From IMG/VR virus record IMGVR_UViG_3300020443_000131, positions 1-35,946 of that record: DNA of 35,946 nucleotides. One strand, written 5' to 3'. This document shows positions 1 through 35,946 of the stretch, in pieces (the stretch's first letter is position 1; each line of letters starts with the position of its first letter). The notes under the pieces were generated by a model. That model was not told the origin of the DNA and did not search any database. It saw nothing but the letters and a program-made list of their open reading frames with translations. This stretch comes from a virus. The position numbers and the translations under genes were made by a program.

Positions 1-1761
1 ATGACCCAATACAGTGACAACCAAAACCCTAAAAGCGATGCACACTCTCCAATAGTCACCGTCAATAATGCACCCAGCGATCAGCCTGCAACGCTCTGGT
101 TAATCGACGATGATGCAGCGCTGCGTATGGTATTGGCCGATACGTTTGAAGATGCTGGATTGACCGTTATCAGTTTTACCCAAGCGCAGGCAGCATGGAC
201 TCGGCTCAATGATGCGCTAAAACAGCAAGAATCAGCCACACAGCTGCCAGACGTAATATTGACTGATATTCGTATGCCAATGATGGATGGATTGTCATTT
301 AGTGACTGGGTACACCAGCACTTTCCGGACATGCCGATTGTCATTATGACAGCGCACTCAGACCTCACCTCTGCGATTAATAGCTATCAGACCGGTGCGT
401 TTGAATACTTGCCAAAGCCCTTTGACCTAGATGATGCTGTTGCCACTATCTATAAAGCGATCAACTACCAGCCAAATATGGCGTTAGCTCATTATTCGAA
501 CGAATCTGATACCCATATCGCGACTGACGCGCGCGCCGACAGTGATATAACACCTGAAGCACCTACCAGTACAAACTCTAAACACAGCAAAAATAAAGCT
601 GAGGTGACAACTGCCTCTAAAGCTAATAGCAATCCGAGCGGTATCATCGGTCAGTCACAAGCCATGCAAACCGTGTTTCGTGCCATTGGTAGATTGGCGC
701 AGTCCCCCATCTCGGTCTTAATTACTGGAGAGTCAGGAACAGGTAAAGAGTTGGTTGCCAGTGCCTTGCATCAGCACTCACCGCGCAAACAGCAACCATT
801 TATCGCACTTAATATGGCAGCCATACCACATGATTTGATTGAGTCTGAATTATTTGGTCACGAAAAAGGCGCGTTCACTGGTGCAACGACAACTCGTCAA
901 GGACGTTTTGAGCAGGCTAATGGCGGTACGTTATTTTTGGACGAAATTGGCGACATGCCCTTTAGTACCCAAACACGTCTGTTACGCGTACTGGCCAATG
1001 GCGAGTTTTATCGCGTTGGTGGACAGCAGCCGATCCAAGTAGATGTCCGTATCATCGCCGCCACTCACCAGAACTTAGAAGAATTAGTCAAACAAAATCG
1101 TTTCCGTGAAGATTTGTTTTATCGTCTCAATGTCATTCGTCTACCGCTGCCACCACTGCGTAAACGCCCCGAAGACATTCCTGCATTAGCGACCTACTTT
1201 ATGCAGTCGGCAGCTGAGCAAATGAACACAACACCGAAACATTTGCATCCTGCGGCCTTACAGATGATGCAGACCTTTGACTGGCGCGGCAATGTGCGTC
1301 AACTTGAGAATGTCTGCCTATGGCTGACAGTGATGGCCACGGGCGACACCGTGATGGCCACAGACTTGCCACCAGAGCTATTAGAAAACACGCCTCTAGA
1401 CTCAGAGCTAGACCAAGAACACGACTCGTCACCACAAGCAAATGCAGAAAACCCTCAACTGCAAAATAAAGACGACTTAAATAATTACAGCCAAAATAAT
1501 CAAGTCACTCACACTCCTGCCAGTCCAAATTGGCAAAAAGCTCTTGCTATCTGGGCTGAGCAGTCTCTCAATACAGGCGAAACTGATATTCTACAAACGG
1601 CCACGCCTGAGTTTGAGCGGGTCTTGCTAACAGCAGCACTCAACCATAGTGGTGGCAAAAAGATAGAGGCAGCAAGTTTACTTGGTTGGGGTCGCAATAC
1701 CCTGACCCGTAAATTACAGCAGTTAGATATCTCTGCACCCAGAGTGCCATCCAAGGAGTAA
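1..1761 (+). CDS. ntrC: Nitrogen regulation response regulator NtrC (sigma-54 activator)
   Basis: Two-component response regulator that, when phosphorylated by NtrB, activates sigma-54 promoters of nitrogen assimilation genes. Visible parts: an N-terminal receiver domain (about residues 31-155) with acidic pocket DDD at 36-38, phosphoacceptor Asp89 (LTDIRMP) and Lys139 (LPKPF). The AAA+ domain has Walker A GESGTGKE (243-250), the sigma-54 contact loop GAFTGA (290-295) and Walker B LFLDEIGD (311-318). A Fis-type helix-turn-helix lies near the C-terminus. At 586 residues it is longer than enteric NtrC (about 470), because of Ser/Thr/Asn-rich linkers at about 160-212 and 455-510. The window opens on its ATG, so its RBS and any ntrB partner are not visible. 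It is host chromosome, outside the prophage. Confidence 0.93.
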   Translation: MTQYSDNQNPKSDAHSPIVTVNNAPSDQPATLWLIDDDAALRMVLADTFEDAGLTVISFTQAQAAWTRLNDALKQQESATQLPDVILTDIRMPMMDGLSFSDWVHQHFPDMPIVIMTAHSDLTSAINSYQTGAFEYLPKPFDLDDAVATIYKAINYQPNMALAHYSNESDTHIATDARADSDITPEAPTSTNSKHSKNKAEVTTASKANSNPSGIIGQSQAMQTVFRAIGRLAQSPISVLITGESGTGKELVASALHQHSPRKQQPFIALNMAAIPHDLIESELFGHEKGAFTGATTTRQGRFEQANGGTLFLDEIGDMPFSTQTRLLRVLANGEFYRVGGQQPIQVDVRIIAATHQNLEELVKQNRFREDLFYRLNVIRLPLPPLRKRPEDIPALATYFMQSAAEQMNTTPKHLHPAALQMMQTFDWRGNVRQLENVCLWLTVMATGDTVMATDLPPELLENTPLDSELDQEHDSSPQANAENPQLQNKDDLNNYSQNNQVTHTPASPNWQKALAIWAEQSLNTGETDILQTATPEFERVLLTAALNHSGGKKIEAASLLGWGRNTLTRKLQQLDISAPRVPSKE

Positions 1762-1863
1762 ATAAAGGCTTAAAACGCAATATTAAAAAGCCATTAATAT
1801 CAATTATTTATAAAAATACGTGAAAATAAATGCAAAATAACTAAAAATAATCGCAAATAGGGG

Positions 1864-1891
1864 TTGACCAAAAATTCAAACTCTATATAAT
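1864..1891 (+). promoter_or_regulatory. Sigma-70 promoter for tRNA-Leu
   Basis: TTGACC (1864-1869) and TATAAT (1886-1891) are separated by 16 bases in an AT-rich gap between ntrC and the tRNA gene. Transcription would begin about 80 bases before the mature tRNA, leaving a 5' leader to be processed. Confidence 0.7.
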
Positions 1892-1980
1892 AGCCAACCA
1901 CTGAGACGCACTACCGAATCAGTTAACTGTCTAGATAGCGTTTGAACTTAATCGCTTTTGATGATAGAGTAACGGAAAAT

Positions 1981-2065
1981 GGGGCTGTGGCGGAATTGGT
2001 AGACGCACCAGATTTAGGTTCTGGCGCCGCAAGGTGTGAGAGTTCGAGTCTCTCCAGCCCCACCA
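1981..2065 (+). tRNA. tRNA-Leu (anticodon UAG)
   Basis: The 5' acceptor strand GGGGCTG pairs with CAGCCCC at 2055-2061, followed by discriminator A and an encoded CCA (2063-2065). The anticodon stem CCAGA/TCTGG encloses the loop TTTAGGT, giving anticodon TAG (2015-2017), which reads CUA/CUN Leu codons. A long variable arm, as expected for Leu, and a TTCGAGT T-loop are present. It is the likely attB of the adjoining prophage: tRNA 3' ends are common integration targets and phage genes start about 400 bases downstream. The matching right-hand copy would lie beyond the window. Confidence 0.95.
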
Positions 2066-2103
2066 TTTTCGGATAGTGATAAAAGTTCTCAAACCTATAC
2101 TAG

Positions 2104-2127
2104 ACCTGCTTTCGAGCAGGTTTTTTT
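2104..2127 (+). terminator. Rho-independent terminator after tRNA-Leu
   Basis: A 7-bp stem ACCTGCT/AGCAGGT with a TTCG tetraloop is followed by seven T. It would terminate the tRNA transcript and isolate the prophage from it. If the att core lies within the tRNA, this hairpin is phage-derived DNA restoring termination. Confidence 0.85.
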
Positions 2128-2146
2128 ATGTCTGCAATTTGAGTCT

Positions 2147-2264
2147 AATCCCACGATGGGATAGACCGTGGGATTGCACAGAACTGACCTATCACCCGCA
2201 AACCTTGTGTTTATTCGCGTACAGCGCCTTAACTTCTACATCCCATATATTTTAGCGTGGGATT
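2147..2264. repeat. Three CGTGGGATT repeats beside the tRNA (possible att arm or activator sites)
   Basis: The nonamer CGTGGGATT occurs inverted at 2147-2155 (as AATCCCACG) and direct at 2167-2175 and 2256-2264. The first two form an inverted repeat with an 11-base gap. No gene was found in 2066-2473. The third copy continues into GAGTATAAATA and resembles the reverse complement of the element found before genes O and V. Candidate roles are integrase arm sites or activator sites; neither is proven. Confidence 0.4.
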
Positions 2265-2385
2265 GAGTATAAATATTCGTCATATCTCGTCATTTAAAAC
2301 ATCTAATTATCTGCCCTGCCCCTAGTTACGCTAAAGCCACCGCCAGGATCGTCATGATCGTCGAAAACCATGTTTTTTTATCGTG

Positions 2386-2397
2386 GGCGAGGCGGGG
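2386..2397. other. cos: cos core (cohesive-end packaging site)
   Basis: GGCGAGGCGGGG matches the start of the 19-base cohesive end of P2/P4-type phages as I remember it (GGCGAGGCGGGG followed by AAAGCAC). Here it is followed by CTTCG instead. Its position, just outside gene Q on the far side from P, is where P2 carries cos. Terminase P/M would cut here. The exact nick positions cannot be read from sequence alone. Confidence 0.7.
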
Positions 2398-2421
2398 CTT
2401 CGATTGCGTTTTTTGAAAGCC

Positions 2422-2450
2422 AAAAAAAATCCGCTCGATTTAGAGCGGAT
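2422..2450 (-). terminator. Terminator of the P-Q operon
   Basis: Read on the minus strand, an 8-bp stem ATCCGCTC/GAGCGGAT with a 6-base loop runs into eight T. It lies 23 bases past the portal stop codon and ends the leftward terminase-portal transcript before cos. Confidence 0.88.
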
Positions 2451-2473
2451 ATATTGATCTTAAAATTGGTTAT

Positions 2474-3487
2474 TTAATCTTCATCTTTGAGTAGTGAATA
2501 GTCTTTGAATCTGATTACTTCCTCACCTAGCCAATCGTTAATCTGTAGCATCGTCTGTTGTAAAGGCATAAGCTCATTGACTGCGAAAACTCTGGCCGCT
2601 TTGATTAGATCACCAAAGCCCGCCGCATTGGTCGGTGACGCCCCCATCAGTTGAGGTGGTACTCGATGAGCAGCTGCAATATCTATTCGACTCGCTTCTT
2701 TGATTTTAAAGAAGTCATCATTGGCACTGACTTCACTGATCGGTAAGATTTGGATTCCATCCTTTTTACCGTTGGGCGAATACATGAATAGGTTACGAAA
2801 GTTACCAGGGCCTTTGCTGTCCTTCAAAGCTTTACGGATTGCATCGATGTCTTCTTTGTTTGTTGCTGGATCATTGATGTATAAGATGTACCCCGCATGA
2901 CTACCATTCAAGTAATACTTACGTCTGAATAACGTCGCTGACTCATCAAGCCATGCTGCATTTAATGCGGACAAATATTCAGGTGCACCATACACTTCTT
3001 GATTAACATCAGGCTCTATAATATGGCAGATATTCTCTGCTTTGTACTTATGGGGTTCGGCCCAGCTATGCGTGGCAAAGTAGTAGCTTTCGCCGTCAGT
3101 ACCCACACGCATGTACTTACCTAGTGGTACGTTTAGCTTCATAGTTTTTTTTGATCGTGACTGTACTCGCTCAACGTATGCGTTGCCAAACGTCAAATGA
3201 TCTAGTGCAAGCTTACTGAAATCACGATGTGATAGTAAAGGATGCGGTATAAAAGTACTGGCCAAGATATTGCGCTTAACAAAAATTGCACTACTATGAT
3301 GTGGTGATGCTCTCATGGTTTTAGACAAGGCATCTGGATCGTATGGCGGCGCATACCATAGTTGATGATTATGACATTCACCCCAGTACAGACTTTGCCA
3401 CTGCTCCATAACTGGTATCGGATCGCCAAACGTGAAAGCCTCCATACCAGGCATATCTACTGCATCAAGGTTTTCAGTTTCATTCAT
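2474..3487 (-). CDS. Q: Phage portal protein (P2 gpQ, PBSX-type family)
   Basis: Dodecameric portal that forms the DNA entry/exit vertex of the capsid and docks terminase and the head-tail connector. At 337 residues it matches the P2 gpQ length (344). Conserved-looking stretches include FTFGDPIPV near residue 20 and the HLTFGNAYVE and MGASPTNAAGFGD regions. Its ATG shares one base with the stop codon of the terminase gene (TAATG), so it is translationally coupled to gpP, and a strong terminator follows. Leftward orientation next to cos is the same as in P2. The start is fixed by the overlap with P. Confidence 0.92.
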   Translation of the reverse strand: MNETENLDAVDMPGMEAFTFGDPIPVMEQWQSLYWGECHNHQLWYAPPYDPDALSKTMRASPHHSSAIFVKRNILASTFIPHPLLSHRDFSKLALDHLTFGNAYVERVQSRSKKTMKLNVPLGKYMRVGTDGESYYFATHSWAEPHKYKAENICHIIEPDVNQEVYGAPEYLSALNAAWLDESATLFRRKYYLNGSHAGYILYINDPATNKEDIDAIRKALKDSKGPGNFRNLFMYSPNGKKDGIQILPISEVSANDDFFKIKEASRIDIAAAHRVPPQLMGASPTNAAGFGDLIKAARVFAVNELMPLQQTMLQINDWLGEEVIRFKDYSLLKDED

Positions 3488-5271
3488 TAATATATCTCCA
3501 GTGCTGATTCGTCATCACCTTGAGCAATTGCCAAGGGTTCTCTATGTAGTGCATGCATAAGTGCCCACGCTAAGTCAGCATGACCAGTATCTTCATTGCG
3601 ATCGGCTTTATAAGTAACTGCCCTTTCGCTATTGGTAATTGTTTTATGGATCGATGTGAAAGCCCCTACTACATCTGTCCATTCGTGATCAAAGGACAAA
3701 CGGCCCTTCTTGATAACGTCTTTAGTCTTCAGAACAAACTGCTGTTTGAGCTCTGGGCTATAGTGTAGTTTGACGGCTTGCGGGTAGAACTTAATCACTG
3801 ACTGATAAACACCAATGCCAAGGCCGGTCACATCAATCGCTATATATTCAACGTTATATTTCTCCGTCATCTCTCTGATGACGTTTGCCTGTGCTTCAAA
3901 GTCTGGGTTTTTAAACTGCAAACGCTCTATACCGCGTATCATGCCGTTTGGTGTACTTGGTGCTGCTAATATTACAAGTCCAGCGCTATCACGGCTCAAT
4001 GACGGATCATAGCCAAGCCATACTGGCTGATTACCAAGTGGCCTTGGCGTGTAAGGCTTCCAGTCATCCCATATCTCTAATGTATCGACCATGCATGACT
4101 GTAGTTCGCTGACACTGAAAGCGGACAACGTGTCATCAATAAATTCACACATCAGCAAGTTATTAAACTCGTCCTCGCTGTATTCCATGCGTAAATCATC
4201 AATATCAAATAGATCACAACCGCCTTTCATCGCGTCATACACATTGACGATTTGACGCCACTGCTTGTCACCGCAGACCTTGCCATTCTTCAGATTATGC
4301 GGAGTCACATCTATTTCGATGCGATCGTCACCTTTACGGCCACGGTTATACAGTTGGCCAGTCCAAAATTTATATGCTTGATGTTGCTTGGATGATGGTG
4401 TCGATATGTATGTCTGACGCCATTTTTTGTGCATGGCCATACCTGATGCAACTTTTCTGAATTCAATAAACTTATGAATCCAAAAATATTCGTCCATATA
4501 TACGTTGCCGTGATACGACTGCGCGGTACGGCTGTTTGTACCTAAAAAATACAGGCTTGCGCTGTAGTCCTTTTCTGGGCCTTCGATGTTGAGTGTAATT
4601 GGATCGCCAGTCAGCTCGATCCCTGCCGTTTCCATCGCCCATGCAATGATGTATTCGCGGAATACACGCGCTTGCGCCTTGGATGCGGATAAAAATATTT
4701 GATTACGGCCAGTCTCAATGGCATCAAGAAATGCCTCGCGTGCGAAATACCAAGTTGCGCCAATTTGGCGTGATTTTAATAGGTTACGGATACGATTAGT
4801 GAGACCTGCGCTGTACCAGACTTTTTGATAATCAAACAGGCAATCACGGAATGAGTCTTTGAATTTATCGATATCATCTATCTGTATGACGTTTGAAGGG
4901 TTTTTTTGTCCTGCTTTGCGCCCACGGTTGGATAGGTTGGGATTGAGATCCGACTGTTTGCCAGACTCTTTATATTTATGGATCTTGGCCATTCTCTCTA
5001 CTTGACGACCAAGCAGGTCAATCTCTTTGAAGTCTTTACCAGTCTTATCGTCTTTGTTAATCAGCTGTACCAATCGCGCTTCGAGCGTGGACTCTACTCG
5101 ATCTAGAGGCTTTGCTTCATCCCAACCGTCTGATTTTTTCCATCCATCTACGGTCGTGCGCGGTGTACTAACCATTTCTGCAATCGCGCTAATACTCCAA
5201 CCTTGCCAATAGAGACCACGGGCAACGGTTTTGGGGTTCTCTCCAGTCGGTAGGGTGATAAGGGCAGACAT
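3487..5271 (-). CDS. P: Terminase large subunit, ATPase/nuclease (P2 gpP)
   Basis: Motor that packages DNA and cuts cos. An N-terminal helix-turn-helix segment (about residues 15-50) is followed by an ATPase with a Walker A-like SRQIGATW (about 167-174) and Walker B VYMDEYFW (257-264). The C-terminal RNase H-like nuclease has likely metal ligands Asp422 (LGYDPSLSRD) and Asp480 (AIDVTGLG). Its 594 residues equal the usual gpP size (about 590). It is first in the leftward P-Q operon and divergent from O, with a 173-bp gap holding the predicted bidirectional late promoter. Confidence 0.94.
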   Translation of the reverse strand: MSALITLPTGENPKTVARGLYWQGWSISAIAEMVSTPRTTVDGWKKSDGWDEAKPLDRVESTLEARLVQLINKDDKTGKDFKEIDLLGRQVERMAKIHKYKESGKQSDLNPNLSNRGRKAGQKNPSNVIQIDDIDKFKDSFRDCLFDYQKVWYSAGLTNRIRNLLKSRQIGATWYFAREAFLDAIETGRNQIFLSASKAQARVFREYIIAWAMETAGIELTGDPITLNIEGPEKDYSASLYFLGTNSRTAQSYHGNVYMDEYFWIHKFIEFRKVASGMAMHKKWRQTYISTPSSKQHQAYKFWTGQLYNRGRKGDDRIEIDVTPHNLKNGKVCGDKQWRQIVNVYDAMKGGCDLFDIDDLRMEYSEDEFNNLLMCEFIDDTLSAFSVSELQSCMVDTLEIWDDWKPYTPRPLGNQPVWLGYDPSLSRDSAGLVILAAPSTPNGMIRGIERLQFKNPDFEAQANVIREMTEKYNVEYIAIDVTGLGIGVYQSVIKFYPQAVKLHYSPELKQQFVLKTKDVIKKGRLSFDHEWTDVVGAFTSIHKTITNSERAVTYKADRNEDTGHADLAWALMHALHREPLAIAQGDDESALEIY

Positions 5272-5297
5272 TAACGCAGCTCATAAGGGTATGACGC

Positions 5298-5399
5298 TAC
5301 TTTGGTTTATCAGCCTCTCTATATCATGCTTGTTTTGCGTGTATTTGCTCAATCCACGCTTTTTTGTTTTGTTTTTGCATATCGCAATAGGTCAAAGTA
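5298..5399. promoter_or_regulatory. Putative Ogr-dependent divergent late promoter for P-Q and O-N-M
   Basis: An inverted repeat GCGTG-N13-CACGC occupies 5337-5359. The surrounding 40 bases (5333-5372) recur with one mismatch before gene V (about 11440-11479). P2 late promoters carry an interrupted dyad centred near -55 that binds the Ogr/Delta activator, and an Ogr homologue is encoded at 30316. On either side of the dyad centre (5348) the heptamer CAAAGTA occurs at 5393-5399 on the plus strand and at 5298-5304 on the minus strand, at equal distances of about 45-50 bases, suggesting one activator site serves both directions. The -10 assignments are weak. Confidence 0.55.
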
Positions 5400-5444
5400 A
5401 AGCTTTAAAAATGACTTCCCTTTTATCTAACTCATGGACCGTCT

Positions 5445-6281
5445 ATGACTACCAAAACTTTTCGAGTTGCACGCGCTGGCCAAACTACGGACGGCCGTGA
5501 AATCACTCGCGAACAGATAACTCAAATGGCCGCCAGCTATAATCCAGAAGTATACGGTGCACGGGTAAATTTAGAACATTACCGTGCAATGTTCCCAAAT
5601 TCTGACTTTCGCTGTTATGGCGATGTGATATCGCTATCGACTGAAGAAGTTGATGATCATTTATATCTATTGGCAGAAGTTGATCCAACGCCTGAATTGA
5701 TCGCGCTCGCCAAGTCGAAGCAAAAGGTTTATTTCTCTATTGAGTTCTATCCAGAATTTGCTGATACCAAAGAAGCTTATATGGTTGGTTTAGCTTGTAC
5801 CGATAGTCCTGCCTCACTTGGCACCAGCTATATGAAGTTTTGCCAACAGAACCCCGACGATAGCCCCTTATCTGCTCGCAAACAAAACCCTGACACCTAC
5901 ATTTCCACTGCCGAAAGCGCTTGGGAGTATAAAGAAGAGCCAAAATCAGTCTTTGCAACCGTCAAAGATATGTTTGCCGCACCTGTCACACCTAAAACAG
6001 ATAAAGACAAAGAGCTGGCCACCGCACAAGCTTTTGCTGAACTGCCGGCAACCATCAAAAGCTTCCAAGATGTTATGCAAACAATGGCAAGTTCTATCGA
6101 CACGATCAACACCTCTATTGGGCATTTGAACACCACGGTATCTGATTTTGCTGAAAAGCAAAACGAAGTTGAAACGTCTTTGAAGAGTGTGCAAGACAAT
6201 CTTGATAATACGCCTGAAGACAATTATACCCAGCGTCCAGCTGCAACCGGCTCATCTGATTACGTCAAATCTGACTGCTAA
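5445..6281 (+). CDS. O: Capsid scaffolding protein with serine protease domain (P2 gpO)
   Basis: Internal scaffold that shapes the procapsid and cleaves itself, the capsid and portal proteins. The N-terminal half resembles the P2 gpO protease. Likely triad: Asp16 (TTDGREI), His45 (LEHYR) and Ser98 (YFSIEF), spaced like P2 Asp19/His48/Ser107. The C-terminal part (about 180-260) is a predicted coiled coil rich in D/E/Q/T, the scaffold region. Length 278 versus 284 in P2. The RBS is weak (GGA six bases before ATG). It follows the divergent late promoter and leads the head operon. Confidence 0.92.
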   Translation: MTTKTFRVARAGQTTDGREITREQITQMAASYNPEVYGARVNLEHYRAMFPNSDFRCYGDVISLSTEEVDDHLYLLAEVDPTPELIALAKSKQKVYFSIEFYPEFADTKEAYMVGLACTDSPASLGTSYMKFCQQNPDDSPLSARKQNPDTYISTAESAWEYKEEPKSVFATVKDMFAAPVTPKTDKDKELATAQAFAELPATIKSFQDVMQTMASSIDTINTSIGHLNTTVSDFAEKQNEVETSLKSVQDNLDNTPEDNYTQRPAATGSSDYVKSDC

Positions 6282-6336
6282 TACTACCTAATAGCAATAC
6301 TTAACTGACTACTACACACATTAGGACTTCCCCAAT

Positions 6337-7356
6337 ATGAAAAATACTACCCGTCAGCAATTTAACGGCTATCTTGAAAACCAAGCACAGTTAAATGGCG
6401 TACCGAATGCAACTGATCAATATACCGTCGTCCCTTCGGTTCAACAAAAGGTTGAAGAGCGAATTCAAGAATCAAGCGAGTTTTTGAAAAAAATTAATAT
6501 TACGCCAGTAACTGACCAAAAAGGTGAGGCATTGGGGCTTGGTATTAGTGGTGGTATTGCAAGCCGTACAAATACCAAATCTGGCAAGCGTCGTGAACCA
6601 AAGAATGTCGGTGAAGTCGGTATTCTTTACACTTATGTCTGTGAGCACACAGATTTCGACACTTCTATTCAGTACAACAAAATTGACAGCTGGGCACGTG
6701 ATCCCAAATTCCAAGAGAAAATTCGTGATGCTGTATTAAAGCAACAAGCACTTGACCGTATAACAATTGGCTTTAACGGTACTGAAGTAGCTGTTGAGAC
6801 TGACATTGATGTTAATCCTTTATTGCAGGACGTTAACATTGGCTGGTTACAAAAATGGCGCTCTAATGCTCCAGAGTCAGTGATGACAGAATCTGAAGCT
6901 GGTACCGGTCAAGTGACAGTAGGTGCGACTGCAACTAGCTACAAAAACCTTGATGCGCTAGTAAAAGATTGTGTTGATCAGCTGATTGATCCTATTGTTC
7001 GCGATGATAGTGCATTGCGCGTTATCTTAGGTCGTGATTTAAAACAATCACGTGACTTTAATATGGTCAATGACAACAACACGCCCAGCGAAGTCATCGC
7101 AGTAAACAGCCTATTAATGCTAGATAAAGTCGGTGGTGTGCAGATTGAATCTACTCCTCCTAATTTCCCAGCTGACGCTATTTTAATCACACCACTCGAT
7201 AACCTATCTATTTACTATCAAGAAGATAGTCGTCGCCGTCATCATAAAGATGAGCCTGAGTATAGTCGCGTTGCTTTTTATGAATCAGATAATGAAGCGT
7301 ATGTGGTTGAGAACTATAAGGCGGGCTGCTTGATTGAAAATGTTGTACTGGTCTAA
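6337..7356 (+). CDS. N: Major capsid protein (P2 gpN)
   Basis: HK97-fold shell subunit of the icosahedral head. The whole 339-residue protein tracks P2 gpN (357). Examples are the N-terminal segment with FNGYLENQAQLNGV, the VPSVQQKVEERIQESSEFL stretch, GWLQKWRSNAPESVM and the C-terminal DNLSIYYQEDSRRR and AGCLIENV motifs. Maturation probably removes the N-terminal arm through the gpO protease. An 8-bp hairpin spans its stop codon (7344-7364) and might stabilise or attenuate this abundant message. Confidence 0.94.
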   Translation: MKNTTRQQFNGYLENQAQLNGVPNATDQYTVVPSVQQKVEERIQESSEFLKKINITPVTDQKGEALGLGISGGIASRTNTKSGKRREPKNVGEVGILYTYVCEHTDFDTSIQYNKIDSWARDPKFQEKIRDAVLKQQALDRITIGFNGTEVAVETDIDVNPLLQDVNIGWLQKWRSNAPESVMTESEAGTGQVTVGATATSYKNLDALVKDCVDQLIDPIVRDDSALRVILGRDLKQSRDFNMVNDNNTPSEVIAVNSLLMLDKVGGVQIESTPPNFPADAILITPLDNLSIYYQEDSRRRHHKDEPEYSRVAFYESDNEAYVVENYKAGCLIENVVLV

Positions 7357-7364
7357 CCAGTACA
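7344..7364 (+). other. Hairpin over the capsid gene stop codon
   Basis: TGTACTGG and CCAGTACA pair around a TCTAA loop that contains the gpN stop codon (7354-7356). There is no T-tract, so it is not a standard terminator. An RNA-stability or processing element is possible. Confidence 0.45.
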
Positions 7365-7413
7365 GCAGTTTCGCAATCTAATGTAGCCAAAAGACTCAAT
7401 GAAGGATGAAATC

Positions 7414-8169
7414 ATGACAGATAAAACAACCCCAGCGGCTCGCCACCGCCAGAAGGCTCTATCACAAAAAGAAGTAACCAATATCACTGCGGGGCCCAAT
7501 CAAGCCTATCGCATGTTGCAACTAAAATTGCGTGAAGATAAGCAGGCGTTAAAGTCTAAGCAATCTATCCAAGCCAAAATTGAGCTAAAGCGCGAATTGG
7601 TTGGTCATTATGACGAATGGATCAATGCAACTTTAACAGCCGGTAAAGGCGATCAAGACAATCTATTGACCACGCTTATGCTTTGGCATATCGATATCGG
7701 TAGCTTTGAGCGTGCGCTTGATATCGCTGAATACGCGATGAAGCATGATTTGAAAATGCCAGACGCGCATCAACGTACACTCGCTACTGTCGTCGCTGAA
7801 GAGATTGCTGACACTGCCAAAAAACTGGCTGCCAGTGGTGAAATCACTGATGAGCAAATCGCGCAAGTATTGCGAGCATCAACCATAACAGCTGAAGAAG
7901 ACATGCCTGACCAGGTACGCGCAAAGCTATCACGCCAAGTCGGTGAATTGACTGAGGCTGTCAATCCAGTATTTGCATTAGATAACTTTCAAAATGCGCT
8001 GAAGTTTGACGAAAATAGTGGTGTAAAAGGCTCTATTAAACGCCTTGAGAAACAGCTTAAAGATGCTGAGCTCAAACATGAAGATGAAGCACCTCAAGAA
8101 ATAGTATCAGAGCCACCTACTATTGAGCCTATTCAGTCGGATTCACCTGAAGTGCTAAAGGAATCATAA
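7414..8169 (+). CDS. M: Terminase small subunit (P2 gpM)
   Basis: DNA-recognition subunit that guides gpP to cos. I place the start at 7414 rather than the in-frame ATG at 7399: AAGGA (7402-7406) sits seven bases before 7414, and the resulting N-terminus with SPAxRH-like TPAARHRQ matches the beginning of P2 gpM. The product is 251 residues (P2 247). Shared features include the GKGDQDNLLTTLMLWHIDIG segment, ADMPDQVRAKL and a charged C-terminal tail. It lies between N and a Gp49-like gene two bases downstream. Confidence 0.9.
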   Translation: MTDKTTPAARHRQKALSQKEVTNITAGPNQAYRMLQLKLREDKQALKSKQSIQAKIELKRELVGHYDEWINATLTAGKGDQDNLLTTLMLWHIDIGSFERALDIAEYAMKHDLKMPDAHQRTLATVVAEEIADTAKKLAASGEITDEQIAQVLRASTITAEEDMPDQVRAKLSRQVGELTEAVNPVFALDNFQNALKFDENSGVKGSIKRLEKQLKDAELKHEDEAPQEIVSEPPTIEPIQSDSPEVLKES

Positions 8170-8171
8170 TT

Positions 8172-8468
8172 ATGCAAGTTATCACTGTTGAGTTTTTAAC
8201 GTCTGAAATTGTACCTAATGGTGTTACGTTTACCCGAATAGGCGCAAAGCTTACTCACTGCCAGATTGAAACTAAGTCTGGGTTCGTCTTTACAGGTGAA
8301 AGCGCTTGTGTAGACCCTTCTCGATATAACCAAGCAATGGGTGAAAAGATCGCTTATCAAAATGCACTCAACAAGATGTGGGAGCCTTACGGACTTTGGC
8401 TTTCAAAGATTTTGCATGACAAGAATAAACCAGATTCGCCTGAACTACTAGGCGAAAACAACTCGTAG
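8172..8468 (+). CDS. N4 Gp49/Sf6 gene 66 family protein
   Basis: A 98-residue protein with the family signature GFVFTGESACVDPSRYN followed by MGEKIAYQNALNKMW, typical of phage proteins of the N4 gp49 / Sf6 gp66 family, whose biochemical role is unknown to me. The start overlaps nothing and follows M by two bases, so it is co-transcribed with the head genes. It is not part of the core P2 set between M and L and looks like a small accessory insertion. A 106-base gap with an AGCCGC/GCGGCT inverted repeat follows. Confidence 0.8.
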   Translation: MQVITVEFLTSEIVPNGVTFTRIGAKLTHCQIETKSGFVFTGESACVDPSRYNQAMGEKIAYQNALNKMWEPYGLWLSKILHDKNKPDSPELLGENNS

Positions 8469-8574
8469 CCGCGAGCCGAGGCGGCTCATAACTGCATTCA
8501 GTTGATACTGCACATGACAATTATGACCACCGCCTCACCCTATTTTATTTTTCTTATCAATATTTGGAGTTGTT

Positions 8575-9027
8575 ATGGGTTTTAGTGCTGTCAATCCAGT
8601 CGTAGATAACATAGTAATTACTCCTGCATTTATGCCTGATATTTCTGTCAAAGACTTTGCTGATGCAATGAAGCTTGACGGCACAGTAACACCAGCGCGA
8701 ATGAAATATGCGTTGACTGATTCTGCAAATAGCGTCTGTCGTGAGTTAAAAGCTTGGACGGCCAATGCGCTACACCAGCACGGCTCTCTTACTTTAGAAG
8801 ATTACGACCTGACTAATGATACAGACAAGTGTTTTAGCTTCAAAAAGGCCGTCTACAACTTAGCAAAGGCACAACTGACTGAACATTATCGTGACTATGA
8901 CACAGGCAAAGATGCTACTGCTCGTACTAAAGAGCTCACACCGCAAATCGATACGTGCTATCGCAATGCACGCAATGCAATTGCTGATATCAAAGATGAG
9001 CCGCATTCAACCATTGAGCTTATCTGA
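8575..9027 (+). CDS. L: Head completion/stabilisation protein (P2 gpL)
   Basis: Connector component that closes filled heads and joins the tail. 150 residues, compared with 169 in P2. The position between terminase small subunit and tail gene X and the DISVKDFADAMKLDGTVTP and KAVYNLAKAQLTEHYRDYD segments fit gpL. An AT-rich region with TTGGAG precedes the ATG. Its TGA shares one base with the ATG of X (TGATG), indicating coupled translation. Confidence 0.87.
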   Translation: MGFSAVNPVVDNIVITPAFMPDISVKDFADAMKLDGTVTPARMKYALTDSANSVCRELKAWTANALHQHGSLTLEDYDLTNDTDKCFSFKKAVYNLAKAQLTEHYRDYDTGKDATARTKELTPQIDTCYRNARNAIADIKDEPHSTIELI

Positions 9028-9233
9028 TGCGTGTTGTATCGACATTGCAAGGCGACACAGTAGATTTGATCTGCTTACGCTATTTCAGCTTCACTGGCGG
9101 CGTTACTGAACAAGTTATGGATCTCAATCCGCATCTGGTTGGTTACGATCTTGTATTGCCTACCGGCGTTGATATCCAATTGCCAGACGCGCCCGAACGT
9201 ACACAAAAGCAGGTCATTCAATTATGGACGTAA
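9027..9233 (+). CDS. X: Tail protein X (LysM-like)
   Basis: Small tail protein needed for tail assembly. At 68 residues it equals the usual gpX size (67). It shows the LysM-like pattern of P2 gpX: QGDTVDLICLRYF near the N-terminus and HLVGYDLVLPTGVDIQLPD in the second half. The start overlaps the L stop codon by one base, and the 3' end overlaps the next gene by ten bases. Confidence 0.88.
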   Translation: MRVVSTLQGDTVDLICLRYFSFTGGVTEQVMDLNPHLVGYDLVLPTGVDIQLPDAPERTQKQVIQLWT

Positions 9234-9631
9234 CTCAAATTCAGGTATTAACGATTGATGATGTTATGAGTAACCATCTGCAATGGTTGTTGATTACTTT
9301 GCCTGTTATCTGGGCTGCCGCTGGTGGCGCTTGCATTCGTCTATTGTTGATCCGCGCCGAGCCTTTTTGGATGCGAGCTCAAAATGCGACTGCGGGTGTA
9401 TTGCTTGCAGTGATGCTGTCGGATATTACTGCAAAACTATTGACGGGTGGCAACTATGCCACTGGCTACGCAATCATTTATGGCATGGTCGGACGAGAAT
9501 TGTTCGTCACATTTTATGACTTCGTGAATGACAATGTACGACCCCTTCTAATGTCTGCTTTGCGTCATTTTTTCCCTTTTTTATTCAAAGATAAACCAGC
9601 CAAAGAGGCGGACAATCATGATCATTCTTGA
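9224..9631 (+). CDS. Holin-like membrane protein 1
   Basis: 135 residues with about three hydrophobic segments (about 21-43, 53-73 and 77-97) and a charged, His/Asp-rich C-terminus. Position after X and before the muramidase is the lysis cassette slot of P2-like phages (gene Y holin), so a holin role is inferred from size, topology and place. I do not recognise a specific family signature. It overlaps X by ten bases and the next membrane gene by 14 bases. Confidence 0.65.
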   Translation: MDVTQIQVLTIDDVMSNHLQWLLITLPVIWAAAGGACIRLLLIRAEPFWMRAQNATAGVLLAVMLSDITAKLLTGGNYATGYAIIYGMVGRELFVTFYDFVNDNVRPLLMSALRHFFPFLFKDKPAKEADNHDHS

Positions 9632-9929
9632 GACGTTATCGACTTTATCTATCATTGTCATTGCCATCGTTTGTGCTATGACAATCATTAAATATCATCG
9701 CGAGCTTGGCTCACTGGTTACGCTCACTATTTTATTTTTCGCGCTGAGCTGTGTCGGCTTGGCATTTGATGAGACCACTGGTCGGGACGGTGTATGGGCC
9801 CTACCCATATTTCGTATGCTTGCCGCTGCTGCAACCGCTACTACTTATTTTAAATTAAGAGCCTTTTGGACGCGTTATGGCGTGTTCATTAGCGCTATTA
9901 ATCAATCAAAAAAGGATAATCTTGTATGA
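9618..9929 (+). CDS. Holin/antiholin-like membrane protein 2
   Basis: 103 residues with three predicted membrane segments (about 5-24, 32-50 and 61-78) and a basic C-terminal tail. It is overlapped at both ends (14 bases with the previous gene; ATGAG overlap with the muramidase), so the lysis genes form one translationally coupled block. Adjacent paired small membrane proteins are common in P2-like lysis cassettes. Which of the two is the pore former and which a regulator cannot be told. Confidence 0.65.
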   Translation: MIILETLSTLSIIVIAIVCAMTIIKYHRELGSLVTLTILFFALSCVGLAFDETTGRDGVWALPIFRMLAAAATATTYFKLRAFWTRYGVFISAINQSKKDNLV

Positions 9930-10552
9930 GCCCTACCCAACCGATGACACTGATTGACTGTGATTATAAAGTCGCTGCTCGCCGACTGCGCTGTGATGAA
10001 GCTGCTATCCGCGCGGTCAGTGATGTTGAGTCGCGCGGCGATGGGTTCTTATTCGACAAAGATGACAACCAATGGCGTATTAAAATACTGTTTGAGCGCC
10101 ATATCATGTATCGATTGCTAGAAAAAAAGTTTGGCCGTGACAAAGCACTTGATCATGTTCGTACTAGCCCTGATGTGGTCAATACTCGTACGGGTGGCTA
10201 TAGTGGCGGTACTGCTGAGCACGACCGTCTAAATAAAGCACGTCGCATTGATAAAGACTTAGGTTTAGAGTCAGCAAGTTGGGGCATGTTTCAGCTTATG
10301 GGCTTTCACTGGGAGCGTCTTGGCTATAAGTCAGCTGTTGATTTTGTGCTAACGCTATCCAAAGGCGAGCCTGAGCAGTTAGAGGCATTTTGTCGCTTTA
10401 TCGAGACAGATAAACGCTTGCTCAATGCCATTCGTAGCCGTGACTGGGCCATGTTTGCAGAGATATATAACGGCCGCAATTATAAGAAGAATAAATATGA
10501 CACTAAAATGCGTGACCGTGCCAAATACTGGGATAAAGAGTTGGCGAAATGA
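9926..10552 (+). CDS. Endolysin, N-acetylmuramidase family (DUF3380-like)
   Basis: Peptidoglycan hydrolase that degrades the cell wall at lysis. 208 residues with the N-acetylmuramidase pattern: AIRAVSDVESRGDGF with probable catalytic Glu35, ILFERHIMYRLL, TGGYSGGTAEHDRLNKA, and ASWGMFQLMGFHW toward the C-terminal half. No signal peptide is seen, so export depends on the holin. It starts four bases inside the upstream holin-like gene and overlaps gene R by ATGA. It replaces the P2 K lysozyme. No spanin pair (Rz/Rz1) was recognised nearby. Confidence 0.88.
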   Translation: MSPTQPMTLIDCDYKVAARRLRCDEAAIRAVSDVESRGDGFLFDKDDNQWRIKILFERHIMYRLLEKKFGRDKALDHVRTSPDVVNTRTGGYSGGTAEHDRLNKARRIDKDLGLESASWGMFQLMGFHWERLGYKSAVDFVLTLSKGEPEQLEAFCRFIETDKRLLNAIRSRDWAMFAEIYNGRNYKKNKYDTKMRDRAKYWDKELAK

Positions 10553-10980
10553 TATTTGACGACAGCCTACGCAAATTCTTAACCGATAAAGTCGAGTTCT
10601 TTGCCCAGAACCCTGACCGGTTAATCATTAGTGTGGAAAAGGGCTCACTGAAATGGACTGGCCAATCATTGAGCCACCGTCAACACTATCAATTGCTAGT
10701 CGAGATTGATGAGTTCCCCGAGAGCATTGACGCCAATTTAGTCATTGTCGCTATTTTGGCATGGTATCAAGAGAATCAAGATCCAGTCCCACCAAACGGG
10801 CCATCACCGATTGAATTTGAATCCTATATATTGAGCAACTATACGACCACCGTAGTCTTTACTATCAAAGTCGAAGAAGTTGTCCATGTATCTACTGATG
10901 ATACTGGTAACTACGTGTTTAATGCTTGTCCACGTCCAATCCTACACCCACCTAAACCACCTCATAACCCGTACAAATAA
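10549..10980 (+). CDS. R: Tail completion protein (P2 gpR)
   Basis: Acts at the head-proximal tail end. 143 residues (P2 155). The N-terminal segment with LRKFLTDKVEFFAQNPDRL and the SLKWTGQSL and ILAWYQENQDP segments match gpR-type proteins. It overlaps the endolysin by ATGA and is followed two bases later by S, as in P2. Confidence 0.87.
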   Translation: MIFDDSLRKFLTDKVEFFAQNPDRLIISVEKGSLKWTGQSLSHRQHYQLLVEIDEFPESIDANLVIVAILAWYQENQDPVPPNGPSPIEFESYILSNYTTTVVFTIKVEEVVHVSTDDTGNYVFNACPRPILHPPKPPHNPYK

Positions 10981-10982
10981 CT

Positions 10983-11426
10983 ATGAGCGATTTAACTGAA
11001 CTAGCCACTGCATTACCTGAATGGGCGACCGCAATAGCGAGTCAGCTAGATAATAAACAGTTAAAAAAAGTCAATCGCACTCTCGCTATGGAAATGCGAG
11101 CGGTCAATCGAGAGCGTATCCGCGCACAAACCGATCCTGATGGTAGCGATTTTGTAGATCCATTGAAAGCTTCTAACAACCCCATGTTTCGCGAGCTGAC
11201 CAAAGCGCGTCATCTTAAATTTAATGCAACCAGCCGCTATGCACAGATAGGCTTTAAAGGTAGTGCCGCTAAGATCGCACGCATACATCACGAGGGCCAA
11301 CGCAGTACTGTCCGTCCTGATAGTTCTAAGAAATTCCCCTACCCCAAACGCGAGCTGATCGGTATCTCTCGTGCTGACAGACATATCATTATTCGAGTAC
11401 TACGCGAGTCATTAACCGCTGACTAG
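10983..11426 (+). CDS. S: Tail completion/virion morphogenesis protein (P2 gpS)
   Basis: 147 residues, the usual size of gpS (150). Recognisable parts are the N-terminal LATALPEWATAIASQL, RERIRAQTDPDGSDF, and IARIHHEGQR followed by YPKRELIGISRADRHII, typical of the family. It is the last gene before the second late-promoter element. The 3' end abuts the inverted-repeat region feeding gene V. Confidence 0.9.
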   Translation: MSDLTELATALPEWATAIASQLDNKQLKKVNRTLAMEMRAVNRERIRAQTDPDGSDFVDPLKASNNPMFRELTKARHLKFNATSRYAQIGFKGSAAKIARIHHEGQRSTVRPDSSKKFPYPKRELIGISRADRHIIIRVLRESLTAD

Positions 11427-11439
11427 ATGCCCTGCTCTT

Positions 11440-11494
11440 TTTTGCGTGTATTTACTCAATCCACGCTTTTTTGTTTTGTATCAAAAATCGCAAT
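11440..11494 (+). promoter_or_regulatory. Putative Ogr-dependent late promoter for V-W-J-I-H
   Basis: GCGTG (11444-11448) and CACGC (11462-11466) form the same dyad as at 5337-5359. The copy continues through TTTTTTGTTTTGT, then after a divergent stretch resumes with ATCGCAAT (11487-11494). P2 also starts a separate late transcript before V. Caveat: a -55 dyad centre would place the start site at about 11510, essentially on the V start codon, so spacing may differ or V may also be read from upstream transcripts. Confidence 0.55.
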
Positions 11495-11510
11495 GAGTGA
11501 CGATAACGTC

Positions 11511-12119
11511 ATGAATACATCCCCTATCGAAAACGAGCGCCGGCTCCAAAGTTTTATCAATCGAGGCATTGTCACAGACGTTGATCATGCTAATGCTCGT
11601 TGCCGAGTACAGATAGATGGGTTAGAGACCGACTGGCTAAAGTTTTCAGCAGCTCGCATCGGTAAGGTCAGAATTTGGAATCCACCGTGTGTTGGTGAGC
11701 AAGTTCTCGTTATTAGCGAGACTGGTGAGCTGTCGACTGGACTGGTAACGACATCGTTTGATTATGATGATCAGCCAATGCCGTCCGCCAATGCTGATAC
11801 GTTTGAGCTTCATTGTGATGATGGCGCGACATTTATCTATAACCACGCGACACATAACCTAGAGGTTACTTTACTTGATGATTCTACTACTACGCTTATT
11901 TCCAACCGCGTGCAAATATCTGCTCGCGATGTCAGTTTTGATTGTAATAACTTTGATGTTAATTGCGAGTCCTATTCTATTGGTTGCCAGTCTTATACCG
12001 TAAACGGTCAAACCATCAATCAAAACGGAAAGTTAATTATTAATGACCAACCGTATTTAGACCACGGTCATAAAAACGTTAAGTCTGGCTCAGACACTAC
12101 TGGGGGCGTTAATGCTTAA
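11511..12119 (+). CDS. V: Baseplate assembly protein, tail spike (P2 gpV)
   Basis: Trimeric membrane-piercing spike at the tail tip: OB-fold at the N-terminus and beta-helix at the C-terminus. I chose the ATG at 11511 because MNTSPIENERRLQSFINRG lines up with the start of P2 gpV. In-frame ATGs at 11427 and 11493 are possible but lie inside the late-promoter repeat. 202 residues versus 211 in P2. RCRVQIDGLETDW and IWNPPCVGEQVLV are typical of the OB domain, and PYLDHGHKNVKSG near the end resembles the metal-binding His tip. It overlaps W by eight bases. Confidence 0.9.
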   Translation: MNTSPIENERRLQSFINRGIVTDVDHANARCRVQIDGLETDWLKFSAARIGKVRIWNPPCVGEQVLVISETGELSTGLVTTSFDYDDQPMPSANADTFELHCDDGATFIYNHATHNLEVTLLDDSTTTLISNRVQISARDVSFDCNNFDVNCESYSIGCQSYTVNGQTINQNGKLIINDQPYLDHGHKNVKSGSDTTGGVNA

Positions 12120-12501
12120 TCAAGATAACAACGTCACTGTGATCAATGTCAAAGGCATGTCACGCAGTACTGGTCAGCGTATTGACCAAACCAACCATAT
12201 CTTACAAAGCGTCCGCGATATATTAATGACGCCTATTGGCAGTCGTGTCATGCGCCGTGATTACGGCTCATTGCTACCATTCTTAATTGACTCACCTATT
12301 AATGCCTATTTCATTATGCAGCTTCGTGCCTCCGTCATTCATGCATTAATGCGCTGGGAAACTCGTGTCACACCAACTCGCATTGAACTGTTGACTGACG
12401 ACAGTGCCTCACAAGGCGTTGCCAGTTTGATGATTGAATATCGTTATGTAATTAGCAAAAAGATTGAACGTACTTATCTGTCATTAGGCGGTGCGCTATG
12501 A
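12112..12501 (+). CDS. W: Baseplate assembly protein W (gp25-like)
   Basis: 129 residues, with T4 gp25/lysozyme-like features: HILQSVRDILMTPIGSRVMR, RDYGSLLPFLID and the conserved EPR-like region near the middle replaced by TRVTPTRIELL. It is a baseplate wedge component linking to the first sheath ring. The start overlaps V, and its TGA overlaps the J start (ATGA). Confidence 0.92.
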   Translation: MLNQDNNVTVINVKGMSRSTGQRIDQTNHILQSVRDILMTPIGSRVMRRDYGSLLPFLIDSPINAYFIMQLRASVIHALMRWETRVTPTRIELLTDDSASQGVASLMIEYRYVISKKIERTYLSLGGAL

Positions 12502-13388
12502 GCCGTATCGATCTATCTGGCCTACCTGCCCCTGATATTTTAACGCCTTTAGACTTTGAAGCAGAGCTTGCCGACCTTAAAGCTGAATTGACAGCCAAAG
12601 ATCCACAACTTGCCGCTGCATTGACGCTTGAAAGCGAGCCATTGACCAAGATCCTTGAACTGTTTGCTTACCGTCTGATGTCTAAGACCAATCATATCAA
12701 CCAAACAGCCAAATCAATGCTGCTTGCTTATACCACTGGCACAACGCTTGATCATCTTGCCGCTGGCGTTGGTGTCACTCGTCTATTGGTTAAGCCTGGC
12801 AATCCCAATGCTGTACCACCGATTCCTGATGTCATGGAGTCTGATACTGCCTTACGTCGCCGTGTCCAGTTAGAGCCTGAACGAGGCTCTGCAGGTAGTA
12901 AAGGCGCTTATTTATTTTGGGCACTGTCTGCTGATGGTGATGTTCGTGATGCAAGTGTTGTCACTGCCTCCCCTGGTCGCGTGACGGTCTATGTTCAAAG
13001 CCATAATGATGCTATCGCTAGCGATGCACTACGTGAACAAGTAAGACTAGCGGTTGATACGGATGAGCGCCGGCCGTTTACCGATAGCGTACGTATTGCA
13101 GCTGGTCAGCCAGAGGATTGGAGCCTACAAGCGGAACTGACACTCTATCCGGGCCCAGATAAAGACGTAGTAATTGCTGCAGCCCGTGCACAGCTTGATA
13201 AATATATCGAGCAAGTCCGTTACTTAGGTTATGACGTTACGCTATCTGGTTTATATCACGCCTTACATCAAGCGGGTGTCCAACGTGTCAGCCTTTTACA
13301 ACCTACTGCCGATATCAGTTTGCCAGATGGCAAATACGCCAACTGTGTCGACGTGACGATCAGTGCTGTGGAGTACCGCGATGTCTAA
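12498..13388 (+). CDS. J: Baseplate assembly protein J (gp47-like)
   Basis: 296 residues (P2 302), a baseplate J-family wedge protein. Characteristic segments are DLSGLPAPDILTPLDFE at the start, NQTAKSMLLAYTTGTTLDHL, ALRRRVQLEPERGSAGSKGA and ASVVTASPGRVTVYVQS. It overlaps W and I at both ends, consistent with one W-J-I-H transcript. Confidence 0.93.
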   Translation: MSRIDLSGLPAPDILTPLDFEAELADLKAELTAKDPQLAAALTLESEPLTKILELFAYRLMSKTNHINQTAKSMLLAYTTGTTLDHLAAGVGVTRLLVKPGNPNAVPPIPDVMESDTALRRRVQLEPERGSAGSKGAYLFWALSADGDVRDASVVTASPGRVTVYVQSHNDAIASDALREQVRLAVDTDERRPFTDSVRIAAGQPEDWSLQAELTLYPGPDKDVVIAAARAQLDKYIEQVRYLGYDVTLSGLYHALHQAGVQRVSLLQPTADISLPDGKYANCVDVTISAVEYRDV

Positions 13389-13911
13389 GGGGCTACTACC
13401 GAAAAACAGTACCAAGCTTGAGAAGGCATTGGATGAGCAAACGCAGCGCATTGATGCTTTGCCTGTCACTTTTGCCAGTTTGATTGATGCTGATAGCTGC
13501 CCTGAAGCTTTTTTACCGTGGCTTGCTTGGTCACGCCGCGTTGAGTACTGGGATGGTCAATGGTCAGAAGCAAAAAAGCGTGACGTGGTGAAAGGCGCAA
13601 GAGCTTTTAACGCGCAGCGCGGCACTAAAAACACGCTGACACAAGCAATGGAAAACCTAGGCATAGGTCATAGTTTGCTTGCATGGCATGAGCTATATCC
13701 AAAAGGCACACCTTATACCTTTACTGTAAAAATCACTAGCGGTCGCGTGAGCGTCCAACAGCAACAAGAGATCTATACCGCGTTAGACAGTGTTAAATCT
13801 GCCCGTGATCAGTTCTCTATTGATGCCAGTGTGGTCAATGGCTCGCAGTTTTATGTTGCCGGCGCTTGTCGGACTGGCAATGTCACTTATCTATCAACTC
13901 CAAACGCTTAG
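13381..13911 (+). CDS. I: Tail protein I (baseplate)
   Basis: Baseplate wedge component connecting J to the fibre. Starting at ATG 13381 (overlapping the J stop by eight bases) the product is 176 residues, the size of P2 gpI. An upstream in-frame ATG at 13363 lies deep in J and is unlikely. Segments AFLPWLAWSRRVEYWDGQW and RGTKNTLTQAMENLGI are family hallmarks. Confidence 0.92.
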   Translation: MSKGLLPKNSTKLEKALDEQTQRIDALPVTFASLIDADSCPEAFLPWLAWSRRVEYWDGQWSEAKKRDVVKGARAFNAQRGTKNTLTQAMENLGIGHSLLAWHELYPKGTPYTFTVKITSGRVSVQQQQEIYTALDSVKSARDQFSIDASVVNGSQFYVAGACRTGNVTYLSTPNA

Positions 13912-13932
13912 GTAACTATTTAGGTAACAATA

Positions 13933-14922
13933 ATGGCCAACTACTATGTATTACTCACTGACTATGGCAAGTCATTTATTGCCAATGCCCAAGCGGATTC
14001 ACAGCTTGCATTGACCAATGTGGTGTTAGGTGATGCTAATGATCAGCCATATCTGCCTGATTCGCGTTTGACTCAGACTAGCCTGGTGAATCAAAGAGCA
14101 AAAGTAGCCGTAACCTCTATCAAGATCGTCAATGACACGACGGCTGAAGTATCTGCCGTCATACCGTCCAATGTAGGCGGCTTTAACTTACATGAAGTGG
14201 GAATTACAGATAGTAGTGGCAAGCTTGTCTACGTGGGAAACTTCCACGGTGGCTATCGCCCAACGCTGACTGAAGGTGCAGGCGGTGACATGGAGCTTAT
14301 ATTTACGATTACTGCAGACAACCTTGCGACTGTTGTCATTGAAATGGACGGCAACGTGGTCATTGCTACTCGCGATTGGGTTGCCGACCGTTTTGCTTTG
14401 AAATCTTTAGTGAGTGAACTACACGATATTATCAATCAATTACAGGATGAGCTTATGGCTACCCAGTTTGAAGTGCTTTCAGGTCGTATCAAAGAAATAG
14501 AAGATGGCATTGCAGGGCTTTTAGATTTACAGCCATATAAAGTTGGCGATATTTACCAGACAACCATCAATCATTCAGACGCGTCTGCTGTGGCTGCCCA
14601 TCACGGCTATGGTACGTGGGAACGATTTGCTGAGGGCAGAACCCTTGTCGGACTATCTAAAAAAGCAAGTGATCCTAGCGACTATAAAACTATCGGCAAT
14701 GAGTTTGGTGAAAATGAGGAAACTCTGACGCTTGCACAGATTCCAAATCATGATCATACCGTTGATATGCATAGTGGCAGTATTGATGGTGGTACTCGCG
14801 CTGGTACTCAGAACACCAGTTCCAGTGCTGCAAATATCAAGACTAACGCTGTAGGTGGCGGTGAAGCACACAACAACATTCAGCCATCAAAAGTGGTTGG
14901 CAAGTGGTTACGTACTGCTTAA
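13933..14922 (+). CDS. H: Tail fibre protein with collar domain (P2 gpH-type, short)
   Basis: Receptor-binding fibre. Residues about 1-155 are the conserved gpH N-terminus that attaches to the baseplate (MANYYVLLTDYGKSFIANA, LHEVGITDSSGKLVYVGNF). A short helical linker follows, then a C-terminal tip of the collar/T4 gp12-like kind: GTWERFAEGRTLVGL, IPNHDHTVDMHSG and AHNNIQPSKVV, with His residues that could bind metal. It is only 329 residues versus 669 in P2, so the shaft is very short. No gpG fibre chaperone follows; the next gene is the sheath N-terminal piece. Confidence 0.88.
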   Translation: MANYYVLLTDYGKSFIANAQADSQLALTNVVLGDANDQPYLPDSRLTQTSLVNQRAKVAVTSIKIVNDTTAEVSAVIPSNVGGFNLHEVGITDSSGKLVYVGNFHGGYRPTLTEGAGGDMELIFTITADNLATVVIEMDGNVVIATRDWVADRFALKSLVSELHDIINQLQDELMATQFEVLSGRIKEIEDGIAGLLDLQPYKVGDIYQTTINHSDASAVAAHHGYGTWERFAEGRTLVGLSKKASDPSDYKTIGNEFGENEETLTLAQIPNHDHTVDMHSGSIDGGTRAGTQNTSSSAANIKTNAVGGGEAHNNIQPSKVVGKWLRTA

Positions 14923-14959
14923 AACATTATTTATTTTGGACAAAAAAAGGATCTAGACC

Positions 14960-15520
14960 ATGGCATCAACTACTTACCATCACGGCGTCACTGCTACTGA
15001 GACCAGTAATATCACGCCAATTATCAAGTCCGTCAGCACGAGCACGATAGCACTTATCAGTACTAGCGCTGACGCTGATGACACCGCTTATCCTCTTGAT
15101 ACGCCGGTACTACTGACCGGCATTACCACGACTGATGTCACTAACGCAGGTAGCGATGACCAGTTATTGCATCAATGCTTACGCACGATTAAATCTATCC
15201 AGAATACGACTGTTGTTGTTCTGCGAGTATCTGAGCCAGTCGATTTGACAACAGTAGATACGCTACTGAGCTGCCAGTCTCGCCTTGGTGTGACGCCCAA
15301 GATTTTGATCGCGCCTGAAATTGATACACCAGACATGACACGCAAGCTGGTAGAGATCGCCAAAAAACGCCGCGCATTTGTCTATGCGTCGCCGCGAGCT
15401 GAAGACGGCACGTTGATTACAGCGAAAGAAGATATTGTTGCCTATCGTGATACGTTCGCTGCTCGTGAGCTGATGCTGGTTGAAGGGGCTTTTGGTAAGC
15501 CGGTCGCGCCGGGAAAGTAA
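14960..15520 (+). CDS. FI: Tail sheath protein, N-terminal fragment (split P2 gpFI)
   Basis: The first half of the contractile sheath subunit. 186 residues containing YHHGVTATETSN, LISTSADADDTAYPLDTPVL, LSCQSRLGVTPKILIAPEID, KRRAFVYASPR and IVAYRDTFAARELMLVEGAF, which follow gpFI up to its middle. Then the reading frame ends after FGKPVAPGK. The continuation (KSLSNV... and the C-terminal polymerisation core) is found 1974 bases downstream at 17494. The piece has its own RBS (AAAGGA, 8 bases before ATG). The fragments total 385 residues, close to intact P2 gpFI (396). It may be a broken gene or half of a two-chain sheath. Confidence 0.85.
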   Translation: MASTTYHHGVTATETSNITPIIKSVSTSTIALISTSADADDTAYPLDTPVLLTGITTTDVTNAGSDDQLLHQCLRTIKSIQNTTVVVLRVSEPVDLTTVDTLLSCQSRLGVTPKILIAPEIDTPDMTRKLVEIAKKRRAFVYASPRAEDGTLITAKEDIVAYRDTFAARELMLVEGAFGKPVAPGK

Positions 15521-15552
15521 CACGGCGACTATGGGCAAGTAAGCCATATCCT

Positions 15553-15942
15553 ATGCTGGTCGAAAAAGAAGACGTTTATCAGCCCACAGTTAAGCCGTTA
15601 AACATCACAATGAGACGGATATTAAAAGACACAACGATTGACAGTGATGCATATACACCAAGTGTTAAGCCGTTAGATATTACGATGCGTAATATACTGA
15701 GAAAGCGGAATATAGATGAAAAAGAAGCCTATATCTCGTCTATTAAGCCTTTAGATATCACCCTCAAGCGTGAGCTGCTTGAAAAGAAAACGTACATAGA
15801 TGAAAAAGAAGCCTATATTCCGTTGGTCAAACCACTGGATATTACTCTAAAGCGTTTACTTATTGAGCATGACGTTTACGACAATGACGCATATATCCCG
15901 TCGGTCAAACCACTGGATTTAACACTAAAGAAAGGAGTTTAA
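15553..15942 (+). CDS. Five-repeat protein in the sheath-interrupting cassette
   Basis: I do not recognise the family. 129 residues built almost entirely of five repeats of about 25-28 residues with the core Y-x-P-x-V-K-P-L-D-I-T-(L/M)-K/R-R-x-L, separated by charged linkers (DEKEA, DNDA); the fifth repeat is cut short at KKGV. DNA-level repetition is visible (GATGAAAAAGAAGCCTATAT occurs twice). The frame is open upstream to about 15499, overlapping the sheath fragment, and no clear RBS precedes the ATG, so its true 5' end may have been lost or may lie upstream. It could be a fibre or tip protein; that is only inference from its neighbours. Confidence 0.7.
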   Translation: MLVEKEDVYQPTVKPLNITMRRILKDTTIDSDAYTPSVKPLDITMRNILRKRNIDEKEAYISSIKPLDITLKRELLEKKTYIDEKEAYIPLVKPLDITLKRLLIEHDVYDNDAYIPSVKPLDLTLKKGV

Positions 15943-15943
15943 A

Positions 15944-16897
15944 ATGAACATGAGCAATATAGGTGTAGCAGGTGAAGCGCGATTTGTCGTACTAAGAGCC
16001 GATGGAACAGTCAAGTCCGATACAGGCTATCAAAAAAACTTAATCCTAAATCAGGGGTTAGAGTATTTTGGTGGTGGCATCGGTGGAGATATCAATGAGA
16101 AATGTGTAATCGGGGCTGGTAACAGTGCCCCAGCCGTTACTCAAACAACTTTAGATTCCTTTATTGCTATTGCGACAGGTACAGATACTACTAAGGATTA
16201 CAGCTACACAGATACAGGTGACGGACTGTATAAAATTTGGGAGCAAAGAAAATATCGCTTCACTGGGCTAGGGAATGTCAATATTAGCGAGGCAGGGCTA
16301 GCAAGTAAAGGAAGTACATCCTCAGACTATTACCTAACCACCCGTGTTTTGATTAAAGACGAACTGGGTGCGCCAACGTCTATGGGCTTAAAACTGGGTG
16401 AAACCCTAGATATCTATTATAAGCTCTATAAAGTTATTGATACAACTGATAAGTCTTTCGTTGTTAATGTCAGTGACGGTCAAGATATACCTACTCTGAC
16501 GCCATATAACGTAGTGATTAGACCTGCTTTGGTCGGCACTAGTAATCATAGAGTAAGCGGAGGTATAAAAACCGTCCCTTACGTTAAAATTGGTACTGAT
16601 GATTTAGAAGCAATTACCTCTGAACCCGTAGTAAATAATTCTGAAGGTATGATGACTGCTGAAACTTACGTAGTTGGTAGTCATAAATGTAAATTGGTTG
16701 TTAATTTTGGCCTTAATAATTCTAATGTAGCCATAAGGACTTTGTCTCCAACTTATGCAGGGTATGTTTTTAACTTATTCCCTTTCCAAATGCGCCTCGG
16801 TCGGGTGTCAGATGATGCACCACTAACTAAAACAAATAAAGACACACTGGCTATCCCACTTGAAGTCAGCTGGAGACGCTTTGAGGGTGAGCTGTAA
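15944..16897 (+). CDS. Uncharacterised phage tail-associated protein
   Basis: 317 residues, strong RBS AAGGAG six bases before ATG. The N-terminal GEARFVVLRADGTVKSDTGYQKNLILNQGLEYFGG resembles, in style, a recurring start of virion proteins in many tailed phages: a beta-rich opening followed by a KNLI-like segment. Most of the rest is Gly/Thr/Asn-rich beta-type sequence without catalytic motifs, and no signal peptide or membrane segment is seen. Overlap of one base with the next gene and tight spacing suggest a three-gene unit. A tail-tip or fibre accessory role is plausible, not shown. Confidence 0.72.
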   Translation: MNMSNIGVAGEARFVVLRADGTVKSDTGYQKNLILNQGLEYFGGGIGGDINEKCVIGAGNSAPAVTQTTLDSFIAIATGTDTTKDYSYTDTGDGLYKIWEQRKYRFTGLGNVNISEAGLASKGSTSSDYYLTTRVLIKDELGAPTSMGLKLGETLDIYYKLYKVIDTTDKSFVVNVSDGQDIPTLTPYNVVIRPALVGTSNHRVSGGIKTVPYVKIGTDDLEAITSEPVVNNSEGMMTAETYVVGSHKCKLVVNFGLNNSNVAIRTLSPTYAGYVFNLFPFQMRLGRVSDDAPLTKTNKDTLAIPLEVSWRRFEGEL

Positions 16898-17481
16898 TGT
16901 TGCTCGATGACACGCTGGTTGAGCTTGATAGCGCCTCGTTTTTGCCACCACGCAATAAGTCACAGACAGCGACAAAGTGCTGGGAGCTGGGCGGTATCGC
17001 GCTATCTGACACCAGTGAGCCTATGCAGTACTACTGGTACGGCTACGTCAAAGGTAAAGCTATTTACCTACAGCGTAGCGGCGTTGAGCCAATCGCAGTA
17101 TTAGCGTTTGCGGGTGATGTCACTGAGATGAGCTTTAGTTTTGATCAGAATATGCGCCCAACGATTGCATACGTCGAAAATGGCGTTGCTAAGTTGTATT
17201 GGTATGACTCAAGCGCGGCTAAAAACGTGCTGACGTTATACCCGACTATCACCAATCCGCGCTTGTCGCTTGATGATAAGCGTAAGTTTAACATCGGTAA
17301 CAGCGACATTATTTTTGCGTATGTGAGTGATCACAATCGTCTGTGCTACCGCTTACAGCGCGAGCGTTACGGTGCTGAGCATGTACTGCTAACTGACACT
17401 ACGAAGTCAAATGATGAGCCGTTGACGTTATCTACGATTGGTATGAGCACTTCAAACCGATTTCTATTCCTAACCAATTAA
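16897..17481 (+). CDS. Uncharacterised protein, third gene of the cassette
   Basis: 194 residues, start overlapping the previous stop codon by one base (TAATG). It is aromatic- and Tyr-rich, with beta-strand patterns such as YYWYGYVKGKAIYLQ, IAYVENGVAKLYWYD and IIFAYVSDHNRLCYRLQ that look like successive blades or strands of a beta-propeller-like or fibre-head fold. Family not recognised. The stop codon is followed by AAGGGA, the RBS of the sheath C-terminal piece. Likely a virion structural component by location. Confidence 0.7.
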   Translation: MLLDDTLVELDSASFLPPRNKSQTATKCWELGGIALSDTSEPMQYYWYGYVKGKAIYLQRSGVEPIAVLAFAGDVTEMSFSFDQNMRPTIAYVENGVAKLYWYDSSAAKNVLTLYPTITNPRLSLDDKRKFNIGNSDIIFAYVSDHNRLCYRLQRERYGAEHVLLTDTTKSNDEPLTLSTIGMSTSNRFLFLTN

Positions 17482-17493
17482 TAAGGGAAAATT

Positions 17494-18093
17494 ATGGCCC
17501 AAGTAACCCCAATCATCGCAGTAGCCGCAGCTCTACGCGCCCACCTAGACAAGACGCACCAGTACAGCTTCGTCAAGTCGCTGTCTAATGTCGCCATCGA
17601 TACTGTTAGTGGTATCAAATATCCGCGTACCTGGGATCTAGAAGACCCAGATACTGAGGTCGGATACCTAAACGCCAATGACGTGACCAGCCTGATTCAG
17701 CATAACGGCTTTAGATTTTGGGGCAGTCATACTTGCTCTGATCAGCCTGAGTATATGTTTGAGCCAGTCGTGCGTACCTCGCAGTTTTTGCTCGATACTA
17801 TTATCAATGGCTGCTTTCAGTTCATTGATCAGCCGCTATCACCAACAACCGTCCGTGACATCATTCGTGCCATCAATGCCAAGCTGCAGGAGATGGTTAA
17901 TTTTGGATATTTAATTGGTGCAAAGTGCTGGTACAACAACGAGCTAAACAGCGAAACGTTGCTCATGCAAGGCAAGCTATATCTAGATTATGACTTTACC
18001 CCAGTGCCTAATCTCGAAAACCTTAACTTGAATCAGACGATCACTGATACATACCTGGTCAACTTTGCCGACTTGGTAGCAGCAGCGGCCTAA
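17494..18093 (+). CDS. FI: Tail sheath protein, C-terminal fragment (split P2 gpFI)
   Basis: Second half of the contractile sheath. 199 residues containing AVAAALRAHLDKTHQYSF, KSLSNVAIDTVSG, YLNANDVTSLIQHNGFRFWG, RTSQFLLDTI and LDYDFTPVPNLENLNLNQ, the most conserved part of gpFI that forms the polymerisation core. It begins with its own ATG and RBS AAGGGA (five bases spacing). It is directly followed by the tube gene FII, as an intact FI would be. About 15-20 residues around the junction are missing or replaced relative to typical intact sheaths. Confidence 0.88.
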   Translation: MAQVTPIIAVAAALRAHLDKTHQYSFVKSLSNVAIDTVSGIKYPRTWDLEDPDTEVGYLNANDVTSLIQHNGFRFWGSHTCSDQPEYMFEPVVRTSQFLLDTIINGCFQFIDQPLSPTTVRDIIRAINAKLQEMVNFGYLIGAKCWYNNELNSETLLMQGKLYLDYDFTPVPNLENLNLNQTITDTYLVNFADLVAAAA

Positions 18094-18131
18094 TAGCCAC
18101 CTGACGACCCTATTACTAAAAAGGAAACCCT

Positions 18132-18659
18132 ATGTTACCTCGTAAATTAAAGAACTTCATGGCCTACAAAGGCCTTGGTAACCAAAAGCGCTATCAAGGT
18201 CAGATCCCAGAGATTGAGCTGCCCAAACTGACTCGCGTGCTCGAAGAGTATCGCGCTGGTGGTATGGATATGCCGGTCAAGGTGGACTTGGGCCAAGAAG
18301 CCATGGAGATGACCATTAAGTGCGGTGGTCATGAAGCAGATTTGTACCGCGACTTTGCACGTGCTGGTATTGATAAGGTCGTCTTGTCGTATTCAGGTGC
18401 GTATCAGCGTGATGATGACTGCAGTGTGTCAGCGGTCGATATCTATTGCCGTGGTCGCTTAGAAGAAATCGACCCTGGTAGCGCCAAGCTAGGCGACGAC
18501 ACAGAAGAGTCGTTCAAGTATGCACTGGCTTACTACAAGCTGGTCGTAGACGGTGAAGACATCATTGAAATTGATGCCATGGCCATGAAGTGTATCGTTA
18601 ATGGTGAAGACCGACTAAAAGAGATCCGTGAAGCAATGGGAATGTTTACCACCGTCTAA
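18132..18659 (+). CDS. FII: Tail tube protein (P2 gpFII)
   Basis: Major inner tail tube subunit. 175 residues (P2 172). Features: MLPRKLKNFMAYKGLGNQKR start, LTRVLEEYRAGGMDMPVKVD, QRDDDCSVSAVDIYCRGR and the C-terminal MKCIVNGEDRLKEIREAMG. AAGGAAACC precedes the ATG. It sits between sheath and chaperones as in P2. Confidence 0.94.
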   Translation: MLPRKLKNFMAYKGLGNQKRYQGQIPEIELPKLTRVLEEYRAGGMDMPVKVDLGQEAMEMTIKCGGHEADLYRDFARAGIDKVVLSYSGAYQRDDDCSVSAVDIYCRGRLEEIDPGSAKLGDDTEESFKYALAYYKLVVDGEDIIEIDAMAMKCIVNGEDRLKEIREAMGMFTTV

Positions 18660-18741
18660 ACCGATCATGCAAATTAAGTGGCCAAACCAGACACCTATTT
18701 GATTAAAACATCGACTAAAAATTACTGATTAAGGATACACC

Positions 18742-19074
18742 ATGAACAACATCGAAATGCCAACTATCGAACTAGACTACCCTATCATTCGCGGTACTGG
18801 CGACAAGCAAAAAGAGATTAAAGAATTTACCCTGCGTCGTCCGATGGGTGGCGACTTGCGTGGCCAGTCACTCATTGACATTTCAATGGCCAAAGTCGAT
18901 GCCCTAGCCGTAGTACTCCCTCGCATCAGTAACCCAGTCATCCATGAGCATGAAGTCAAAAACATGGATGCCGCTGATTTGATGGATGTGGGGTTAACTA
19001 TTGCAGGTTTTTTTACCAAAGCGAAACATCAGTTGCAAGCCGAAACCGAAACCGCAGCTATCCCAACCGCGTAG
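18742..19074 (+). CDS. E: Tail assembly chaperone gpE
   Basis: 110 residues. Binds the tape measure protein during tail assembly. The segment FTLRRPMGGDLRGQSLIDI and the ISNPVIHEHEVKNMDAADLMDVG region fit the P2 gpE/mu-type chaperone family. A run of seven T (19008-19014) near the 3' end serves as the frameshift site for the longer product. The RBS is AAGGA, eight bases before ATG. Confidence 0.9.
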   Translation: MNNIEMPTIELDYPIIRGTGDKQKEIKEFTLRRPMGGDLRGQSLIDISMAKVDALAVVLPRISNPVIHEHEVKNMDAADLMDVGLTIAGFFTKAKHQLQAETETAAIPTA

Positions 19075-19199
19075 AAGACTGCATGGCAGACATCGCCTTG
19101 GTGTTCGGCTGGACACCAGACGCGATGTATCACATGACGATCGAAGAGCTTGCTGATTGGCGCGAACGAGCGCGTATCCGTAATAACCCTGATGAATGA
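18742..19199 (+). CDS. E': gpE+E' by -1 ribosomal frameshift
   Basis: At 19008-19014 the message reads GG T.TTT.TTT ACC in the E frame. A -1 slip on T-TTT-TTT shifts into a frame that stays open from 19014 to TGA at 19197-19199 and yields 61 extra residues ending in MADIALVFGWTPDAMYHMTI and EELADWRERARIRNNPDE. This is the P2 E' signature (MAxxFxWxxxxMYxMxxxELxxWRxRA). A stand-alone ATG at 19083 exists but the fusion is the expected product. Frameshifted chaperones of this kind are established for P2 and most long-tailed phages. Frame arithmetic was checked. Confidence 0.88.
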
Positions 19200-19205
19200 T
19201 AGTTT

Positions 19206-19229
19206 GGTTCCCTCACGAATGAGGGAACC
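19206..19229 (+). other. Strong hairpin between E' and T
   Basis: GGTTCCCTCA pairs with TGAGGGAACC around CGAA, a perfect 10-bp stem, seven bases after the E' stop. No T-tract follows, so an RNA processing, stability or attenuation role is more likely than termination. Confidence 0.5.
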
Positions 19230-19278
19230 AGGACAAAATCAGAATCATTGATATCAACAATAAAGTGGGCGCAACCAC

Positions 19279-21771
19279 ATGGCAGACCTAAGCTTCAGGG
19301 CACAGATAGAACTTATCGACCGCATGACTGCACCCATGCGCTCACTCAGTAGCCAAGCCGATCGCTTAGGTCGTCAGTTTGGTGAGACAGCACAAGCAGC
19401 GCGTAAACTTCAGTCACAGCAAGGCTTGATCAATAGCTTCAGACAACAGAAACAAGCGCTAGCTGATACCTCAGAGGCTGCTGTCCGTAGCCGTGCCCGA
19501 CTACAGCAGTTAGAGCAGCAAATGCGCGATACGGCCAATCCTAGCGCCGCCTTAGTACGTCAGTTCGAGGCTGCAGGGCGTGAGTCACAGCGCTTGAATA
19601 CTCGTCTTGATAGTCAACGGCAGCATTTACAGCAGTTACGCGGTCGTCTATCAGAGGCAGGGATAGATACAGGTCGGCTATCAGATCATGAGCGTGAGCT
19701 TGCGCGTAATATCGAGCGCACCAATCAGCAGTTGGCAGAGCAGCGCCGGCGGATGAGTGAGGTGCGACAGCTTGAACGTCAATCACAGCAAATGGGCGAT
19801 ATGCGAAACAAAGCCCTAGGACTGGCCGTAGGCGGTGCAGCAGCAACCTATGCCGGCGCACGGTTCATTCAGCCCGGTATTGAGCTGGAACAGAACCTGA
19901 GTAAAGTTCAGGCGGTCACTCGTCTGGATAAAAACAGTCCACAGTATCAAGCGCTTGTTGTACAAGCTAAAGAGCTAGGCGCGTCGACTCAGTTCACATC
20001 AGCCGATGCCGCGGCTGGACAGACGTTCTTAGCGATGGCTGGTTTTACCCCTGAATCTGTAAGAGCTGCCATGCCCGGGATGCTTGATCTTGCTTTAGCT
20101 GGTGGCATGGAGTTAGACCGAACAGCTGATATCGCGTCAAATATTCTTTCAGGTATGAAGATCGACCCCTCTAAGATGAGTAAGCTTGGCGATGTATTGG
20201 CAGGTACTTTCACCCGTTCAAACACAAATATTGAAATGCTTGGCGAAACCATGAAGTACGCCGCACCGAATGCTGCACTAATGGGTGTGTCATTAGAACA
20301 ATCAGCAGCAATGGCAGCTAAGCTTGGCGACAATGGCATTCAGGCAAGTATGGCCGGTACAGCTATGCGGGCTATTATGTCTAGAATGGCATCAGGCCCA
20401 AAAGCGACCATAGAGGCATTTGAAAGACTGGGCGTCAAAACCTCCGATGCAAATGGCAACCTGCGCCAAATGCCAGATATATTAAAAGAGATTCATGACA
20501 AGACCAAGAAATTAGGCAATACAGAGCAAGCTGAGTTATTCAAGGATATTGCAGGAGAGGAAGCCGGTGGTGCTTTAGCCATTCTCGTTGATCAAGCTGG
20601 TAGCGGTGCGCTACAAAATCTCATTGGTGAGTTACAAAACGCCCAAGGCGAAGCTGGTAACTTGGCAAAAACCATGAGCGACAATACCGTTGGTGACTTT
20701 AAGTCAATGACCTCAGCCATTGATGCCCTACGCACCTCTATTTTTGATGCAAACGGCGGTGCGCTACGTGAGTTTATTCAAACGATAACTTCCATGACTC
20801 AACGCATGACCGCTTTTGCTAATGCCAATCCTGAATTAATGTCAGTTTTAGGCAAATTATTTGCAACCTTAGCCATTGGTGCCGTCATCATTGGTGGATT
20901 GGGTGCTGTGATGCTGACCATATTAGGGCCTATGGCACTGCTACGCGCATCATTAGTCACACTAGGTTTACCAACGACTTTAACCCCTTTAGCCATGCTG
21001 GGTAAAGCCTTTGGCATGGTTGGCGGCGCTGTCAGAGCGCTGACAATGACGTTAATGGCCAACCCTATTTTAGCGTTGGTACTGGCCATTGCTGTACTTG
21101 CTTTTACCATATATAAAAACTGGGATACGCTAGGCCCTATGTTTGCCGCGCTATGGGAGCGCATCAAAGCCATATTTAATATGGGGATTCAGGCACTCAA
21201 GTCCTTCATCATGAACTTTACGCCAGTTGGTCTATTTATCCGCGCATTCGCTGCTGTCTGGCCTTACTTATCTGGACTGGGCGCGAAGTTTAAACAGTAC
21301 GGCATGAACATGCTTGAGGGGCTAAAAAACGGCATTTTAGGCAAAGCTCAAGCAGTGGTTAGCTCAATCAGCAACGTCGTCGGTCGTATCAAAGGTGCGT
21401 TTACTGGCTCAAAAGGTATGGATATCCATAGCCCCAGCCGAGTCTTTGACAGCTATGGCGGTTATATGATGCAAGGCTTGGGACGTGGCATATTATCCAA
21501 TGCTGGTATTCCCGTTAGCGCTACCAAATCCATCGCTGGCCAAATCAATGACTATGCGCCCATCAGCATCGACAGCCGCAAGTCTATCTTACCGCCTCGT
21601 AGCCAGTCTGGTATGGCAATGATGGGCGGTATGAGTAGTGGCAATATTACTATCAACATCAATGGCGCAACCGATCCGCAAGCCGTAGCGCGTGAAGTCC
21701 AGCGCGTCTTGGCTGGTGAGCAACGCAATCAAATGGCACGTCAGCGTAGCCGCTTATTTGATATTGATTAA
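19279..21771 (+). CDS. T: Tail tape measure protein (P2 gpT)
   Basis: Sets tail length and is ejected ahead of DNA. 830 residues (P2 815). Residues 1-175 form a long Gln/Arg-rich coiled coil. The family core AKELGASTQFTSADAAAGQTF with LALAGGMELDRTADI follows, then hydrophobic segments near 519-555 and 594-612 (NPILALVLAIAVLAFTIY). The C-terminus has the GSKGMDIHSPSRVFDSYGGYM motif typical of tape measures. The RBS is weak. The gene order E-T-U-D is identical to P2. Confidence 0.94.
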   Translation: MADLSFRAQIELIDRMTAPMRSLSSQADRLGRQFGETAQAARKLQSQQGLINSFRQQKQALADTSEAAVRSRARLQQLEQQMRDTANPSAALVRQFEAAGRESQRLNTRLDSQRQHLQQLRGRLSEAGIDTGRLSDHERELARNIERTNQQLAEQRRRMSEVRQLERQSQQMGDMRNKALGLAVGGAAATYAGARFIQPGIELEQNLSKVQAVTRLDKNSPQYQALVVQAKELGASTQFTSADAAAGQTFLAMAGFTPESVRAAMPGMLDLALAGGMELDRTADIASNILSGMKIDPSKMSKLGDVLAGTFTRSNTNIEMLGETMKYAAPNAALMGVSLEQSAAMAAKLGDNGIQASMAGTAMRAIMSRMASGPKATIEAFERLGVKTSDANGNLRQMPDILKEIHDKTKKLGNTEQAELFKDIAGEEAGGALAILVDQAGSGALQNLIGELQNAQGEAGNLAKTMSDNTVGDFKSMTSAIDALRTSIFDANGGALREFIQTITSMTQRMTAFANANPELMSVLGKLFATLAIGAVIIGGLGAVMLTILGPMALLRASLVTLGLPTTLTPLAMLGKAFGMVGGAVRALTMTLMANPILALVLAIAVLAFTIYKNWDTLGPMFAALWERIKAIFNMGIQALKSFIMNFTPVGLFIRAFAAVWPYLSGLGAKFKQYGMNMLEGLKNGILGKAQAVVSSISNVVGRIKGAFTGSKGMDIHSPSRVFDSYGGYMMQGLGRGILSNAGIPVSATKSIAGQINDYAPISIDSRKSILPPRSQSGMAMMGGMSSGNITININGATDPQAVAREVQRVLAGEQRNQMARQRSRLFDID

Positions 21772-21791
21772 GGGCATGTAAGGATTATTTT

Positions 21792-22217
21792 ATGTTAGCC
21801 AGTTTAGGATTGTTTGTATTTGAGACCACCACCGCCGCATTTGATGAGATATCGCGCAAGTCTGGTTATCGTTTTGGCACCGGCAACGCGGTAGGCACTC
21901 GCCCCCACATGCAGTATATCGGTCAAGATAACGATGATATTTCGTTATCAGGCACACTATATCCAGAAATCACCAACGGTATTGTATCGTTAGATGAATT
22001 ACGTGACATGGCTGCCACTGGTAAGACCTACGCGCTTATGAATGGCAATGGTTACTACTATGGCATGTGCTATATCACCGATATCAGTGAAACCCAGTCT
22101 CGCTTACTGAGTGATGGTACTGCCCGTAAAATTGACTTTAGCCTATCGCTAAAGCTTGCTGATGATAGCGAGCGTGAGCAAGTAGCCATCTTAGACCAGG
22201 ATCGAGCAGACGTATGA
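21792..22217 (+). CDS. U: Tail protein U
   Basis: 141 residues, close to P2 gpU (159). It carries the segments RKSGYRFGTGNAVGTRPHMQYIGQDNDDI and LSGTLYPEI in its first half, which are family features (given here as separate short stretches: RKSGYRFGTGNAV, TRPHMQYIGQDND, LSGTLYPEI). RBS AAGGAT upstream. It overlaps D by ATGA. Confidence 0.9.
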   Translation: MLASLGLFVFETTTAAFDEISRKSGYRFGTGNAVGTRPHMQYIGQDNDDISLSGTLYPEITNGIVSLDELRDMAATGKTYALMNGNGYYYGMCYITDISETQSRLLSDGTARKIDFSLSLKLADDSEREQVAILDQDRADV

Positions 22218-23224
22218 CTAACTTATTTAAACTCACAATCGAAGGTATCGATCGTACAGCGCAAGTCGAGCAGCGTCTGATTAGTCTCTCAATGACAGAC
22301 AAGCGGGGTACTGAAGCGGATGAGCTATCACTGACGCTATCTGATCATGACGCGGCGCTGCCCTTACCTACCAATGGCAATGAGATAAGGCTATGGCTTG
22401 CGATGCCAGACACGGGCGACATGATAGATAAAGGTACATTTACGATTGATGATGCTGAGCATAGTGGGACACCAGACCAATTACAGATCCGCGCCAAGTC
22501 AGCTGACTTTAAGTCATCGCTGAAGGTAAAACGTAGTGACAGCTATCACCAGCGCAAGCTGGGCGATATAGCGCAAACAGTGGCCAAGCGTCATGATTTA
22601 ATATTGGCCATTGATGGCGCAGTAGCCGCGATGATGATTGATCATATCGATCAGCACCGCGAATCTGACATTAATCTATTGACTAGGCTTTGTGATGACC
22701 ATGATTTGATGTGTACGATTAAGGCGGGACGGCTGATTATCAAACCGATTGCCAATGCAAGATCACCTTCAGGGGCGGCATTGGGAACAGTCACTATCAC
22801 TCGTCAGTCTGGGGACAGTCATCGTTATAGTCGCGCCGATCGTACCAGCGACTATGACGAGACGACATCGAGCTATCATGATGATAAAACTGGTAAGACT
22901 AAGCATATCAGCGTCAAAGACGGTAAGTCCAAACCACTAGATGCCCTACCCAATGACAAATCTCATGTACTGACTAAACCTGCTAAGAGTAAATCAGAGG
23001 CGGTATCCAGGGCAAAAGCGAGCGCCAACAAAAAAGCCCGCCAAGTGGCGAGCTTTGATTTGACGTTAGCAGTAGCGCGTCCTGATATTATCGCTGATAG
23101 TCCTGCTATCGTGCGAGGTTTTCGACCGTACATTGATGAGCATCAGTGGACGGTCGTTGAGGTCAGTCATGATCTATCAGGGAGTGGTTATAGTACTGGT
23201 ATCAAGTGTGAAGCTGGAGTTTAA
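22214..23224 (+). CDS. D: Late control/tail hub protein gpD
   Basis: Baseplate hub protein of the gp27 type; the family is historically named late control D. 336 residues (P2 387). Evidence: DRTAQVEQRLISLSMTDKRG, the DELSLTLSDHDAALPLP stretch, WLAMPDTGDMIDKGTFTID and the C-terminal DEHQWTVVEVSHDLSGSGY. A Lys/Ser-rich insertion at about 220-275 contains KTGKTKHISVKDGKSK. It ends the structural module; accessory genes begin 75 bases later. Confidence 0.9.
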   Translation: MTNLFKLTIEGIDRTAQVEQRLISLSMTDKRGTEADELSLTLSDHDAALPLPTNGNEIRLWLAMPDTGDMIDKGTFTIDDAEHSGTPDQLQIRAKSADFKSSLKVKRSDSYHQRKLGDIAQTVAKRHDLILAIDGAVAAMMIDHIDQHRESDINLLTRLCDDHDLMCTIKAGRLIIKPIANARSPSGAALGTVTITRQSGDSHRYSRADRTSDYDETTSSYHDDKTGKTKHISVKDGKSKPLDALPNDKSHVLTKPAKSKSEAVSRAKASANKKARQVASFDLTLAVARPDIIADSPAIVRGFRPYIDEHQWTVVEVSHDLSGSGYSTGIKCEAGV

Positions 23225-23299
23225 ATTAAAAAAAATTTGTACTCCTACTCGAGTTTATCGAAGAGTTCGTGTATCATTCTAACGTAGAGGAGATATAAA

Positions 23300-24316
23300 A
23301 TGAACATTGAAGCGGTAGACTTATTCTGTGGTATCGGCGGTCTCACAGCAGGTCTTATTAAATCTGGTGTGACAGTAAAAGCTGGCTATGATATAGAGCC
23401 TTCTTGTCAGTATGGCTATGAGTATAATAATAAAGCTAGCTTTATTCTCAAAGACGTAGCTGATGTAACAGCGGATGAAATTAACGACTGGTATTCTGAG
23501 GGCGCTATTCGCCTACTAGCTGGCTGTGCACCATGCCAACCTTTTTCTACCTACAATCAAGGTAAGGATACTACTTTAGATAAAAAATGGCCGTTGCTTT
23601 ATCATTTTATGAGGCTGATCGAAGAAGTTCGTCCTGAGCTTGTAACAATGGAAAATGTACCTGATGTTACCAAGCATAAAGTGTACCATGATTTCGTATC
23701 CAAGCTTGAAGAATTAGGCTATACCGTATCTGCTAATAAAGTTGATTGTGTACAGTATGGAATACCACAGACGCGTAAGCGTCATGTTTTGTTGGCGAGC
23801 TTAATATCAAAAAATATTGAACTAATACCACCAACACATGACAAGCCTGTAACGGTGAGAGACGTAATTGAAAACTTGCCCATTTTATCTTCTGGCCAAC
23901 GAAACCAAAAAGATTTTCTACATATATGCCCAAAATTAAATGAGCTGAATATGAAACGTATTAGAGCTTCTAGGCCAGGTGGGACATGGAGAGACTGGCC
24001 TGAAGAATTATTAGCTGCTTGCCATAGAAAAGAATCAGGGAAATCTTATAGCGGTGTTTATGGTCGTATGGAGTGGGATAAACCCGCTCCAACTATGACA
24101 ACTCAATGCTATGGCTTTGGTAACGGTCGCTTTGGACATCCATCACAGCATCGTGCTATCTCCTTACGAGAAGCGGCAATCTTCCAGACTTTTCCAGAAG
24201 ACTACCAGTTTTGTAAGGGTGATTTTTATATCAAAGAAGTGGGTAAGATGATTGGTAATGCTGTTCCCGTAAGATTAGGCGAAGTAGTTGGTATCAGTTT
24301 ATTGAGAAGCGCGTAA
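23300..24316 (+). CDS. DNA (cytosine-5-)-methyltransferase
   Basis: Transfers methyl from SAM to C5 of cytosine in a specific DNA site. 338 residues with all core motifs in order: I VDLFCGIGGLTAGL (6-19), IV GCAPCQPFS with catalytic Cys79, VI ENV (118-120), VIII QTRKR (157-161), a short target-recognition region (about 215-260) and X GNAVP (319-323). Good RBS GAGGAG ahead of ATG. The gene is visibly AT-richer than gene D. Its last 18 bases overlap the end of the HEPN gene on the opposite strand. No endonuclease of a normal type II system is adjacent; DUF262 and HEPN proteins occupy that place. Target sequence cannot be predicted. A solitary anti-restriction methylase is the alternative. Confidence 0.94.
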   Translation: MNIEAVDLFCGIGGLTAGLIKSGVTVKAGYDIEPSCQYGYEYNNKASFILKDVADVTADEINDWYSEGAIRLLAGCAPCQPFSTYNQGKDTTLDKKWPLLYHFMRLIEEVRPELVTMENVPDVTKHKVYHDFVSKLEELGYTVSANKVDCVQYGIPQTRKRHVLLASLISKNIELIPPTHDKPVTVRDVIENLPILSSGQRNQKDFLHICPKLNELNMKRIRASRPGGTWRDWPEELLAACHRKESGKSYSGVYGRMEWDKPAPTMTTQCYGFGNGRFGHPSQHRAISLREAAIFQTFPEDYQFCKGDFYIKEVGKMIGNAVPVRLGEVVGISLLRSA

Positions 24317-25054
24317 GTACTTTTGACGGGTTAGAAAGTTATTTAACCCGTTAAATACCCCCATCAGCACAGCCTCAACGCTTTTCAAGTTATCATCAAT
24401 AGTATCAATAGGCATATTTTGTCCACATTGTGCGAAAGACTCTGACCCATGTGCCAATAAATTACGCTTATCCTTTATAGCTTTTATGATTTCAGTATTC
24501 CATAATAGAGCCTCATCATCGTGTCGATAAGGCAAAACTCTAATACCATATTTTTTGCAGTATTTCTCTATTACACCACAGTCAATATTTCCGCTAAAAA
24601 GCTTTCTCTTATCGTAACCTAAATCAAACAATCTTTCTCTAATGTCTCCATTATCTCTAGAAAACTCTGATACTTTTTCTTCAGTCAATCCTTTACTAAA
24701 AGATTGTAGAATTACTTTATGTAGTTTTTCTGATAGATCTAACAGACTATGACCTTCTTCTTTTATAGTTTCATGTATCGCATCAATAGATTCGCTCATT
24801 GTCGACTCCATTAAATTGTACAACAGAAGATACGTCGAAGCTCTTAATGTTTTTTGCAGCTCCCTATCAATAGGGTAAGAAGGAAAAGTGGGATGATCTA
24901 TATATCCATTTGGATGGATGTGATGCTCATTAATTACACTTGGAGAAGTTATATCCGCTAACTCTTTTACAAAAAGAACGTAGTTTCTTACTTCTTGAAG
25001 TCTCGTCGTAAAGTTCTCATAAGCAAACTGGAGATTTGTGTTACTAATTTGCAT
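24299..25054 (-). CDS. HEPN-domain putative RNase, MAE_28990/MAE_18760-like
   Basis: 251 residues. Near the C-terminus, AIKDKRNLLAHGSESFAQCG gives the HEPN catalytic signature R-x4-H (Arg197, His202). Other family-like parts are RASTYLLLYNLMESTMSESI (71-90) and SGNIDCGVIEKYCKKYG (154-170). HEPN proteins with this motif are commonly metal-independent RNases acting in toxin and defence systems. I recall this subfamily being described beside DUF262 and methylase genes, which fits here. The ATG follows the DUF262 stop codon with no gap (TAG ATG), so the two are translationally coupled. It is AT-rich, like DUF262. RNase activity is inferred. Confidence 0.85.
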   Translation of the reverse strand: MQISNTNLQFAYENFTTRLQEVRNYVLFVKELADITSPSVINEHHIHPNGYIDHPTFPSYPIDRELQKTLRASTYLLLYNLMESTMSESIDAIHETIKEEGHSLLDLSEKLHKVILQSFSKGLTEEKVSEFSRDNGDIRERLFDLGYDKRKLFSGNIDCGVIEKYCKKYGIRVLPYRHDDEALLWNTEIIKAIKDKRNLLAHGSESFAQCGQNMPIDTIDDNLKSVEAVLMGVFNGLNNFLTRQKYLRASQ

Positions 25055-26188
25055 CTAATCTACCTCATCTTCCAAATCTACCTCATCTCCCAAAAGCTTA
25101 TTTTTTACAAATTCTATTCTTTTCTTAATTTTCGGTCTAGAGTTACTAGCATCTGAACGTATCATTGCTAAAAAATCAGGATCTTCATACGCCCAGTAAT
25201 TATCAGTTGAAGAAATACCAGAGTCCTCCGCAAGTGCTAAACTTGATCCGACAGACATAGCTTCAAAACGAATCCTAGATACTGATTTTGAAGTAGCAGA
25301 TTTTCTAAAGCCATTAGGAAAATACTTATCAACAAACTCCAACATATCTAAGAATTCTTTTTCTAACTCATTTTTTTTATTATCATCGAATATCTGATCC
25401 ATATCATCAATGTAGTCATCTAAGAAACCAAGGACACTATTATCTGTTGTTCCATCTTTTCTTCTCCCAAACTCTAGATATCTATCTCTATAAGCAAAAA
25501 ACCTTAAAACATACTCTGTTCTTTCACGTCTTTTTACTTTAGATGCTGCCATTGGCGTCATAGTAACAAAAAGCTCATCAAGCGCAAGCTGTCTAATAAA
25601 ATCTATAAATTTGCTATTTTTTGTGCCTATCCATTTTTCCATATCCGTAAGTTTAGTGCCTCCACTATTTAAGCGATCAAACATTAAACGCCTTGCATCT
25701 TCATCAACGTTTTGGAGTTCAATCATTCTAACAGTGCTACGCTTGAAACGTTTCTGTCTGACAGGAGGTAAGTCACTAAATATACTGCCTTCTAAAATTT
25801 TAAGACGCTCCATACCAATCAAAGTTAGTTGGTCATTTAAATATGCATAGATTGTTTGAATTCTTTGTGCACCGTCAATAACCTCTACATTACCTTCGGT
25901 ATATGGATCTTCATCTTCCTCAATATCTGCGACGAATAGATAAGGTATAGGTAAACCTATAAGTAAAGATTCAATAAACAGTGACTTTTGCTTCTCACTC
26001 CAAACAAATTCCCTTTGATAATCAGGTATAAAAACTTCAGGATCTTGCTGTGATGGATTAAATTTCATAGCAATAACTTCAATTGGATATTCACGAATAT
26101 CAAAATCAAATTGCTTTTGATTATCTTTAATTTCTTTTTCAACTTCTGTGAAGTTCAATCTACTAAAAAGTTGGTTTTGATATCCCAT
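25055..26188 (-). CDS. DUF262 (ParB-like/GmrS-type) protein without HNH domain
   Basis: 377 residues from the ATG at 26188, which has AAAGGA ten bases upstream. An in-frame ATG at 26227 would add 13 residues but lacks an RBS. DUF262 signatures (numbering from the longer start): PDYQREFVWSEKQKSLFIES (68-87), GLPIPYLFV, the nucleotide-binding-like VIDGAQRIQTI (117-127, usual form DGQQR) and FDRLNSGGTKLTDME. GmrSD, SspE and similar enzymes use this fold for NTP-dependent action on DNA, joined to a C-terminal HNH (DUF1524) domain; here the protein ends with an acidic tail (DEVDLEDEVD) and no HNH. The effector may instead be the coupled HEPN protein. AT-rich, probably acquired. Confidence 0.88.
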   Translation of the reverse strand: MGYQNQLFSRLNFTEVEKEIKDNQKQFDFDIREYPIEVIAMKFNPSQQDPEVFIPDYQREFVWSEKQKSLFIESLLIGLPIPYLFVADIEEDEDPYTEGNVEVIDGAQRIQTIYAYLNDQLTLIGMERLKILEGSIFSDLPPVRQKRFKRSTVRMIELQNVDEDARRLMFDRLNSGGTKLTDMEKWIGTKNSKFIDFIRQLALDELFVTMTPMAASKVKRRERTEYVLRFFAYRDRYLEFGRRKDGTTDNSVLGFLDDYIDDMDQIFDDNKKNELEKEFLDMLEFVDKYFPNGFRKSATSKSVSRIRFEAMSVGSSLALAEDSGISSTDNYWAYEDPDFLAMIRSDASNSRPKIKKRIEFVKNKLLGDEVDLEDEVD

Positions 26189-26253
26189 AATTATATTGTC
26201 CTTTACAGATGAAGATTTATTTTTCATATAACTAAAGTTATCGCTTAATTAAT

Positions 26254-26619
26254 TTACTCACCGCAAAGCTTCAAAGCATCAGAAGTCATATTACCAACGC
26301 TAATCTTAGTCCCTTCTATATCTGGATTATCCAACCAAAACGGCTGTTCAGGTGTGACAGGTATCCACCCAAGTCCCTTATTATCAGAATAAGCACGACT
26401 AAAGCCGCTTAGCGCATAAGTTTCATTGCCAGCATCAAAATAAGCGGCCTTATCAATACAGCCCAGCACACCGCTATTATCAGTAAACGGCCAGTCACCA
26501 GCATAGCTGTCACGGCTTACCGCGCGTTCATTATCCGCTACAACCTCAGATTGAGGCTCAGGCTCACTACAGCCCACCAGCGTCAAAGCGCCTAATCCAA
26601 TCAAAAATCCTTTTTTCAA
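26254..26619 (-). CDS. Lipoprotein, DUF2511/YebY-like
   Basis: The predicted secreted lipoprotein has a lysine-containing N-region, a hydrophobic core GFLIGLGALTLV and lipobox LVGC. I prefer the TTG start at 26619 (AGGGAG upstream, N-terminus MKKGFLIG...), which begins just after the stop of the preceding gene and gives 121 residues. An ATG at 26640 would give 128 residues and overlap that gene. The mature part WPFTDNSGVLGC, YALSGFSRAYSD and ...MTSDALKLC resembles the DUF2511 (YebY) family. Prophage-encoded lipoproteins often modify the envelope or block superinfection; that role is speculative. Between RHH repressor and DUF262, same strand, 26-65 bases from the latter. Confidence 0.75.
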   Translation of the reverse strand: MKKGFLIGLGALTLVGCSEPEPQSEVVADNERAVSRDSYAGDWPFTDNSGVLGCIDKAAYFDAGNETYALSGFSRAYSDNKGLGWIPVTPEQPFWLDNPDIEGTKISVGNMTSDALKLCGE

Positions 26620-26620
26620 A

Positions 26621-26896
26621 TCACTCACTCCCTTTGTCATCTTTCAAACTATCTGAAATGCTTTTCCGCACAAACGCGCCAAACTGCTCACGGGTCAGCC
26701 CAGCATCTTTAAGGAAACTATCATCAAACCCTACGCTGATAGGCTGTGGTGGCGACTCTTCAGCAGCAATACTGGCTTCAAGTCTCGCCACAATTTCCGC
26801 ATTCATAGAACGATTATTTTTCTCAGCCAAAGTATTAATTGCATCTTTTAGCTCTGGTGACATTCGGAGTTTGTATTGAGGATATTCCCTACTCAT
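26621..26896 (-). CDS. Arc-family ribbon-helix-helix repressor (Mnt-like position)
   Basis: 91 residues. N-terminal ribbon-helix-helix of the Arc/Mnt type: YPQYKLRMSPELKDAINTLA then EKNNRSMNAEIVARLE (the RSMNAEIVARLE sequence is the Arc/Mnt hallmark). The C-terminal 45 residues include DAGLTREQFGAFVRKSIS and could be a multimerisation part. It is transcribed leftward from a promoter that shares an operator with a divergent RHH gene. In P22, mnt occupies this position relative to arc-ant. It probably represses its own operon and the opposing one. Downstream: lipoprotein, DUF262 and HEPN. Confidence 0.85.
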   Translation of the reverse strand: MSREYPQYKLRMSPELKDAINTLAEKNNRSMNAEIVARLEASIAAEESPPQPISVGFDDSFLKDAGLTREQFGAFVRKSISDSLKDDKGSE

Positions 26897-26917
26897 GTTG
26901 TTTGCCTAAAATATTTC

Positions 26918-26990
26918 ATCTTACTTGATAAAAAATACATTGACAATTAAACCACCGTGGTTCAATATACCCAAATGGACTACAGTGGTT
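26918..26990. promoter_or_regulatory. Divergent promoters with shared Arc-type operators
   Basis: Leftward promoter: TTGTCA (minus strand at 26941-26946), 17-base spacer, TAAGAT (26918-26923). Rightward promoter: TTGACA (26940-26945), 17-base spacer, CAATAT (26963-26968). The palindrome AACCAC-C-GTGGTT (26950-26962) fills the rightward spacer, so a bound repressor would block it. A second, imperfect site ACTACAGTGGTT lies at 26979-26990. Each -35 nearly coincides with the other, so the two promoters compete. The AACCAC half-site recurs in both sites. Confidence 0.75.
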
Positions 26991-27005
26991 CATTAAGGAG
27001 ATATT

Positions 27006-27170
27006 ATGTCAAAACAACCCCAAGCAAAAATCAGATTCTGTGATGAGAATTTGCTTGCTTGGCTAAAATCACAAGCGGCACTCAATCACAGAACAATGAA
27101 TGCCGAAATCAACTTTCACCTTGAGCAAGCCATGCTCAAACAACAAAAGGAAAGCAGTAATGTCAAATAA
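27006..27170 (+). CDS. Small Arc-family ribbon-helix-helix protein (Arc-like position)
   Basis: 54 residues. Starts MSKQPQAKIRFCDENLLAWL and continues with KSQAALNHRTMNAEINFHLE, an Arc fold with the hallmark RTMNAEI. AAGGAG ten bases before the ATG. It is divergent from the 91-residue RHH gene across the shared operators and likely represses the rightward operon leading to the Bro-N gene. Its last 11 bases overlap the next gene. Confidence 0.8.
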   Translation: MSKQPQAKIRFCDENLLAWLKSQAALNHRTMNAEINFHLEQAMLKQQKESSNVK

Positions 27171-27315
27171 GCCCAAGCGTCAAGTGGTGGAAAAACCATC
27201 GTACATAACGCTCGACCTATCACCACAGCAAGAAAGACAGCTTATAGTCATGGCGGTTAGTAAATGTCTAAAAGACAAAATACAGGAGATGGCAAAAGAT
27301 GCTAAACAGGCCTAA
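27160..27315 (+). CDS. Small protein, unknown
   Basis: 51 residues from ATG 27160, which overlaps the preceding RHH gene by 11 bases and has AAAGG upstream. An upstream in-frame ATG at 27100 lies within the RHH gene and is unlikely. Lys-rich ends flank SYITLDLSPQQERQLIVMAV, which may be another short RHH-like strand-helix, but the pattern is too weak to assign. Confidence 0.6.
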   Translation: MSNKPKRQVVEKPSYITLDLSPQQERQLIVMAVSKCLKDKIQEMAKDAKQA

Positions 27316-27496
27316 CACCACCCAGCAGATCAACACTTATATCCGCAGTCAGCAGTTGCTATATCGTCACCTGCAATTATGTCAGCGCATAAAAAAGGCA
27401 GACCGCACCCGCCAAGATGTATCTGCCTTCACCACAAAAGAAATCAACTTGATTAAAGTTAACTCTTTTAACCAATCAGCTCAAGGAGCTAATTAG
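27299..27496 (+). CDS. Small basic protein, unknown
   Basis: 65 residues, helical and rich in Gln/Arg/Asn (YIRSQQLLYRHLQLCQRIKK). It overlaps the gene before by 17 bases, and AAGGAG lies just before the following Bro-N gene. It stands in the operon from the rightward Arc-type promoter. No family recognised. Confidence 0.55.
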   Translation: MLNRPNTTQQINTYIRSQQLLYRHLQLCQRIKKADRTRQDVSAFTTKEINLIKVNSFNQSAQGAN

Positions 27497-27497
27497 T

Positions 27498-28349
27498 ATG
27501 TCACAGTATAACACAGCAAGTAATCAACGTAATAGCAGCCAAGCGCTTGCCACATTGTCATTCAACGGCAACGACCTCAACCCAGTTGAGCGCGAAGGTC
27601 AGATTTGGATGACTTCAGCAGATATAGCGAAAGCATTAGATTATGCCGATGTGCGTTCTGTAACTAAAATATATAGTCGCAATGCAGAAGAGTTTACATC
27701 AGCAATGACAACGGTGGTCAAATTGACCACCGTTAGAAAAACGGGCAACGTCGAAATGGACAATCGCATATTTTCGTTACGTGGCTGTCATCTCATAGCC
27801 ATGTTCGCAAATACCAAAGTTGCCAAAGACTTCCGCAAGTGGGTACTTGATATCCTAGACCGTGAGGTCAGCACACCAGCTATCGAGCAGCCACCCGCTA
27901 TCACCGATGCCGACTGGATGCGCTACTCCCGCTCGATGACCATTCCCGAGATGGCGCAGTTTACAGGGCACAGCGAGCAACAAGTCATTAACGCCTTGCA
28001 TAAGGTAATGGGCAGTAAAGTACACACTACCAACCCCGCCCCAGTCATGACGCCTGAGATGCAATACGCCCTTGACCAGTTTTGGGGCTTTATCGCCACA
28101 CAAAACATCGCGGCGCTCAACCACAGTCACAAGCCGCATGAGTTAGCGATTAGCATTCCCGAGGTTTATGAGCTAGCAGAGCCTTGGCAGCTACCAGATA
28201 CCAGCCTGTTATATAAGGCGCTACGCCTGTGCGACACGCCGCGCTTTCATCGTGCCAATGCTGTCATTGCTAGTGAACGAACGAATAAATCACGCCGTGT
28301 TTGGATATTTATCAAATCGTTTGGCCAAACCGCCATTGCAAAAGTATAA
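27498..28349 (+). CDS. Bro-N domain phage antirepressor
   Basis: 283 residues. The Bro-N domain spans about 18-120: LSFNGNDLNPVEREGQIWMT, SADIAKALDYADVRSV, RIFSLRGCHLIAMFANT and VAKDFRKWVLDIL. A middle helix-turn-helix-like region (about 147-172) follows. The C-terminal part (about 212-271) is similar to the C-terminus of the primase-helicase at 30537. Bro-N proteins include phage antirepressors such as those that inactivate CI-type repressors. Location after two Arc-type genes mimics P22 ant. RBS AAGGAG, nine bases spacing. A 25-bp perfect palindrome lies within the gene (27710-27734). Confidence 0.85.
   Translation: MSQYNTASNQRNSSQALATLSFNGNDLNPVEREGQIWMTSADIAKALDYADVRSVTKIYSRNAEEFTSAMTTVVKLTTVRKTGNVEMDNRIFSLRGCHLIAMFANTKVAKDFRKWVLDILDREVSTPAIEQPPAITDADWMRYSRSMTIPEMAQFTGHSEQQVINALHKVMGSKVHTTNPAPVMTPEMQYALDQFWGFIATQNIAALNHSHKPHELAISIPEVYELAEPWQLPDTSLLYKALRLCDTPRFHRANAVIASERTNKSRRVWIFIKSFGQTAIAKV
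27710..27734. repeat. 25-bp perfect palindrome inside the Bro-N gene
   Basis: AACGGTGGTCAA and TTGACCACCGTT are exact inverted copies separated by one A. The arms contain ACCACCGT, also present in the immI-like operator at 26951-26958. It codes for TTVVKLTTV. An intragenic operator or an mRNA hairpin are both possible. Confidence 0.6.
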
Positions 28350-28360
28350 GGGGCACTATC

Positions 28361-29023
28361 ATGACTACTCAATCAAATAAAAGTCTGCGTGACTACATAA
28401 TGAAAGGCGATACTAGCGCAAACCATGAAAGCATAATACGCAATTTATTTAATGCGCTATTTGTTAGCGAACGTCAGCATAGTATCAAAACCGACCATAC
28501 GCCTACTCATCCAACAATGATGACACTGGATATCTATCACGTACAGCAGCTCATACAGTCACACTGTGGCAAACTTATTACGCATATGGAGATAGTTGAC
28601 GCTCTCTACGATTTAGAAGAACCCAAGCTATTACAACCTTCGACCATTGCTTTTAATTCTGAGTTAGATGGTAAAAGAATTAATGCAATACGTTTAGAGT
28701 ATGGTCATACTAACAAGACCATTCCACTAGAAAAATCTAAGACAGACGAGATTGCCCTCGAACTATCCCAAGTAACCTTTGCAGAGACACCAATCAAGCC
28801 TGGCAAGTGGGAGACAGATGCCAAAGCTTGGAAAACCAAAGCATTGAAGCTACATGAACAGCAGACCATTGATAGAGACACCATTCAATCACTGCGTGGC
28901 ATCATCATTGACATGGCAGAGACACTGCACGTAGCAGACCCAAATGCCCGTATCAGCATGACCAGTAGTGACCTACTGGACTTGGTACACAGTCAAAACG
29001 ACATGTCAGACAATGCGTTCTAA
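28361..29023 (+). CDS. Uncharacterised early protein
   Basis: 220 residues from ATG 28361 (AAGGGG upstream). An alternative upstream ATG at 28301 lies inside the Bro-N gene and is less likely. A possible winged-helix-like part at about 50-110 includes MTLDIYHVQQLIQSHCGKLI and MEIVDALYDLEEPKLLQPS. A helical C-terminal half includes TDAKAWKTKALKLHEQQTID and DTIQSLRGIIIDMAETL. Function unknown. It ends the rightward operon before a bidirectional terminator. Confidence 0.7.
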   Translation: MTTQSNKSLRDYIMKGDTSANHESIIRNLFNALFVSERQHSIKTDHTPTHPTMMTLDIYHVQQLIQSHCGKLITHMEIVDALYDLEEPKLLQPSTIAFNSELDGKRINAIRLEYGHTNKTIPLEKSKTDEIALELSQVTFAETPIKPGKWETDAKAWKTKALKLHEQQTIDRDTIQSLRGIIIDMAETLHVADPNARISMTSSDLLDLVHSQNDMSDNAF

Positions 29024-29040
29024 TAATTTAATTGCACAAA

Positions 29041-29069
29041 AAAACCAGTCCGCTAAGACTGGTTTTTTT
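29041..29069. terminator. Bidirectional rho-independent terminator
   Basis: A 7-bp stem ACCAGTC/GACTGGT with a 6-base loop is flanked by A-runs on the left and T-runs (29063-29069) on the right. It separates the convergent rightward operon (ending 29023) from the leftward repressor gene (ending 29081) and can stop both transcripts. Confidence 0.9.
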
Positions 29070-29080
29070 GTGCCTGCTTC

Positions 29081-29533
29081 TTATGTATTGCCTCGTTTGA
29101 CTGTATCGATTAACCCCAGTCCCAATGTTGCCAGTGTTTTATAGTCATAGTCTTCATTGGCATTTGCTCCGGCTTGTACCAACGCTTCCTCTGCATGATA
29201 CATCGCACTCAATAGCCTATCTGATGGATTCTCCAGATCTATCATGTCAGGTAAGTGAATTAGACGCTGATGATAGCTTGGTACGCTGCCATGTGCTTGC
29301 ACATCGAGCGCAATATCCTCTAAACGCTGACCAGTCAAGACATACATCACATCAAACCCAATATTCCACAGCTTAATTAATAATGAAGCGGGCATATCGC
29401 GCTTGCCTGTTTCATAGTTTTTATAAGTAGTCTGTGCAATCCCAATCGTCTTATCATCATAAACCTCAGTCGCCATGAGTCCCAATCGCTGACGCTCAGC
29501 CTCCAATCGCTTGCCTATTTCAATTAAATTCAT
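29081..29533 (-). CDS. Phage HTH repressor (P2 C-like/XRE family)
   Basis: 150 residues. N-terminal helix-turn-helix (about 4-65): LIEIGKRLEAERQRLGL, GIAQTTYKNYETGKRDMPAS, LLIKLWNIGFDVMYVLTGQR. The last segment is widespread in phage XRE repressors. The C-terminal half has no protease dyad (no S24 peptidase), so it should not be cleaved in SOS and could be inactivated by an antirepressor. Divergent from the early operon; two direct-repeat operators sit between them. It is probably the prophage maintenance repressor. Confidence 0.87.
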   Translation of the reverse strand: MNLIEIGKRLEAERQRLGLMATEVYDDKTIGIAQTTYKNYETGKRDMPASLLIKLWNIGFDVMYVLTGQRLEDIALDVQAHGSVPSYHQRLIHLPDMIDLENPSDRLLSAMYHAEEALVQAGANANEDYDYKTLATLGLGLIDTVKRGNT

Positions 29534-29549
29534 AAAAACCCCCTATAAC

Positions 29550-29591
29550 TTCATTTGAATGGTTGTAAATAATTTCATTTGACTGTATTAT
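29550..29591. promoter_or_regulatory. Early promoter with two direct-repeat operators
   Basis: TTCATTTGAATG (29550-29561) and TTCATTTGACTG (29574-29585) are direct repeats 24 bases apart (start to start). P2 C repressor also binds two direct repeats about 22 bases apart. A promoter TTGTAA (29563-29568), 17-base spacer, TATTAT (29586-29591) reads right into the early operon, with the second operator inside the spacer. The leftward promoter for the repressor was not clearly identified. Confidence 0.65.
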
Positions 29592-29641
29592 AAAACCGTA
29601 CCACGTTAACACGCTTTCAATTAGCTATAGGATACCACCAA

Positions 29642-29833
29642 ATGACCGAAACCACAGTACAAGCCACGCCAAAGGGTGAGCTGCCTCACCTAAAAAGCGG
29701 TAAGCGCAAATCGGTGCAGCTAAGGCTTACGCCAAGCGAGCATAAAGAGCTAATGCGTACCGCAAAAAACGAAAATCGCTCTATGAGCTTTGTCGCTCAT
29801 CGCCGCTATCGCAGCGGCCTAAACCAAGAGTAA
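29642..29833 (+). CDS. Ribbon-helix-helix-like protein, first early gene
   Basis: 63 residues with the strand-helix pattern KSVQLRLTPSEHKELMRTAK and NENRSMSFVAHRRYRSGL, compatible with a small RHH DNA-binding protein. It is the first gene right of the C operator, the slot of cox in P2 (excisionase/repressor of the C promoter), so a Cox-like role is possible, but the fold differs from winged-helix Cox. RBS weak (AGGATACC). Confidence 0.65.
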   Translation: MTETTVQATPKGELPHLKSGKRKSVQLRLTPSEHKELMRTAKNENRSMSFVAHRRYRSGLNQE

Positions 29834-29870
29834 AACCAAGCTCAAACCAAACCAAGAAGGAAACCAAACC

Positions 29871-30149
29871 ATGAACCCAAACACCAAAAAGCTACGCGAT
29901 AACCCGATCAAAATCAGTGTCGACCACTACGACTATCAGATATTACTGGCCCATTCCGAGCGGTCAGGTATCGAGATGGCCACACTGGTCAGACAGCTAG
30001 CCATGAGCAAGATCCATGACCTGATGTTCCGCGAACAACCTATCGCTATGATACTGCCATCACAAAACACAGTCGAGATGCCATTAGGTCACTTTTGGGC
30101 GATGACACAAGCACCGGTCAGTACCTCAGGAGTCACCAGCCATGCCTAA
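29871..30149 (+). CDS. Small RHH-like early protein, unknown
   Basis: 92 residues. NPIKISVDHYDYQILLAHSE and RSGIEMATLVRQLAMSKIHD suggest an RHH-type DNA-binding core; the C-terminal 40 residues are Pro/Thr/Ser-rich. RBS AAGGAAACC before ATG. It overlaps the next gene by eight bases. Confidence 0.65.
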   Translation: MNPNTKKLRDNPIKISVDHYDYQILLAHSERSGIEMATLVRQLAMSKIHDLMFREQPIAMILPSQNTVEMPLGHFWAMTQAPVSTSGVTSHA

Positions 30150-30303
30150 CGATATCTATATCCACCCAACCCCTGCAGAGCAGCGCTTACTTGAGCGTAA
30201 GGCTGCCGAGCATGGAGTAAGCGTCGATGAGTTTGTCGCTTGGGCACTGAGGCAAGCACTCGCTGAAACAGATAAAGAGTTACAACTCATCGTCAAACAC
30301 TAA
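30142..30303 (+). CDS. Small RHH-like protein
   Basis: 53 residues, MPNDIYIHPTPAEQRLLERK then AAEHGVSVDEFVAWALRQAL, a plausible ribbon-helix-helix with a strand followed by two helices. It starts within the preceding gene (eight bases) and has AGGAG upstream. Function unknown. Confidence 0.65.
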   Translation: MPNDIYIHPTPAEQRLLERKAAEHGVSVDEFVAWALRQALAETDKELQLIVKH

Positions 30304-30315
30304 AAGAGGTCATAT

Positions 30316-30507
30316 ATGCGCTGTCCAGCTTGTCATTCCAACTGTTTAATCCTGCGTACCCGCGTCATTACTGACTACTTACGCGACATAGAACACCGCT
30401 GCAAAAACGATGAATGCGGACACATATTTGTCACTCAGCAAGAGTATGTACGCTCGATAGTCAAGCCAGACGTGCAGAAAGACAAACCAATCAGCGCAAA
30501 TGCCTAA
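30316..30507 (+). CDS. ogr: Ogr/Delta-family zinc-finger late transcription activator
   Basis: 63 residues with the Ogr/Delta zinc-binding arrangement Cys3-x2-Cys6 and Cys29-x4-Cys34, and the surrounding pattern TRVITDYLRDIEHRCKN and FVTQQEYVRSIVKP matching P2 Ogr. It activates phage late promoters through RNA polymerase alpha subunit contacts; the candidate sites are at 5337-5359 and 11444-11466. In P2 it lies after D, near att; here it is in the early operon next to the primase. RBS AAAGAGG. Late genes would therefore follow early transcription directly. Confidence 0.88.
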   Translation: MRCPACHSNCLILRTRVITDYLRDIEHRCKNDECGHIFVTQQEYVRSIVKPDVQKDKPISANA

Positions 30508-30536
30508 CCAAACTACCAAACCAGACGAGCAATATT

Positions 30537-33284
30537 ATGCAAACCATGCAAGATGATACCCGTAGCGAGCTAATCACTCGCCTCGTGCAAGATTATGGTC
30601 TCAAATTCTCAAGCGACCGTCAGTTTTTGCGTTATGGCCGCTGCCCGTCATGCGGCAAAAAGGAGTTATTCACCGGTGCTGATGCGCCGTGGACGATTCA
30701 GTGTGGCCGCACTAATAAATGCAATTACCAAGCATCTACTCGCGATATTTACCCAGACATATTCGCCAATTGGACGAAGAAAAACCCACCAACACCCAGC
30801 AACCCAAATGCCACGGCTGATGCTTACCTTCAGTCGGGACGTGGCTTTGATATTGTCAAATGGCAAGGCAGCTATACCCAAGAAGTATTCAAAGACTTCT
30901 ATTCTGACTTTACTTGTCCTAGTGTTCGTTTCAACATCACAAGCGAAGGGCAAACTCTAGGGTATTGGGAACGGTTGATAGAACCCGCCGCTAATATAAA
31001 AAAAGCCCGTGTGCAAACAGGCTTTAAATTTAAAGGTCATGCTTGGTTACCGCCAAAGCTGCATTTACAGCATGGCATCTGGTCATATGTGAAAGAGCTA
31101 TGGATTACTGAAGGCATCTTTGACGCCATGGCACTGACTGAGAACGGTCTACATGCTATTAGCAATATCACAGCGGGTAACTATCCTAATATCACGTTAA
31201 ATCAAATCAAAGTCAGGCTCGATGAGCTTGGTAAGCCATACCCAAAAATTATCATTGCTCTTGATAATGATAAAGCAGGACAGGCTCAAACTGACAAACT
31301 GGTGGCCACCGCACGCCAAAACGGCTGGGATGTCACCGCCGCGCAGTCAAGTGAGTATAGCGACGGTGCAGACTGGAACGACCTACACAAAGCGGGAAAA
31401 CTCACTAAGTCAGACCTTGAACGCTACCGCTTTTATGGTGAGCTGCTTATTGCTGAGACAGCAAAGGACAAGGCGCTACTGACGTACAACCAGTATGGCA
31501 CCACTAGCTTTTATATGTTTTTCAACAGTTGCACCTACTGGGTAAAAGTAGACAGCGAAAGCTTTGATAAAGCCAAGCAAATGGACGCAGACAGCGAACC
31601 GACAGAAGATCTATTCAATACTGAAGAAGAGTTAAAAGAAGCCGTACAGCTTTGGCATGACGATCTAATGCAGTCCTGCATGACTGTCACTCAGATTATG
31701 AACTGTCAACCGCAAGCGCTCTACTATCAGCAAAACCTTGTCACCGATGAGTCGTGGTATTTTTTTCGTATTCGCACACCACAAGGCGACACTAAAAATA
31801 CATTTACCGGTAGCCAGCTCTCTGCAGCGGGTGAATTTAAAAAGCGCCTATTATCAGTCGCGCCTGGCGTCATTTATCAAGGCAATTCAAAGCAGCTCGA
31901 CATTATGTTAGGACGCATGATTAATGGCATCAAGACAGTAGAGACCATCGATTTTATTGGTTATAGCAAAGACCATCAGACTTACATTTTTAACGATGTC
32001 GCTATTCGTCACGGTCAGAGCTATCCGCTCAATGCTGATGATTATTTTGACCTGCCAAATAATAAGAGCCTAAAGACACTCGCTGCCAGTCCAAACATCA
32101 GAATCGGTGACCGCCCCAAAGATCCAGCAAATTGGTTGGCAGACATCATATCTGGCTGGGGTGTGCAAGGTGTCATTAGTCTGGTTGGCTTCATGGGCAG
32201 CTTGTTTGCCCAGCAAGTACGTGATCGTCAAAAGTCCTTTCCTTTTTTAGAAATTGTAGGTGAGCCTGGTACTGGTAAATCAACCCTACTTAGCTTTTTT
32301 TGGCGCTTGATAGGTCGTGACGGCTACGAGGGTATCGACCCCAACAAAACCACTAAGGCCGGTCGTCTGCGCTCATTATCACAAACCTCAAATATGCCTA
32401 GCGTCTTTATTGAGTCTGACCGTGATGGTGCTGGCACTGGTCGCAATAGTCAGTTCAATTGGGACGAACTAAAAAACCTATATGACGGCGGCACGATTGG
32501 CACACGCGGCGTCAAGTCAGCCGGCAACGAAGTCTATGAGCCACCGTTTCGCGGCACTATCGTCATCAGTCAAAATTTGCCCGTGGTGGCGTCCAAGGCA
32601 GTGCTAAGCCGTATCTGTCACCTATTCTTTGCATTGGACAACCAGACCCGAGATTCTGAAGCAGCAGCCAGACGCATCGAGGCGTTACAGACCGAAGATG
32701 TCAGTCATTTCTTAGTCGACATCCTCAAGATGGAAGACAAGATACTGCAGGTGTTTTTTGATACCAAAATAGCGCACGAAAACTGGTTAAAAGACAGCGG
32801 TGTCAAAGCTTTTCGTGTCGCGCATTGCCACGCGCAGATACTCGCCATGTTTGATGCGATGAAACTGGTATTGCCAGACTTGCAACGCTTGGACGGGGCC
32901 GTTAAGCAGGAAGTATTTAACATGGCAACCGAGCGCGATCAGACGCTTGATACCGAGCACCCGCTCAATATCCAGTTCTTTGATGTGCTCGAACGATTGA
33001 ATGCAGCGCCCAACGCAATCGAAGGTGCTGGTCATCATATCCGCCGTTTACACATCAATCACAGCAAAAACCCAGAGCTATTGGCAATCAGCATGCCAGA
33101 GATCTATCAGCTTGCGAATGAGTACCGCTATGACCTACCGCCACAATCCGACATGCACCACGCGCTACGCCAGTCTAGGCAATTCAAGTTTGTGGCAGCA
33201 AACAAGACGGTAGCGTCTCAAATCACGGGCCGTAGCATTCGTTGCTGGGTGTTTGAAATGCCTAAAAACCTAAGTCTCACTTAA
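30537..33284 (+). CDS. Primase-helicase with TOPRIM and P-loop domains
   Basis: 915 residues from ATG 30537; the longer open frame back to 30414 overlaps the Ogr gene. The zinc finger is CPSCG (36-40) with Cys56 and Cys62. The TOPRIM region has Glu192 (ITEGIFDAM) and ALDNDKAG (Asp243, Asp245). A middle region of unknown fold is followed by an ATPase/helicase domain with Walker A GEPGTGKST (575-583) and IESDRDG nearby. The C-terminus (about 845-907) resembles that of the Bro-N protein. This is the phage replication enzyme, like P4 alpha or DnaG/helicase fusions, and replaces the rolling-circle initiator gpA of P2. Confidence 0.9.
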   Translation: MQTMQDDTRSELITRLVQDYGLKFSSDRQFLRYGRCPSCGKKELFTGADAPWTIQCGRTNKCNYQASTRDIYPDIFANWTKKNPPTPSNPNATADAYLQSGRGFDIVKWQGSYTQEVFKDFYSDFTCPSVRFNITSEGQTLGYWERLIEPAANIKKARVQTGFKFKGHAWLPPKLHLQHGIWSYVKELWITEGIFDAMALTENGLHAISNITAGNYPNITLNQIKVRLDELGKPYPKIIIALDNDKAGQAQTDKLVATARQNGWDVTAAQSSEYSDGADWNDLHKAGKLTKSDLERYRFYGELLIAETAKDKALLTYNQYGTTSFYMFFNSCTYWVKVDSESFDKAKQMDADSEPTEDLFNTEEELKEAVQLWHDDLMQSCMTVTQIMNCQPQALYYQQNLVTDESWYFFRIRTPQGDTKNTFTGSQLSAAGEFKKRLLSVAPGVIYQGNSKQLDIMLGRMINGIKTVETIDFIGYSKDHQTYIFNDVAIRHGQSYPLNADDYFDLPNNKSLKTLAASPNIRIGDRPKDPANWLADIISGWGVQGVISLVGFMGSLFAQQVRDRQKSFPFLEIVGEPGTGKSTLLSFFWRLIGRDGYEGIDPNKTTKAGRLRSLSQTSNMPSVFIESDRDGAGTGRNSQFNWDELKNLYDGGTIGTRGVKSAGNEVYEPPFRGTIVISQNLPVVASKAVLSRICHLFFALDNQTRDSEAAARRIEALQTEDVSHFLVDILKMEDKILQVFFDTKIAHENWLKDSGVKAFRVAHCHAQILAMFDAMKLVLPDLQRLDGAVKQEVFNMATERDQTLDTEHPLNIQFFDVLERLNAAPNAIEGAGHHIRRLHINHSKNPELLAISMPEIYQLANEYRYDLPPQSDMHHALRQSRQFKFVAANKTVASQITGRSIRCWVFEMPKNLSLT

Positions 33285-33298
33285 AAGGAAATCAACTA

Positions 33299-33610
33299 AT
33301 GAACATTCAAAATCTAATGAAGTTAGCCGCGCAACGTGCTGAAGAGCAAAGACAGGCTCAAGAGTCCAGCAAAGTAATGGAAACGTTTCGAATGATGATA
33401 ATGACGACTACGATTAACGACTTGGTGAATCAAGACGCTCTCGATAAAACTTTGCAAAAAAGTGCTGATAAAACGCTGAACATGTTCAAAAGCGACTGTA
33501 AGCCTAGCGATGGCGAGATGGAACAACTTGAAGCGATCGCTAACCTCGCGAAAGTGGAAGTTAAAAGAATATTGAGTGAGTCTGCAAAAATTATGAGGGT
33601 TAAGTCATGA
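33299..33610 (+). CDS. Small helical protein, unknown
   Basis: 103 residues, highly helical and rich in Lys/Gln/Met (MNIQNLMKLAAQRAEEQRQA, MEQLEAIANLAKVEVKRILS). RBS AAAAGGAAATC. It ends by ATGA overlap with the next gene. No family recognised; it belongs to the replication operon. Confidence 0.65.
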   Translation: MNIQNLMKLAAQRAEEQRQAQESSKVMETFRMMIMTTTINDLVNQDALDKTLQKSADKTLNMFKSDCKPSDGEMEQLEAIANLAKVEVKRILSESAKIMRVKS

Positions 33611-33852
33611 ACCTAGTCCGCGCCCTATTCCCTTACAACCGTGAAAGCCCTTTACATTGGCTGACCTTCGACACGTTGAGCGGTCAGATGATTGACTGCT
33701 CGATGCACCCAACGCACAAACAGCGAGATCTCTATCAGGGCAAGCATTACAGCATCAACAAAGACAAGATTGAAATGCGCTGCAAGGTCGAAGTCTACCA
33801 AGAACGTAAATTTGAATCACTCACAGAAATTAAAATTGGAGAAATCCTATGA
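33607..33852 (+). CDS. Small unknown protein
   Basis: 81 residues with His/Arg/Lys-rich patches (SMHPTHKQRDLYQGKHYSIN), no recognisable domain. Overlaps both neighbours by ATGA, so translation is coupled. Confidence 0.6.
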   Translation: MNLVRALFPYNRESPLHWLTFDTLSGQMIDCSMHPTHKQRDLYQGKHYSINKDKIEMRCKVEVYQERKFESLTEIKIGEIL

Positions 33853-34106
33853 CCACCAACCTGACGTTTGATGACCATAAGAAGAACATTCAAATAGCTA
33901 TTAATGGGATGAAGTCAAAACTTGAACCACTAAACGAAAAACTTAAGCCACTCGATATGATGATTTACATCAGCGATATGAATACCTTTTTAAACCCGTT
34001 CGAAGCAACCAGTCGAACAGGTTTTAGTATTTACATCAATGCAGATGAGATCGAAAAAATGATGGCAATGAGTGACGAACAACTAATCGAAAAACTAAGG
34101 AACTAA
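33849..34106 (+). CDS. Small unknown protein
   Basis: 85 residues. The first half is Lys-rich and helical (DDHKKNIQIAINGMKSKLEP); the second half includes DMMIYISDMNTFLNP and ADEIEKMMAMSDEQLIEKL. It overlaps the previous gene by ATGA. No family recognised. Confidence 0.6.
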   Translation: MTTNLTFDDHKKNIQIAINGMKSKLEPLNEKLKPLDMMIYISDMNTFLNPFEATSRTGFSIYINADEIEKMMAMSDEQLIEKLRN

Positions 34107-34107
34107 T

Positions 34108-34305
34108 ATGAGCGACATTATTGACCGCGCCAACGACCAAGCGCAAGAAGAGTTAGAACGCAACTTAGCCAAGGCCGCACGTTTTGATCAGCCATCACTG
34201 GCCGAGTGTATCGATTGTGGCGAAGATATTCCTGAGTGCCGGCAGCACTTAGGCGGTGTCACCCGCTGTATCGATTGTCAAAACAATATAGAGGGACGGA
34301 GGTAG
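34108..34305 (+). CDS. TraR/DksA-type zinc-finger protein
   Basis: 65 residues, N-terminal helix IDRANDQAQEELERNLA followed by a C4 zinc finger Cys34-x2-Cys37 and Cys54-x2-Cys57 (CIDCGEDIPE, TRCIDCQNN). TraR-like proteins bind the secondary channel of RNA polymerase and mimic DksA-ppGpp; P2 carries a similar gene (orf82). Action on host transcription is inferred from family. AAGGAAC RBS. Confidence 0.87.
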   Translation: MSDIIDRANDQAQEELERNLAKAARFDQPSLAECIDCGEDIPECRQHLGGVTRCIDCQNNIEGRR

Positions 34306-34307
34306 CC

Positions 34308-34574
34308 ATGCCATTACCACTAAGTTTATATCGTTGTCGTGACAGCGTTTGCATAGCAACTGATGAAAGTATGGTCAATGAGCATCTGAACCGTGATCGC
34401 ATGGGTAGAAAATCCCCAGTAAATAAAATGCCAGAAGGTAGCGTTATCTTACATAACAACAAGCCCTACGGCATAGACGAACTGACCAGACTGGCGCATA
34501 AGAAGGCAAAAACAATGAAGCTGGATCTAGACAACCCATTCTCAATCATCATTGATGACAGGTTTATCAAATGA
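34308..34574 (+). CDS. Small unknown protein
   Basis: 88 residues from ATG 34308, with GGAGG six bases upstream; the upstream in-frame ATG at 34236 lies inside the TraR gene. A patch with LYRCRDSVCIATDESMVNEH is followed by MPEGSVILHNNKPYGIDELT. No family recognised. It is the last gene of the early/replication operon. Confidence 0.6.
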   Translation: MPLPLSLYRCRDSVCIATDESMVNEHLNRDRMGRKSPVNKMPEGSVILHNNKPYGIDELTRLAHKKAKTMKLDLDNPFSIIIDDRFIK

Positions 34575-34592
34575 CTATACTATGGACAAAAA

Positions 34593-34620
34593 AACAGCCC
34601 TCACAATTGTGAGGGCTGTT
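34593..34620. terminator. Bidirectional terminator before the integrase
   Basis: A 14-bp perfect inverted repeat AACAGCCCTCACAA/TTGTGAGGGCTGTT, preceded by A-runs. On the plus strand only TTTC follows, on the minus strand a longer T-run, so it is strongest for minus-strand transcripts. It separates the replication operon from the integrase gene. Confidence 0.8.
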
Positions 34621-34782
34621 TCGTCAAATCATTTGAGCCAAAAGCCCCAAACCAAGAACTTTTAAGTGGCTCAATAGTTACCAAACCAGACCTTTATTAT
34701 AGCGTCAAATCCGTGTAAAAGCTAGTTATATCAGCATTTTAAGACCTATCTACACACGTTTTTACGCATAGGAGCATCCAAA
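34621..34782. other. Intergenic region upstream of integrase
   Basis: No gene found. It contains an inverted repeat TTGAGCCA (34633-34640) / TGGCTCAA (34667-34674), a possible regulator or integrase arm-binding pair. TTATTAT near 34695 may be a -10 element, though no confident promoter can be assigned. Confidence 0.4.
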
Positions 34783-35946
34783 GTGGCCAGTATTGAACCA
34801 CTCAAAACCAGTATTCGCATTATTTGGTACATAAACGGTGAAAAAGACAGCGAAACCTTACTAAACACACCACCAACCGCAGCAAACAAGGCTAACGCGC
34901 AAAAAATAGCGGATATGGTCGAGCAACAGATACAAATGGGCATATTTAACCGTGATGCCGTATTCCCATCATCACCAAAGCGACAAGCATCATATTTTGG
35001 CTATTATATCCCAGTTTGGGAGAATGCCGAGCAAAGTACAGTCTCCCCAACGACTTGGACGACCTACACCAGCAAAGTGGCCAACCACATCACGCCATAT
35101 TGGGAAAAGAAGCAAATAAGCAAAATCAGTGCTGAAGATGTCGAATATTGGGTATATAAAGTGCTTAGAGTCAATCTATCACCGAAAACGATTGTCGATA
35201 TACTAGGTTTATGGCGATCAATATGGAGTTATTGGGCACGTCATCAAAAGAACCCTAACGATCCAAGCCAGTACATTAAGCTTAACGCAAAAGATCCCAA
35301 AGACATCGAGCCATTCTCTCGTGAAGAAATCGCATTAATCATCAATACCGAAACGGACACGACCTTTCGGAACTTATGGACGGTCATGTTATGGTCAGGT
35401 CTATCCAGTCATGAGCTAATGCCACTGGCCGTAGAAGATGTTGATTTTGATCAGGCAACAGCATATATCAGACGTGGCTTTGTGAAAGGCATTCATAAGG
35501 CGACTAAAAACCGACGACGCAAACGGCAAATTGAACTACTACCGATCGTAGCGAATGCCTTGGACAATCAGCGCAAATTGTTAGCCGATCAAACCCCTCA
35601 AGTAGTCAAAGTACTTGAGCGAGACAATCACACCTATGAAGAACAGCATCTTACGTGGCTTTGGTACAACCCGCGCACCGGTAGCCATTACACATACCCA
35701 CAGCTTGAAAAACGTTGGAAACGCCACCTTGATAAATGCGACATACCCTATCGCGCTTTAAACAATGGTCGTCATACTTATGCAAGCCAAGTATTATCAA
35801 CAGGCATTATCAGCGCCGAATGGTTAGCCAACCAACTGGGCCACGTAAATACAGACATGATCCACAAACACTATGGCAAATTCATCCCCAGTGACACGCG
35901 CCATATCATCCGTAACTTAGCCAATGCACTAGACAACAGCCAATAA
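34783..35946 (+). CDS. int: Tyrosine-type site-specific integrase with N-terminal arm-binding domain
   Basis: 387 residues. GTG start with GGAG eight bases upstream. The N-terminus (about 10-60, IRIIWYINGEKDSETLLNTP...) is the DUF3596-type arm-binding domain. A core-binding SAM-like domain (about 70-165) and the catalytic domain follow. Catalytic positions: the Arg I position in SGLSSHEL holds Ser208, Lys in TKNRRRKRQ (242 or 247), Arg330 (GRHTYAS), His354 (LGH) and nucleophile Tyr364 (HKHYGKF). The usual His of HxxR is Asn327. It reads toward the right end and the window stops at its stop codon. Integration into tRNA-Leu is inferred from position. Loss of Arg I could make it inactive. Confidence 0.88.
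   Translation: MASIEPLKTSIRIIWYINGEKDSETLLNTPPTAANKANAQKIADMVEQQIQMGIFNRDAVFPSSPKRQASYFGYYIPVWENAEQSTVSPTTWTTYTSKVANHITPYWEKKQISKISAEDVEYWVYKVLRVNLSPKTIVDILGLWRSIWSYWARHQKNPNDPSQYIKLNAKDPKDIEPFSREEIALIINTETDTTFRNLWTVMLWSGLSSHELMPLAVEDVDFDQATAYIRRGFVKGIHKATKNRRRKRQIELLPIVANALDNQRKLLADQTPQVVKVLERDNHTYEEQHLTWLWYNPRTGSHYTYPQLEKRWKRHLDKCDIPYRALNNGRHTYASQVLSTGIISAEWLANQLGHVNTDMIHKHYGKFIPSDTRHIIRNLANALDNSQ

Follow-up and report, generated by a model that had tools for sequence, protein, structure and literature searches.

How is a contractile tail sheath built when its gene is in two pieces? This question is raised by the virus record from IMG/VR analysed here (the window, 35,946 nucleotides in full, all of whose features described below lie on the plus strand). 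Between the tail-fibre gene H (13933-14922; 329 aa; PF12571 5e-29, PF21939 2e-19) and the gene for the tail tube FII (18132-18659; PF04985 1e-53), where a sheath gene is expected, there are two sheath ORFs with three further ORFs inside. The sheath N chain (14960-15520; 186 aa) matches the tail sheath family PHROG 23 over its N-terminal part (2e-22), while the C chain (17494-18093; 199 aa), which has its own ATG and the Shine-Dalgarno sequence AAGGGA, matches the same family over its C-terminal part (6e-62) as well as PF17482 (Phage_sheath_1C; 7e-12). The N stop and the C start are 1973 bp apart, and this 1.97-kb cassette holds ORFs at 15553-15942, 15944-16897 and 16897-17481. A reading made from the sequence alone (the sequence-only reading) had described a sheath gene in two pieces, of 186 and 199 residues, around a same-strand cassette of three ORFs, and both the ORFs and the family assignment of the pieces bear this description out. 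The window sheath belongs to the same sequence family as P2-like FI and the R2 pyocin sheath PA0622 and has the fold and the gene order (H, FI, FII) in common with them; each of these two is, however, one continuous chain. It is, thus, a variant rather than an ordinary member of the P2/R2-pyocin sheath family, in which the single polypeptide has become two ORFs flanking a cassette.

Alignment with intact sheaths places the end of the N chain of split sheaths after 'WPEFTSGNVFLG' and the beginning of the C chain at 'LKYGTGIFTAAVAAAALRAETD', the split counterpart of the intact junction sequence being '..WPEFTSGNVFLG' plus 'MTLKYGTGIFTAAVAAAALRAETD'. The break corresponds to residues ~184-200 of the R2-pyocin sheath, at the hairpin that connects the outer domain of the sheath with the inner one. 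The N chain comprises the N-terminal arm and the outer domain, and the C chain, which in the window matches R2 pyocin sheath residues 197-385 (2.8e-24), the inner domain, which contacts the tube and polymerises, and the C-terminal arm. In the AlphaFold model of the N chain of locus L034, which carries a fused extension, residues 25-190 form the sheath outer domain (pLDDT ~90), which a disordered linker (191-205) connects to a second, separately folded domain (206-349). Superposition of residues 18-200 on R2 pyocin 20-200 gives Z 16-17 and an rmsd of 2.7-3.0 A. The closest solved relatives are the R2 pyocin chains.

It could be argued that the break reflects recombination that destroyed the sheath gene of a defective phage, or an assembly error at 15520-17494, both of which the sequence-only reading had entertained. 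A search with the C piece retrieved 45 viral contigs from IMG/VR and 12 isolate loci. The split is present in 43 of the 45 contigs (some of which are cut at contig ends), the exceptions among the retrieved loci being L044 and L045, and the same layout occurs in isolate genomes of Psychrobacter nivimaris, P. pacificensis, P. glaciei and several Acinetobacter. Across 105 Psychrobacter and 176 Acinetobacter genomes every close relative found is split and the more distant ones are intact, and the lengths of the frames around the C half are bimodal. In Psychrobacter the seven full-length matches of at least 60% identity lie in frames of 203-219 aa and two distant matches (25-27%) in frames of >400 aa; in Acinetobacter the frames are 203-257 aa long for the 13 matches of at least 60%, and at least 393 aa for those of 57% or less. 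Far from all possessing an intact FI, as had been proposed for a plain disruption, the close relatives found in the two genera are all split. Elsewhere in the order almost every sheath is intact, the few short frames being near contig ends or containing stops. The plasmid collection held no relative of >60% identity, and among annotated phage records Bracchivirus 2F_1 (MF417929, a circular genome) was the only split relative recognised. The 2F_1 genome came from phage preparations that had been passed through a 0.45-um filter, treated with DNase and observed to contain tailed particles, and the searched passages of its paper make no mention of a split sheath (PMC6095929).

A maximum-likelihood tree of 102 C halves (56 split, 46 intact) requires one change between the split and intact states (support 100/99; 100% of bootstraps), indicating that the split arose once, inside the P2-like sheaths. 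L044 and L045 are the nearest intact rows on this tree, on long branches that leave the exact sister group unsure. Both halves are under strong purifying selection. In most pairs of relatives the N chain has an omega (Nei-Gojobori) of 0.05-0.10, a range that also holds for the window N chain, and the C chain one of 0.02-0.08, with 0.02-0.03 for the window C chain against its near relatives. In a survey of 66 loci with both halves, some of them redundant, a Shine-Dalgarno-like sequence precedes 64 N chains and 52 C chains. The recurrence of the layout in isolate genomes, in 43 of 45 contigs and in circular 2F_1 disposes of an assembly error. A plain disruption, for which a few degenerate copies could be cited (stops in the C chain of L140; the frames of L013), is hardly credible for a clade of single origin, present in two genera, in which both halves are strongly conserved and one circular genome derives from phage particles. 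The single origin, conservation and purifying selection argue instead for the other reading originally offered, a genuine two-chain sheath.

It is also conceivable that the C chain alone constitutes a minimal sheath, and that the N chain is a separate decoration or fibre anchor that is not in every subunit. In its favour, the C-terminal arm is carried by the inner domain, the N chain has evolved more rapidly than the C chain and, in some pairs (L041/L033), the two halves have diverged unequally, so that they have recombined separately. The N chain, however, retains the N-terminal 'HHG..E' arm of intact sheaths together with the whole core of the outer domain, and we therefore consider a sheath made of C chains alone to be quite improbable. 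We infer that both chains co-assemble into one sheath. The canonical sheath of the type VI secretion system (T6SS), in which TssB and TssC represent the N- and C-terminal parts of the phage sheath, is the functional precedent, whereas the sheaths of phages and extracellular contractile systems consist of a single protein (PMC5924787). Similar to the window sheath, TssB/TssC (VipA/VipB, IglA/IglB) are two chains that cover the N and C parts (PMC5924787). In contrast with the window sheath they are not phage-borne, and neither a cargo cassette nor a frameshift lies between them. As the window sheath is far nearer in sequence to the single-chain P2/R2-pyocin sheath than to TssB/TssC, the phage split is most likely independent. 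The tree, which places the split within the P2-like sheaths, was built without TssB/TssC, and the absence of these proteins from the top structural matches is uninformative in either direction. The proposal that such a split would be new for a contractile tail needs to be narrowed, as it holds for phages and extracellular systems, as far as found, but not for contractile systems overall, given TssB/TssC (PMC5924787). Searches of the open-access literature for sheaths that are split or frameshifted, or that come from Psychrobacter, returned no relevant report, and a two-chain phage sheath has, as far as we found, not been described before.

The material between the two chains differs greatly among loci. 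In 26 of the 66 loci the N chain is prolonged in frame at its C terminus by 69-210 aa, in some cases beyond a Gly/Ser/Asp-rich linker (L006, L050). The window is one of 36 loci in which a short N chain precedes one to four genes. L018 has a 137-aa extension at the front of its C chain, and three loci have no cargo. The in-frame fusions, like the recognition-protein character of the cassette and its fast turnover, had gone unnoticed in the sequence-only reading. All the cargo is on the same strand as the sheath and falls into ~25 clusters by sequence, which include BspA leucine-rich repeats (LRR_5), DUF285, laminin G (Laminin_G_3), GDSL hydrolase, Ig-like/Hoc-like and tail-fibre families, in addition to an NAD-dependent epimerase beside a 186-aa protein that has no Pfam or PHROG match and that we read as glycosyltransferase-like. 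In-frame modules (69-210 aa) tend to be smaller than those in the predicted frameshift position (25-649 aa), although this is a trend only (P = 0.066). The window, L003 and L048 have near-identical sheath chains but different cassettes, which shows rapid exchange of the modules. In L135 and L136, two prophage copies in one Psychrobacter genome, the cassette includes a complete diversity-generating retroelement, consisting of variable protein, bAvd (PF22296 4e-17), template repeat and reverse transcriptase (PF00078 2e-15), a set of parts not found in the window. Of the ~17 core differences between template and variable repeats, 15 are at template adenines. Bordetella phage BPP-1 likewise combines its variable protein Mtd with Avd, a template repeat and a reverse transcriptase, but only in L135/L136 is the variable protein a -1 continuation of a sheath chain inside a split sheath gene. 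L003 and L048 have copies of the same variable protein that are 91% identical in the body and 59% identical over the last 45 columns; no matching reverse transcriptase was found in the L048 genome.

A signal linking the N chain to the first cassette ORF, also unnoticed before, is located at the very end of the window N chain. The zero-frame heptamer G GGA AAG (15511-15517) abuts the UAA stop (15518-15520), has the X XXY YYZ form of a -1 slip site and is followed by an open -1 frame. An identical heptamer directs the -1 frameshift of lambda gpG/gpGT, the product of which is a tail assembly chaperone and not a virion surface protein. In each of the 36 short N chains that precede a cassette, the last 30-odd bases include GGGAAAG or GGGGGAG in the phase required for -1 slippage, and in 12 Psychrobacter loci, the window among them, GGGAAAG lies immediately 5' of the stop. 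Slip heptamers occupy 36 of 480 codon positions at the homologous place compared with 8 of 29,710 elsewhere in both chains, an enrichment of ~280-fold, the sites being inherited with the N chain such that the 36 loci are not independent. GGGGGAG is a partial fit to the textbook -1 heptamer, as the A-site re-pairing of GAG to GGA is imperfect. A stem-loop (CCCCCTCACA..TGTGAGGGGG) is located 5-7 nt 3' of most GGGGGAG sites; of nine distinct loci, eight have z scores between -1.9 and -6.0 and L033 one of -1.5. Covariation within the stem is weak, with one double compensatory change (L021/L026) read by eye, and gaps in the MAFFT alignment led RNAalifold to put the stem in the wrong place. No significant 3' structure was detected at the GGGAAAG site of the window (z -0.2); the slip site of the lambda tail chaperone also functions without a strong stem-loop.

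Past the heptamer the -1 frame continues into the first ORF of the cassette, adding 117-649 residues except in L013/L014 and L046 (25 and 32). The downstream sequences of 60 aa or more form five families without mutual similarity (one cluster, of 21 members, may be joined by a shared short motif alone), and the shared -1 phase is thus not explained by shared downstream sequence. A start codon with a Shine-Dalgarno sequence occurs within the first 45 codons in only 5 of 33 such frames, compared with 64 of 66 N chains and 52 of 66 C chains that have a Shine-Dalgarno sequence, and the start-less first 33-60 codons evolve with an omega of 0.05-0.24. In cassettes of the window type the protein sequence is conserved from the heptamer onward (GKVTRRLWASKPYP(M/V)LVEK..), and the ATG of the window ORF at 15553 is replaced by V in L002 and L005 and by T in L007, L012 and L015. 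In L048 an entire Ig-like segment is encoded upstream of the first ATG, at codon 133. As the frame is already open from the heptamer and the ATG is not conserved, the ORF at 15553-15942 is probably not a free-standing gene but the frameshifted tail of the sheath N chain. The -1 frame of the window (15511-15942), tied to the N chain by this predicted frameshifting, would supply ~140 extra residues with five 'AYxPxVKPLDITLK' repeats. The sequence-only reading, which counted three intervening genes, is corrected in this respect. Both the frameshifting itself and its rate are inferences here. Three other mechanisms were rejected. A +1 shift would meet a stop within 36 codons in every locus with a slip site; readthrough of the N stop into the C chain is not a conserved option, as the frame between the N stop and the C start varies among loci; and a self-splicing insertion is not in keeping with a window cassette that lacks any such domain or with a C chain that has its own start.

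The two remaining cassette genes of the window encode tail-fibre proteins of 317 aa (15944-16897; PHROG 4176 tail fiber 7.5e-39), which has its own strong Shine-Dalgarno sequence, and 194 aa (16897-17481; PHROG 4950 tail fiber 8e-41). In alignments the N-terminal half of the 317-aa protein is conserved and its C-terminal half variable, and a search with this fibre returned no significant PDB match. Homologues of the two proteins are encoded side by side in fibre operons of Stenotrophomonas phages and of Xanthomonas phage CP2, and in CP2 a homologue of the 194-aa protein again comes after that of the 317-aa protein. These genes bear on a further possibility, in which the two-chain sheath is functional but the cassette encodes ordinary baseplate fibres, inserted in a recombination hot spot beside H, and the -1 overlap reflects translational coupling. 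That genes 2 and 3 have their own starts and homologues among the fibre genes of non-contractile phages would fit such a cassette, as would its position directly after H, a variable region in P2-like phages, and the fact that a coupled gene also falls in the -1 frame through 4-nt overlaps. It should be emphasized, however, that 26 loci have their cargo as an in-frame part of the N chain and L018 has it on the C chain, that the -1 frames lack usable starts yet encode protein conserved before the first ATG, and that slip heptamers are concentrated so strongly at this place. We thus regard baseplate fibres with coupled translation as unlikely. Genes 2 and 3, as separate proteins, could nevertheless attach to the baseplate.

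The explanation that we consider probable is a two-chain sheath that displays recognition modules, which are exchangeable and often present at sub-stoichiometric levels set by frameshifting. The sheath subunit would be a heterodimer, the N and C chains being translated from separate starts and then assembling together in the manner of TssB and TssC. The break would replace the turn of the hairpin between the domains, and the new chain end would become a slot for the attachment of cargo. In the commonest arrangement the ribosome would slip back one base at G GGA AAG, or G GGG GAG, shortly ahead of the N stop, generating a minority of N chains with a C-terminal recognition module, while other members of the clade would carry a smaller module in frame on every N chain or, in one case, on the C chain. 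The modules would be presented on the outside of the tail, where they may function in host recognition. In the window, we speculate, the five-repeat frameshift tail serves as the anchor for the 317- and 194-aa fibre proteins. The fuller proposition, that the sheath is a display array, a heterodimer broken at the hairpin in which exchangeable modules, some of them diversified by a retroelement, sit on a fraction of subunits set by frameshifting, also appears more plausible than otherwise, if with somewhat less confidence. There is precedent for the principle in T7 10A/10B and SPP1 gp17.1/17.1*, in which programmed frameshifting equips a minority of the molecules of an abundant structural protein with a surface domain, and Ig-like domains appended by frameshifting are reportedly present on phage virions (Fraser et al. 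2006). Those examples concern capsid or tail-tube proteins, whereas here the appended chain belongs to a contractile sheath, ends in the middle of the fold and bears exchangeable modules; to our knowledge, frameshift-appended domains have been recognised in tube and capsid proteins but not in a sheath.

If this model is correct, these phages possess a second, independent two-chain sheath besides that of the T6SS, which would identify the joint at which the sheath fold tolerates a break and may hint at how TssB/TssC arose. The contractile tail would constitute a natural display platform, with the copy number of the displayed modules set by frameshifting and the modules themselves exchanged between otherwise near-identical phages. 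Host recognition could then spread along the tail, beyond the fibres of the baseplate.

The break between the two halves of the sheath tolerates cargo on its other side too, as shown by locus L018 (4907-6561), the only one in which an extra domain, of 137 residues, stands at the front of the C chain. Three further loci (L020, L031 and L140) have a split sheath with no cargo at all, the start of the C chain being abutted or overlapped by the stop of the N chain; the C chain of L140 contains stops. The in-frame insert of about 110 residues near residue 40 of five intact sheaths from other Pseudomonadales (L107, L112 and L124-L126) is a separate, unsplit insertion site in the sheath outer domain.

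A whole diversity-generating retroelement lies within the split sheath in each of L135 (oriented 5746-9915) and L136, which are two identical prophage copies on contig 12 of the same Psychrobacter genome (G098). A third reverse transcriptase, 80% identical, is located on contig 9 of this genome. In genome G108 the split sheath (L137, raw 2570-4077, minus strand) houses one glycosyltransferase-like gene and another gene that encodes an NAD-dependent epimerase, and it is possible that the displayed domain is glycosylated by the product of the first. Both genes adjoin the in-frame N-chain extension, and a homologue of the glycosyltransferase-like gene is present at L009.

Downstream of the split sheath, gene E of the window (18742-19199) has a -1 frame that is open past the stop for about 40 more residues (VEDCMADIALVFGWTPDAMYHM..), the predicted E/E' chaperone frameshift usual in P2-type phages; the last 60 bases of the gene contain no canonical heptamer.

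Within the cassette of the window, the -1 frame at 15511-15942 carries five copies of the repeat 'DAYQPTVKPLDITLKxxL', which was not found among the phage records searched. The fibre pair that follows (15944-17481) has homologues among the fibres of non-contractile phages (Schitoviridae and Xanthomonas siphophages), a homology that indicates a movement of fibres between tail types.
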